This document shows positions 1 through 42,886 of a stretch of DNA of 42,886 nt, piece after piece. How positions within the stretch are numbered: the stretch's first letter is position 1; every line of letters begins with the position of its first letter. Position numbers and translations under genes: made by a program. The notes below the pieces were generated by a model that saw only the letters and a list, made by a program, of their open reading frames with translations, did not search any database and had not been told where the DNA came from. The DNA comes from a virus: positions 1 to 42,886 of IMG/VR virus record IMGVR_UViG_3300040808_000801; one strand, given 5' to 3'.

Positions 1-308
1 GTGTGTGAGACTTCAATGCCCAACTCACTTGCTCGACGACAGCAACGATCACTAGCAGTTGCACCGTAGAACTCTTGTGGTTCAACACCTGCGAGTCTGC
101 TCACAATCACATAGTATTCGCAAAAAGGATCATGTGCTGCTGCAACAGTCGCAACTCCGGGTATGTGTTCTACTATTTCCCATGTGTGTATAGTGTTGAG
201 TGTGGGCGTGAGTGTGTAGTCCCAGTCTGTGTTAGGGGGTGCATCCACAGTGCCTTCCAGTGTCCACACACTGTTGAGTAGCTGTTGGGTTGTGCAGTAA
301 AACGTCAT
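1..308 (-). CDS. Conserved phage protein of unknown function, partial (cut by window edge)
   Basis: The minus strand reads open from ATG at 308 to the window edge, giving the first 102 residues. It begins MTFYCTTQQLL and continues through PPNTDWDY, an AAAHDPFCEYYVI segment and EFYGATASDRCCRRASELGI. This matches the 5399-5833 protein segment by segment (PPTQDWDY, YAAHSPFAEFYLI, ETYYGPNAQTKVFARAKEMGL), so the two are paralogs. I do not recognise a function. The paralog sits next to tail-fibre genes, so a fibre-related or chaperone role is possible but unproven. A late-type element (GCTAAATA, 314-321) ends 5 nt before the ATG and no Shine-Dalgarno sequence is visible. The C-terminus lies outside the window. 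Confidence 0.75.
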   Translation of the reverse strand, partial: MTFYCTTQQLLNSVWTLEGTVDAPPNTDWDYTLTPTLNTIHTWEIVEHIPGVATVAAAHDPFCEYYVIVSRLAGVEPQEFYGATASDRCCRRASELGIEVSH

Positions 309-313
309 GTGTA

Positions 314-321
314 TATTTAGC
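314..321 (-). promoter_or_regulatory. T4-type late promoter element
   Basis: GCTAAATA on the minus strand, followed by TACAC and then the ATG at 308. It resembles the T4-like late -10 (TATAAATA). The 5-nt distance to the ATG implies a transcription start at or next to the start codon. Confidence 0.5.
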
Positions 322-351
322 CAGTTATATACACAGTTAATTAAAACCCAA

Positions 352-359
352 GATAAGTA
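352..359 (+). promoter_or_regulatory. Possible late promoter element (one mismatch) for the oxygenase array
   Basis: GATAAGTA on the plus strand differs by one base from GATAAATA, the form found before other late genes here. It is followed by exactly 5 nt (TTGTT) and the ATG at 365, the same geometry as the minus-strand late elements. It is the best promoter candidate for 365-5430, but the mismatch keeps confidence low. Confidence 0.35.
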
Positions 360-364
360 TTGTT

Positions 365-529
365 ATGATAAGAACTTATGATATTGTTCTCGCGGTAGTG
401 TGTGCATGGCTGATGTTGACCGTTTTCTTCACAGGGGGTCTAGTTGGCGGTGCGCTTGCGTATGGTCTATGGATACTCTGGGCTGACTACTACTGTGTAT
501 GGAGAAGGACACAAGAACATGGCAAATAA
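365..529 (+). CDS. Small membrane protein, 54 aa
   Basis: ATG at 365 to TAA at 527-529 gives MIRTYDIVLA..., ending TQEHGK. Residues about 7-40 are almost wholly hydrophobic or glycine (VLAVVCAWLMLTVFF, then GGLVGGALAYGLWILWA), predicting one long or two short membrane segments, followed by a basic tail (CVWRRTQEHGK). The stop region overlaps the next start (ATG at 519) by 11 nt, which supports real coupled translation. It is the first gene of the plus-strand oxygenase operon. No Shine-Dalgarno sequence is seen; a late-like element lies 5 nt upstream. Function unknown; an inner-membrane role is only inferred from hydrophobicity. Confidence 0.55.
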   Translation: MIRTYDIVLAVVCAWLMLTVFFTGGLVGGALAYGLWILWADYYCVWRRTQEHGK

Positions 530-1142
530 CATCAATGGGTACTTCGTTGGTGAAATTGAACCCACAACAACCATAGCAGGTTGCATTTCAATATACGAAC
601 GTGCATGGCCTAACCCTGCGCAAACAGTAGCTAGAATAGAACACGAGTGTGCAGACCCTGATAACTTGGTCAGCTGGCAACGTGCAGAAACCATAGGCGG
701 TGGCGTACGTCAATCAAGACGCACCAATCTAAATCTAGGTATTACCTATCTAGCTGACGTTGACGACAATGCTGTTATGCAGAACGCACACAATCAAATG
801 AACATGCTGCTCAACGCAACAGTTGAACCCTACTGTAAACGCATGGGCATAGAAGGTGATACACGCTACGAAGACTACAGTCTACTCAAATATTCAGGTG
901 GACAAAACTACGGAGCGCACCACGATGGCAGTGGAGCAAGCACAAGAATTGTGAGTGCTATCTGTTATCTCAACGACGACTACGAAGGTGGTGAACTTGA
1001 GTTTCCACACTTTGGTGTAAAGATCAAACCACAAGCAGGTATGCTGATAGTGTTCCCCAGTAACTTTGCATATGCACACATTGCACATCCAGTTACTGAC
1101 GGTACCAAGTATGCTATAGTAACTTGGATCAATGAAGTATGA
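519..1142 (+). CDS. 2OG-Fe(II) oxygenase, prolyl-4-hydroxylase type
   Basis: A 207-residue 2-oxoglutarate/Fe(II)-dependent dioxygenase of the P4H superfamily. The iron ligands are readable as H134-x-D136 (in GAHHDGSG) and H187 (in AYAHIAHPVTDG), with K197 in the place of the 2OG-binding Lys/Arg. The core has the usual AICYLND...GGELEFP...AGMLIVFPS progression. I start it at 519 because AAGGA lies 9 nt upstream and the frame in front overlaps the small membrane gene. It is the first oxygenase of the array and ends in an ATGA overlap with the next gene. Its base composition is clearly richer in G+C than the later array members (32 of 60 bases at 601-660). The substrate is unknown. Confidence 0.85.
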   Translation: MANNINGYFVGEIEPTTTIAGCISIYERAWPNPAQTVARIEHECADPDNLVSWQRAETIGGGVRQSRRTNLNLGITYLADVDDNAVMQNAHNQMNMLLNATVEPYCKRMGIEGDTRYEDYSLLKYSGGQNYGAHHDGSGASTRIVSAICYLNDDYEGGELEFPHFGVKIKPQAGMLIVFPSNFAYAHIAHPVTDGTKYAIVTWINEV

Positions 1143-1732
1143 TACACATAAATGAAATCTTTCCACTGTTTGTTGCTACCCATACCAGCGAAGTTGATCT
1201 AGTTCCTATACTAGCAGCGTGTCTTGGGATGGAACAACAGCTTGATGGTGTAACCAAAAGCAATGTAGGTGGATGGCAGTCACCGGAGATAGAACTTACT
1301 GCTGCACCGTTCGATGTATTGATACCTGACATATTGGGCAGTCTACAGGGCGTTGTGAACTACGGCAAATTAAATAATGGGTACACACTAATGAACAGCT
1401 GGATCAACGTCAACAGAGCTGCATGTAATAATGCTCCGCATGTTCATCCTGGCTCAACAATTAGCGGAGTTGTGTATATCAATGTACCCAAAGACAGCGG
1501 CAGGATACGTTTTTTAAATCCTGCTAGGACAGCAATCGCAAGCTACATCGATTTACCACAACACCGAGGGGACGTACCACAGGGTCCATTTAGTGAAGTA
1601 TGGGAGTACGAGCCAGTTGCAGGAGAGATACTGTTGTTTCCTAGTTGGCTGGAACACCTAGTAGAAAACAATAATAATGCTGACAGCGAACCTAGAGTAA
1701 GCATTGCATTTAACATCAAGGTACACGAATGA
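1139..1732 (+). CDS. Putative 2OG-Fe(II) oxygenase, TIGR02466-like (array member 2)
   Basis: A 197-residue protein with the pattern of the putative 2OG-Fe(II) oxygenase family TIGR02466: an N-terminal INEIFPLFVA, then PHVHPGSTISGVVYINVP (H101, H103), AGEILLFPSWLEHLVEN (H173) and PRVSIAFN (R186). The first metal motif is HxH rather than the usual HxD/E, which recurs in the three sister genes. It is joined to both neighbours by ATGA overlaps, so it is translated as part of the array. The substrate is unknown; peptide, nucleobase or small-molecule hydroxylation are all possible. Confidence 0.75.
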   Translation: MIHINEIFPLFVATHTSEVDLVPILAACLGMEQQLDGVTKSNVGGWQSPEIELTAAPFDVLIPDILGSLQGVVNYGKLNNGYTLMNSWINVNRAACNNAPHVHPGSTISGVVYINVPKDSGRIRFLNPARTAIASYIDLPQHRGDVPQGPFSEVWEYEPVAGEILLFPSWLEHLVENNNNADSEPRVSIAFNIKVHE

Positions 1733-2325
1733 AAAGCAACACTTGGAATTTATTTCCTACACCCGTAACTAGATTTACTGAGGTGTTTACTGCACAGCAA
1801 CTAGATGATATCAATCAATATCTATCTACGCTGCGTAGTGGGCCGCACAGTGCTATAGACGGTGACGGTGTTAGTTCACATGATGAAACTACAGATATTA
1901 TAAAAAGTATTACTTCTAGTGTACCGGGATGTCAAACCTTTGGTAATACTATACAGCATATGCTAAATGAATATACACACACCTATGGTCTTGACCCAGT
2001 TGAAGTAACCAACAGTTGGTACAGCGTACAAAGACCAGGAAGCAGACTTGTAACTCATCTACATGCAAACAGTATTGTAAGTTGTGTAATCTATACACAA
2101 ACAGACAACAACAGTAGTAAAATATACTTTGATAATCCAAACAAAATGGTAGCCTACTGTAATCAAACATCGCATCCTACAGACTATAACTTTGAATACT
2201 TTTATATACAGCCCGAAGTTGGAGACGTACTAATGTTCCCCAGTTGGTTAGCACACGGCAGTAGGAGCGAACACAATCAATCACAACAAAGAACTATACT
2301 AAGTTTTAACGCGAGGTACAAGTGA
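1729..2325 (+). CDS. Putative 2OG-Fe(II) oxygenase, TIGR02466-like (array member 3)
   Basis: A 198-residue sister of the preceding gene. It starts NLFPTPVTRF and keeps VTHLHANSIVSCVIY (H110, H112), GDVLMFPSWLAHGS (H176) and QQRTILSFN (R188). The HxH form of the metal motif is again present. The start is set by the ATGA overlap at 1729-1732. The stop overlaps the next ATG (TGATG at 2323-2327). Divergence from its neighbours is high although the architecture is the same, so these are old duplicates or separate acquisitions rather than fresh copies. Confidence 0.75.
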   Translation: MKSNTWNLFPTPVTRFTEVFTAQQLDDINQYLSTLRSGPHSAIDGDGVSSHDETTDIIKSITSSVPGCQTFGNTIQHMLNEYTHTYGLDPVEVTNSWYSVQRPGSRLVTHLHANSIVSCVIYTQTDNNSSKIYFDNPNKMVAYCNQTSHPTDYNFEYFYIQPEVGDVLMFPSWLAHGSRSEHNQSQQRTILSFNARYK

Positions 2326-3092
2326 TGTTTAAGAAAAAAGATATCGTTCTAGATTGCTACACATATGTACCTTGGGTTTATGACCATGCTAAAATAAACT
2401 ATGGTAACAAATATATGCCACAATGGTGGAAGGATACACCTAGCAGAACAGAAGATGGCAACGATACAATACGAGTGTGTCAAGGGCTGATTGATTATTA
2501 CAAATCAGGAATAGTTATTCCCAGTTGGTTTGAAATTGACTTTCATATTAAATCTAAATATAATACCAAAGAGAATGCATACACTTGGGAAGCAAGTAAC
2601 CCTGCTGTAAACACTGATGGTAGTCATTCATCTGATCAATGGGGACTGTACAGTGAAGATAACGGTAATAATTTAAAATTTGATTCTCCGTGGATATTTA
2701 AAACTCAAGAGCTTGTGCAATTTACTTGGACACAACCTACTTGGAGTATGCGTGATAAAGTAGACCAAATAACAGTTTTGCCTGCTGTAGTAGACTACAA
2801 GTATCAACACTGGACTAATATAAATTGGTTAGTTTTAAATAGAGACGAACCTAAAGACATTAATATTCCTTCATTAACTCCTATGGTTATAATGCATCCT
2901 ATGACTGATCGCAATGTTATAATTAAGAATCATCTCATTTCAAAAGAACAATGGAGTCGAATCGGTGAAGGAAGTGAATACATGTTTTTAAAAGGAAACA
3001 AAAATATCTACCAAAGTAAGAAACGTATAATTGATAACGTTGAAAAGATAGAAGGATGTCCGTACATGAGTAAAGGAAAATTAGATGAATAA
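2325..3092 (+). CDS. Conserved marine-phage protein of unknown function in the oxygenase array
   Basis: A 255-residue protein (start taken at the ATG at 2325 in TGATG; a GTG at 2322 is also possible). It contains YMPQWWKDTPSR near residue 32, a GLIDYYKSGIVIPSW segment near residue 55, an acidic/aromatic middle, and late motifs FTWTQPTWSMR, LPAVVDYKYQH and a PMVIMHPM segment. I know this pattern (WWKD.P, CPG.xD(Y/F), VP.W, W..LPGV.D) from conserved proteins of marine T4-like phages; no activity is established to my knowledge. It has no iron-binding triad, so it is the only non-oxygenase enclosed in the array and may act on, or present, the same substrate. Confidence 0.7.
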   Translation: MFKKKDIVLDCYTYVPWVYDHAKINYGNKYMPQWWKDTPSRTEDGNDTIRVCQGLIDYYKSGIVIPSWFEIDFHIKSKYNTKENAYTWEASNPAVNTDGSHSSDQWGLYSEDNGNNLKFDSPWIFKTQELVQFTWTQPTWSMRDKVDQITVLPAVVDYKYQHWTNINWLVLNRDEPKDINIPSLTPMVIMHPMTDRNVIIKNHLISKEQWSRIGEGSEYMFLKGNKNIYQSKKRIIDNVEKIEGCPYMSKGKLDE

Positions 3093-3684
3093 AAAATTTG
3101 CCGACTTAGGTTACTGTGTTGTAAAGAATGCAATAACACCCGAACTTCGAGACTTTATAACTCAATACACATTCTTTGATGAAATGCAAAACGAATCTAA
3201 AGATGATATTCAAGTTCCAAATGCATTTAGCAAGTACGCTGATCCTGCAATGGAAACAGTGTTAACAACTTTATTACCTACTATGGAAAAAGAAACAGGA
3301 CTCGAACTAGACCCAACATATTCTTATTATAGAATTTATTACCCTGGAGATAGATTAGAAAAACATAAGGATAGACCGAGTTGTGAAATATCATGTACGC
3401 TATGTTTCAACTACAACTATGAAAATTATGAATGGCCTATCTATATGGAAGGTGAAGGCATTGTTTTAGAACCCGGTGATATGGTTATATACAAAGGTAT
3501 GGATCTAGAGCACTGGCGTAATACATTTGATATCAAAGACGATGATGCATGGCATGTGCAAGGATTTTTTCATTACGTAAACAAAAAGGGTTCGTGCGCC
3601 GAATGGAAATGGGACAAGCGCAATAGTATTGGATCATTAAACAAACAAACAACTACGCCCAGTTATATAGAGTATACAAAATGA
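3085..3684 (+). CDS. 2OG-Fe(II) oxygenase-like protein (array member 5)
   Basis: A 199-residue protein that starts with a phytanoyl-dioxygenase-like opening (ADLGYCVVKNAITPELRDF). The iron site reads H94-x-D96 (LEKHKDRPSCEI) and H143 with R145 (DLEHWRN), after EPGDMVIYKGMD. It therefore has the conventional HxD...H triad, unlike the four HxH members of the array. It overlaps the preceding gene by 8 nt and the following one by ATGA. The C-terminal tail (from about residue 165) is polar and probably flexible. The substrate is unknown. Confidence 0.75.
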   Translation: MNKKFADLGYCVVKNAITPELRDFITQYTFFDEMQNESKDDIQVPNAFSKYADPAMETVLTTLLPTMEKETGLELDPTYSYYRIYYPGDRLEKHKDRPSCEISCTLCFNYNYENYEWPIYMEGEGIVLEPGDMVIYKGMDLEHWRNTFDIKDDDAWHVQGFFHYVNKKGSCAEWKWDKRNSIGSLNKQTTTPSYIEYTK

Positions 3685-4307
3685 ATATTGAATTAATTTT
3701 TCCTACTGCAATAGCTGTTGTAGATAACGATGTATTCGATGATCATCCAGCACTTTTAGATCTCGATTATAATGTTAATAAGGATAGTTCTAACGGAATG
3801 TTTGAACAGACCACAGATACATATGTACTAGATAATCATGTCCCAAATCTAAGAAATTGGATACAACAACAATTAGATAATTTTTCAAAGTATTCCTTGT
3901 CAACTGACCAAAAATTAAAATTTACACAGAGTTGGTGTTTAAAACATAATGATACAAGACAAGAAGTATTTCCACATTCACATCCTAATAGTATTATTAG
4001 CGGCGCCTACTATGTAGCAGCCGACGAAGATAGTGCTAAACTAAAATTTCATAGGACAGGTGTTTCAACGTATCCAAGTATACAATGGAAAATGGATCCT
4101 AACAAGTCAAAAGATGCTCCGTGGAACTGGGACTGGCAGAAAGTTTCTGTACACACAGGACGTCTAGTCTTGTTCCCTTCACAACTTACGCACTCGGTTG
4201 AAAGTGAAATGCACAACAGCGGAATACGGTGTGTATTAAGTTTTAACACATGGTTTGAAGGCAGTATTGGATCTGAACATTTATTAAATAAGTTAGGCCC
4301 GCTATGA
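3681..4307 (+). CDS. Putative 2OG-Fe(II) oxygenase, TIGR02466-like (array member 6)
   Basis: A 208-residue protein with the family opening MNIELIFPTAIAVVD, the metal motif FPHSHPNSIISGAYYV (H99, H101), GRLVLFPSQLTHSVES (H171) and GIRCVLSFN (R183). It is the clearest TIGR02466 match in the array. HxH replaces HxD. It is coupled at both ends by ATGA overlaps (3681-3684, 4304-4307). The codon positions are markedly more AT-rich than in the first array genes. Confidence 0.8.
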   Translation: MNIELIFPTAIAVVDNDVFDDHPALLDLDYNVNKDSSNGMFEQTTDTYVLDNHVPNLRNWIQQQLDNFSKYSLSTDQKLKFTQSWCLKHNDTRQEVFPHSHPNSIISGAYYVAADEDSAKLKFHRTGVSTYPSIQWKMDPNKSKDAPWNWDWQKVSVHTGRLVLFPSQLTHSVESEMHNSGIRCVLSFNTWFEGSIGSEHLLNKLGPL

Positions 4308-4918
4308 TTGAACAATGGTTTCCTACATTAATATATTATGATTTTTTAGATAAAATTGATAATGAATCTTTAGCCAAACGTGCTTATCAACTACGCGATG
4401 AATTGAATAAAGATGTTCACACGCAATGGAACTGCGATACATGGAATAGTCTCAATACAAATCTTTATTTTAAAGATGATGATACTGATAATGTCATAGA
4501 AAACTTAGTTAACACAACTATTGAACACACAGAAAAGTATGCAGAAGAATACGATGCAGATTTAGAAAACTATAAAATTACATGTACAGATTTTTGGTTT
4601 AATATTGCACAACCAACGAACTACCAAGAATATCATCAGCATCCAAACAATCATTTTAGTGCTGTTTACTATGTAGACGCACAACCTAATTCGGGTAACA
4701 TTAGATTTAAAAGTATAGATAGTATTGCAACAGGTAATACTATACCAACAAAGGTTCCTCTTGAAAGAATATCTGGTTCAACAGAAACATGTTTTTATGA
4801 ACCACAGCCTAGCAAACTATTAATCTTTAAATCTAATCTACTGCATATGGTAGAAAAGAATCTTAGTGATAGTGATAGAATTAGTGTAGCAATGAATTTT
4901 AGAATGGAGCCAAAATGA
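4304..4918 (+). CDS. Putative 2OG-Fe(II) oxygenase, TIGR02466-like (array member 7)
   Basis: A 204-residue protein beginning MIEQWFPTLIYYDF. It carries YQEYHQHPNNHFSAVYYV (H111, H113), SKLLIFKSNLLHMVEKN (H181) and DRISVAMNF (R192). The domain order and spacing match the other TIGR02466-type members. It is joined by ATGA overlaps on both sides. The central region is long and acidic (DDDTDN, EEYDADLENY). The function is inferred from the fold only. Confidence 0.75.
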   Translation: MIEQWFPTLIYYDFLDKIDNESLAKRAYQLRDELNKDVHTQWNCDTWNSLNTNLYFKDDDTDNVIENLVNTTIEHTEKYAEEYDADLENYKITCTDFWFNIAQPTNYQEYHQHPNNHFSAVYYVDAQPNSGNIRFKSIDSIATGNTIPTKVPLERISGSTETCFYEPQPSKLLIFKSNLLHMVEKNLSDSDRISVAMNFRMEPK

Positions 4919-5430
4919 TAGAAGTAATTGACAACTGTGTGTCACAAGAGCATCTACATCATATGCAAAATATTATGCTTAATAATTCGTTTCCGTGGTT
5001 TTTTAGTAATACCAAAGTAGGAAATGATTTGCCTTCACAGCAAGATAATTATGATTGTCAATTTATACATTTATTTTATCACAACATGAAACCAAGTAGC
5101 AATTACGGAGATCTTATTGAACCCGTACTAGATATTTTGCAACCAAGTGCTTTGGTTAGGATAAAAGCAAATCTAACTACTTGTGCAGACAAAGTTTATA
5201 ACTATCCTCCACATGTGGACTTTTTTAATTTTAATGGAAAAACAGCAATATTCTATCTAAACACAAATAATGGATATACAGAATTTGCTTCTGGTGAAAA
5301 AGTTGAATCTGTTGAAAATAGACTTGTAATATTTGACGGAAATATGGAACATTCAGGTACTACACATACTGATACTAAAACAAGAGCTGTAATTAATTTT
5401 AACTATTATACCTGGTTAAGGGCTGAGTGA
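4915..5430 (+). CDS. 2OG-Fe(II) oxygenase-like protein, last of the array
   Basis: A 171-residue protein with a conventional triad: H100-x-D102 (YPPHVDFFNF), H146 (GNMEHSGTT) and R157 (KTRAVINFN). The SVENRLVIFDGNMEHSG segment is typical of 2OG-Fe(II) proteins found in T4-like marine phages. The start is the ATGA overlap at 4915-4918. Its 3' end runs 32 nt into the convergent minus-strand gene at 5399-5833, and no terminator lies between them. Locally it is AT-rich (20 of 60 bases G+C at 4921-4980). Confidence 0.75.
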   Translation: MIEVIDNCVSQEHLHHMQNIMLNNSFPWFFSNTKVGNDLPSQQDNYDCQFIHLFYHNMKPSSNYGDLIEPVLDILQPSALVRIKANLTTCADKVYNYPPHVDFFNFNGKTAIFYLNTNNGYTEFASGEKVESVENRLVIFDGNMEHSGTTHTDTKTRAVINFNYYTWLRAE

Positions 5431-5833
5431 CATTGTCGTGTAACCATAAGTCATCTGGGTTCGCCCATTGATCATATGTTTTTAGATTTAGTCCCATTTC
5501 TTTAGCACGAGCAAAAACTTTGGTTTGTGCGTTTGGACCGTAGTATGTTTCTGTAAGATGTTTATCGTGGTAAGTAGGATCAGAAAAATCCCAGCCTGTA
5601 GTAATTAAATAAAACTCAGCAAAAGGACTGTGTGCTGCATATATACCAATCCCCCCGCTTGCTTCAACTAAACATTCCCATATATCAACATCGTCTATGC
5701 GCATTTCACGCTTGTAGTCCCAGTCTTGTGTTGGAGGAATATACGGAGTATCGCCATCCATCCATTTGGATTCAAACAGCTCATCGCCGCCGGCTTCAAC
5801 TAATATATTATATGTTGTTTTATACTGTGGCAC
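5399..5833 (-). CDS. Conserved phage protein of unknown function, paralog of the left-edge gene
   Basis: A 144-residue protein. The start is GTG at 5833, supported by alignment with the paralog at the left window edge, which begins at the same point (M-x-x-Y-x-TT). Recognisable blocks are ILVEAGGDELFESKW, PPTQDWDYKREMRIDD, GGIGIYAAHSPFAEFYLI, YYGPNAQTKVFARAKEMG and a WANPDDLWLHDN tail. It lies 4 nt downstream of the glycine-rich adhesin gene, so it is probably the last gene of the fibre operon. A role in fibre assembly or host interaction is inferred from position only. No Shine-Dalgarno sequence is visible, so translation may be coupled to the preceding stop. Confidence 0.75.
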   Translation of the reverse strand: MPQYKTTYNILVEAGGDELFESKWMDGDTPYIPPTQDWDYKREMRIDDVDIWECLVEASGGIGIYAAHSPFAEFYLITTGWDFSDPTYHDKHLTETYYGPNAQTKVFARAKEMGLNLKTYDQWANPDDLWLHDNVTQPLTRYNS

Positions 5834-5837
5834 TGTA

Positions 5838-6764
5838 TTAGTTTGGATAGCGAATAATTACAACACCTGGTCCGCCTTGACCGCTAGGATCGCTGCCGCC
5901 CTGATGACTTACGCCACCACCACCTCCGCCGTAGTTATTCTGGCCTGCTTGTCCTTGCTTAGGTGAATAACCGCCTTGACCGCCACCACCGCGTCCCGGT
6001 CCGCCGCTGCCGCTTCGCGGGCCACCGCCCCCTCCGCCGCCGCCACCGCGTGATACGGAAGATCCTGAAATTGAACTTGATCTACCACTGCCGCCATGTT
6101 GTGTACTATACGCAGGACCAGCATTGCCGCCTGCTCCACCACCGCCAGCACCGCGCCAGCTTTGGCCATTTTGTCCGCCATCATATCCTTGGCCGCCAAC
6201 ATTACTGCCGCCGTAGCGATATCCATATCGAGCATCGCCGCCGCCGCCACCTGAGCCTCCAGGTTGTCCATTGTCGGTGTAGCCGCCACCACCGCCACCG
6301 CCGGTGGTTGGTGTACTATTAAACGCTGAGGGGTCTCCTCTTACACCAGTGTTGCCACTGCTTCCTTGACGTTGAGAGCCGCCCTGGCCAACAGTAACCG
6401 GAAATGGACCATCGCCTACTACTTGATCAGCTAGGGTTCCGCTGAGGTATCCGCCGCCCCCGCCTCCGCCTGCGCCGCCTTGGTCACTACCTTCAGCGCC
6501 TCCGGAGCCTCCACCTGCGATGATAATGTATTCTAAATCTAGTTCAGTAACTAGCTGCATTGCTTCTTTATAATTATTTTTGTACTTGTTTTTTAGGTTA
6601 AACGCTAATTCTGAATCACCTACAGTTGTAAATGCATGTACAGTATATCCGCCTGCGGTGTAAATTTGATCTCCACCTTTAACATCAAAGATGTCATGTA
6701 TTTTTGGTGCTTCATTATTTTGTTGAACACCTTTACCTTTTCTAATACTTTTAATAAATGGCAT
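5838..6764 (-). CDS. Glycine-rich tail adhesin / receptor-binding protein
   Basis: A 308-residue protein. A short N-terminal part (GDQIYTAGGYTVHAFTTVGDSELAFN) leads to LEYIIIAGGGSGG at about residue 77, then over 200 residues dominated by runs of glycine interspersed with Ser, Asn, Gln, Tyr and Pro. It closes with GPGVVIIRYPN. This IIAGGG...VVIIRY frame is typical of the glycine-rich adhesins and fibre tips of T-even-like phages (compare T2-type gp38), which decide host recognition at the distal fibre end. The preceding gene ends with the same GGYNIHTFNTGG-type segment. Shine-Dalgarno AAGGA lies before ATG 6764. The repetitive GGC/CCG DNA is prone to length change, so assembly errors here are possible. 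Confidence 0.75.
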   Translation of the reverse strand: MPFIKSIRKGKGVQQNNEAPKIHDIFDVKGGDQIYTAGGYTVHAFTTVGDSELAFNLKNKYKNNYKEAMQLVTELDLEYIIIAGGGSGGAEGSDQGGAGGGGGGGYLSGTLADQVVGDGPFPVTVGQGGSQRQGSSGNTGVRGDPSAFNSTPTTGGGGGGGYTDNGQPGGSGGGGGDARYGYRYGGSNVGGQGYDGGQNGQSWRGAGGGGAGGNAGPAYSTQHGGSGRSSSISGSSVSRGGGGGGGGGPRSGSGGPGRGGGGQGGYSPKQGQAGQNNYGGGGGGVSHQGGSDPSGQGGPGVVIIRYPN

Positions 6765-6775
6765 CTGCTGTTTCC

Positions 6776-7546
6776 TTATAAGTTCTCAATTGTAAATGTG
6801 CCGCCGGTGTTAAACGTGTGTATGTTGTAGCCGCCGCTTGATGATTCAGTGCCGCCATCACCAGTAATATGTTGCGCAGGTGGTGCAGTTGATGTATCGT
6901 TAATAAGGACATCTGCTGATTCACCAGTAGCTAATGTAAAGACTAGTGTGTCTGCGCCGTCTGGAGTTTCATCTGCTGTTACCGGAATACTTAAACTTGC
7001 AAACGCATTTTGTACAGTTAGTACACCTGTTAAACTCATTCCGCCAATATCTGATGTATCAACACCGGATATAGTATATCCTATTGTAGTTCCGTTTAGA
7101 ACACCTGTTGTTGCAAGTGTAATTGAAATACTCGACCCTTCGTCGATGCTAGTATCAGGAGTCATAGTTAGTGTTCTAGTTACAGGTTCAACATATGCTT
7201 CTGCAGTTGCAGGTATTTGTGCTGCTGTTACAGACTGTGTGCCAAATACTGTTGCACTAAGCGAACCTTGATAGCTTCTAACAATTATTCTTTCACCGGA
7301 ATTAACAAATATGCCACCCTTTTGATAAACATCATTGGCATCTAATACACCTTCAAAAATAGTATTTACATCACTCCAACTATCATTTGTGCTTGTACAC
7401 ACACCAAAATCGGCTGTGTTTATATTGTCTCTGTTTACGATGTTTACGCTAAGAACTGCTGTGTTACCTGATTGTTCGAATACGTGGTAAACAACATTAC
7501 TTGTTCCAGCAGCTACATCTACAGCTCCTAATCTTCCTGTTTGCAT
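6776..7546 (-). CDS. Tail fibre / virion structural protein with Calx-beta-like domain
   Basis: A 256-residue protein. The first 110 residues are a beta-rich domain (GRLGAVDVAAGTSNVVYHVFE..., YQKGGIFVNSGERIIVRSYQ). Residues about 125-215 look like a Calx-beta/Ig-like sandwich (SIDEGSSISITLATTG..., LSIPVTADETPDGADTLVF). The C-terminus has a GGYNIHTFNTGGTFTIENL motif shared in style with the adhesin downstream. A fibre or baseplate-attached role is inferred from this and from the adjacent adhesin. Transcription likely starts at late elements at 7577-7584 and 7600-7607. The leader carries AAGGA before ATG 7546. Confidence 0.6.
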   Translation of the reverse strand: MQTGRLGAVDVAAGTSNVVYHVFEQSGNTAVLSVNIVNRDNINTADFGVCTSTNDSWSDVNTIFEGVLDANDVYQKGGIFVNSGERIIVRSYQGSLSATVFGTQSVTAAQIPATAEAYVEPVTRTLTMTPDTSIDEGSSISITLATTGVLNGTTIGYTISGVDTSDIGGMSLTGVLTVQNAFASLSIPVTADETPDGADTLVFTLATGESADVLINDTSTAPPAQHITGDGGTESSSGGYNIHTFNTGGTFTIENL

Positions 7547-7576
7547 TTATATTTCCTTGCGCATAAAATATACATA

Positions 7577-7584
7577 TATTTATC
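7577..7584 (-). promoter_or_regulatory. T4-type late promoter element (proximal of two)
   Basis: GATAAATA on the minus strand, 30 nt before the ATG at 7546, with an AAGGA Shine-Dalgarno sequence in the resulting leader. Confidence 0.6.
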
Positions 7585-7599
7585 AGTTTTACTTAGTAG

Positions 7600-7607
7600 T
7601 ATTTATG
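7600..7607 (-). promoter_or_regulatory. T4-type late promoter element (distal of two)
   Basis: CATAAATA on the minus strand, 23 nt upstream of the proximal element. It makes a tandem pair between gp41 and the fibre operon. Confidence 0.45.
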
Positions 7608-7619
7608 CCGCTAGAAAAT

Positions 7620-9041
7620 TTACTGTTCAGAAAGATTGTTAAGAAAAGCTCTTAATTTAGTTGAATCAGTCTGTTCTTTAATCTTTGGAGCAGCTGACCC
7701 TTCGTTAGGAACATCTGACATTGAAGTTGCTACAGTAGTACGTTTAAGTGCATTGGCAATAGCACTTACGCCGCTGCCTTGAGTTGCAGTAGCTTGTTCG
7801 TCTTCGTCACCAATGTCTACAATACGTAGTGTATCGATATCAAATCCTAGATCAACTTTCTGTCCTACACCACTTGATGAACGTGTCTTCATCAACTGTA
7901 TCTGATAGCGTCCACGTTCTCGCATAGCTCTACTTGTAAAAATACCAATTAAGTTGTCTGCTGTATTAATCTTAGATATACCACCACTAATATGCGAGTG
8001 GTCAAACTCAATCTCTTCAACACTACTTCTATTTAACTGCGATGCTGTTACAAAGATACAGTTTAGTTCCATGGCTAAGTTGCGCAGTTCTTCTGATACA
8101 TACTTGTCTTTAACAAACAAGTTCTCTGCACTGATCTTTGTACCAATAGGATGCATAAGATCCAAGTAGTCAATTAATAATACGTCAATCTTACGTCCTG
8201 TTTTAATCTCGTACTCTTTCAAATACGCTCTAACATCGTTTGCGTTTTTGCCAGTTGGCATATACTTAACTTGGAATGCACCAGACTTCTTACCAATCAT
8301 TTTAACTTTCATTTCAACATCATCGATGCTTTTAAAAATATCTCTGCTTGGGATTTCAGAAGTCATTGCATCAAGTCGCATACTAACTAAGTTTTCACTT
8401 AATTCAAACGTTAAGTACATAACATTCATTCCTGCAAGACACCAGTTGACGCCCATGTTTGCCATAAACAAACTTTTACCAGAACCACTACCGCCTGCAA
8501 AAATATTCAGTTCGCCTTTGTTAAAGCCACCAAATAGTTTCTTATCTAGACTTGGCCATCCTGTACTTACTTGTCCGTTTTTATCTTTAATTGCTTCTAG
8601 TCTTGCTCTTGGATCTAAAAAGTAATCTGTACCTAAGTCTTTTTGTAATCCAATCTGTACAGCTTGCTTAACTAAGTCTTCACATGCACCGTATTCACCA
8701 TTTTCTAACAAGTCGGCACTTTTAAGAATAGCCGACTCTAATGCTTTATGTTTTGCAAATGTTTCAAAATCTTGTAGCAACCAATCATAATGATTTTCTT
8801 GTAGCTGTCCTGGATTTTTTAAATTACTATTAGTTGCGGCATTAACCATATCGAATGTAGGAAGCCCATTATGTTCTTCTACATATTCTTTAAGAAACTT
8901 AGCAGGCTCTACTAACCGTCTATCAAAAGTTTGTGGGTCAAACACGCCTTGACAGCGCACAAAACTTTCTGCGTCTGTCATAAACATTTCTAGATATACC
9001 TTTTGTATATCATATCCGTAGTCTGTATTTTGTCTAGTCAT
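7620..9041 (-). CDS. 41: Replicative DNA helicase, gp41-like (DnaB family)
   Basis: A 473-residue protein, close to the 475 of T4 gp41. The N-terminal half is the helical DnaB-type domain. A RecA-like motor follows, with Walker A GGSGSGKS at 183-190, Walker B-like VLLIDYLDLM near residue 285, and the QLNRSS / HISGGISKINTADN segments typical of the DnaB C-terminal domain. It unwinds the lagging strand at the fork, moving 5' to 3' together with the gp61 primase, which lies 1.8 kb upstream in the same orientation. A near-consensus sigma70 promoter ends 5 nt before its ATG, so it is probably expressed early and from a leaderless mRNA. The last 60 residues are polar and probably disordered. Confidence 0.9.
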   Translation of the reverse strand: MTRQNTDYGYDIQKVYLEMFMTDAESFVRCQGVFDPQTFDRRLVEPAKFLKEYVEEHNGLPTFDMVNAATNSNLKNPGQLQENHYDWLLQDFETFAKHKALESAILKSADLLENGEYGACEDLVKQAVQIGLQKDLGTDYFLDPRARLEAIKDKNGQVSTGWPSLDKKLFGGFNKGELNIFAGGSGSGKSLFMANMGVNWCLAGMNVMYLTFELSENLVSMRLDAMTSEIPSRDIFKSIDDVEMKVKMIGKKSGAFQVKYMPTGKNANDVRAYLKEYEIKTGRKIDVLLIDYLDLMHPIGTKISAENLFVKDKYVSEELRNLAMELNCIFVTASQLNRSSVEEIEFDHSHISGGISKINTADNLIGIFTSRAMRERGRYQIQLMKTRSSSGVGQKVDLGFDIDTLRIVDIGDEDEQATATQGSGVSAIANALKRTTVATSMSDVPNEGSAAPKIKEQTDSTKLRAFLNNLSEQ

Positions 9042-9042
9042 A

Positions 9043-9801
9043 CTATATTGTATTACCTTTGCGTATAAATGTCAAGTTTTTTATTATGTGATCTATCCAT
9101 AAATCTATGCCGTCGCCGTTTGGATGATTGTCTCCTGCATATCCAAAATATATTTCTTGATATTTCTCTTGTATTTTATGTTTATGAGTAAGATTATTAA
9201 TTATAATTTTATTAGTTTTATTGCTGATTGTTCCTAATGCGTGTGATATATTGTAAGTGTCTGATATTGAATTTAATTTAGTATACGAGTCATCTAGTAA
9301 TCTATAATAACTATCACAAACTGGAATCACGTGCTTGTACTTTTTTAATATCTTTAAATTTAAATCAGAACATCCACCAGTAATATATAGATTTAAGTTG
9401 TGTGTTTTAGCAAGTAGATTTAAATTAAAATAGAAAAAATCTACTAATGTATTAACATAGGATTGAAAATTATGTTCTTTAACTATGCTATAAATTGTAT
9501 CGTGGCTATCTGGTTGATATGCTAGAAATTGTAGTACATCGCGCATTGGCTCCGTTTGAATAACTAAAACATTTTCTAGTTTTTTATTGATTAGTTCTAT
9601 GTGTATTCTTCTTATTGATTCAACATTAGATTTTCCGCCGCCGGAATGATTTCTTACAGCAGGTACATGTCTTTTTAGAGACCGAGTAAAGTAATCATCA
9701 CCGTCGTTGCCATGGCCCCATTCGCGTGATCCGTCGGGCCGTGTCCATCTTCCGCAGCCCCAACTATCTCCAAATACAGTAATGTTATCTAGGCTAGACA
9801 A
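9043..9801 (-). CDS. SGNH/GDSL-hydrolase-like protein
   Basis: A 252-residue protein opening with ITVFGDSWGCGRW (block I, with the nucleophile Ser in GDS), then a GGGKSN block at about residue 54 that could supply the oxyanion Gly, VLVIQTEPMRDVL in the middle, and GYAGDNHPNGDGIDLW near the end as the His block. The His block reads DNHPN rather than DxxHP, so catalysis is plausible but not certain. The start is TTG at 9801: GGAGGGG lies 8-9 nt upstream and this frame begins just before the conserved block. It overlaps the carbamoyltransferase stop by 8 nt. Possible roles are deacylation or deacetylation of surface glycans. Confidence 0.6.
   Translation of the reverse strand: MSSLDNITVFGDSWGCGRWTRPDGSREWGHGNDGDDYFTRSLKRHVPAVRNHSGGGKSNVESIRRIHIELINKKLENVLVIQTEPMRDVLQFLAYQPDSHDTIYSIVKEHNFQSYVNTLVDFFYFNLNLLAKTHNLNLYITGGCSDLNLKILKKYKHVIPVCDSYYRLLDDSYTKLNSISDTYNISHALGTISNKTNKIIINNLTHKHKIQEKYQEIYFGYAGDNHPNGDGIDLWIDHIIKNLTFIRKGNTI
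9047..9075 (-). promoter_or_regulatory. Early sigma70-type promoter for gp41
   Basis: TTGACA, 17 bp, TACAAT on the minus strand (-35 at 9070-9075, -10 at 9047-9052). The -10 ends 5 nt before ATG 9041, and no Shine-Dalgarno sequence is present. It lies inside the end of the SGNH-like gene. Confidence 0.75.
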
Positions 9802-10753
9802 ACCATTTCCCCTCCAAGTTTACCTTTGTTTTTGTTTTTGCTAATACAGCACCAATGCAGCTACCAGGGTCTCCTGGGTTTTGAGGTACATGAATAGTAT
9901 TCCATTGTGGACGAATTTTATCTACAGCTTGACGATTAAGTGCGCCACCCCCTGCTAATGCTAAGTTTGGGCTTTTAGTTTTCCATTGAGCCCATGCACT
10001 AAGACCACTAACTGCTTCTTCAAAAACTTTTTGGGTAGTTGCTGCAAGTCTACCCATAGCTTCATTATTGGTAGCTTCGGGTAAAAACCAATTACACCCT
10101 CGGTGTAGATTAGTCTTAAACTTCCAGGCTGGGTTACTAGCTGTGGGGATTTTTAGTATAATCTCGGCCATCATCGCACTTCTATAGTACTCAGGGTCAT
10201 AATCTTTACCCATGCCAGCTATCATATATTCGTCTCTTTGTGCAACGCCACCAACACGTTGAGTCATTGAAGAGTAAAATAAACCCGGGCTATGCGGATA
10301 ACTTTGACTGTAAATCTTCTTTAGTTTATTGTTCTTTCCATGCCAAATAGTCAGTGTTTCAAATTCGCCGATACTATCTAAGCATATTACAGCACAGTTG
10401 TCATGCGGCTGAGTGTAATAGGCATATGCTGCATGTGAATGGTGATGTTGAGTGTACTGTATTGGACAAACAATATTGTGTTCATAAAGATAAGAAGCAA
10501 TATCGTTCTCTTTGCCTAACCAACCTTGACCTGCTCGCCATTGTCTAATAGTTTTTAAGAAAGGACGTTCGTACCAAATAATTTCTTTTGGTGCTCCAAA
10601 TCTAAGTGCCTTTTTAATTAGTTTTCTATTTAGATGGGGATCGTTAGGTACACCACTAAAATCTTTAGCAAGTGCTGCCCATAACAAATTTTCATTTCTA
10701 AATACAGCTAGACTTGCATCATGGCTGTTGCCAACTATTCCCCAAATAATCAT
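9794..10753 (-). CDS. NodU/CmcH-type carbamoyltransferase, lacking the C-terminal domain
   Basis: A 319-residue protein with the Kae1/actin-like N-terminal domain of O-carbamoyltransferases: IVGNSHDASLAVF at the start, the metal-binding HHHSHAAYAYY segment, CLDSIGEFETLTIWHG, and a late NLALAGGGALNRQAVDKIR block followed by PGDPGSCIGAVLA. Family members transfer carbamoyl from carbamoyl phosphate to hydroxyls of sugars or antibiotics. The usual length is roughly 550-600 residues; here the second domain is missing, without a frameshift or leftover downstream. The ATG overlaps the stop of the 44-residue gene (ATGA). A role in modifying envelope or nucleotide sugars is inferred. Confidence 0.8.
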   Translation of the reverse strand: MIIWGIVGNSHDASLAVFRNENLLWAALAKDFSGVPNDPHLNRKLIKKALRFGAPKEIIWYERPFLKTIRQWRAGQGWLGKENDIASYLYEHNIVCPIQYTQHHHSHAAYAYYTQPHDNCAVICLDSIGEFETLTIWHGKNNKLKKIYSQSYPHSPGLFYSSMTQRVGGVAQRDEYMIAGMGKDYDPEYYRSAMMAEIILKIPTASNPAWKFKTNLHRGCNWFLPEATNNEAMGRLAATTQKVFEEAVSGLSAWAQWKTKSPNLALAGGGALNRQAVDKIRPQWNTIHVPQNPGDPGSCIGAVLAKTKTKVNLEGKWFV

Positions 10754-10884
10754 TTGTAAATGAACGGGTCCTTTTCCCGTAGTTCTTTCATACGTTTTCT
10801 ATATTGTATTTCTTCTTTGATCTTTCTGTATGGCCATGTAATAATTGACCAAATAAATTTTAATGTTTTTTTAATTGTATTCAT
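10750..10884 (-). CDS. Small basic conserved phage protein, 44 aa
   Basis: ATG at 10884 to TGA at 10750-10752, beginning MNTIKKTLKF. It has an aromatic/hydrophobic stretch (IWSIITWPY) followed by an Arg/Lys/Glu-rich amphipathic region (RKIKEEIQYRKRMKELREKD) ending PFIYK. The start lies 14 nt inside the primase end, and the stop overlaps the carbamoyltransferase ATG (ATGA), which is strong evidence for a real gene. Similar short WPY...RKI.EE...R...ELREKDPFIY proteins occur in T4-like marine phages. The function is unknown; membrane association is possible. Confidence 0.75.
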   Translation of the reverse strand: MNTIKKTLKFIWSIITWPYRKIKEEIQYRKRMKELREKDPFIYK

Positions 10885-11872
10885 GTTTACTCCCAAACCA
10901 CTTTTTTGCTTTTAATCTAATTTTAAGTGCGCTTTCTGTAGCTTCACTTGCTATACTATGCAGTGTATATAGTCTACCATACTTATCTACAGCATCACCG
11001 ATATCATTAACATTGTGCGGCCAATTTGGCAAACTAACACTCCACCCTAATTCGATAGCACGTTCTACAAGTTTGCTGCCTGCCTTGTCTCTATCTGGCA
11101 CAACAATAATTTGCTTCTGTAATCTATTTAGTAGCATTGCTTGCTGGTCTGATACTTCACTACCGCCTAAAGCACATCCTTCTACATGTATTGCATCAAT
11201 TTGCCCTTCGCATACAATAGCAAAGACTTTGTTAAATCGTTGTTCGTCGAGACCGTATACGAAGCCGGGTTGTACTTCAGTTAAGTATTTCGGTTTCTTA
11301 TCTAAAAGTACACTACGACCAGTCCATCCTACTATGTTGCCTTCGTAGTAAAATGGTATAATTAACCTATCACGATAGCCTAGACTGGGAGCCCAGTAGT
11401 AATCTGTGTCGTCTAAATTCAGTCCGCGTTGTGCCATGTACTCTAATACAGCTAAACTATATTTGTTGAAATCTGTAATATCTGCAATTTTAATTGCATC
11501 TTCTGGCAACGGAACAGTATTAAACGTAGGTAGTTCAGCAATACGGTCTTGTGCTTGAACACCTTCGTTTTCTCTCATTACTTCAAGTGCTACCTTGTTG
11601 ATTATATCGTCAGGCGCTCCCATCCATTGTAGGAGCCTTCGCAGCTTGTGTGAAAAGTTACGCCCTGGTTGCCACGAAGCTTTGAAACCACAGTTAAAAC
11701 AATGGTAACTAATGCCTCCGTCTGGATTACTTATAAGTCCTCCACGACCTCTGTTATCTACAGAATGGCCGTTGTGGTGACAGCAGGGCGCATTGAATGA
11801 TAGCCACCCACTAGGAGTTGTTTTCCTCTTAGCAGGCAAGTATGTCAGAACTGTATTAGCTACTACACTCAT
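10871..11872 (-). CDS. 61: DNA primase, gp61-like
   Basis: A 333-residue protein (T4 gp61 is 342). The N-terminal zinc ribbon uses C30/C31 and nearby His with C58 and C61 (APCCHHNGH...YHCFNCGF). A Toprim catalytic domain follows in the middle: AIVCEGQIDAIHVEG with the catalytic Glu, and VVPDRDKAG with the DxD. It makes RNA primers for the lagging strand in complex with gp41. It is driven by a perfect TTGACA-17-TATAAT promoter whose -10 ends 6 nt before ATG 11872; no Shine-Dalgarno sequence is present. It is the first gene of an operon that continues with the 44-residue gene, carbamoyltransferase and SGNH-like protein. Confidence 0.9.
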   Translation of the reverse strand: MSVVANTVLTYLPAKRKTTPSGWLSFNAPCCHHNGHSVDNRGRGGLISNPDGGISYHCFNCGFKASWQPGRNFSHKLRRLLQWMGAPDDIINKVALEVMRENEGVQAQDRIAELPTFNTVPLPEDAIKIADITDFNKYSLAVLEYMAQRGLNLDDTDYYWAPSLGYRDRLIIPFYYEGNIVGWTGRSVLLDKKPKYLTEVQPGFVYGLDEQRFNKVFAIVCEGQIDAIHVEGCALGGSEVSDQQAMLLNRLQKQIIVVPDRDKAGSKLVERAIELGWSVSLPNWPHNVNDIGDAVDKYGRLYTLHSIASEATESALKIRLKAKKWFGSKHEYN

Positions 11873-11878
11873 ATTACT

Positions 11879-11907
11879 ATTATAGCGTAGTTATGCTATG
11901 TTGTCAA
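11879..11907 (-). promoter_or_regulatory. Early sigma70 promoter, exact consensus, for primase
   Basis: TTGACA (11902-11907), 17 bp, TATAAT (11879-11884) on the minus strand, 6 nt before ATG 11872. An inverted repeat ATAGC-8 nt-GCTAT runs from the spacer into the -10 and could be an operator. It abuts the stop of the preceding gene. Confidence 0.85.
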
Positions 11908-12693
11908 TCAATTTCTAACTAAAATTTCTGTTATTTTATCTGCTGGGTTTGATGTTGCTTTAAAGCGTAAATGACTAAACACTCCGTTAAAGTTTACTGG
12001 AGCAGGTTCTGTTTCAGATCCTGTAAAGGTTAGTGTTGCTATATCAGCCCAATTAGTATTATCTGTAACTTGGTTGTCTAATGTAACCTGTACAATAAGA
12101 TCGCCGCTGTATGAGCTTGTATACGCTGCTGCGGTGTGTAATGCTTCGTTTCCATTGATACCAGGCTGTGCATCGATTGTGCTACTATACCATACATCAA
12201 CTCCAACACCTTCTTGTTGAAAACTTGATACCGAATGTGTTGCAGCTGGTCCAGGAAACGTTCTAGCATTTACGTAGATAGTAGAATCATTATCAAAGTT
12301 GCTGTGACTATATGTTAACACTTTGTCACCGTCTGTCTCTTGTAAATAAATGTTATAATTTAAAAATTGCTGTTTGATATTGAGTAATTCGTTTTCAGTA
12401 ATTGTAACACTGAACTTTCCTCTTTTTGCCGTGCCGCCATCGTCGAGCATAGTTCCGTCTTTTTCAATAACCATATTATTGTTTTCATCAAATGCAACAA
12501 ACTTAGGTGTGTATGTTGTTATGTTTATAGGTCTTTGATCTGCATTGTATGTTCTAAAATCTAAAACATTATCAATGCCTTTATATACTTGAATTTGTTT
12601 ACTGTACACTGGTCTATACTCCGTTATGAATCCTGCCACATTTGCTATGAGCTTGGTTGAATTATTGACTAAATATCTAGGTGTTAGTTGCAT
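11908..12693 (-). CDS. Putative baseplate/fibre structural protein
   Basis: A 261-residue protein. Residues 1-115 (beginning MQLTPRYLVNN) resemble the N-terminal domain of BppU-type baseplate proteins: a KQIQVYKGIDNVLDFRTYN strand pair, PKFVAFDENNNMVIEKDG and a KFSVTITENEL segment before YNIYLQETDG. The C-terminal half is beta-rich (VDVWYSSTIDAQPG, DLIVQVTLDNQV, LRFKATSNPADKITEIL) and may be a receptor- or sugar-binding sandwich. A late element lies 5 nt before the ATG, supporting a virion role. I cannot match it to a named T4 gene. Confidence 0.5.
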   Translation of the reverse strand: MQLTPRYLVNNSTKLIANVAGFITEYRPVYSKQIQVYKGIDNVLDFRTYNADQRPINITTYTPKFVAFDENNNMVIEKDGTMLDDGGTAKRGKFSVTITENELLNIKQQFLNYNIYLQETDGDKVLTYSHSNFDNDSTIYVNARTFPGPAATHSVSSFQQEGVGVDVWYSSTIDAQPGINGNEALHTAAAYTSSYSGDLIVQVTLDNQVTDNTNWADIATLTFTGSETEPAPVNFNGVFSHLRFKATSNPADKITEILVRN

Positions 12694-12698
12694 AACTA

Positions 12699-12706
12699 TA
12701 TTTATC
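12699..12706 (-). promoter_or_regulatory. T4-type late promoter element
   Basis: GATAAATA on the minus strand, then TAGTT and ATG 12693, with no Shine-Dalgarno sequence. It sits in the 21-nt gap between divergent genes. Confidence 0.65.
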
Positions 12707-12714
12707 GGAATCAG

Positions 12715-13083
12715 ATGTTAACAAAAGATATACAAGAAAACTTTCCATTTTTAAGCGTTGTTACATATGGCGGGAACGAATACATTGGAATCGTAATAAA
12801 CCAAGATGCTACAGTAACTAGCATGTACGTTTATACCGATCTAAATTCTAAAGAAGACCAAAAGTTATTTTTAGAGTTAGGTGACGTGTGGTGGTGGGAA
12901 TCAAATCGTTTGATACCGATTAACATCTTTCTAAAGAAAGAGATGGACATTTTTAAATATTCTATTATTACTATGAATAGTAAAGATGTAAAGGTAACAC
13001 TAGGACCTTGTGTAAATTTAAATAATTTAACTGTTAAAAGAATAAAACGTAGAAGTGTTCAGCTAGTAAGAAAACCTAAGTAA
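12715..13083 (+). CDS. Conserved phage protein of unknown function, isolated plus-strand gene
   Basis: A 122-residue protein starting MLTKDIQENFPFLSVV. The start at 12715 is preferred over an in-frame upstream ATG at 12688 because CGGAA lies just upstream and 12688 falls inside the divergent gene. It contains YGGNEYIGIVINQD, TDLNSKEDQKLFLELGDVWWWESNR and a basic C-terminus (KRIKRRSVQLVRKPK). The middle resembles small conserved proteins of marine T4-like phages; the function is unknown. It is the only plus-strand gene in about 37 kb. It overlaps the convergent polymerase-like gene by 8 nt. An ACTAAATA at 12668-12675 could be a weak late element for it. Confidence 0.7.
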   Translation: MLTKDIQENFPFLSVVTYGGNEYIGIVINQDATVTSMYVYTDLNSKEDQKLFLELGDVWWWESNRLIPINIFLKKEMDIFKYSIITMNSKDVKVTLGPCVNLNNLTVKRIKRRSVQLVRKPK

Positions 13084-13633
13084 AATCTTCGCATATTAAA
13101 TTCATATGTACTACAACAGCCATTGCATAAGAAATAGCATGGGCTTTCTTAAAGAAGTAACTATTGTCAGTTGGTTTAATCCAAACTTCCTTCATTACCT
13201 TTTCCCAAGTTTCTCCGACTAAGTGCCGTTTGGCCGGCCGTATCATCGCTAGTACTGCTGCTAGTTGTTCTATTGTTCTTGGACGCATTGTCTTTAATAT
13301 AGTTCCATGTCCTGCGACGTGAAATACTAGTCTGCTGAAATCGTCGTGTTCGAGGAGTTCCCATTGTGGTTCCTTAGTCATTAGTTGTTGAAGATGTTCT
13401 TCATTTGTAACATCGTTGTATATACTTACATTTAGAAAATCTAATTTAAAATATCCGCGTTCTTCAGCAGTCTTATGTTCAATTGTTGATAAATTATCAA
13501 CAGGATTATGCGGTATTTCTGTTGCATACACTCCTGTATTATGTTTTTTGCCTGTATTTAATTTTGCCACACGATGCGTTAATTTTTGTAGAATTACATC
13601 TCTGTCTGCAAAATCTATATCAATATCAGGCAA
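13076..13633 (-). CDS. Miniature DNA polymerase III alpha (DnaE)-like palm protein
   Basis: A 185-residue protein that matches the core of bacterial DnaE only. PDIDIDFADRD at residues 2-11 fits the palm motif with two catalytic Asp (D5, D7). YFKLDFLNVS gives the third (D65). HVAGHGTILKTMRPRTIEQL then AMIRP (107-133) resembles the GM...LKP..FEDL...RPGP region of the fingers. FFKKAHAISYAMAV (160-173) resembles FNKSHAAAYA. The PHP, beta-binding and OB domains are all absent; full DnaE is over 1,100 residues. The start is TTG at 13633 with GGAG 7 nt upstream, overlapping the deformylase stop by 8 nt. Whether it polymerises DNA or has been reused is unknown. Confidence 0.7.
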   Translation of the reverse strand: MPDIDIDFADRDVILQKLTHRVAKLNTGKKHNTGVYATEIPHNPVDNLSTIEHKTAEERGYFKLDFLNVSIYNDVTNEEHLQQLMTKEPQWELLEHDDFSRLVFHVAGHGTILKTMRPRTIEQLAAVLAMIRPAKRHLVGETWEKVMKEVWIKPTDNSYFFKKAHAISYAMAVVVHMNLICEDFT

Positions 13634-14123
13634 CTTGTTTCTCCATCTTACGTGCTTTTTTCTTAGCCATGTCCCATTTTAATTTACTACATCTATCTTT
13701 CATAGTAATACCCAAACAATGATCCAATTCGTGTAGATAAACTCTAGCACTATATCCTGTAATTTTAACCGTTTGTTTCTTTAAAAATTCGTCATAGTAT
13801 TCTGCAAGTATTTCAGCTGGGCGTTTTACTTTTACAAACATACCAGGAAAACTTAAACAACCTTCAATCTCTGTACTAACTTCTTCTGTATATTGTAACA
13901 CAGTTGGATTAATATGTAAAGTAACATTTTCAGCCTTGTCGCCCATTGTAAACACTTTATAATCCAAGCCAACTTGTGATGCTGTTAACCCTATGCCGTT
14001 GTTTAACAACATAGCTACAGCCATATCTTTTTTTAGACGCAACGGATCAAACTGTGGTTCTTCAATATTTACATCTTGTAATTCTTTACTTAGAATGGGA
14101 TCTGGATAGTATACTAACTCCAT
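13626..14123 (-). CDS. def: Peptide deformylase
   Basis: A 165-residue protein with all three catalytic motifs: GIGLTASQ at 43-50 (consensus GxGLAAxQ with Ala to Thr), EGCLS at 87-91 supplying the metal-binding Cys, and HELDH at 131-135. It removes the formyl group from the initiator Met of nascent proteins. Unlike the short phage deformylases that stop soon after HExDH, it keeps about 30 further residues rich in Lys. Marine T4-like phages often carry def, which is thought to help translate phage or short-lived host proteins. It sits in an operon with cupin and zinc-finger genes. Shine-Dalgarno AGAGGAAA precedes ATG 14123. Confidence 0.92.
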   Translation of the reverse strand: MELVYYPDPILSKELQDVNIEEPQFDPLRLKKDMAVAMLLNNGIGLTASQVGLDYKVFTMGDKAENVTLHINPTVLQYTEEVSTEIEGCLSFPGMFVKVKRPAEILAEYYDEFLKKQTVKITGYSARVYLHELDHCLGITMKDRCSKLKWDMAKKKARKMEKQVA

Positions 14124-14126
14124 AAT

Positions 14127-14480
14127 TTATTTCCTCTTTGTAGATGTGCCGCTGGTGCGACGAACAATATCATCGTGATTAAATTCTGCCCAGTACAGTT
14201 CAAAAGCAACACCATCCTCTAAACCTTCAAACTGATGCACCTTACCGGGCTTAACTTGCGTAAAGTCTCCAGCTTCGAGAATAGTTTCATCAACTAGTCC
14301 TTGATCATCTTGCCAAACACGGACAATCATTTTGCCCGATTCAACAAAGAATCCGTTCCACTTAAACTGATGTTCGTGTTCTGAACATTTATATCCTGCT
14401 TTGTATTCAATACGATGAAACTCTAATACACCGTTGGCATGTACCAATTCTGTTTGGCCCCATATTTTACCAGCTTTCAT
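14127..14480 (-). CDS. Cupin-domain protein
   Basis: A 117-residue single-domain cupin. Motif 1 is SEHEHQFKWNGFFVESGKMIV, with His residues near 33-35 and a downstream Gly. Motif 2 is FTQVKPGKVHQFEGLEDG. This pattern is common in sugar isomerases, epimerase-like and mannose-pyrophosphorylase cupins. It overlaps the zinc-finger gene by ATGA. The neighbourhood includes kdsA, kdsB and a second cupin, so a sugar-related role is likely but not shown. The C-terminal tail (VRRTSGTSTKRK) is basic. Confidence 0.75.
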   Translation of the reverse strand: MKAGKIWGQTELVHANGVLEFHRIEYKAGYKCSEHEHQFKWNGFFVESGKMIVRVWQDDQGLVDETILEAGDFTQVKPGKVHQFEGLEDGVAFELYWAEFNHDDIVRRTSGTSTKRK

Positions 14481-15166
14481 AACTTTGATTCCTTTGCTAT
14501 ATCTTTAACTAACTGCATATCATTTGGAAGTCTTTTAAAACGCATCGCCCAGTGTTGAGGATTAATAACATGATAAACCATTTCTAATTGTTCATCTGTA
14601 AACTTACTTAGCATCTCTTTACCTGACTTACAATTTAGCATTAACCATGGCGATATTTTTCCGTCTTTAATATCCCACACTGCTCTATTAGTACTTACAT
14701 GATAAAAATAATGATTCCACGGAGCAGTCTTGTCTTCTGACCATTCCATCATTGTTTTTACACTGCGTTCTAGTGCTGTATGCACATCTTCTTTTAGAAT
14801 AAATTCTAAAACATATTTTTCATATAAACTGTCTCTAGCCCAATGATCTAATTTAACACCACTAGTTACAACGTAGTCAATATATTTTTCAGGATATAAA
14901 GGACGTACATTGCTAATAAAGGAGCCAAACTTAACAAAAGCATTATAATAGGGTGACCCGACAAAATCTTCATACGTTTTTTCTTTTTTGTTCCCTGCTG
15001 AGAGGGTGTAGAATCTTTGGAATGCATATAAACCGTACCTCACTCTTTTTTCATCTTTTTGGAGCCAACGTCTTTTAGGCTCGCACATATGGGCTACAAG
15101 TGTTTTCTCTCTCATGTAACCGTTTCCGCAATATTCGCATTTGTATGGCTTTTCAGAGTTTGACAT
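14477..15166 (-). CDS. Zinc-finger-containing conserved phage protein
   Basis: A 229-residue protein from ATG 15166 (ATG 15175 in the same frame is also possible; both lie inside the upstream gene). It begins MSNSEKPYKC and carries an apparent C2HC/C2H2 finger, YKCEYCGNGYMREKTLVAHMC (two Cys, then His and Cys). A helical, aromatic region without known motifs follows (YGLYAFQRFYTLS, YYNAFVKFGSFI, PWNHYFYHVS). The position just after a gp62-like gene suggests a replication or late-transcription accessory role in T4-like marine phages, but I know of no tested function. Confidence 0.65.
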   Translation of the reverse strand: MSNSEKPYKCEYCGNGYMREKTLVAHMCEPKRRWLQKDEKRVRYGLYAFQRFYTLSAGNKKEKTYEDFVGSPYYNAFVKFGSFISNVRPLYPEKYIDYVVTSGVKLDHWARDSLYEKYVLEFILKEDVHTALERSVKTMMEWSEDKTAPWNHYFYHVSTNRAVWDIKDGKISPWLMLNCKSGKEMLSKFTDEQLEMVYHVINPQHWAMRFKRLPNDMQLVKDIAKESKL

Positions 15167-15611
15167 CGATGTCATATTCTTTAGCCAATTCTTTGAGTTC
15201 TTTTTTTGTAGATAATCTAGCAAGTAACTCTACCTCATCTGTTTTCATATTAGGATATATTTGTTCTAGCAGTTTTACACCTTTGCTATTATCGCTTGTC
15301 TTTTTCTTAAAGCCAATCCATACATGTCGTCTTATATCACTGTTTGCGTTATGCAAGGAACATAGTAACTGCCATTGTAGTTTAGGGTGACGTGCTCCTA
15401 GTTCGTTCCAGTTCTTATTATAGATCTCGTTAGTCATAACAACTGCTAGTTCTTGTGCTTCTCTGTTGCCTGCAACTGAACTTGCATATCTATTCAGCAG
15501 CCAAAAGTTTACACCTTTTTTCTGTTCGTCTGTAAGTTCATCCCAAACACTTTTAGCATTGCTGTCTAAACATGCTAGTACATCTTTTACTGGAAATGCT
15601 TGCTGTGCCAT
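15153..15611 (-). CDS. 62: Putative clamp-loader small subunit, gp62-like
   Basis: A 152-residue protein. VNFWLLNRYASSVAG at about residue 49 and the C-terminal LLEQIYPNMKTDEVELLARL then STKKELKELAKEYDID match the architecture of phage gp62, the clamp-loader subunit: a WLLNRYAS-type helix, a central Trp/Lys segment (WIGFKKKTSDN) and a closing short-helix repeat. T4 gp62 is 187 residues. It would act with gp44 to load the sliding clamp; neither gp44 nor gp45 lies in this window. The start ATG 15611 has GAGGA upstream. The assignment rests on pattern resemblance and is moderate. Confidence 0.5.
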   Translation of the reverse strand: MAQQAFPVKDVLACLDSNAKSVWDELTDEQKKGVNFWLLNRYASSVAGNREAQELAVVMTNEIYNKNWNELGARHPKLQWQLLCSLHNANSDIRRHVWIGFKKKTSDNSKGVKLLEQIYPNMKTDEVELLARLSTKKELKELAKEYDIDVKL

Positions 15612-16270
15612 TCTTCTACGTCCTCTGGAGAATTTATCTCTACTCCATTATATTGTACACTCAAACAACCAATTTGCCAACCGTTTTTTAACCATCGGAG
15701 TTGTTCTAATTTTTCTACTTCTTCTTCTTGGCTAATTTCTAATCCACTATACATTTCTAACGAATTGCGCTTGTATCCATATATTCCTAAATGCCAATCA
15801 CCGTATCCGGTCATGCCCCTACCAAACCATAGAGCCTGATCTCCTGCACGTACCATCTTAACTGAATTAGGATCTTGTTGTTTTTCAACTGGCATATCTG
15901 TAAACACTGTTGTTACGGAATAGTGTTTTAGGTGCCAAAGTACTTGATCAATCATTTCAACTGTTACATCGGGCATGTCGCCTTGTACATTTATGAATTG
16001 ATCGTACTTTTGCATATAGTCTAAATCAATAGCACCTGCACATCGTTCTGTACCGTTATCATAATCTGCATCATCAATTATTACGCTTGTGTTTTGAAAC
16101 ACGTTAGCAATACGTTGATCATCAGTAAGCACGTATGTTGGTAGCTTAGACGCTGTACAAGCGTCATACACACGTTTTATCATAGGAACACCATCTAACA
16201 TAGCTAAAGGTTTTCCAGGTAAGCGTGTGCTTGCATACCTAGCCGGTATAAGAATAGCTGATGATGTCAC
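15587..16270 (-). CDS. kdsB: CMP-Kdo synthetase (3-deoxy-manno-octulosonate cytidylyltransferase)
   Basis: A 227-residue protein catalysing CTP + Kdo to CMP-Kdo. It has the nucleotide-binding opening ILIPARYASTRLPGKPL (residues 6-22), NGTERCAGA at 72-80, INVQGDMP at 93-100 (usual NVQGDEP, with Glu replaced by Met) and HLGIYGY. E. coli KdsB is 248 residues. I choose GTG at 16270 because AAGGAG lies 6 nt upstream; a TTG at 16285 is in frame but lies upstream of that Shine-Dalgarno sequence. It overlaps kdsA by 32 nt. With kdsA it gives the phage two consecutive steps toward activated Kdo for lipopolysaccharide or capsule. Confidence 0.9.
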   Translation of the reverse strand: MTSSAILIPARYASTRLPGKPLAMLDGVPMIKRVYDACTASKLPTYVLTDDQRIANVFQNTSVIIDDADYDNGTERCAGAIDLDYMQKYDQFINVQGDMPDVTVEMIDQVLWHLKHYSVTTVFTDMPVEKQQDPNSVKMVRAGDQALWFGRGMTGYGDWHLGIYGYKRNSLEMYSGLEISQEEEVEKLEQLRWLKNGWQIGCLSVQYNGVEINSPEDVEEWHSKHFQ

Positions 16271-17000
16271 GTACCACTCCTTCAAAGTTTTCTAGTCGAA
16301 GCATGTTAGGACCATCACTAGGTGCATTGTCTGGGTCGGGGTGTACTTCTAAAAAGAAGCTCCTAACCCCCAAAGCACTCCCTGCGCGAAGTAAGCCAGG
16401 AACGTAATCGCGATTGCCGTCGCTAGAAGTTCCGTTACCACCTGGCTTTTGTACGCTGTGCGTGGCATCAAGAACGATATCAGCACTAATATTACGAAGC
16501 ATGTAATCAAGGCCGGTAAAATCAACAACCAAATTGTTATATCCAAAGCTAGTTCCTCTCTCTGTTATCCATACTTCTTTAGCATTAGTTGTCTTAGATA
16601 AAATACCTTTTACATCCCATGGCGCAAGGAATTGGCCTTTTTTAATGTTGACTATACAATCCGTCTGACAGGCTGCTAGAATAAGATCAGTTTGTCTACA
16701 CAGGAATGCAGGTATTTGTAGCACGTCAGCAACGCCGCGGCATCTACTTACTTGACCTTCTGTATGAACATCAGTTAAAATCTTTACGCCTAGTATTTCT
16801 TTTAATGTCATAAAATCGTTTAGGGTGGCATCTATTCCTACACCACGTTTACCATTTAGTGATGTACGATTTGCTTTATCATAACTAGCTTTAAAAAAAT
16901 ATTCAATACCATACTTGTCACATACACGTTTGCATTCACGTGCAATTTCTGAACTTTGACCTAAGCTCTCATGTTGACATGGTCCTGCTATAATTCTCAA
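16239..17000 (-). CDS. kdsA: Kdo-8-phosphate synthase, metal-dependent class
   Basis: A 253-residue protein condensing phosphoenolpyruvate with arabinose 5-phosphate. Characteristic blocks are IIAGPCQHES, FFKASYDKANRTS, VKILTDVHTE, IPAFLCRQTDL, FGYNNLVVDFTGLDYM and FLEVHPDPDNAPSDGPN. The metal ligands C8, H181, E218 and D229 align in spacing with the metal-dependent Aquifex enzyme (C11, H185, E222, D233); the E. coli enzyme has Asn in place of the Cys. The start is TTG at 17000 with AAGGAG 6 nt upstream, overlapping the cupin stop. It lacks only the short N-terminal extension of the 284-residue E. coli protein. Confidence 0.93.
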   Translation of the reverse strand: MRIIAGPCQHESLGQSSEIARECKRVCDKYGIEYFFKASYDKANRTSLNGKRGVGIDATLNDFMTLKEILGVKILTDVHTEGQVSRCRGVADVLQIPAFLCRQTDLILAACQTDCIVNIKKGQFLAPWDVKGILSKTTNAKEVWITERGTSFGYNNLVVDFTGLDYMLRNISADIVLDATHSVQKPGGNGTSSDGNRDYVPGLLRAGSALGVRSFFLEVHPDPDNAPSDGPNMLRLENFEGVVRDIISYSYTG

Positions 17001-17326
17001 TAAGTTCTCCTTCCATCAAACACACAAATAAAATCTAAAACAAAGTCGCCGGTGTTATGTACTTTATGGAATACGTTATCTTCAATTAAAACTGTATCAC
17101 CTTTTTTAACATCAAATATTTTATGGTCAAGTTCCATTTGCCCAGATCCGTTTGTAAATATATAAACTTCTTCTTGTCCAGCATGTCTGTGTCCTGATGT
17201 AGACCTGTTAGGCCTTAGTCTAGTACGACTTACTACAAGATTATTTAAATTTGTATTATCTGTTACGGTATAACGATCGTCTTCTTTAACTACTTCGCCA
17301 CCTACATCCCAATCGTTATATTTCAT
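16997..17326 (-). CDS. Cupin-domain protein
   Basis: A 109-residue single cupin: STSGHRHAGQEEVYIFTNGSGQM (metal His residues near 46-48) and KKGDTVLIEDNVFHKVHNTGD (His near 88-91). It is the type found in mannose-6-phosphate isomerase and polyketide-type cupins that act on sugar nucleotides or store metal. It is coupled to kdsA (stop/start overlap) and to the upstream gene by ATGA, which argues for a sugar-linked role. Shine-Dalgarno AAGGA precedes ATG 17326. Confidence 0.8.
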   Translation of the reverse strand: MKYNDWDVGGEVVKEDDRYTVTDNTNLNNLVVSRTRLRPNRSTSGHRHAGQEEVYIFTNGSGQMELDHKIFDVKKGDTVLIEDNVFHKVHNTGDFVLDFICVFDGRRTY

Positions 17327-17583
17327 TTGCTATCCTTAATTATATAATAAGTTGTAACTAACTTATCCATTTGTTTCATTAGTGTTGGATTTGTACTTGC
17401 AACTTCACATAAATCTTTCCATTCACTATAATCTAATAGATCTCCTTGCTCTCTAGCCATTGATCCCGGATCGCCGCCAATAGCCCAACGTGGCATTACA
17501 TTCCACGGTGCATCTCTATATCGAGCATATACTACACCATTTGCTCTTTCATATATTAATGCCTGTCCGGGAATCATCTTCAT
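17323..17583 (-). CDS. Conserved phage protein of unknown function, 86 aa
   Basis: An 86-residue protein that opens MKMIPGQALIYERANGVVYAR, then DAPWNVMPRWAIGGDPG. I recognise the PGQALIYERANGV...YAR opening from conserved T4-like cyanophage proteins of unknown function. The ATG overlaps the upstream stop (TAATG) and the stop overlaps the cupin ATG. The C-terminal half is helical. No catalytic motif is seen. Confidence 0.75.
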   Translation of the reverse strand: MKMIPGQALIYERANGVVYARYRDAPWNVMPRWAIGGDPGSMAREQGDLLDYSEWKDLCEVASTNPTLMKQMDKLVTTYYIIKDSK

Positions 17584-18089
17584 TACATTAACTTTGAGTA
17601 TTCGATTACTTCACATTGTCTACTAATATCTTTTACAAAAAACGCACAATCCGGTTTATGACCTTCGGAGATTGGTACACTTAGTAATTGTCCATTTTTT
17701 AATTTTGGAAAATACCATTTTACATCTGTATAAAAATTTACAATATTAATATCTGCAAAGTTAGGTTTAAAACTTGATAGAGGATTAAATATGAATGCTT
17801 CAAATCCTCTGTCGTTAATACTTGTTAACGGAAGTATTTCTAAGTCGTTGCCGCTTTCAGAGCAGCCTACAGCAATGCTCCAATCAACTGGCATTGTAAT
17901 TTCTTTCCCGCCAATTTCTAAAACCATAGCAGGCGAGCTAAAAGATTCTAGAAAAATTAAAGGCACAAAAAAGAAATCAGGATTTTTTGGATCACTATTA
18001 TCAAGTACACTAAAGCGTACATCATCTTCTATAGTATCAGGTAGCTCGTCTAAATTGAAGCATTGATTTTCTAAGGTTAATATTTTCAT
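17583..18089 (-). CDS. Conserved phage protein of unknown function, 168 aa
   Basis: A 168-residue protein starting at ATG 18089, which overlaps the uvsW stop (TAATG). An ATG 9 nt earlier is in frame but its Shine-Dalgarno spacing is too short. Features are a VPLIFLESFSSPAMVLEIGG segment, then MPVDWSIAVGCSESGNDLEILPL and GFEAFIFNPLSSFKPNF. GHKPDCAFFVKD lies near the end. The alternating beta pattern suggests a compact beta fold. It recurs beside uvsW in marine T4-like phages as far as I recall; the function is unknown. Confidence 0.65.
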   Translation of the reverse strand: MKILTLENQCFNLDELPDTIEDDVRFSVLDNSDPKNPDFFFVPLIFLESFSSPAMVLEIGGKEITMPVDWSIAVGCSESGNDLEILPLTSINDRGFEAFIFNPLSSFKPNFADINIVNFYTDVKWYFPKLKNGQLLSVPISEGHKPDCAFFVKDISRQCEVIEYSKLM

Positions 18090-19552
18090 TAATTCCATTC
18101 CACTTTTTCTATTGTAAATGGGTACTCTGCTTCTTTGTAAAATTTCTTACGTTGGGTCAGATGTCGCTTCGCAAACTTGCATGTAGATGTCAAGTCCCAT
18201 ATTTGCACGAAGTCTTTGTCCTTAGCCTTTCTTACGCCTCTACCTATACTTTGAATAACTCTAACAAAACTTTTGCCTGGTTCTATAAGAACAAGATTAA
18301 AGATACGAGGGATATTAATGCCAACGGCAGCAACGCCATACGTAGCAATGACCACGTGATTTGTTCCTTCGTTAATTTCATTGTATGCTTCCTTTCTATC
18401 TTTTAATTTTACATCGCCTTTTACAAACACACTTCCTGGTATAAGTTCTACCAATGCTTCGCCTGCACTAATACGATCTACTAGTATAAGTGTGTTGCCT
18501 GATTCCTTTACTGTGCTCAGTAGTTTGCCTATGTATTCTAATCTTGCTGTATTTGTTGTTAGATATTTTAATTCTTCTTGATAATTACTATGCGCCACTG
18601 TATCAATTAGCTGCACTACATTAACATGACATTGTGATAACACACCTTTATCCTGTAGTTCTTTAGCACTAATTTGTCCAATAACAGGTCCTAGACTAGC
18701 ATGAATACTTTCAAACTCAAACTTTTCTTTAGGTACTGTGCCGGTTAGTCCCCAGCGTATTGGAGCGTTGCGTAGGTTGCGAGTGAGCAAGTTCTTAAGA
18801 ACTTCTGCTTTGGCTTGGTGTACTTCGTCGACAATGATAGTGCTCACACCTTCTAGGAACTCTGCTAACGACAATACTGCCGCGCCATCCTTATGCTTCT
18901 TGTCAAGTATATTTAAACTCTGCCAAGTGCAAATAGTATGAGTCTTACCTAATTGTTTCCTGTCGCCGAAGTACACCCCTACGTCCAATCCACAGTTAAT
19001 ATAGTCTTCTTCTGTTTGCTCAACCAAGGACTTATTAGGTACAATTACAATGCTACGTCCGTAAGGTTCACTAATATGTGATAACGTAGCTGTTGTAATT
19101 GTCTTACCTGCGCCTGTAGCAATTTGCTGGAGACTCTGTGGATTAGAAATAAAGTTGTTGATTGCTTCAACTTGGTAATCTCGTAGAATAATTTCTTCGC
19201 CTTCTGCCGGGTGTCCTTTAGGCCAACATACTCCTTGGTCGGCCCAATATCGTTCTGTAACTGGAGTAAAGTTAAATTGTATTGGATGACGCTTATCTTC
19301 AATGTCAACAATTTGGACATTGTTTTTTGCTAATACTTCAGTAACAACATCTAGATGGTTAACATAGCCGGTACCGCCAATACCAAAGAAAGCAACTTTA
19401 CCATCCCAGCGTCCAAGTTTGTACTGTGGCATATACTTTGCATACGGTACTTCGAACTTAAGAGCGTTAGACAGTCTTCTACGAACATCTACTTCTAGTC
19501 CTTCTAACTTTATGTTTACTTCATCTTCAATTATTAATTTACAGCTAGCCAT
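18089..19552 (-). CDS. uvsW: RNA-DNA/DNA helicase UvsW
   Basis: A 487-residue superfamily 2 helicase (T4 UvsW is 503). The N-terminal substrate-recognition domain has the family phrase YKLGRWDGKV (compare RYGNWDGR in T4). The motor has QIATGAGKT (Walker A, 145-151), STIIVDEVHQAK (motif II), WGLTGTVP (motif III) and QSIGRGVRKA (motif VI). It unwinds R-loops and branched recombination intermediates and ends early, origin-type replication in T4. The start is ATG 19552, 8 nt inside the preceding gene, chosen over a longer frame by comparison with T4 UvsW. Confidence 0.92.
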   Translation of the reverse strand: MASCKLIIEDEVNIKLEGLEVDVRRRLSNALKFEVPYAKYMPQYKLGRWDGKVAFFGIGGTGYVNHLDVVTEVLAKNNVQIVDIEDKRHPIQFNFTPVTERYWADQGVCWPKGHPAEGEEIILRDYQVEAINNFISNPQSLQQIATGAGKTITTATLSHISEPYGRSIVIVPNKSLVEQTEEDYINCGLDVGVYFGDRKQLGKTHTICTWQSLNILDKKHKDGAAVLSLAEFLEGVSTIIVDEVHQAKAEVLKNLLTRNLRNAPIRWGLTGTVPKEKFEFESIHASLGPVIGQISAKELQDKGVLSQCHVNVVQLIDTVAHSNYQEELKYLTTNTARLEYIGKLLSTVKESGNTLILVDRISAGEALVELIPGSVFVKGDVKLKDRKEAYNEINEGTNHVVIATYGVAAVGINIPRIFNLVLIEPGKSFVRVIQSIGRGVRKAKDKDFVQIWDLTSTCKFAKRHLTQRKKFYKEAEYPFTIEKVEWN

Positions 19553-20711
19553 ATAATCTTGAATACTCCCTAAAAGGTGATACTGTATCTTCACGCCAAA
19601 CAACTAAGTCACAATAAAATCTTATGTAAGTATCTACTATACGATCTAGACTACTGCTAAAAGAAAAAACAGTTTGTGGTTTCCACGCTCCGCTTACTAA
19701 TAATTTGGGTAACTTATCTTTACTAATATACACTATTTTTGTTGTTTTGTCAACCCAATTGTTTAATTTTCTATCTTTTACTAATTGATTAAATCCTGCA
19801 TTTTTATCTTCTAATCTAAATAGTACACTTTGATTACTAGCATCGACCATATCTCTATAATACGTAATTAACGAGTGTAATTGATTTTCTGCATTGTCTT
19901 TGTCTAAAATTACAAGAATAGGATATCTGTCTAAGTCGTGTAAACTATCTAATACATCACCTAACTTTGTATCAGACGGACGACTATGGAAATATATTTC
20001 TTTCCTTGATATAATATCTTCTGTTATATTTTTAGGAGTAAAATCTAAATTATAATTTAAGCCGTATCTAAATCTTCTATCAATTAATTTTACACTATCG
20101 TTACCTATTTCATCTTTAATAGTATTTTCTAACTTAGTAGTAATGTTTTTTGCTTGTCCGTCAAAAATACCAGTTATATGTTTTTCAGGACTAGATTCTA
20201 TATTCTTAATTTCATTATATACTTCGACAAGTTCGCTATCAATATCAAAACTTCTATCTTTAAATTCGTCAAGTAATTTTAAAGTTGCTAGTTCAGTATA
20301 TGCAAACTGATGTACATGTGTGCCTTTTTGATGAAAGTATTCAGATGAATCAAGTTGACTTGAACATGTTTGTATTGATATGATGTCAGTTTTTCTAAAA
20401 GGAAATCTAACATGGATCATTCCGTCAATAATTTTAATATATTTGCTACGATCTATTTGACGTAAGGGCTGTCTTAATTGTCCAATAGCAAAGTCAAAGT
20501 CAATTTCTAAATTTATAAACTGATCTTTATAAGGTGTTAACTTTTCTTGCATCAATGCAAGTTGCCTATCAGTTAGTGCTGTACCCTTAAAAACTTGTCT
20601 ACCGATACTATGCATGATAGTCATGTCAGACGATTCAAGTTTTATAACAGGCATGCTCCGCAGATTAGCGGCGCACTCGAGTAAATCTTCAATAGTAGTT
20701 ACATTATTCAT
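19545..20711 (-). CDS. Conserved phage protein of unknown function upstream of uvsW
   Basis: A 388-residue protein. The first 90 residues form a charged helical region (NNVTTIEDLLECAANL, then LTDRQLALMQEKLTPYKDQF). The middle includes RKTDIISIQTCSSQ, a FHQKGTHVHQFAYTEL segment and a DLDRYPILVILDKDNAENQL strand-turn that looks Rossmann- or nuclease-like. The C-terminus has FSSSLDRIVDTYIRFYCDLVV. I do not recognise a family. It is first in the uvsW operon and is driven by TTGACT-17-TATAAT, with the -10 ending 6 nt before its ATG, so it is an early, probably leaderless, gene. A DNA-repair or replication link is inferred from uvsW. Confidence 0.75.
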   Translation of the reverse strand: MNNVTTIEDLLECAANLRSMPVIKLESSDMTIMHSIGRQVFKGTALTDRQLALMQEKLTPYKDQFINLEIDFDFAIGQLRQPLRQIDRSKYIKIIDGMIHVRFPFRKTDIISIQTCSSQLDSSEYFHQKGTHVHQFAYTELATLKLLDEFKDRSFDIDSELVEVYNEIKNIESSPEKHITGIFDGQAKNITTKLENTIKDEIGNDSVKLIDRRFRYGLNYNLDFTPKNITEDIISRKEIYFHSRPSDTKLGDVLDSLHDLDRYPILVILDKDNAENQLHSLITYYRDMVDASNQSVLFRLEDKNAGFNQLVKDRKLNNWVDKTTKIVYISKDKLPKLLVSGAWKPQTVFSFSSSLDRIVDTYIRFYCDLVVWREDTVSPFREYSRLYG

Positions 20712-20717
20712 ATTACT

Positions 20718-20746
20718 ATTATAACTTATAATAGTACAGAAGTCAA
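20718..20746 (-). promoter_or_regulatory. Early sigma70 promoter with overlapping palindrome
   Basis: TTGACT (20741-20746), 17 bp, TATAAT (20718-20723) on the minus strand, 6 nt before ATG 20711. A 21-bp perfect palindrome, ten-base arms around one base, spans 20715-20735 and covers the -10, so an operator is possible. Confidence 0.8.
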
Positions 20747-21604
20747 GTGTTTAAGTGGTATTCCGTGAGATATTTCTTTAATTGTATACTCGGTGTGAGC
20801 GTAGTCGTTTAGCCATTGTGTTCGATCTGGCATTAGGGGATCTTCTAAGTCGTGAAAAAAGTCTATGTCATTACCAACATCGTAAGCAAGACTATGAGGA
20901 CTAACAAAAGCAGGAACCCCATTGATAATGCTGTGAATCCCCGGATTAGAGCTGTAACTGAAAGTAGCCCAGACATTATCAAACCCCATATCAAAGTCGT
21001 CGTAAGTGTTGTCAAGTTTAATTGGCTCCTGTCGTTCTACGTGTCTTAGCCCGCGTTCTATGTGTTCTAATCTACAGCGAGGGTGTGGTCTAAATAGTAT
21101 AGGACGGTCTGTTACTTTGCGTATTTGATCGTAGGTATCTAAGAACCAATTGCTCATACGTGGCATCCCTTGCCACTGTAAACTTTTATCGTGTTGCCCA
21201 CAAATAAGAATATATTTGCCTTCAGTGCGCCAAGGTTTTAGAAATAACCCAAGATCATTGCAACGACTATTATCATTATTAACGGGACCAAGATAAGCAT
21301 TGCGATTGATTCCATTAAGCCCTACTTTCCATGTTACACCTCTATTTATTCCGCCTACTTCTAAAACAATAACTGGACGATTTAGTTTGCGATTTTGCTC
21401 CCATATTTGTTTGTTAGGAGTCATACGTCCGTTCCATAGAACACTCCATATGACTGCAACATCATAGTTATTGTAATGGTCTATTACTCTATAAGGTTCA
21501 TTATATATTACAGTATGCCCAGCATCAACTATGCTTTGAGCAAATGCATCAAATACAGGTTGGGAGTTTAGTGCTCCATAATCTGTATACAAGCAAAAAA
21601 TCAT
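20726..21604 (-). CDS. Surface-glycan biosynthesis protein, paralog C
   Basis: A 292-residue protein from ATG 21604 (ATGA overlap with the upstream glycosyltransferase; a longer TTG-start frame is rejected). It opens MIFCLYTDYGALNSQPVFDAF, and has the family blocks GKYILICGQHDKSLQW, QIRKVTDRPILFRPHP, WATFSYSSNPGIHSIINGVP and a closing EYTIKEISHGIPLKHL. These match three other proteins in the window. The pattern (nucleotide-binding-like ILIC, RPHP, SSNP...GVP) resembles capsule-synthesis/GT-B-like transferases. It is last in the late glycan operon beginning at 25845. Confidence 0.7.
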   Translation of the reverse strand: MIFCLYTDYGALNSQPVFDAFAQSIVDAGHTVIYNEPYRVIDHYNNYDVAVIWSVLWNGRMTPNKQIWEQNRKLNRPVIVLEVGGINRGVTWKVGLNGINRNAYLGPVNNDNSRCNDLGLFLKPWRTEGKYILICGQHDKSLQWQGMPRMSNWFLDTYDQIRKVTDRPILFRPHPRCRLEHIERGLRHVERQEPIKLDNTYDDFDMGFDNVWATFSYSSNPGIHSIINGVPAFVSPHSLAYDVGNDIDFFHDLEDPLMPDRTQWLNDYAHTEYTIKEISHGIPLKHLTSVLL

Positions 21605-22467
21605 TTTACTGTTTGCCAATACGTTTCTGTTCTATCTGTCATTAGATCTTTACGTTTTGACTTACCGTCAAACTTCCGGGCGCCTTTCATGTGATCCATC
21701 CATTTCCCCAATTCACTATTAATTAACGGATGACCGCCGCCGCCTGTTTTTGCAGTCTTATTATATATGTTTGCACTATAGTCGTGTGCTTTATCTTTAA
21801 AGTCTAAAAATTTATTGTTTAATAGTTCCCCAAACACATAGCTATCGTGCCATTCTTCAAGTTTAAAAATACCGTTGTCTGCATCTTCATACATACGTTC
21901 AAACTCTTCTACAAAACTACAACCTACAGGGTGATTCATATTGATTCCATAGAATCCACATTCTGGCCATGTCTGTGACCCTTTGCCTCTACCAACATAT
22001 GTTATCCAGTTATTATAAGGCAATAATTCTTCAAACTGTTTAAGACTCCAAGGCGAATGCACAAACGTATCTGCATCCATCCATACTACCCATCTACCAG
22101 TACCATAATTTTTTTCACAAGCATCGAACACGGCATAAGTTTTATTTGCAAAACGAATAGCATGCCATTTAAATTCTTTATGCCAATCTCTCGGTCTACG
22201 TGCTTTAATATCAGCAGGTGGTATACCGTTTGCCTTTGGATCGTTCTTCCAACGCTCTTTGAATGCATTTAATTTAGGAAGTGATTCTTTTGCATCTAGT
22301 ATAGTAATTTGATTAGAATCAGGATTTATAGGATTGCAGTCTTCTGCATACACAACTAGTTTTATTGCTTTGGCAACATTTTTTGCAAAACTATCAATAA
22401 AACGCTGTCCGTATACTTCCATACCTTCTGGATGAAATGTTGTTACTACTATTATTTCTTGGCCCAT
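21601..22467 (-). CDS. GT-A-fold glycosyltransferase
   Basis: A 288-residue protein. IIVVTTFHPEGMEVYGQRFIDSF at the start is the nucleotide-sugar binding strand-helix. WVVWMDADTFVHSP carries the DxD metal motif. ECGFYGINMNHP and DSYVFGELLN are typical acceptor-side features. The start ATG 22467 has GGAGG 11 nt upstream and overlaps the preceding stop by 16 nt; an ATG at 22485 is in frame but lies upstream of that Shine-Dalgarno sequence. Its partners are surface-glycan proteins B and C on either side. The sugar and acceptor are unknown. Confidence 0.8.
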   Translation of the reverse strand: MGQEIIVVTTFHPEGMEVYGQRFIDSFAKNVAKAIKLVVYAEDCNPINPDSNQITILDAKESLPKLNAFKERWKNDPKANGIPPADIKARRPRDWHKEFKWHAIRFANKTYAVFDACEKNYGTGRWVVWMDADTFVHSPWSLKQFEELLPYNNWITYVGRGKGSQTWPECGFYGINMNHPVGCSFVEEFERMYEDADNGIFKLEEWHDSYVFGELLNNKFLDFKDKAHDYSANIYNKTAKTGGGGHPLINSELGKWMDHMKGARKFDGKSKRKDLMTDRTETYWQTVK

Positions 22468-23381
22468 TGTCGTAGATGCCTCCATGCTGTTCCGTCTATA
22501 AGCTCATTTGATGTCCAATGCATTTGAGCAAGTTTCTGTATCCACATATTTCTATCGTATAATATTGGATTTTCTATTTTACTAATATCTGTGTTAGCAA
22601 TATCTTTGGCTTGGCTTCTTTCTAAATCTAATACAAATACTGGTATGCCTTCAATTGCTGCTGCAACTGCCGGACTTGAATTATAGTTTACTACTACATG
22701 TGCTGTTTTAAAATCAGTAAGAATTGACTCGTTAGATGTAACAAAAACATTTTGTAAATTATATCTAAGTAGCGCAGATTTATGCTTAGACGAATTACGA
22801 TCACCTGGATGAAATCTAACTACTATTTTTCTGTCTGAATATTTTTTAATTTCCATTATTGTTTTTACAAGCCACGGCATAAGTTGTTGTCCGTCCATAC
22901 TCCATCCGCCGTCACGTTGACAACAAATTAAAATAGTTTCTTTATTAGTACTCCACGGCTTTAATGACAAATTAAGATCTTTACTAATTTTCTCCCAGCG
23001 ATTAAGAGTAGGTTGAGAATTACAATATTCGCCCGTAGTAGGAAAAATTCCATCATAACTGTATCTTAAATATTTTTTAGTATTTCCTGGATCGGCATAT
23101 AAAAACAAATTAGAATCAATTATAATACTGCGTTTATTATTTTTTTGTTGTGTATCAAACACATTCTTTCTTAAATTTAAATGTGTCACATTTTTACTTC
23201 CAGGATGCACAAAGCCTTGTACAACAGCAACATCACTGTCAATTACTTTCCACTCATCTACAACTTTACCGATATCACCTACAGCATTTACACCCTTAAT
23301 AAAGTTTATTAACACTTCGGGCTTTTCTGGGTTTCTATTTTTAGGTGGAATACCTTTTAGATAAGAAGCAACAGTTAACAT
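22452..23381 (-). CDS. Surface-glycan biosynthesis protein, paralog B
   Basis: A 309-residue protein from ATG 23381 (ATGA overlap). The blocks are ETILICCQRDGGWSMDG, EIKKYSDRKIVVRFHPGD, AHVVVNYNSSPAVAAAIEGIP and SNELIDGTAWRHLRQW, matching paralogs A, C and D in order and spacing. The NSSPAVAAA segment resembles the donor-binding loop of GT-B or capsule-synthesis enzymes. The N-terminal 110 residues are divergent between paralogs, as expected for an acceptor-binding half. It is predicted to be cytoplasmic; no signal peptide is seen. Confidence 0.7.
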   Translation of the reverse strand: MLTVASYLKGIPPKNRNPEKPEVLINFIKGVNAVGDIGKVVDEWKVIDSDVAVVQGFVHPGSKNVTHLNLRKNVFDTQQKNNKRSIIIDSNLFLYADPGNTKKYLRYSYDGIFPTTGEYCNSQPTLNRWEKISKDLNLSLKPWSTNKETILICCQRDGGWSMDGQQLMPWLVKTIMEIKKYSDRKIVVRFHPGDRNSSKHKSALLRYNLQNVFVTSNESILTDFKTAHVVVNYNSSPAVAAAIEGIPVFVLDLERSQAKDIANTDISKIENPILYDRNMWIQKLAQMHWTSNELIDGTAWRHLRQWAKK

Positions 23382-25069
23382 CAATCATCACCGTTTATCA
23401 TTCGCCATGCTGTTCCGTCTAGCATTTCTTGATGTGTAAATTGGCAATATGACAAATGTGCCATAAAGGCTGTCATAGTATCTTTGTCATGTACAGGAAG
23501 TTTTTCTATTTGTGATAAGTCATTACCAGCTAAACTTGATGCAGCATTAGGACCCAATGTAATAGCCGGTTTGCCATTTACTAATGCTTCTACTGCGGCA
23601 ATACTGTTGTAGGTTATTAAACAGTGTACATCATCTGCTAATGCATCTTCAATAGTATCTGTTGATATACGTTCTGATCTAATAGGCTTCATTCTTATTT
23701 CAATTGGTCTGTCTGTATATTTTTTTAGTTCAGCTAGTACATTCTTTGTCCACTCTTCTGCTATAGGTTGTCCAAATATTTTCATTACTTTATCACTAGG
23801 AGGACAAATAAGAATTTTGCTTCCCGGCTTAAACTTTCTATACTTCCATGCATGTCTACGTAATCTATCTGTAGGACGATCAATTATTTCAAGTTGCTGT
23901 AAATTATTTTTAGTTATTCTGTGCCAAATTTTTGCTTTACTTCTTTCATTGCCAAAGTATCCAGTATCTATTGCGTAAAAGTCTCTTCCAGTATCCCAAC
24001 AATGATTGATTGCTCTTTGACTGTTGCCGCCGAGACCTCTAATAACTAACGGAATTGAAGTGTCTAATTCTTGATCAAAATCGCCAAGCCGGCCATGGGT
24101 ACCGCTACAAAATGCTTCTAATAAACGGTCGTATGATAAATGCTTTTTGTCTATATCAAACGAGTCACCAGGATGTATAGCTACAACTTTATATCCACTT
24201 TTCTTTTTATTTCTAATCATATCGTCTATCTCTCTAATTACGTTGTCTGCCTTTACATTATAAAATTGACCCGTAGGATCTATTAAAGTTTTTAATAAAT
24301 CATTAACTAATTTTTTTTTTGAATCGCTAAGTGTTAGCTGTGTTGGATATGTTACTGTATCTTTGTATTTGTCTATAAGTTGCATATGATATTTGCGTTC
24401 AACTTTATAATATTCATTTGCATATTCGCAGTCTTGATATTGTTCAAACCAAGGGCCGCCTTCGGTATAATGTAGCATTTTAGGTTTGCCGTCTTTTGGC
24501 TCTTTATACCAACCAACTAACCAATTCCATTCGTGCGATATTTCTCCAATTTGAGTATCATATAACCAGCTAAATCTATGTAGATAGGCTCCTGTAGTAT
24601 CTGGATTATTAATTAATCCTAAGTTTAATTTAGTATTAGCTACATGTGAACAGTTAAACAATACACACGAACTCCAATTTTTACGTGGATATACAGTCTG
24701 CTTCTGTCCGTCCATTTTTATACCTTCCTTAGGAGTATAATCATGGTGCGCACACATTACTGCATACTGATCGTCTGCTTGATCGAATAGTTCTTTAATA
24801 TCAGTAAGGGCTACAAAATCGCAATCGATGAATAATGCCCAGCCGGTGTACTCAGTTAAGTGGGGAACTAAGAAACGTGTGAATGTAAATTCAGTACTTG
24901 CTAACGGGTCTACTGGACGTTTGTATAGTTTTTCTTTTCTTAACACTCGTTGGTTAAGTGGAATAATTTCTACAGGTACACTAGCAGTATCGAGAATACT
25001 TTGCTTGCATACTTGAAATGCAATATCTTCTCTAGTGTCGTATCCTACAAAAATTTTTAGTGGTTGCAT
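23381..25069 (-). CDS. Two-domain protein: GT-A glycosyltransferase fused to surface-glycan domain (paralog D)
   Basis: A 562-residue protein. Residues 1-240 are a GT-A glycosyltransferase: FVGYDTREDIAFQVCKQSI at the start, FTRFLVPHLTEYTGWALFIDCDFVAL with the DxD-type DCD, and HEWNWLVGWY. Residues about 290-562 repeat the surface-glycan domain: SKILICPPSDKVMKIFG, ELKKYTDRPIEIRMKP, CLITYNSIAAVEALVNGKP and HQEMLDGTAWRMINGD. The fusion implies that the two activities act on one product. The start ATG 25069 overlaps the upstream stop (TAATG). It is the second gene of the late operon. Confidence 0.8.
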   Translation of the reverse strand: MQPLKIFVGYDTREDIAFQVCKQSILDTASVPVEIIPLNQRVLRKEKLYKRPVDPLASTEFTFTRFLVPHLTEYTGWALFIDCDFVALTDIKELFDQADDQYAVMCAHHDYTPKEGIKMDGQKQTVYPRKNWSSCVLFNCSHVANTKLNLGLINNPDTTGAYLHRFSWLYDTQIGEISHEWNWLVGWYKEPKDGKPKMLHYTEGGPWFEQYQDCEYANEYYKVERKYHMQLIDKYKDTVTYPTQLTLSDSKKKLVNDLLKTLIDPTGQFYNVKADNVIREIDDMIRNKKKSGYKVVAIHPGDSFDIDKKHLSYDRLLEAFCSGTHGRLGDFDQELDTSIPLVIRGLGGNSQRAINHCWDTGRDFYAIDTGYFGNERSKAKIWHRITKNNLQQLEIIDRPTDRLRRHAWKYRKFKPGSKILICPPSDKVMKIFGQPIAEEWTKNVLAELKKYTDRPIEIRMKPIRSERISTDTIEDALADDVHCLITYNSIAAVEALVNGKPAITLGPNAASSLAGNDLSQIEKLPVHDKDTMTAFMAHLSYCQFTHQEMLDGTAWRMINGDD

Positions 25070-25845
25070 TAGTCTCTTCTTTCAATATCTTCTTCAATGC
25101 ACTCGGCGCCCCATTGGATTTCTAAAATATGTGCATTTGTATCTCCAGGATTAGAAGCCTTATGCCAAACTTCCTTGTCAATCTCGTAAGGCATTCTGTG
25201 CGGTTCTAATAATACTGTGCTAGGTGTAGACTTCCATTCGGTTTTCATATCTACAACACCTTCTAATATTATCCATTGTTCAGAACGTTTAAAATGTTTT
25301 TGATCACTTAAACTTTTGCCAGGATATATTACAAGCTCTTTTACCTTGTATCCTTGCTCAGGTTTGTGATCTAACACACGCCAATAACCCCAGTTACGTT
25401 CTGTTTTTTGTGTTTTCCACTCGTCTAATATCCAACTACTGCTATTAGCTTTATTTTCACCACCGACGCCAAATGCAAAATCTACATAAGGCATACTACC
25501 GTAAATTTTGTATTCAGGCGTCGTGAAATTTGTCCTGTCTCCGCCGTTGGCAAATATTACTTTACTACCTGATCCGTGTGTGCTTAATGTTTGAAAAATT
25601 GCTTGACATGCACTATCATCGCTGTCGTCAAAACCGATAACTTCGTCTACTACTGTTAACTCTTTTACAATTGCTGCACGTTCTTCAAAAGACATAAATG
25701 GTCTACCTTTTTTACGTGTTAGCCAATCGTCCGAATTCAATGCTACTACTAGCTTTGAACCTAGTTTTTTTGCTTCTTTAAAATAGGCTATGTGCCCTGA
25801 GTGTAAGGGATCAAAGCCGCCACTAACTAATACAACATTGCTCAT
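25069..25845 (-). CDS. Cytidylyltransferase-cupin fusion
   Basis: A 258-residue protein. Residues 1-140 are a nucleotidyltransferase of the glycerol-3-phosphate cytidylyltransferase/RfaE type: VLVSGGFDPLHSGHIAYF with the HxGH motif, VVALNSDDWLTRKKGRPFM and FEERAAIV. Residues about 150-258 are a cupin of the mannose-1-phosphate guanylyltransferase/isomerase kind: WGYWRVLDH, YKVKELVIYPGKSLSDQKH, SEQWIILEGVVD and HILEIQWG. The product is probably a CDP- or other nucleotide-activated precursor for the following glycosyltransferases. It starts the five-gene operon behind a TATAAATA late element 5 nt before the ATG. Confidence 0.85.
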   Translation of the reverse strand: MSNVVLVSGGFDPLHSGHIAYFKEAKKLGSKLVVALNSDDWLTRKKGRPFMSFEERAAIVKELTVVDEVIGFDDSDDSACQAIFQTLSTHGSGSKVIFANGGDRTNFTTPEYKIYGSMPYVDFAFGVGGENKANSSSWILDEWKTQKTERNWGYWRVLDHKPEQGYKVKELVIYPGKSLSDQKHFKRSEQWIILEGVVDMKTEWKSTPSTVLLEPHRMPYEIDKEVWHKASNPGDTNAHILEIQWGAECIEEDIERRD

Positions 25846-25850
25846 GTAGA

Positions 25851-25858
25851 TATTTATA
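25851..25858 (-). promoter_or_regulatory. T4-type late promoter element, exact TATAAATA
   Basis: TATAAATA on the minus strand, then TCTAC and ATG 25845, with no Shine-Dalgarno sequence. It places the five glycan genes 25845-20726 under late control. Confidence 0.75.
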
Positions 25859-25866
25859 TGCGCAGT

Positions 25867-26775
25867 TTATGTGTGTTTTGATAAATGAAACCAAGGATCA
25901 CCTCTGGCTATTTCATCTTCGCGCCATTGACAATATCCTAAATTATAAAGCCATTGATTGCGATCGAACATTATAGGATTTTCTAAATCTTTTAACTCCT
26001 TGTTGCTACAGTCCCATGCCATTGAACTAGCACACATACTAAACGTTGGTATCCCTTCACATACACTTTCTGTCAATGCATTTGAGTTAAATCCTACTAC
26101 TGCCCAAGCATTACTAAAGTCAGCATACAACCCATCTCCGCCTTCTAACAATGCTGCACCGTGTGTATTTTTACTAATTTCTACATCAAAATCTTTTAGA
26201 GTTTCTAGTTGTCTATCTTGCCGTAGTGGATGCATACGTACACGTATTGGCCTATCTGTATACTTTTTAATTTCTTGTATAGTATATTTTATAAACTGTT
26301 GATACGATCCGTGTTTGTCTATAAGTTTTTTTAAACTACTGTCGCCTGGACGTTGTAATACTAGTAATACATAATCGCCATTTGTACGCCAATCTTTTAT
26401 TTCTATTGCTTGTTCTTTTTGTATTCGTAGCCAGCGGTCTGAAGGACTATTAGCATTACAATAGTTGCCATCGTCTTGATAATAACTTGTCCAACTGTAC
26501 CTATGATAGGACATAGGATTTGGAGGTTGTATCATGTTGCGCCTAAACACAGCACTTTCAACAACTAAAAATGGCTTGTTACTGTCTAATATAAATTGAT
26601 AATATTGATTAAGTTTTTTACGCTTTTGTCCTAAAATATTATTTTGTATATAAACATCTGCAGATTGTATAGTGTCTTGATCTGCCCAAGGAACTATTTT
26701 AAAATTAGGAAGATTTGGTATAGGATGATTCCTATACATTTCTTCAATGCCAATTACTAAACTATCTTTGTTCAT
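25867..26775 (-). CDS. Surface-glycan biosynthesis protein, paralog A
   Basis: A 302-residue protein from ATG 26775, 14 nt inside the preceding methyltransferase gene; a TTG frame further upstream is rejected because 302 residues fits the paralogs. The blocks are DYVLLVLQRPGDSSLKK, EIKKYTDRPIRVRMHP, AWAVVGFNSNALTESVCEGIP and a closing WREDEIARGDPWFHL. It shares the domain with 20726-21604, 22452-23381 and the C-terminus of 23381-25069. It belongs to the uvsY-side operon rather than the late glycan operon. Confidence 0.7.
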   Translation of the reverse strand: MNKDSLVIGIEEMYRNHPIPNLPNFKIVPWADQDTIQSADVYIQNNILGQKRKKLNQYYQFILDSNKPFLVVESAVFRRNMIQPPNPMSYHRYSWTSYYQDDGNYCNANSPSDRWLRIQKEQAIEIKDWRTNGDYVLLVLQRPGDSSLKKLIDKHGSYQQFIKYTIQEIKKYTDRPIRVRMHPLRQDRQLETLKDFDVEISKNTHGAALLEGGDGLYADFSNAWAVVGFNSNALTESVCEGIPTFSMCASSMAWDCSNKELKDLENPIMFDRNQWLYNLGYCQWREDEIARGDPWFHLSKHT

Positions 26776-27322
26776 TTTGAAAAAGTAATCCTCTGCGAGA
26801 AAGGAATCTATGTTTCTTTTTAGTGCCCATAGTTGAATGATTACGCATTTCAATAGTTAAATCTTTACAATATTCAAATCCATAATTAGACAATTTATCT
26901 ATCCAGTATTCTTCTGTATTACAATTAACATGATGATGTCCTGTTGCGCCGACCGGAGCATACGACATTATTAGAAATTTACATTGTTGCATTGCCTGTG
27001 CATAATTAGGAATATATTCTTTGTGTACATGCTCTACAAATTCTACACTCCATCCTAAGTCGTATGTTTTTACAACAGGAATTGGACCTGTTGTAAAATC
27101 ATGTATAGTAAACTTACTATTATCGTAACGAGATAATGTATAGTCACCGTCAATACCGTGTGCATCTAAATTTAAACTATCAGCAAGTTCAACCATGCCT
27201 CCTGGCCCACACCCTACGTCTAACATTGATGTTACGTTTAGTCTATCTATTGCCCACCGAAGTGTTCCTTCGTCTATATGAGTTGTTCCTTGATGTCCGC
27301 CTAGATGATCTTCAAGTTCCAT
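26762..27322 (-). CDS. Class I SAM-dependent methyltransferase
   Basis: A 186-residue protein with the Rossmann motif I MLDVGCGPGGMVELAD (residues about 34-49), the acidic end of strand 2 (GIDGDYTLS) and motif DLGWSVEFVEHVHKEY (post-I/IV). It ends MGTKKKHRFLSRRG. This is a small soluble methyltransferase, probably acting on a sugar or small molecule given its neighbours (FkbM methyltransferase and glycosyltransferases). Shine-Dalgarno GGAAAAG precedes ATG 27322. Confidence 0.85.
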   Translation of the reverse strand: MELEDHLGGHQGTTHIDEGTLRWAIDRLNVTSMLDVGCGPGGMVELADSLNLDAHGIDGDYTLSRYDNSKFTIHDFTTGPIPVVKTYDLGWSVEFVEHVHKEYIPNYAQAMQQCKFLIMSYAPVGATGHHHVNCNTEEYWIDKLSNYGFEYCKDLTIEMRNHSTMGTKKKHRFLSRRGLLFQNEQR

Positions 27323-27346
27323 GTATTTCTTTTCCGCTTTTTACTT

Positions 27347-27973
27347 TTACCTTTTCCATGCAAATATATAATCTTTTCTAACACTTGACATTTCAATTGC
27401 GCCTAATGACTTTAGGTATTCACCGGCGCAGTATTCAGTATCCGGATGTTGCTCAACTACAATTACAGGTTTATATTCTATAATAGTTTTTTCAGCACCC
27501 TGTAGTACTTGCATGTCGTGTCGTTCACAATCAACTTTTAGTAATCCAAATTTAGATAGGTTTAAGTCGTCTAATTTTTTAATTTTTATTGGACCTGTGC
27601 CTATGTTAGAAACATGACTTGCTCCGGTATTTACTTGATTAAATTGCATTTCTATATTACTGTTGACGTTACCTAATGCGTGTTCGTGTATTGTAACAGG
27701 TAAGCCCTTTACGTTAAGTTTTAAGCATTCAAGCACTTGATTCATAGGCTCAAATGCAATTACACTATTAAATTTTTCTGTTAGAGGCTTTGCCCATAAA
27801 CCTACGTTTGCTCCAACATCAATTGCTAAATTAAAATCTACAACGTACTTGTATGCTTCATCTCTAACATCATTTTGGTATTGTGGCAATCCACCGTTGT
27901 TCACTTGCTTTTGAATTAATCTACTAAAATGGATATCACTGTCCGGCATCCAATAATTAAATACTTCTTTCAT
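27347..27973 (-). CDS. FkbM-family methyltransferase
   Basis: A 208-residue protein with AIDVGANVGLWAKPL (motif I), VIAFEPMNQVLECLKLN, ALGNVNSNIEM, LLKVDCERHDMQVLQGA and VIVVEQHPDTEY: the full FkbM signature (VDVGAN.G, aFEP, lKiDvEG.E..vL.Ga). FkbM proteins O-methylate sugars or glycolipids and sit in polysaccharide clusters. It overlaps the upstream glycosyltransferase by ATGA. Capping methylation of the glycan made by the neighbours is the likely role. Confidence 0.88.
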   Translation of the reverse strand: MKEVFNYWMPDSDIHFSRLIQKQVNNGGLPQYQNDVRDEAYKYVVDFNLAIDVGANVGLWAKPLTEKFNSVIAFEPMNQVLECLKLNVKGLPVTIHEHALGNVNSNIEMQFNQVNTGASHVSNIGTGPIKIKKLDDLNLSKFGLLKVDCERHDMQVLQGAEKTIIEYKPVIVVEQHPDTEYCAGEYLKSLGAIEMSSVRKDYIFAWKR

Positions 27974-28602
27974 TTTATGAATCCCTTAAATGGCACCAAA
28001 TACTTTTCTGTAACTTTTTGTTCACCTTTGAGAGTTAAGAATACAGTGTCAGGTTTGGGCTTTGCTATCCTTATCCATTTATTATCAATTGGCGTATAGT
28101 TGTACTTATCTGCTAGAGCACATAGTATGTCTTGATCTCGACCCCATAGCCAATCATCAACAGGTTCTTTTAGTAACTCACTAGCATATACATTCCTAAA
28201 ATTGTCGCTCTTAAACGCAACTAGTCCAGCTAACCATCTGTCTGCCTTGTGGTGTTTTAATACGTGTTGATGTGAAAATATAGATGTAAATTCATCTATA
28301 CTAAACGGTCTTGCACATATAGTGTCTGCATCAAGTGTAATAAATTGTTCTTCTACTGGTATTTTTGATGCACACAAAAATCTTACAGCTTGTAAATATG
28401 CAATCCTTGATTCGTCGTTTTTAAAAGTTTTAGTTTCAAATGTATATTTTACATAAGGAAGTTGTATTAGTTTATCGTGGTTTACTACATGACAGCGGAG
28501 TTTTAACTTAGGACAGTGATAGTGGATACTCTTAAGTAAATTTTCTGCCCAGTCGTTATAATATTTTTGATCACATGCAATTAATATACTATATTGAGGC
28601 AT
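27970..28602 (-). CDS. GT-A-fold glycosyltransferase
   Basis: A 210-residue protein starting MPQYSILIACDQKYYNDWAENL. EEQFITLDADTICARPF carries the DxD (D-A-D). WGRDQDILCALADKYNYTP fits the late catalytic segment. It is closer in outline to GT8-like enzymes than to GT2. The start ATG 28602 lies 14 nt inside uvsY; a TTG at 28617 is less likely. It couples onward to the FkbM gene. No signal or membrane segment is present, so it should act in the host cytoplasm. Confidence 0.8.
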   Translation of the reverse strand: MPQYSILIACDQKYYNDWAENLLKSIHYHCPKLKLRCHVVNHDKLIQLPYVKYTFETKTFKNDESRIAYLQAVRFLCASKIPVEEQFITLDADTICARPFSIDEFTSIFSHQHVLKHHKADRWLAGLVAFKSDNFRNVYASELLKEPVDDWLWGRDQDILCALADKYNYTPIDNKWIRIAKPKPDTVFLTLKGEQKVTEKYLVPFKGFIK

Positions 28603-29044
28603 CTTCCATGCCCGCAACTCTTAGCTTAACTACATTAGTAATTTGCCATTGTTTTTGATCAAGTGCTTTAAGAACACCTAACCATTTGTTACGCATGAGT
28701 GCAAACTCGTTGATAATCTTTTCATAGTCAACAACGTCTGCCTCACCGTCAACGTATTTTTCAACGTCACGGCTTGACAGAGCTCGTTGATAGTTTTCAA
28801 GATATTTCTTAAAGTACGAGCTACGCAATCTACGTAGCTCGATATTTAAGTAGTTTAAAATTGCTTCAATTTCTTGTAACTGATTAAACCGGTGTTCAAC
28901 AAGGCCTGGCATAGCTGCCGCAGACTTTTCAACATTACCTACAAGTTTGCATTCTGCACGAGCTTGAATTAATTCTTGCTCAAAGTGTGCTATTGCATCA
29001 GGTATTCTACTTATATCACGGCTTACTTCGCTATACCAACCCAT
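28589..29044 (-). CDS. uvsY: Recombination mediator UvsY
   Basis: A 151-residue protein (T4 UvsY is 137). It is helical throughout, with an N-terminal amphipathic stretch, LNIELRRLRSSYFKKYLENYQR in the centre, then ALSSRDVEKYVDGEADVVDY, which matches the family's KxLS..D...Y..GD region, and WLGVLKALDQKQWQITNVVK at the end (compare QYWGILLDFCSGALDAIKSR in T4). UvsY loads UvsX on gp32-coated single strands. Its position two genes after uvsX and three after gp32 supports the call. Its own downstream neighbours are glycan genes, an unusual pairing. Confidence 0.85.
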   Translation of the reverse strand: MGWYSEVSRDISRIPDAIAHFEQELIQARAECKLVGNVEKSAAAMPGLVEHRFNQLQEIEAILNYLNIELRRLRSSYFKKYLENYQRALSSRDVEKYVDGEADVVDYEKIINEFALMRNKWLGVLKALDQKQWQITNVVKLRVAGMEDASI

Positions 29045-29047
29045 TGT

Positions 29048-29269
29048 TTAATCCCATTCATCTTCTTCTTCATCGTTATCTAAATCTAGATAATAGTGAA
29101 TAGCATCGTCTAATGCTGCATCACATCCCATAGATTCTTTTAGAGTTTGATCAGAAACTCCGTAGTCAGCCATAAGATCGACAAATTTTTCAGCTATAAT
29201 TTCTATTTGTTTTTTGTCTAAATATTCCTTAAACAAAGTCCAAATATCGGCAATGTTCTCTTCATTCAT
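29048..29269 (-). CDS. Small acidic phage protein between uvsX and uvsY
   Basis: A 73-residue protein from ATG 29269 (MNEENIADIWTLFKEY); a longer frame starting inside uvsX is rejected because GGGGAAG sits just upstream of 29269. It is helical with a very acidic tail (LDLDNDEEEDEWD). It overlaps the uvsX stop by 8 nt and ends 3 nt before uvsY. The position suggests a recombination accessory protein; the function is unknown. The acidic tail could mimic DNA or contact basic partners such as UvsY or gp32. Confidence 0.7.
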   Translation of the reverse strand: MNEENIADIWTLFKEYLDKKQIEIIAEKFVDLMADYGVSDQTLKESMGCDAALDDAIHYYLDLDNDEEEDEWD

Positions 29270-30353
29270 TAATCGCTTCCCCAATAAGATTATCATCAGT
29301 TGCTTCTTCGTCAACTTCAGCGGTATTTACCACTTGTGACTTTTTTACTAAGTAGTCTGACATAACTTTATCGAGGTTTGCACCAATCCACTTTTTACGA
29401 TAGTCAAGAATCTCTTCACCATCAAGTGTAGTGTACGCAAGTCTGTTTCCTTGCTTTTTAATAATGTCTTTTGCTTCAAACAATTCAAGCAATCCACTAT
29501 AAGGATTCATTCCTGTTTCATAAGGAATTTTAACCTGTACACCTTCAAAGGGTTTAGCGTAACGAGTCTTCATAACTTTACAGCCAGCACGGATACCCAT
29601 AACTTGGCTAATCTTGTTACCATCTTCGTCTTCTTTTAGTTTAAGTTTCTTCATAGCAACAACGATACTTGATGCATAAATGAAACCTTGTCCACCACTG
29701 ATCTTGTCATCCGGATCAAACATATCTTGTGATGCGTATGTATGATTAGTACATACAAGTCCTACATTATGTGAGCCAATCATGTTAACTGTGTTACGAA
29801 CAAGTGAAGTCAATGCCTTAGGCTTACGACCCATATCACCTTTCATATCACCCTTGTTAAACTGATCAACATCTGTAGGTGTTAACAACATGCCTAAACT
29901 ATCAATAACAAACAATACCTTAGGACGGTCTTCTTCGTTCATTGCTTTGTAGTCTGTCATAAACGTACTAATAGTCTTAGCAACGTCATCAATCATACTC
30001 ATGTTAAGTTTAAGTAGTTTGTCTTCTGCTGTGTCTACATCTAATGCATGTAGCCACGATTCGTCAAGTGCGTTCTCTGAGTCAATAAGAACTACAAAGA
30101 TACCTTGTTGTTGTGCTTCTTTCACAATGTTGCCTGCACAAATGTATGATTTACCAGCGCCTGACTCGCCTGCAAATACTGTTACCTTACCCATAGGAAC
30201 ACCTTTGTTAAAGTCTCCTGAAATAAGATAGTTAAGGGCATAGTTACCAGTACTAATCCAGTCAGTAGGATCATTAAATCCTGCACTCATACCAGATATA
30301 GACTTAGTTAATGCCGTCCGAAACTTAGTCGGATCAAATGCCTTATTAGCCAT
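29262..30353 (-). CDS. uvsX: RecA-like recombinase UvsX
   Basis: A 363-residue protein (T4 UvsX is 391). Walker A is GESGAGKS at 62-69 (VTVFAGESGAGKSYICAG). VVLIDSENALDESW supplies the catalytic Glu region, VLFVIDSLGML is Walker B, and VCTNHTYAS and KISGGQGFIYASS form the DNA-binding loop part. It drives strand invasion and recombination-dependent replication with UvsY and gp32. Shine-Dalgarno TAGGAG precedes ATG 30353. The gp32 gene immediately upstream ends in a GNRA-type hairpin, so UvsX may be expressed by partial read-through. Confidence 0.93.
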   Translation of the reverse strand: MANKAFDPTKFRTALTKSISGMSAGFNDPTDWISTGNYALNYLISGDFNKGVPMGKVTVFAGESGAGKSYICAGNIVKEAQQQGIFVVLIDSENALDESWLHALDVDTAEDKLLKLNMSMIDDVAKTISTFMTDYKAMNEEDRPKVLFVIDSLGMLLTPTDVDQFNKGDMKGDMGRKPKALTSLVRNTVNMIGSHNVGLVCTNHTYASQDMFDPDDKISGGQGFIYASSIVVAMKKLKLKEDEDGNKISQVMGIRAGCKVMKTRYAKPFEGVQVKIPYETGMNPYSGLLELFEAKDIIKKQGNRLAYTTLDGEEILDYRKKWIGANLDKVMSDYLVKKSQVVNTAEVDEEATDDNLIGEAINE

Positions 30354-30377
30354 ATATAGTCTCCTAAATTAAAAGCA

Positions 30378-30399
30378 AATGGGGGATTGCTCCCCCATT
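30378..30399 (-). terminator. Hairpin after gp32 (attenuator-like)
   Basis: On the minus strand a 9-bp stem (AATGGGGGA/TCCCCCATT) closes a GCAA loop of GNRA type. It is followed by TGCTTTTAATTT, a weak T tract. It lies between gp32 and uvsX. Confidence 0.6.
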
Positions 30400-30403
30400 G
30401 TTA

Positions 30404-31405
30404 TTACTGTCCTTGACGTGATCTAATCATCGCTAAGATGTCTTGAGCATTGCCGCCTTCTGCCGGTGCCGCTTCAGCTGTTGGTGCTGGAGCAGGTGCT
30501 GCTTCTGCTACTGGAGCAGGTGCTGCCGCTGGAGCAGGTGTTGGTGTCGGTGCGCTTGCACTTGTAGCAGTTGCTTGTGGGCTAGGTGTCGTGTTTGGAT
30601 CACCTGTACGTGCTTGCATGCCTGCTGGACGGAAGTAATTACTCCACCGATCTGCATCATATGCTTCACCGTCAACTGACGCTTCAAACATTTCTTGCAT
30701 TACTTTTTGTGCAGTCTCGTCTGGCTTCTTTGGAAGGAAGTCTGATAAGTTAAACAAACCGTGCGTATTAATAGCTGACATTTCTTCATCACTTAATGGA
30801 CGCTCTCTACGTGCCCAGTTTGATGTGCCATAGTCTGCATATCCGCCTTTAGATGTTTTATTAAGACGGAAGTCTACACCAGCAGTATAATCTGTTGGCA
30901 TTTCTTCCATATCAGGATCCATTAATGCTGCTTTGATGATTTGATAAATTTGTGGACCAATAATAAAGCGCCTAACTGGATTGTCCGGTGCTTGATCATC
31001 AGCAAGTGGATTATCTGTAACAAAGCCTTGGAATACGTATGAACGCTTCTTCCAATACTTACGACCCATGTCTTCTAAACTTGGATCTTTAAACCAACCA
31101 CGTACTTCATTAAGAATGTTACATGTCTCACCATACATTTCCATACATGGAATTTGTACTTGTACTGGACGTGAATCAGTTTCACCTTTGATGCCTTGAA
31201 ATGGCAACTTGATCATTAAACGCTCTTTCCAAAAGAAAGTATTGTCTGCGTCTCCATCAGGAAGGAAACGTAGAGTACAACTCTCGCCTTCTTTAATATT
31301 CCAAAATGGGTAAATTGGGTTTGGACCGGTTGGGCCATTTGAACCACCTGAAGCTCGGTTCTCTTGTTCTTTGAGCTTTGCTCGGATTTCTGCTAATGAT
31401 GCCAT
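30404..31405 (-). CDS. 32: Single-stranded DNA-binding protein gp32
   Basis: A 333-residue protein (T4 gp32 is 301). The N-terminal basic B-domain is MASLAEIRAKLKEQENRAS. The core has NPIYPFWNIKEGESCTLRFLPD, VQIPCMEMYGETCNILNE (a reduced Cys set compared with the T4 zinc site) and SYVFQGFVTDNP. The C-terminal region from about residue 265 is Ala/Pro/Thr-rich (TPTPAPAAAPAPVAEAAP) before AQDILAMIRSRQGQ. It coats single-stranded DNA in replication and recombination. AGGAGG lies before ATG 31405, after a roughly 80-nt structured leader. The low-complexity linker is unlike the T4 protein, whose acidic tail recruits partners. Confidence 0.88.
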   Translation of the reverse strand: MASLAEIRAKLKEQENRASGGSNGPTGPNPIYPFWNIKEGESCTLRFLPDGDADNTFFWKERLMIKLPFQGIKGETDSRPVQVQIPCMEMYGETCNILNEVRGWFKDPSLEDMGRKYWKKRSYVFQGFVTDNPLADDQAPDNPVRRFIIGPQIYQIIKAALMDPDMEEMPTDYTAGVDFRLNKTSKGGYADYGTSNWARRERPLSDEEMSAINTHGLFNLSDFLPKKPDETAQKVMQEMFEASVDGEAYDADRWSNYFRPAGMQARTGDPNTTPSPQATATSASAPTPTPAPAAAPAPVAEAAPAPAPTAEAAPAEGGNAQDILAMIRSRQGQ

Positions 31406-31480
31406 AGTTTGTGCCTCCTATAAATGCCTATGTGCTTTGTAGCTACATTGCTACTTTGTGCCTATTAATTTTGTAGCACA
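31406..31480 (-). promoter_or_regulatory. Structured 5' leader of gp32, possible autoregulatory site
   Basis: The leader between promoter and ATG contains TGTGCT...AGCACA enclosing GTAGC-AATGTA-GCTAC, plus two copies of GGCACAAA, the second joined to the AGGAGG Shine-Dalgarno sequence. T4 gp32 represses its own translation through a leader pseudoknot; whether this leader folds likewise is inference. Confidence 0.4.
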
Positions 31481-31486
31481 GTTATT

Positions 31487-31514
31487 AGTATAACATCGCT
31501 ACAATATTTGTCAA
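31487..31514 (-). promoter_or_regulatory. Early/middle sigma70-type promoter for gp32
   Basis: TTGACA (31509-31514), 16 bp, TATACT (31487-31492) on the minus strand. GTTAT-ACTA-ATAAC overlaps the -10. Unlike the other early promoters here, it gives a leader of about 80 nt. Confidence 0.65.
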
Positions 31515-31553
31515 GTCTTTTTTTAAAGAAAAAACATAAAAACTTATAAGTGG

Positions 31554-31578
31554 GTTAGCAGATTATAAACCTGCTAAC
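31554..31578 (-). terminator. Hairpin containing the stop codon of the 798-aa gene
   Basis: The 8-bp stem GTTAGCAG/CTGCTAAC carries the TAA (31563-31565) in its 9-nt loop. Downstream there is a small palindrome, AACTTATAAGTT, then TTTATGTTTTTT. It is a probable terminator ahead of the gp32 promoter. Confidence 0.5.
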
Positions 31579-33959
31579 TCTCTCATTCTTAAATATTCGT
31601 TGTCTTGTTCTGCCTCTTTATAACCATACATTTCTGCTACTTTATTATTGATTTTTTCAATAAATGCCTTAGCAGGTTCTATGAACTGCTCACCGTAGTC
31701 TTTTTCTACCATAGTAAGTACTGCGGTCTCGCCTTTTGGAAACTGGCCTGCTTCTCTATCAAAATATGATAAGATAAACTCGCCTAATGGTGTCTTTTGG
31801 TCCTTTTCAAGTGTAATCTCGTCGCCGTCTGGACCGTCAATCTTGTCGCCTTTTTTCTTACCGTTCATTTTGGCTTTCTTTACAGCGTGTGCATATGCAT
31901 TGCCTTCATCAGTGTCGTCTTCTTTTTTGTTTCTATCAAAGTCTGTTGTATATAGATATTCCATTACAGGATACAACGTGTTAACAATTTGATTACCAAA
32001 GCGAGCATTTTTACCTGATCCTGGCTTAGTTTCTAGTTTCTTTGCTTCGCCACGTAGTTTCATCATTGCATCAATTGCAGCTTTAGCATTTTTGTCTAGT
32101 CCGCTAAATCCATTTGTTCTTGCTTCAATAAATGAATACACATCCCATACATCACTTACGTACTGATTTGCTAAGTTGCCTTGATCGTCATCTTGACCGC
32201 GTTCAATTGCTTTTCCTTTGCCACGTAGTGCGCCTAATACTTCAACAGCATCTTTACTTGTGTTAATGTATGCTTCTTCAAGATCGTCCTCTTCCATAGA
32301 AGCAGTTTGCATTTGATCATCATCTTTGCTTTTAAGCATGTCAATTACTTTTTTGCCGCCATATAATAATGCAACTACTGCTAGTGCAGGTAGTGCATAT
32401 TTAGATGCCATTGCTGCAACTTGTTTAACTGCATCGCCACCTAAAAATGCTGAAATCTCACCTTGAATAGCTTCAACTCCGCCTTCGGCTTTTGCAATTA
32501 AATCACTTGCTGATGTTGCAAGGTCACCAGCCATGTCGCCTACTGCGTCAATAGCATCGCCTGCTTTTTTACCAACATATGCGCCACCGCCTACTGCTGC
32601 TGTAGTTCCTGGATTTTTAGCTGCTACTTTGCCTGCGCCTTTGGCAACTGCGCCTGCACCTTGCGCACCTTTAGTAAGAATCTTTGCGCCCATCTGTATA
32701 AGTTTTGGTGCTGCTACTCTTGCCGCAGTTATTAATGCAGGAATAGCTAATGCTGGGAGAAATTCGTCTGTACGTTCTTCACCAAACTGGCCCATCATTT
32801 CTTCAAAGCCCTGCTCTAGTTCAATTTCTTCTTTTGTTTTCTTTTCAGCTTTGCTGTACTTGTCCTTTAAACGTCCCAGCTCTTCTTGACTGGCGCCTTC
32901 ACGTCCAGCTTGTGCAGCTTTTTTCATATATTCTGCGCCGTGTTTTTTCTTGCCTGCGTATGCCATTAAGCCTGACTCGTCTAGATCATCTGGGCCTAGT
33001 GATTTTGCTTTAGTTGCTTCGCCTACTAGATTATAAATGTATGGAAATACATCAGCTAGTTCTTCGTTAAACTGCTTAATAGTTAATTCGTCGATCCAGT
33101 TTTCTTTTACGTCTGCTGGTACATCTTCCATAATAGGTGCTTCATATGCTGCAAATGCTTCTGCATAGTATGCTGGCTTTTGAAGTGATGCAATTGTTTT
33201 CTTGACTGTACTAATACGCTCTTTAACAACATCAACATACTCACTTAGGCTCTCTGCCATTACAGCCGAACGGCCCATGTAGTTTTTAAACTTGCGTAGT
33301 TTTGCCATTTCTTCTGATAACCCTACAATATGTTTGCCAAAGTCATCATATGTGTTTCCGCCTTCAGCAACATGTCTTGCCATTGCTCTAGCACCACTTA
33401 GGTGTTTAAATGGATAACGGAATCTTTCACCGTCAGCACTTTCAATATAAATTTTACCAATTTTTTGTGTACGCCCTGTCGCACTTTCTTGATTAATACC
33501 TTCTGTATGTTTAATTACAATACGTGCTTCACCAACTTTTTGGTAGCTAATACGGCTAGTGCCATAAAGTTTTGATTCTGTCATCTTTTCTTCCCCAGAA
33601 GTTTTTGCTAAAAATCTATAATCTCTTTTTTGTAAGTTTGATTTAGTGATGTCTCTTACACTATAGTCTAACATTCTCTTCTTTGCAAAATATCTTAATT
33701 CTTTTAAAAATGAATACCAATCTTGTTTTGCTATTGCATCTTCATTGCTAATAATGTCCTTGCTATAAATTATTGTTAAGCCGTCATCTTCGTCGATGCT
33801 TACACTTACATTACCTAACCCGTTATAATCAAAATCAAAAAATCTTGCAACTTCAGGTTGGTTAGTTACATTGCCAGAAGCATCTCCAATAGTAACATTA
33901 GGAAAACGTCCGCGTATCTTGTTAAAAAGATCTTCACTTATTTTGTTAAACTCGTTCAT
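31563..33959 (-). CDS. Large conserved phage protein with alanine/glycine-rich membrane-like core
   Basis: A 798-residue protein. The N-terminal 230 residues are mixed alpha/beta (beginning MNEFNKISEDLFNKI, with YRFLAKTSGEEKMTESKLYG). Residues about 330-400 are highly charged helix (KKKHGAEYMKKAAQAGREGAS). Residues about 405-560 are rich in Ala and Gly with hydrophobic stretches (LPALAIPALITAARVAAPKL, KGAGKVAAKNPGTTAAVGGG, ALPALAVVALLYGG). The C-terminus is charged and ends YLRMRELAGL. I do not recognise a family. Expression from a late element (4 nt before the ATG) and the location after gp17 suggest a virion or ejected protein, possibly membrane-active; this is inference. Confidence 0.7.
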   Translation of the reverse strand: MNEFNKISEDLFNKIRGRFPNVTIGDASGNVTNQPEVARFFDFDYNGLGNVSVSIDEDDGLTIIYSKDIISNEDAIAKQDWYSFLKELRYFAKKRMLDYSVRDITKSNLQKRDYRFLAKTSGEEKMTESKLYGTSRISYQKVGEARIVIKHTEGINQESATGRTQKIGKIYIESADGERFRYPFKHLSGARAMARHVAEGGNTYDDFGKHIVGLSEEMAKLRKFKNYMGRSAVMAESLSEYVDVVKERISTVKKTIASLQKPAYYAEAFAAYEAPIMEDVPADVKENWIDELTIKQFNEELADVFPYIYNLVGEATKAKSLGPDDLDESGLMAYAGKKKHGAEYMKKAAQAGREGASQEELGRLKDKYSKAEKKTKEEIELEQGFEEMMGQFGEERTDEFLPALAIPALITAARVAAPKLIQMGAKILTKGAQGAGAVAKGAGKVAAKNPGTTAAVGGGAYVGKKAGDAIDAVGDMAGDLATSASDLIAKAEGGVEAIQGEISAFLGGDAVKQVAAMASKYALPALAVVALLYGGKKVIDMLKSKDDDQMQTASMEEDDLEEAYINTSKDAVEVLGALRGKGKAIERGQDDDQGNLANQYVSDVWDVYSFIEARTNGFSGLDKNAKAAIDAMMKLRGEAKKLETKPGSGKNARFGNQIVNTLYPVMEYLYTTDFDRNKKEDDTDEGNAYAHAVKKAKMNGKKKGDKIDGPDGDEITLEKDQKTPLGEFILSYFDREAGQFPKGETAVLTMVEKDYGEQFIEPAKAFIEKINNKVAEMYGYKEAEQDNEYLRMRELAGL

Positions 33960-33963
33960 ATTG

Positions 33964-33971
33964 TATTTATC
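33964..33971 (-). promoter_or_regulatory. T4-type late promoter element
   Basis: GATAAATA on the minus strand, then CAAT and ATG 33959. It overlaps the gp17 stop codon. Confidence 0.65.
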
Positions 33972-35550
33972 AATAGTTACTGCTAATGAAGATTGGCATT
34001 GGCGCTTCGTAATCTTCTAAATCTTCTGTTTGTGTAAAAGTATTATATACCCTAGGATCCCAATCTTTCAATACATCCATCATCCTTATTGCAAGTAACG
34101 TTGCACTAACAAGATCATCAGATAAACCAGGCTTTGCTTGATAACTTGATCCTGTTGCAATAAATCCTTTTAGTTCGCTAATAAATGACTTTGAATTAAC
34201 TGTCATTTTATCATTTTCAACCATAGTTTTTAGTCTGCTACATGCTGTAACTTTTGAACTATGTGTAGTATTAAATCCTTTGCGGAATTTTCTTACATGC
34301 CCTTTACGCATTGGTTCACTTACAAAAAGTCCAGGTATGTTCTCTTCGCCAAAATCGTTAATAACAATTAGACATGCTTCGCCAATGCCGTTATTTTCAA
34401 CACTCCAATATATACCCTGTGGGTTATTTGTTTCTTGTTCTAAATATTTACATATATCAGATAGTACACGAACTTGTCCAGGTATAGCTGTTTGATTGTG
34501 TTGCCATTCTGCTACTTGTTCATAGCTTGGTAGTTCAAAAACTTGTATTGCTGCATAATCTCCTCCGGTGCCCATACTAGGATCAAGTGCTACAGCATAT
34601 GTATATTGATTTGTAGGCTTTTTGTACCAACGGGTTTGACCCATATTTAACATTGGATTTTTACCTTCAAGTACAGCAAGTTTAATTGAATTAATTAGTG
34701 TTTCATCAAATACTAGGAATTCACAACCATATTCACGTCTAAACTTCTCCTCGCCAATACGGCCAATTTCTTCTTCCTTCCATTTGTCATCACGGTCAGG
34801 ATGTTCGTGCCATTCAGCAACAAAACTATGAAATCCATTTATACCTAGCTCTTGTTCATTGCCGTGGGCATCAAACTTTTGTTCTGCTTGTTTCCAAATA
34901 GTAGCAAATGTATCTTCATCTGAGTTAGGTGTGCTAGTAATAATAGCACGACCACCTGTTGCTAGTGTAGGTGATATTGAAGTCCAAAACTCTTCTGCAA
35001 TGTTTGGCTGCACAAATGCAAACTCGTCGCAGTACAGTAACGAGATACTCATACCACGTCCAGTATTTCCTGTTGTAGTCTGTGCTACAATACGTGATCC
35101 ATTTTCAAACTCAATTGATTGTTTGTTGTATGACGTAACACCTGCTCTAATATGATCAGGACATGTTTCATATACATAACGTATACGTGCCATAATTTCT
35201 TGCGCACCTGTATATTTGTGTGCAGCAACAAGAATTGTTTGGTCTGAATTAAACATTGCATACCATGCAAGATAGATACTAGCACATGTGGTTTTACCTG
35301 TTTGTCTAGGCATCATGTTAATATTAAAACGGTAAGTATGATAGCTATGCATTAGACGCAATTGGTATTCATAAGGATCAAATATCAACTTACCTCTTAC
35401 AGGATGTTGTATATAAGCAAAGTGACGAGCAAAATGTAAGTATCCTTCGTCAGGATCCATACAGGCTGTAAGGTCCTGAATTTGCTCTTCAGTAAAAGTT
35501 TCTTGTTTGTTCGCCTTTTTAATTAAGACGCCGTCTAATGATGCTGCCAT
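33970..35550 (-). CDS. 17: Terminase large subunit gp17
   Basis: A 526-residue packaging motor (T4 gp17 is 610). The ATPase has MMPRQTGKTTCAS (Walker A, PRQTGKT 81-87), SLLYCDEFAFV (Walker B with catalytic Glu, about 170-180) and IITSTPNS (coupling motif III). The nuclease domain starts at about residue 330 with YAVALDPSMGTGGDYAA, continues with WSVENNGIGEACL and ends with LSDDLVSATLLAIRM, giving the three acidic RNase H-like positions. It translocates and cuts concatemeric DNA into the prohead. It is expressed from its own late element after the terminator at 35564-35591. Confidence 0.95.
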   Translation of the reverse strand: MAASLDGVLIKKANKQETFTEEQIQDLTACMDPDEGYLHFARHFAYIQHPVRGKLIFDPYEYQLRLMHSYHTYRFNINMMPRQTGKTTCASIYLAWYAMFNSDQTILVAAHKYTGAQEIMARIRYVYETCPDHIRAGVTSYNKQSIEFENGSRIVAQTTTGNTGRGMSISLLYCDEFAFVQPNIAEEFWTSISPTLATGGRAIITSTPNSDEDTFATIWKQAEQKFDAHGNEQELGINGFHSFVAEWHEHPDRDDKWKEEEIGRIGEEKFRREYGCEFLVFDETLINSIKLAVLEGKNPMLNMGQTRWYKKPTNQYTYAVALDPSMGTGGDYAAIQVFELPSYEQVAEWQHNQTAIPGQVRVLSDICKYLEQETNNPQGIYWSVENNGIGEACLIVINDFGEENIPGLFVSEPMRKGHVRKFRKGFNTTHSSKVTACSRLKTMVENDKMTVNSKSFISELKGFIATGSSYQAKPGLSDDLVSATLLAIRMMDVLKDWDPRVYNTFTQTEDLEDYEAPMPIFISSNY

Positions 35551-35555
35551 ACGTA

Positions 35556-35563
35556 TATTTATT
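35556..35563 (-). promoter_or_regulatory. T4-type late promoter element for gp17
   Basis: AATAAATA on the minus strand, then TACGT and ATG 35550, with no Shine-Dalgarno sequence. It directly follows the T tract of the terminator. Confidence 0.65.
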
Positions 35564-35591
35564 GAAAAAAATAGGCTCCGAAGAGCCTATT
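35564..35591 (-). terminator. Rho-independent terminator, UUCG loop
   Basis: On the minus strand the 9-bp stem AATAGGCTC/GAGCCTATT closes a TTCG loop and is followed by six or more T. It ends the transcript of the 391-aa gene. Confidence 0.9.
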
Positions 35592-35609
35592 GATTTGCTG
35601 GGGGATAGT

Positions 35610-36785
35610 TTAGCTACAACCGCAGGTTGAACACGCCATTAATTCTTTTTTACCTGGTGCGCCGCACTTTGGACAGTCTTTTGTTGCAACAGCTTCGTCA
35701 GTGCCTTTTTTCTTAAACTGTGGAGGTACTTTGCCTTTTTTAGGCTTGCTACCTTTTTTACCTTTAGCAAGATCGTTTGGTCCTTTGCCGTCTTCTGCGT
35801 AATCAGGAATACCATTCTTATTTGCGTCTGGCTTTTTCTTTTCTGAAAGTGCTGCCATTAGCTGTGCTTTGATGTTTTCTACAGCCATTGGATTGTCACC
35901 GTCTTGTGTAGCAGCATATGCTTTCTTCTTGCGGTTTAGATCGTTGCCGTTTGGAATAGCATCGCTTAGGTCGCCATATTCTGGATCTGGCTCGTTAGCA
36001 TAATCTTCTTTTGTAACAAACTTTTTGAGCGCCTTAACGGCATCGCCAAATGTACAGTTATCGTCAACCCCGCATCTTGGCACAACAGTTTTATCACCAT
36101 ATACTAGATCTGAATCGTCAAAGTAGACTTCTTCACTATCAACACCTGCTGCTTTTGCAAGTGCATTAGAAACATCTGGTTGATAAGCGTATTTCATTAT
36201 ACTTGGCATTGATTGTTTAGGATCGTAACGAACGTCTTCTGTAGCAAGTTCTTCACCAGTAAGTTTATCACCAATTTTGCTACCAATTGCACTAGGTGCT
36301 GCTTTACCAATAGCACTTCCGATCTTAGAGCCTACTGCTGCTCCAGCTGGGCCGCCTACTGCGCCGCCCAGTGCTCCGCCTGCCATGCCACCAACGCCGC
36401 CTAGTGCAGCTCCTGCGCCTGGAATTGCTGCTCCTGCTGCTGCGCCGCCTAATGCACCAATAATACCTGCTTTTAAGTCTGTATCATCTGGATTATCATC
36501 ATCGCCTGGAATTTCTGGATCATCATCCATTGCTGAACGGAACTTTTCTATATCGCCGCGCATTCCTAAACTTGGAGCGCCAACTGGTTCTGCTGCTGAC
36601 ATGCCTGCATTTTTCATCATATTAATAAGATCAGCTACATGATCTTTACCACTAGCATTAATGCTTACATTCATTGATACTGGTTGTCCGGCATCTGCGC
36701 CAGGCATTGCAGTTGGCATAGGATCTTCGTTCATTCCACATTCTTCAATATGATCCATTGATTCAATTAATTTTTTCATACTCAT
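35610..36785 (-). CDS. Glycine-zipper protein with calcium-type loop and C-terminal zinc ribbon
   Basis: A 391-residue protein. The N-terminus is acidic (SMDHIEECGMNEDPMPTAMP). Residues about 110-175 are a long Gly/Ala zipper (GIIGALGGAAAGAAIPGAGA, then GGMAGGALGGAVGGPAG) of the kind that inserts into membranes. DANKNGIPDYAEDGKG near residue 320 looks like a dockerin or EF-hand calcium loop. A lysine-rich linker leads to CPKCGAPGKKELMACSTCGC, a four-cysteine zinc ribbon. I do not recognise the family. It lies between the terminase subunits and ends at a strong terminator. GGAGG precedes ATG 36785. A virion or ejection role is inferred. Confidence 0.7.
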   Translation of the reverse strand: MSMKKLIESMDHIEECGMNEDPMPTAMPGADAGQPVSMNVSINASGKDHVADLINMMKNAGMSAAEPVGAPSLGMRGDIEKFRSAMDDDPEIPGDDDNPDDTDLKAGIIGALGGAAAGAAIPGAGAALGGVGGMAGGALGGAVGGPAGAAVGSKIGSAIGKAAPSAIGSKIGDKLTGEELATEDVRYDPKQSMPSIMKYAYQPDVSNALAKAAGVDSEEVYFDDSDLVYGDKTVVPRCGVDDNCTFGDAVKALKKFVTKEDYANEPDPEYGDLSDAIPNGNDLNRKKKAYAATQDGDNPMAVENIKAQLMAALSEKKKPDANKNGIPDYAEDGKGPNDLAKGKKGSKPKKGKVPPQFKKKGTDEAVATKDCPKCGAPGKKELMACSTCGCS

Positions 36786-36789
36786 GTTC

Positions 36790-37350
36790 TCAGCCTCCTA
36801 CAACTGCTTTAGTATTTTCTTCATCGCTAATATCAGATGACTCTCCAACTGGTGCACCTTCTGCACCACTGTGTTCATTTTCTTTGCGAGCTATTTCTAA
36901 TTCTTTTAATAAATCCATAACACGATTTCCTGCAACGTTATCTTGTGCAGACTCGCCGCCCATGTCTTCTTTTGTAAGCATTGCTTCATATGGAGCATCG
37001 TCTTTGGTTTCTTGGTATTCTTCTCTTGGATCATTAACATTACGTACAATAATATATGCTTGATCAAGTCCACAACAACGACCTATATATTCTTGTAGTA
37101 CTTGACTAGTAGTTGGATATTCAACTTCTGCTTCAAAGTAAGTAACTTCCATATTTTGTAATTGCGGAAAATCTAAAGGACGTTCTTGGATTGGTGTTTT
37201 CTTGCCTGGCGTAATATTTACAACACTGTATTTCTTTAGTGCAGTTTCCATTCTTTCTACGCACTCGGGCGTACAATCTGGTCCAGCAATACCGATTTTA
37301 AATCCGTATGTCTTTTTTGATTCTGTTAATATTTCTTTAAATGATCTCAT
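36790..37350 (-). CDS. Conserved phage protein of unknown function, 186 aa
   Basis: A 186-residue protein starting MRSFKEILTESKKTYGFKIG. A compact domain (residues 14-110) has CTPECVERMETALKKYSVVN, NMEVTYFEAEVEYPTTSQVL and YIGRCCGLDQAYIIVRNV, a ferredoxin-like beta-alpha-beta pattern. The tail from 120 is acidic and disordered. The FKEILTESKK opening is shared with many T4-like marine head proteins. It has a late element (37378-37385) and a leader with AGGACAGGA. The function is unknown; a head or packaging role is inferred from location. Confidence 0.65.
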   Translation of the reverse strand: MRSFKEILTESKKTYGFKIGIAGPDCTPECVERMETALKKYSVVNITPGKKTPIQERPLDFPQLQNMEVTYFEAEVEYPTTSQVLQEYIGRCCGLDQAYIIVRNVNDPREEYQETKDDAPYEAMLTKEDMGGESAQDNVAGNRVMDLLKELEIARKENEHSGAEGAPVGESSDISDEENTKAVVGG

Positions 37351-37376
37351 TGTGCAATGATCCTGTCCTATATGTA

Positions 37377-37883
37377 TTATTTATCTTTATCAAGGCCTTT
37401 TAGTTTCTCTAATAGACTGTTTCTATCAGTAACTACATATCCTTCGCCGTTGATCATACCGTCATCAAGGCCAACTTTTCCGTCCTTATCCATTTTTTCT
37501 TTTTTAAGTTGTAGCTCTACCATTTTGAGTTTTTTGTCTAGTTTTGCAACTTTAGCATCTAGTCCTGTTTTAAGAAAAGTCCCAGCAACTTCAAATACTC
37601 TACCACTATAACGCTGTTCTACATTCATGCCTAAATCCATTAGATCTTCGTATGCTGTCATAGCTTTATTTGCAACTTCATTTAATTCTTTATCGGCCAT
37701 ATCGCCTAGGCCTTTTACATGCGGAAGTGCTGAACTAATTTTATCAAACTCTGCAATGTCACGCATTGTTTTATTAGTTTCTTCTATTTCATATTTTTGT
37801 TGTTCTTCTTCTTGAGCTTCTGCGTCTTGTATAATTTCTTTTGCGTCAGGCAAGTTGAGAAGATCTTCTAATTTTTTAGTCAT
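37377..37883 (-). CDS. 16: Terminase small subunit gp16
   Basis: A 168-residue protein (T4 gp16 is 164). It begins MTKKLEDLLNLPDA, has an acidic Glu/Gln-rich helix, then SGRVFEVAGTFLKTGLDAKV followed by KLDKKLKMVELQLKKEK. This is the same layout as gp16, where an R..EV...L...L.ANK.LL.L-type helical hairpin forms the oligomer core. A short C-terminal region (MINGEGYVVTDRNSLLEKL) matches the gp16 VFMGSP.ELMD-type end. It recognises DNA and stimulates gp17. Expressed late (37910-37917). Confidence 0.75.
   Translation of the reverse strand: MTKKLEDLLNLPDAKEIIQDAEAQEEEQQKYEIEETNKTMRDIAEFDKISSALPHVKGLGDMADKELNEVANKAMTAYEDLMDLGMNVEQRYSGRVFEVAGTFLKTGLDAKVAKLDKKLKMVELQLKKEKMDKDGKVGLDDGMINGEGYVVTDRNSLLEKLKGLDKDK
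37378..37385 (-). promoter_or_regulatory. T4-type late promoter element
   Basis: GATAAATA on the minus strand, 27 nt before ATG 37350, overlapping the end of gp16. The leader carries AGGACAGGA. Confidence 0.6.
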
Positions 37884-37909
37884 GGTTCCAATCCATTATA
37901 TGCTACTAT

Positions 37910-37917
37910 TATTTATC
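37910..37917 (-). promoter_or_regulatory. T4-type late promoter element for gp16
   Basis: GATAAATA on the minus strand, 26 nt before ATG 37883, overlapping the stop of gp4. The leader carries TTGGAA. Confidence 0.6.
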
Positions 37918-38350
37918 TTCTACGGCCATTATGAAAAATATCCTGTTCAGTAACAATACGGAAATATACACCCTTTTGTTTACACCATGACCTAGCTGCT
38001 TCCCACTTTGCTTGATTAATAATATAATGTGCTTGGTTATGTTTGCTTTTTCCTAATTTTTCTTTTAGTGCTTGCGAACTAGGCTTAACTTCAACTAGCT
38101 CAACACGTTGCTTTCCATTCTTGTCGGCATATACAATAAAAAAATCAGGAACATATATTGTTTGTTTTCCTGTTAATGGATTTCTATAAGGAATACGTAT
38201 CGATTCACTTGCCCATTGACTAACACTAGGATGTTCGTCACAAAATTTCATAAACGTAAACTCCCAACCTGATCTATACGTTGGTGTTTTATTACCCATA
38301 TATTTTTTAGGATTTTTTAGAGTGAATTTGCCTTGTGCAAAATGTGCCAT
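37913..38350 (-). CDS. 4: Head completion protein gp4
   Basis: A 145-residue protein (T4 gp4 is 150). AHFAQGKFTLKNPKKYMGN then YRSGWEFTFMKFCDEHPSV matches the T4 YRSLWERKFM..LD.HPSV phrase. IPYRNPLTGKQTIYVPDFF and VELVEVKPSSQ give the PDxxx..ExK nuclease motif of the TnsA/PD-(D/E)xK type. It trims or seals packaged DNA before tail joining. It lies 1 nt downstream of the preceding gene without a clear Shine-Dalgarno sequence, so translation is coupled. Confidence 0.9.
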   Translation of the reverse strand: MAHFAQGKFTLKNPKKYMGNKTPTYRSGWEFTFMKFCDEHPSVSQWASESIRIPYRNPLTGKQTIYVPDFFIVYADKNGKQRVELVEVKPSSQALKEKLGKSKHNQAHYIINQAKWEAARSWCKQKGVYFRIVTEQDIFHNGRRR

Positions 38351-38351
38351 A

Positions 38352-38732
38352 TCATATTACAACATTTCTTTGATCAAATAATTCATAGTTTAACTTTTGA
38401 TCTTTGAAACCTAACGCACTAGTTTTTGATCTATTTAGATTTAAAATTTGAGCTACAATAACACTTAATTGTACATCTGTAACACCCCTTAATGTGTCTA
38501 ATAACGATTGAACATTTAAGTTATCTATTTTTGCTTGTTGTAATAATACGCTTGCAGTGTTTATTGCTGCTACTTTATCAAAACCTCTTTTTAAGAAGTA
38601 ACCAATAGTTGCGTCAACTTCTTCTGGATTATAACTAATATCTAATTCAAAAAAGTTTTTATAATATTCCGGTGTTGGTTCTGTTGATAAAGATCTTGCG
38701 TCCGTTGTTGTGTCGCTTTTTGTTCTTGCCAT
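38352..38732 (-). CDS. Conserved phage structural-region protein, 126 aa
   Basis: A 126-residue protein: a polar N-terminus (ARTKSDTTTDARSLSTEP), then FFELDISYNPEEVDATIGYF and LKRGFDKVAAINTASVLLQ, then a helical repeat (VQSLLDTLRGVTDVQLSVIV) and a SALGFKDQ tail. I recall the same D..Y.P.EVDA..GFF.KRGFD...A...A..LLQQAK pattern in T4-like cyanophages as a conserved hypothetical. The ATG overlaps the upstream stop. A virion or baseplate assembly role is suggested only by location. Confidence 0.65.
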   Translation of the reverse strand: MARTKSDTTTDARSLSTEPTPEYYKNFFELDISYNPEEVDATIGYFLKRGFDKVAAINTASVLLQQAKIDNLNVQSLLDTLRGVTDVQLSVIVAQILNLNRSKTSALGFKDQKLNYELFDQRNVVI

Positions 38733-39946
38733 TAAGCTACTCCTGCTAGTGCGTTTGATGCGGTTTGTATTAGTAGAATATTTCCGCCTTGAATTAGATT
38801 AATTAGATTTTGATCTATTGCTGCTTTTTCAACTGCTGTAGCATTGTTATATGTATTAATATCAACGTTCGGTATTACACCTGTATTAATCAAAGCCGGT
38901 GTAAGTAATGCTTTTGTTGCTGGATCATTTAGTGCTGCTATGATTGCTGCTGCATTGAGTTGCGGAGAGTTAGATTCAGTAGCTGATGATACTGTAGTAT
39001 CAGATTGTGTATCAGTAGTATACACGCCAGTTGAGCCTCCGGTTGCTGCGGCAATAACAGCCCCAGCGGCAGTGGCAACGACAGCAGCACCAGCATTTGA
39101 AGTAAAACTTTTTCCGCCGCCGAACATCTCATTAACTGCTGCTCCGAGTAATGCAGGTAATAATCCTCCTGCTCCAAATTCACCGCCTAATGCATTATCA
39201 ATAACACCTAACGGACTTTCTTCGACATCGTAACCAACTTCGGCATCGCCAAATCCTACAATAGGATTTTGGTCCACTGTCCCTTCACTATATAACACGC
39301 CTTCGTATGCAACTGACATTGATGCTTCGTTGAATGATCCATCAGTACTATCTACATTGCCGTGGTCCCAAGCAGACAGTAAAGGGTTTAATAATGTATA
39401 TGCAAACCATTGTCTTCTTGCTAGTTGATATATTGTTATATAACTAAAAAATGGAGTTCTTTTTTTATTATTTAAACCGTAGTTTGGCACATCACCAAAA
39501 TATTTGTCTCTTGGCAAATATGCTGCTTGTGAACCTGACGTCCCACGGTTGCCGTCAGCAAAGTAATATTTGTAATATTCTTTAAGCATTGCACGTACTG
39601 CACCCAAATTATCATCATGTAATGTCATTCTAATATCTTGGTAATCTAATCTTGTTTGAATATTTTTCTTTCTATTGTACTGTTGTTTATTTTCTACACT
39701 TGCTCTAAAACTAGGTAAGTCTGTTGATTTTACAAGTATTCCTAATTCTTTTTGGAAAAGAAAAGAATTAGCAGTTGAGCTATTGCCAACCTCTGCATTT
39801 GGTTGAAATACCACATGATACATGTACTTTTGTTTGGGGGCAAAAGTAAAATTACTATTGGTATAAATCTTGTGCGCATGTTGCGCATCGCGCAAATGTG
39901 TGCCCGCAGTTAAATTAAAAAGGAATGCATCTTTTAAATTACTCAT
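38732..39946 (-). CDS. Tail tube-fold protein, possible baseplate/tube initiator (gp54-like)
   Basis: A 404-residue protein. Residues about 40-240 have the tail-tube fold pattern: KYMYHVVFQPN, LVKSTDLPSFRASVENKQQ, DIRMTLHDDNLGAVRAMLKE and EASMSVAYEGVLYSEG. This is the same order of strands as in gp19, gp48 and gp54. From about 250 the chain is Ala/Gly/Thr-rich (AAVVATAAGAVIAAATGG) and then a helical tail. T4 gp54 (320 aa) starts tube assembly on the baseplate; a related role is plausible. It begins at a late element 5 nt upstream and lies downstream of gp19's terminator. Confidence 0.5.
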   Translation of the reverse strand: MSNLKDAFLFNLTAGTHLRDAQHAHKIYTNSNFTFAPKQKYMYHVVFQPNAEVGNSSTANSFLFQKELGILVKSTDLPSFRASVENKQQYNRKKNIQTRLDYQDIRMTLHDDNLGAVRAMLKEYYKYYFADGNRGTSGSQAAYLPRDKYFGDVPNYGLNNKKRTPFFSYITIYQLARRQWFAYTLLNPLLSAWDHGNVDSTDGSFNEASMSVAYEGVLYSEGTVDQNPIVGFGDAEVGYDVEESPLGVIDNALGGEFGAGGLLPALLGAAVNEMFGGGKSFTSNAGAAVVATAAGAVIAAATGGSTGVYTTDTQSDTTVSSATESNSPQLNAAAIIAALNDPATKALLTPALINTGVIPNVDINTYNNATAVEKAAIDQNLINLIQGGNILLIQTASNALAGVA

Positions 39947-39951
39947 GTAAA

Positions 39952-39959
39952 TATTTATC
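39952..39959 (-). promoter_or_regulatory. T4-type late promoter element
   Basis: GATAAATA on the minus strand, then TTTAC and ATG 39946, with no Shine-Dalgarno sequence. Confidence 0.65.
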
Positions 39960-39985
39960 CTTATAGATTAAGTGCGTATATAAAG

Positions 39986-40021
39986 AAAAGCGAGAATTGA
40001 CGTTAACCAATCCTCGCTTTT
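39986..40021 (-). terminator. Terminator after gp19
   Basis: On the minus strand the stem AAAAGCGAG/CTCGCTTTT has an 18-nt loop and is followed by CTTTATATA. The stem itself ends in T4, and it could also work in the other direction (A/T-symmetric). Confidence 0.7.
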
Positions 40022-40046
40022 TATAATGCCAATCGTTGAAACTAGT

Positions 40047-40688
40047 TTAGTTAGAAACTGTTGTTCCGCCAATAGCGCCTGTAGTAGCTCTTGCAACAGA
40101 CTCACCGATACCAGTGATATCATCGCCACCGAATTGTACAGCGTTATCATAACGGATTGTTAATGAAGTAGTTACTGCATCACTAGTAGCATATGCTAAT
40201 GTATTGTAGTTTGCTGATTCGATATAACATCCTACTAGTTGGAATCTATCAATTACATTTGCTCCGTCTGTACCATTACCACCGTCTAGGATTTCAATTC
40301 TAGTTTGGAATTTGTACGAACCACTTGACACAGCACTTTGCTGCTCAAAGAAGTCAAATTGTCTTTGAAGTTGCTGACCAACAATTTTTTGTACGTTGTT
40401 GTTTGCATCTTCACGCAATGTAAGCGTAACTGGTTCCCATGTGTGCTTGCCTGCAAGATATGTTCTTGAGTTATAAGCATCAATTGTCATTTGTTCAAAA
40501 GATAAGTTAGGACGAGTTACGTCTACCACTTGTCTTGAAATTTCTCTAGTACCGTCTGGTCCACCAGTAGTACCAAAATTATCTAATAATACTCTAAAAC
40601 GATACTGTAATTTAGGCATCAATAAAGATGAGTTTGATCCAGCACCCTCTGTAGGAATACTAATATTTTGTAGTGTTGTGATTGGCAT
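40047..40688 (-). CDS. 19: Tail tube protein gp19
   Basis: A 213-residue protein (T4 gp19 is 163). RFRVLLDNFGTTGGPDGTRE starts the fold, followed by VVDVTRPNLSFEQMTIDAYN, SRTYLAGKHTWEPVTLTLRED, the helical KIVGQQLQRQFDFFEQQS, and IDRFQLVGCYIESANYNTL with a SLTIRYDNAVQF end. It forms hexamer rings of the inner tail tube under the gp18 sheath; gp18 is directly upstream. Late element 40712-40719 and AGGAG before ATG 40688 predict strong late expression from a leadered mRNA. Confidence 0.9.
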   Translation of the reverse strand: MPITTLQNISIPTEGAGSNSSLLMPKLQYRFRVLLDNFGTTGGPDGTREISRQVVDVTRPNLSFEQMTIDAYNSRTYLAGKHTWEPVTLTLREDANNNVQKIVGQQLQRQFDFFEQQSAVSSGSYKFQTRIEILDGGNGTDGANVIDRFQLVGCYIESANYNTLAYATSDAVTTSLTIRYDNAVQFGGDDITGIGESVARATTGAIGGTTVSN

Positions 40689-40711
40689 TTTTTAATCTCC
40701 TGTTACACATG

Positions 40712-40719
40712 TATTTATG
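40712..40719 (-). promoter_or_regulatory. T4-type late promoter element for gp19
   Basis: CATAAATA on the minus strand, 23 nt before ATG 40688. The leader carries CAGGAG. Confidence 0.6.
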
Positions 40720-40726
40720 CTGTTTT

Positions 40727-40748
40727 GGGTGGAGTATTTCATCCACCC
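40727..40748 (-). terminator. Hairpin between gp18 and gp19
   Basis: On the minus strand GGGTGGA-8 nt-TCCACCC, followed by AAAACAGC. There is no T tract, so it may stabilise the gp18 mRNA 3' end or act as a weak terminator. Confidence 0.4.
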
Positions 40749-40762
40749 ATAAAGTGCGCATA

Positions 40763-42886
40763 TTATCCTAGTGCAGCAATCTCCCCAGTATTCTTAAGTC
40801 TTAGCGGAATGTAAATAAATTCAATCGCCTTAACTGGTTCAATAGCTACATCTAAATAAAGCTCGTTACGATCAATTCTAGCTGCTGTGTTATTTGATTC
40901 ATCACATACAACCAAGTAATCGTAAACAGCTCTTAGTGCTACCAATTCTAATAACAGTGCATCTGCCGCTGCTTTAATTTGGTCACGTGTAATCTTGTCA
41001 TTTGGTTCAAACAAGTATGGTTTTGCCAATAGTTCAAGTTGTCCACGTAAGTAAACAGTCAAACGTGCTACGTTAACTCTATCCAATGCACTTGCATTTC
41101 TTGCACGAGTCTTTTGCCCAAATACTACTAATCCTGCACCACTTAAGAATGTAATTGGATTAATTTTATTTGAATATAGTGTATCACGCTGTCCTGTGTT
41201 TAGTGCTACTGAAACAAACTCTCCTTCGCTATTAATATAACCTGAGCTTGTTGCGTTGCTTACACCGCCTCGTCTTGTACCTGCTGGAGCAAACCAGGGG
41301 AACGCAACTTGGTCGTTAAGTATAATAGTACGTAGTGCCATGTGGCTTGGAGGAACAACAATGTTATTACCAAAGTTGTCACTTGTGAAGCCTGAACCAT
41401 AATACATAGCCATATACTCGTCAAAGCTCACTGCACCATTGTCGTTGTCTTCAACAGCAAGTTTAACGTTTGATGCCCATTCATTTAATGAAGTTGCGTC
41501 TGGTGTTAAACGGAATGGTGTATCACCAACTACAAACGATGTTAAACGTCTATCAGTGTTTAGTGTAATCATTTCACCAATTAGTTCAGGATAACCTGGT
41601 GTTGCCATTAAGTTAAACTGACGTGATTCTTCGTCACGTATCTCTTGGTTACTGTTTACTAGTGCTTGTAATGCTTGTACAACACTCTTGCGTTGTGCAT
41701 GACGTCCAAATGTTCCTGAACCGTCTTCGTTATTGCCTGAGTCTGTTACCCAACGATGTGGATAATAATTGCTCATGCTTAGATCTCCATAACGTCCGTT
41801 AGTTCCATTAGTGTCTACGTAGTTACGCTCAAAACGTTTGACATTGAAACCACTTCTACGTGTGTTCCATAGCAACATACCTCTTGGATATAATGCAGGA
41901 TCTGGAGCATCTGGATCTAAATAATCGCTAGTAATCATTTCTGCAATAGTTGCATTTGGTGCTACTAATGTTGTACCACCAGTGTCGCCATAGCGAGCAT
42001 CACCAAACAAAATTCCATCTTCAGTAGTTTGATCTGCTTTATCAACTAAAATCCAACCACTTGCTCCTGTTGCAGCAATAGTTGCATTGTATTTGTAAAT
42101 TACTGGATAGTTTTCTACGCTTGCTGTGCTAATCCAAATATCACCTGTTACTAGTGCTGATACACCGTCTGCTTGTGTTTTTGGTTCAGCTGCTGATACA
42201 ATTGGACCTTCTGGATCTGTACCACTAAATGGACTTGCAATTGAGCTTTCACCTGACGCTCCGTCATATGCAAGACCTACCCAAGTTTCACCATTGTGTA
42301 CCATAATGTCAACTTCGTCAACAATTGAATTGTACCATAGTGCGCCTTGTGCTGTTAAGCTCAATGGTGCGCTATTTGAAGCAGTATAAGTTAATGGTGC
42401 CCAGTTTGAAGCTACAAACTGCTTTGGTGATGTAGCTGCTGTTGTGCCTGGAGCAAAATACAAGTTAGTTGTTCCGCCTGCACTTGCACTAAAGCCAAAT
42501 AGTTCTAAGCCGCCATCGGTATCAACTAAGTCAATTTCACCGCCTAACTTGTGTGAAATCTGTACACGGTTTTGTGCATCAACTACAGCAATAACATTTG
42601 TTAATCCTGCTGCGTTAATTTGACCAGCTAATGTATCTGCATCAGCAATGTCAGCAGTAGTTGTAACGCTTACTGTGACTGCTGATGTTTTACTAGCTGA
42701 AGCTGCTGTTGTTTCTGCAATAGTAAATGTATATGTAGCTGCTGTAATACCTGTTGATGAAACTTTAGCACTAGTAATTACAGTTGCTCCAATTGCACTT
42801 CTACGATATATTTTAAAATCTCCAATTGGTGGTGTAGTACCGTTAACATTAACGTCTGCAAACAAAGAATCAACAGTGATGTTTGT
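40763..42886 (-). CDS. 18: Tail sheath protein gp18, partial (N-terminus outside window)
   Basis: The frame is open to the window edge, giving the last 707 residues (T4 gp18 is 659 in full), so the protein is larger than T4's. The C-terminal domain is diagnostic: RVNVARLTVYLRGQLELLAK, then PYLFEPNDKITRDQIKAAAD, VYDYLVVCDESNN, RIDRNELYLDVAIEPVKAIE and FIYIPLRL. The middle holds PWFAPAGTRRGGV, the conserved sheath Pro-Trp-Ala-Pro-Ala-Gly motif. The N-terminal part is a repeat-poor beta domain rich in Ala/Thr, probably surface-exposed. A TTG at 42863-42865 in the frame is internal, not a start. Confidence 0.92.
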   Translation of the reverse strand, partial: TNITVDSLFADVNVNGTTPPIGDFKIYRRSAIGATVITSAKVSSTGITAATYTFTIAETTAASASKTSAVTVSVTTTADIADADTLAGQINAAGLTNVIAVVDAQNRVQISHKLGGEIDLVDTDGGLELFGFSASAGGTTNLYFAPGTTAATSPKQFVASNWAPLTYTASNSAPLSLTAQGALWYNSIVDEVDIMVHNGETWVGLAYDGASGESSIASPFSGTDPEGPIVSAAEPKTQADGVSALVTGDIWISTASVENYPVIYKYNATIAATGASGWILVDKADQTTEDGILFGDARYGDTGGTTLVAPNATIAEMITSDYLDPDAPDPALYPRGMLLWNTRRSGFNVKRFERNYVDTNGTNGRYGDLSMSNYYPHRWVTDSGNNEDGSGTFGRHAQRKSVVQALQALVNSNQEIRDEESRQFNLMATPGYPELIGEMITLNTDRRLTSFVVGDTPFRLTPDATSLNEWASNVKLAVEDNDNGAVSFDEYMAMYYGSGFTSDNFGNNIVVPPSHMALRTIILNDQVAFPWFAPAGTRRGGVSNATSSGYINSEGEFVSVALNTGQRDTLYSNKINPITFLSGAGLVVFGQKTRARNASALDRVNVARLTVYLRGQLELLAKPYLFEPNDKITRDQIKAAADALLLELVALRAVYDYLVVCDESNNTAARIDRNELYLDVAIEPVKAIEFIYIPLRLKNTGEIAALG

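Follow-up and report, generated by a model that had tools for sequence, protein, structure and literature searches.

Among the unexplained genes of marine phages, those for 2OG oxygenases are some of the most common, and they are generally classed as auxiliary metabolism. In T4-like cyanophages, they form sets (syn9 gp45–gp54, S-CREM1 ORF72–80 and S-SCSM1) in which divergent enzymes of the PF13640 and PF13759 types follow one another in overlapping rows; only part of the syn9 set is annotated as oxygenases, and 10 2OG genes have been counted in S-CREM1 (PMC9964418) and 24 in S-SCSM1 (PMC9602691). The rows of syn9 and S-CREM1 end in a gene of the family denoted here g5, with a relative of our g4 and a tryptophan halogenase in the same neighbourhood. 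Pelagiphages of the HTVC023P type carry 2–4 oxygenases, among them a close pair of a g1-type gene and a so-called ferrochelatase of the g5 family, near Gly-rich tail genes (PMC9599517).

The window analysed here, 42,886 nucleotides of IMG/VR record IMGVR_UViG_3300040808_000801, is, judging from its sequence, a fragment of a jumbo myovirus, with a terminase nearest to those of PA5oct and GAP32. Like the cyanophage genomes, it contains an overlapping row of divergent PF13640/PF13759 oxygenases and, like the pelagiphages, a g1-type gene close to g5 and near a Gly-rich tail gene, although the oxygenases number seven. Unlike the cyanophage sets, the array resides in a jumbo myovirus, on the opposite strand between two paralogues (f0 and f1), and has no JmjC member; neither the window nor the record of contig L027 showed a halogenase.

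Nine plus-strand genes form a single row (Table 1), in which neighbours in the ORF list overlap by 4–11 nt (11, 4, 4, 4, 8, 4, 4 and 4 nt from g0 to g8). Seven of the nine encode 2OG-Fe(II)-type oxygenases, namely, g1 and g8 by PF13640, g2, g3, g6 and g7 by PF13759/TIGR02466 and g5 by its predicted fold. The original prediction of seven oxygenase-like genes in an overlapping row, on the strand opposite to most of the window, is thus borne out; to the right of the array, almost every long ORF is on the minus strand, and the predicted overlaps of 4–8 nt hold for the seven junctions from g1 to g8 (4 or 8 nt). From these overlaps, the row is probably translated as a single coupled unit. Scans for promoters and terminators yielded signals at or below the shuffled background, and a defence-system library matched the array through generic 2OG models only. 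The leading gene, g0, with a likely membrane segment, is present only in the window and in contig L005. The latter carries a full-length copy of f0 (5638–6156), and the f0/f1 pair also flanks the L027 array. A by-eye resemblance of f1 to a domain of syn9 gp46 was not supported on comparison.

Table 1. Features of the oxygenase array and its surroundings (positions in the window).
Feature	Coordinates	Strand	Description	Evidence
f0	3–308	-	Truncated f1 paralogue, left flank of array	BLASTP f0–f1 E 4e-15
g0	365–529	+	Small protein, 54 aa, hydrophobic stretch	ORF
g1	519–1142	+	2OG-Fe(II) oxygenase, prolyl-4-hydroxylase type, H134xD136..H187	PF13640 E 3.6e-17
g2	1139–1732	+	TIGR02466/PF13759 oxygenase, H101xH103..H173..R186	PF13759 6e-23; TIGR02466 84.4 bits
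g3	1729–2325	+	TIGR02466/PF13759 oxygenase, H110xH112..H176..R188	PF13759 2e-20; TIGR02466 68 bits
g4	2322–3092	+	Beta-clip (dUTPase/dCTP-deaminase fold) protein, phrog_7084, GTG start	phrog_7084 8.7e-11
g5	3085–3684	+	2OG-type oxygenase (predicted fold), phrog_2954, H94xD96..H143	phrog_2954 2e-47; AF2 model
g6	3681–4307	+	PF13759 oxygenase, H99xH101..H171..R183	PF13759 1e-15; TIGR02466 56.2 bits
g7	4304–4918	+	TIGR02466/PF13759 oxygenase, H111xH113..H181..R192	TIGR02466 89.4 bits
g8	4915–5430	+	2OG-Fe(II) oxygenase, phrog_274, H100xD102..H146..R157	PF13640 E 5.6e-6; phrog_274 1.7e-50
f1	5399–5833	-	Conserved; separates array from fibre gene, convergent with g8	Same place in L005, L027, L150, L151
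Block of 93–97% identity to L005	510–5780		Covers g1 to f1	Sharp edges in 50-base windows
Gly-rich protein	5838–6764	-	Tail-tip/adhesin-like, proposed substrate	PF21722 2.2e-13; phrog_2295 6e-36

Six of the seven oxygenases exceed Pfam cut-offs. All four genes predicted to be of the TIGR02466 type pass PF13759 (E between 1e-15 and 6e-23), whereas TIGR02466 itself is passed by g2, g3 and g7, with g6 falling short of its cut-off of 62.5 bits. Their metal-binding motif is HxH..H..R rather than HxD and is 93–100% conserved in the homologues of each. In a quick tree, the four do not form one clade, so that local tandem duplication was rejected as the origin of the array; each has relatives in different phages, and orthologues of g7 occur in the L027 and L150 arrays. 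The three genes expected to carry an HxD...H triad, g1, g5 and g8, have these ligands in homologue alignments, conserved to 100% in g1 and g8. Neither of the two outcomes named as fatal to the original prediction, a lack of oxygenase profile matches for most members or a loss of metal ligands among homologues, was observed. The PF13640 score of g1 is far above the cut-off of 27 bits (63.5 bits), and that of g8 barely so (27.7 bits). In the PDB, g1 matches the Bacillus prolyl-4-hydroxylase (P4H) over residues 48–205 (E 1.3e-9), its closest solved relatives being protein hydroxylases (P4H, PKHD, LH3 and EGLN1). The PHROG label of g8, DNA endonuclease V (DenV), was rejected, given the PF13640 match and no match to a glycosylase model; the "DenV" of S-MbCM7 likewise matches PF13640, below the cut-off, and no glycosylase model. 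Thus, the label of phrog_274 is wrong, and the family is one of 2OG-type oxygenases.

No Pfam model matches g5. However, its AlphaFold (AF2) model (pLDDT 91) is closest in the PDB to the P. putida P4H (E 4.6e-10), and the 50 best matches listed are all 2OG oxygenases, prolyl-4-hydroxylases among them. The ferrochelatase label of phrog_2954 was therefore rejected: judging from the predicted fold, this family, too, is of the 2OG type. The metal ligands are conserved in 30 homologues. In an alignment read by eye, the position expected for the 2OG-binding Arg/Lys after the distal His is variable, with an invariant Gln159 nearby, which makes the co-substrate uncertain. Both g1 and g5 share the fold and HxD..H ligands of the Bacillus, P. 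putida and chlorovirus (vCPH) P4Hs but are remote from them in overall sequence, and g5 may also lack, judging by eye, their usual Arg/Lys. The chlorovirus enzyme is a protein hydroxylase encoded by a virus. Phage records matching g5 number 156 and usually bear the name "ferrochelatase"; studies of pelagiphages and of seasonal viral communities have counted it as a gene of haem-iron metabolism or as a metabolic gene in its own right. The fold of g5 does not support the published haem-iron reading (PMC9599517).

The enclosed gene, g4, had been predicted to be a conserved unknown. It does belong to a conserved family, but a fold can now be recognized: the best Foldseek matches of its AF2 model (pLDDT 77) are 2yzj (1.8e-4) and 2zdc (3.7e-4), and the top matches are nearly all dUTPases or dCTP deaminases, with TM-scores of only 0.3–0.6. 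In the family alignment, inspected by eye, the PRSG phosphate-binding motif is absent and only motif-3- and motif-4-like stretches are left, which does not support an active, canonical dUTPase; g4 would be a non-catalytic partner. A tblastn search of annotated phages with the window g4 gave no match, g4 being detected there by profile only, and distant loci are too divergent for an alignment-based scan. Alternatively, with g4, given its dUTPase/dCTP-deaminase fold, as a nucleotide enzyme, the array could serve DNA or nucleotide hypermodification through TET/JBP-like base oxidation, in line with a sub-threshold Tet_JBP match of g1 (18.8 bits, cut-off 34.9) and the overlap of g5 with a DNA methyltransferase gene in S-P4. 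Given, however, that the array includes neither a methyltransferase nor a glycosyltransferase, that g4 lacks the PRSG motif, and that tryptophan halogenases and tail genes are at odds with it, we consider this reading very improbable.

The same nine genes occur in the same order in the independent contig L005. Between the two, g1–g8 are under purifying selection (dN/dS 0.008–0.205), with dS of only 0.20–0.33 compared to 1.62 in the helicase, and the copies of g0 are 57% identical, which places g0 outside the exchanged segment. On this sequence evidence, the array is exchanged as one cassette. Most members are dispensable, as the L150 array has only four oxygenases. The comparison of related genomes that the original prediction called for revealed a recurrent g1–g5 pair, with the TIGR02466-type enzymes and g8 being variable: a g1-type gene lies directly upstream of 34 of the 48 dereplicated g5 genes, and g5- and PF13640-type domains are fused in a single protein in phrog_3531, ACG-2014f and S-SCSM1. 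Rows of 5–8 oxygenases are found in syn9, S-CREM1, Mosig and uncultured phages. The claim that seven in a row is exceptional, set against single oxygenases in marine phages, was thus too strong, since the syn9 and S-CREM1 rows are comparable and cyanophages carry 10–24 such genes. The multistep or multi-substrate modification system deduced from the length and diversity of the row fares better: a dedicated system is supported, the members being divergent, with catalytic residues intact and selection acting on them, travelling together as one cassette and recurring as modules. The published proposal for cyanophages (PMC3037559, PMC9602691), that the oxygenases consume or sense 2-oxoglutarate and so shift host nitrogen or energy metabolism, would accommodate the many 2OG genes per genome (3–19 in the records used for the proximity test below). 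It is very unlikely here, given that one enzyme would be enough to drain 2OG, that seven divergent members of separate origins and the conserved pairing point to distinct substrates, and that the window phage falls by its terminase in the PA5oct/GAP32 jumbo group rather than among the cyanophages to which the proposal applies.

Tryptophan halogenases (PF04820) are part of, or next to, the arrays of L151, L098, syn9 (two), S-CREM1, Sf-CH11, Sf-FR1 and Sf-FP1; a peptide-pattern scan found no bacterial relatives of the phage enzyme. Together with 2OG oxygenases, such flavin halogenases resemble natural-product tailoring sets, and a carbamoyltransferase in the window (9794–10753) and a glycosyltransferase after the HTVC023P array region could likewise belong to genes that assemble or modify a surface glycan, a small molecule or a peptide natural product. 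Yet the arrays contain no recognizable peptide synthetase, precursor peptide or glycosyltransferase, and in structure g1 and g5 are closest to protein hydroxylases, making this quite unlikely. Of the predicted substrates (glycan, peptide or nucleobase), protein is favoured by the closeness of g1 and g5 to prolyl hydroxylases, by the halogenases of related arrays and by the tail-tip neighbours, whereas a nucleobase is a weaker candidate and nothing points specifically to a glycan.

Jumbo, T4-like and pelagiphage-type genomes all include arrays with Gly-rich or fibre genes as neighbours, and syn9, S-CREM1, Sf-FR1 and Sf-FP1 share one gene order, which runs from Gly-rich tail genes through halogenase, g4 and oxygenases to g5. 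The neighbour in the window resembles the gp38 tail-fibre tip adhesins of T-even-type phages, which have poly-Gly stretches, in Gly content, its family assignment being to PF21722 and phrog_2295. Across 12 records with a PF21722 match, 43 of the 115 oxygenase genes are found no further than 10 kb from a PF21722 gene, compared to 18.9 expected (P 4e-4, circular shifts; the phages are related, so that P overstates independence, and there was no control gene family). The virion protein phrog_3287 accounts for 18 of 60 array-flanking genes, whereas in S-P4, ACG-2014f, S-PM2 and S-RIM32, g5 is located away from tail genes. In the literature, we found no description of the g1–g5 pairing across the jumbo, T4-like and pelagiphage lineages, of g4 and tryptophan halogenases sharing the array neighbourhood, of arrays near Gly-rich tail-tip genes above chance or of an array moving as a cassette, nor any paper on modified tail fibres with oxygenases or on modification of gp38-type adhesins. 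Alternatively, the target might be a host protein or host-surface peptide, such as a receptor, modified against superinfection, or a protein of the ribosome or of translation. Indeed, the P. putida P4H was solved in complex with EF-Tu (4iw3), kinship to protein hydroxylases does not say which protein is modified, and variable membership could track hosts. The repeated placement of arrays beside tail-tip and virion genes and, in several isolates, among structural genes (neck and fibre) renders this alternative unlikely.

Building on what the sequences show, namely, the families of the enzymes, their conserved ligands and the selection on them, the synteny and exchange of the cassette and its proximity to tail-tip genes, we infer an activity, a substrate, a role for g4 and a benefit to the phage as follows. 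The array would be a modular protein-modifying cassette of a marine jumbo myovirus whose target is the Gly-rich tail-tip protein of the phage itself or a fibre protein related to it, a reading that we place slightly short of an even chance. The prolyl-hydroxylase-like g1 and g5 would constitute the recurrent core and g4 the partner, whereas the TIGR02466-type enzymes and g8 would vary, with gains and losses between phages; using Fe(II), O2 and 2-oxoglutarate, the enzymes would hydroxylate several adhesin side chains, giving a receptor-binding surface with chemistry that the 20 amino acids do not provide. Adhesin tryptophan might additionally be the target of a halogenase in related phages, although the free amino acid is the substrate generally assumed for phage tryptophan halogenases.

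Correction of the widespread "ferrochelatase" and "DNA endonuclease V" labels changes the gene counts and ecological readings built on them, and synteny offers a testable alternative to auxiliary metabolism, namely, tail adhesin modification. More broadly, the comparisons suggest a module composed of the prolyl-hydroxylase-like pair, variable TIGR02466-type enzymes, the beta-clip partner and, often, tryptophan halogenases. That at least three marine phage lineages share it as an exchangeable post-translational modification module, hydroxylating and halogenating Gly-rich tail adhesins, is a tentative and somewhat unlikely proposition; if true, it would extend receptor-binding chemistry beyond the genetic code.

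The original prediction of a row of seven oxygenases, running on the strand opposite to most of the window, is borne out by the ORF list, in which nearly all other long ORFs lie opposite to nine + strand genes (g0–g8) with successive overlaps of 11, 4, 4, 4, 8, 4, 4 and 4 nt. Six of the seven match 2OG-Fe(II) oxygenase profiles directly (PF13759 for g2, g3, g6 and g7; PF13640 for g1 and g8), and g5, which has no Pfam match, is assigned by predicted fold: its AlphaFold model (30 input sequences, pLDDT 91) has prolyl-4-hydroxylases (P4H) as best PDB matches (4.6e-10). Metal ligands are retained at 95–100% within each oxygenase family in homologue alignments. All four PF13759 members carry HxH in place of HxD and thus may bind the metal through three histidines. 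Ribosome-binding site signals are scarce upstream of most inner genes, which fits translational coupling.

Features of the window and of related phage loci (L numbers)
Feature	Position	Remarks
Nine-gene array	365-5430	+ strand
f1, right-hand paralogue of the truncated f0	5399-5833	flanks array
Gly-rich tail-tip/adhesin-like gene	5838-6764	adjoins f1; PF21722, 2.2e-13
252-aa ORF	9043-9801	between helicase and carbamoyltransferase genes; missing from L005; no Pfam or PHROG match
Carbamoyltransferase N-terminal domain gene	9794-10753	region 88–96% identical to L005, adjoining helicase not
Peptide deformylase	13626-14480	adjoining gene has PHROG cysteine-dioxygenase match
phrog_274 member	L090:5687-6178	cyanophage
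Helicase-linked g4 locus	L014:12088-15275	
g5-type domain fused to PF13640 domain	L160:7968-9056; L167:8001-9362	natural fusions
Cupin/JmjC-like proteins	L125:9880-10428; L098:4942-5532	L125 gene is phrog_29157; L098 gene similar by eye

The window, a 42,886-base IMG/VR record, is a piece of a jumbo myovirus of marine type, not of a cyanophage: its terminase is nearest to that of PA5oct and its relatives (52%), followed by those of Phosso and GAP32, all jumbo phages, and L027, in which a shorter array occupies the corresponding position, sits in a record of 357,559 bases. Comparison with related genomes shows which members co-occur: L005 has the same nine genes in identical order, whereas g1-g5-g7-g8 recurs in L027 (with an additional PF13759 gene, and again bounded by both f paralogues), L150 and L151 (with one further oxygenase), the last two beside f1. 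Between the window and L005, dN/dS of 0.008–0.205 in g1–g8 indicates strong purifying selection. The low dS across the array (0.20–0.33, versus 1.62 for the nearby helicase) and a block (~510-5780) that has 93–97% identity in most intervals compared, begins abruptly ahead of g1 and breaks off where f1 ends, show that the array and f1 were swapped as a single unit; the carbamoyltransferase region is a second exchanged block. Since the four PF13759 proteins do not form one clade in a quick tree, the row was probably built up from separate lineages. The array is real, selectively maintained and exchangeable.

The gene enclosed in the row, g4, is a phrog_7084 member. dCTP deaminase and dUTPase lead the structural matches of its model (pLDDT 77), at 1.8e-4 and 3.7e-4, and most of the other top matches are dUTPases. 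By eye, the family alignment retains stretches like dUTPase motifs 3 and 4 but lacks the PRSG motif, and canonical activity is therefore unlikely. The S-CREM1 member has been published as a triphosphate nucleotidohydrolase, an annotation consistent with the fold. In L007/L008, g4 overlaps the next gene, which is of g1 type, by 4 nt; at seven loci linked to a helicase, a TIGR02466 gene comes before g4. L014, L028 and L032 present a distinct neighbourhood, helicase, g4-family gene, then nitrilase-like and SGNH-type hydrolase-like genes (by eye). Searches with phrog_7084, PF13759, PF13640 and PF04820 (Trp_halogenase) were all positive in the Caulobacter vibrioides control genome; the set may have a cellular counterpart.

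The g5 family, phrog_2954, carries the name ferrochelatase in PHROGs, as do many of the 156 phage records that match it; PMC9599517 and PMC11561400 regard it as a metabolic gene distinct from the 2OG oxygenases it accompanies, and PMC9599517 adds a haem-iron reading. Its predicted fold and invariant HxD..H show the protein to be a 2OG-type oxygenase itself, and the ferrochelatase label to be wrong. The label (L154–L168) is repeated in GenBank records and ecological papers. Similarly, cyanophage phrog_274 (the g8 family, "DNA endonuclease V") matches PF13640 and DUF6445, and no DNA glycosylase; judged by these profiles, it is a PF13640-type protein.

Of the 48 g5 genes left after dereplication, 34 directly follow a g1-type gene; arrays range from 1 to 7, three reaching 7. 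The fixed order g4-g1-g5 occurs in ~30 contigs, usually flanked by a small gene and a phrog_3287 virion protein. In syn9, two Trp halogenases and g4 come first and eight oxygenase-type genes follow, g5 among them; there is also a JmjC protein. The S-CREM1 locus comprises a halogenase, g4 and a row of oxygenases with g5 as its last member; Mosig has six oxygenases flanked by tail-fibre and neck genes. Cupin/JmjC-like proteins also lie near other arrays and are possible further members. Cyanophages with up to five (PMC3037559), ten (PMC9964418) and 24 (PMC9602691) 2OG genes were reported previously, as were pelagiphages in which 2OG and "ferrochelatase" genes lie close together (PMC9599517). The window has a jumbo-phage version of this known theme.

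The closest solved relatives of g1 are protein hydroxylases, the g5 fold is nearest to P4H, and related arrays include flavin tryptophan halogenases. Given this kinship and the neighbouring genes, a tail-directed, protein-modifying system is the most economical reading, although the target may instead be a host protein, DNA, a glycan or a small molecule, and a role in 2OG metabolism is likewise possible. Under the protein-modifying reading, the enzymes would act on the Gly-rich tail tip or a fibre encoded nearby; that the target is a virion protein we hold only tentatively, at slightly short of an even chance. Gly-rich genes lie next to or near arrays in L027, L150, L151, L095, L098, syn9, S-CREM1, S-MbCM6, Sf-CH11 and HTVC033P, and of the 115 oxygenase genes in the 12 records for which an automated search gave PF21722 hits, 43 fall within 10 kb of a PF21722 gene (18.9 expected, P 4e-4; g5 alone, combined P 7e-4), values that are only indicative because the records, picked for g5 or g8 and often related, were compared without a control gene family. 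At least four g5 loci have no tail linkage. What is new and testable here is the link of oxygenase arrays to tail adhesins.
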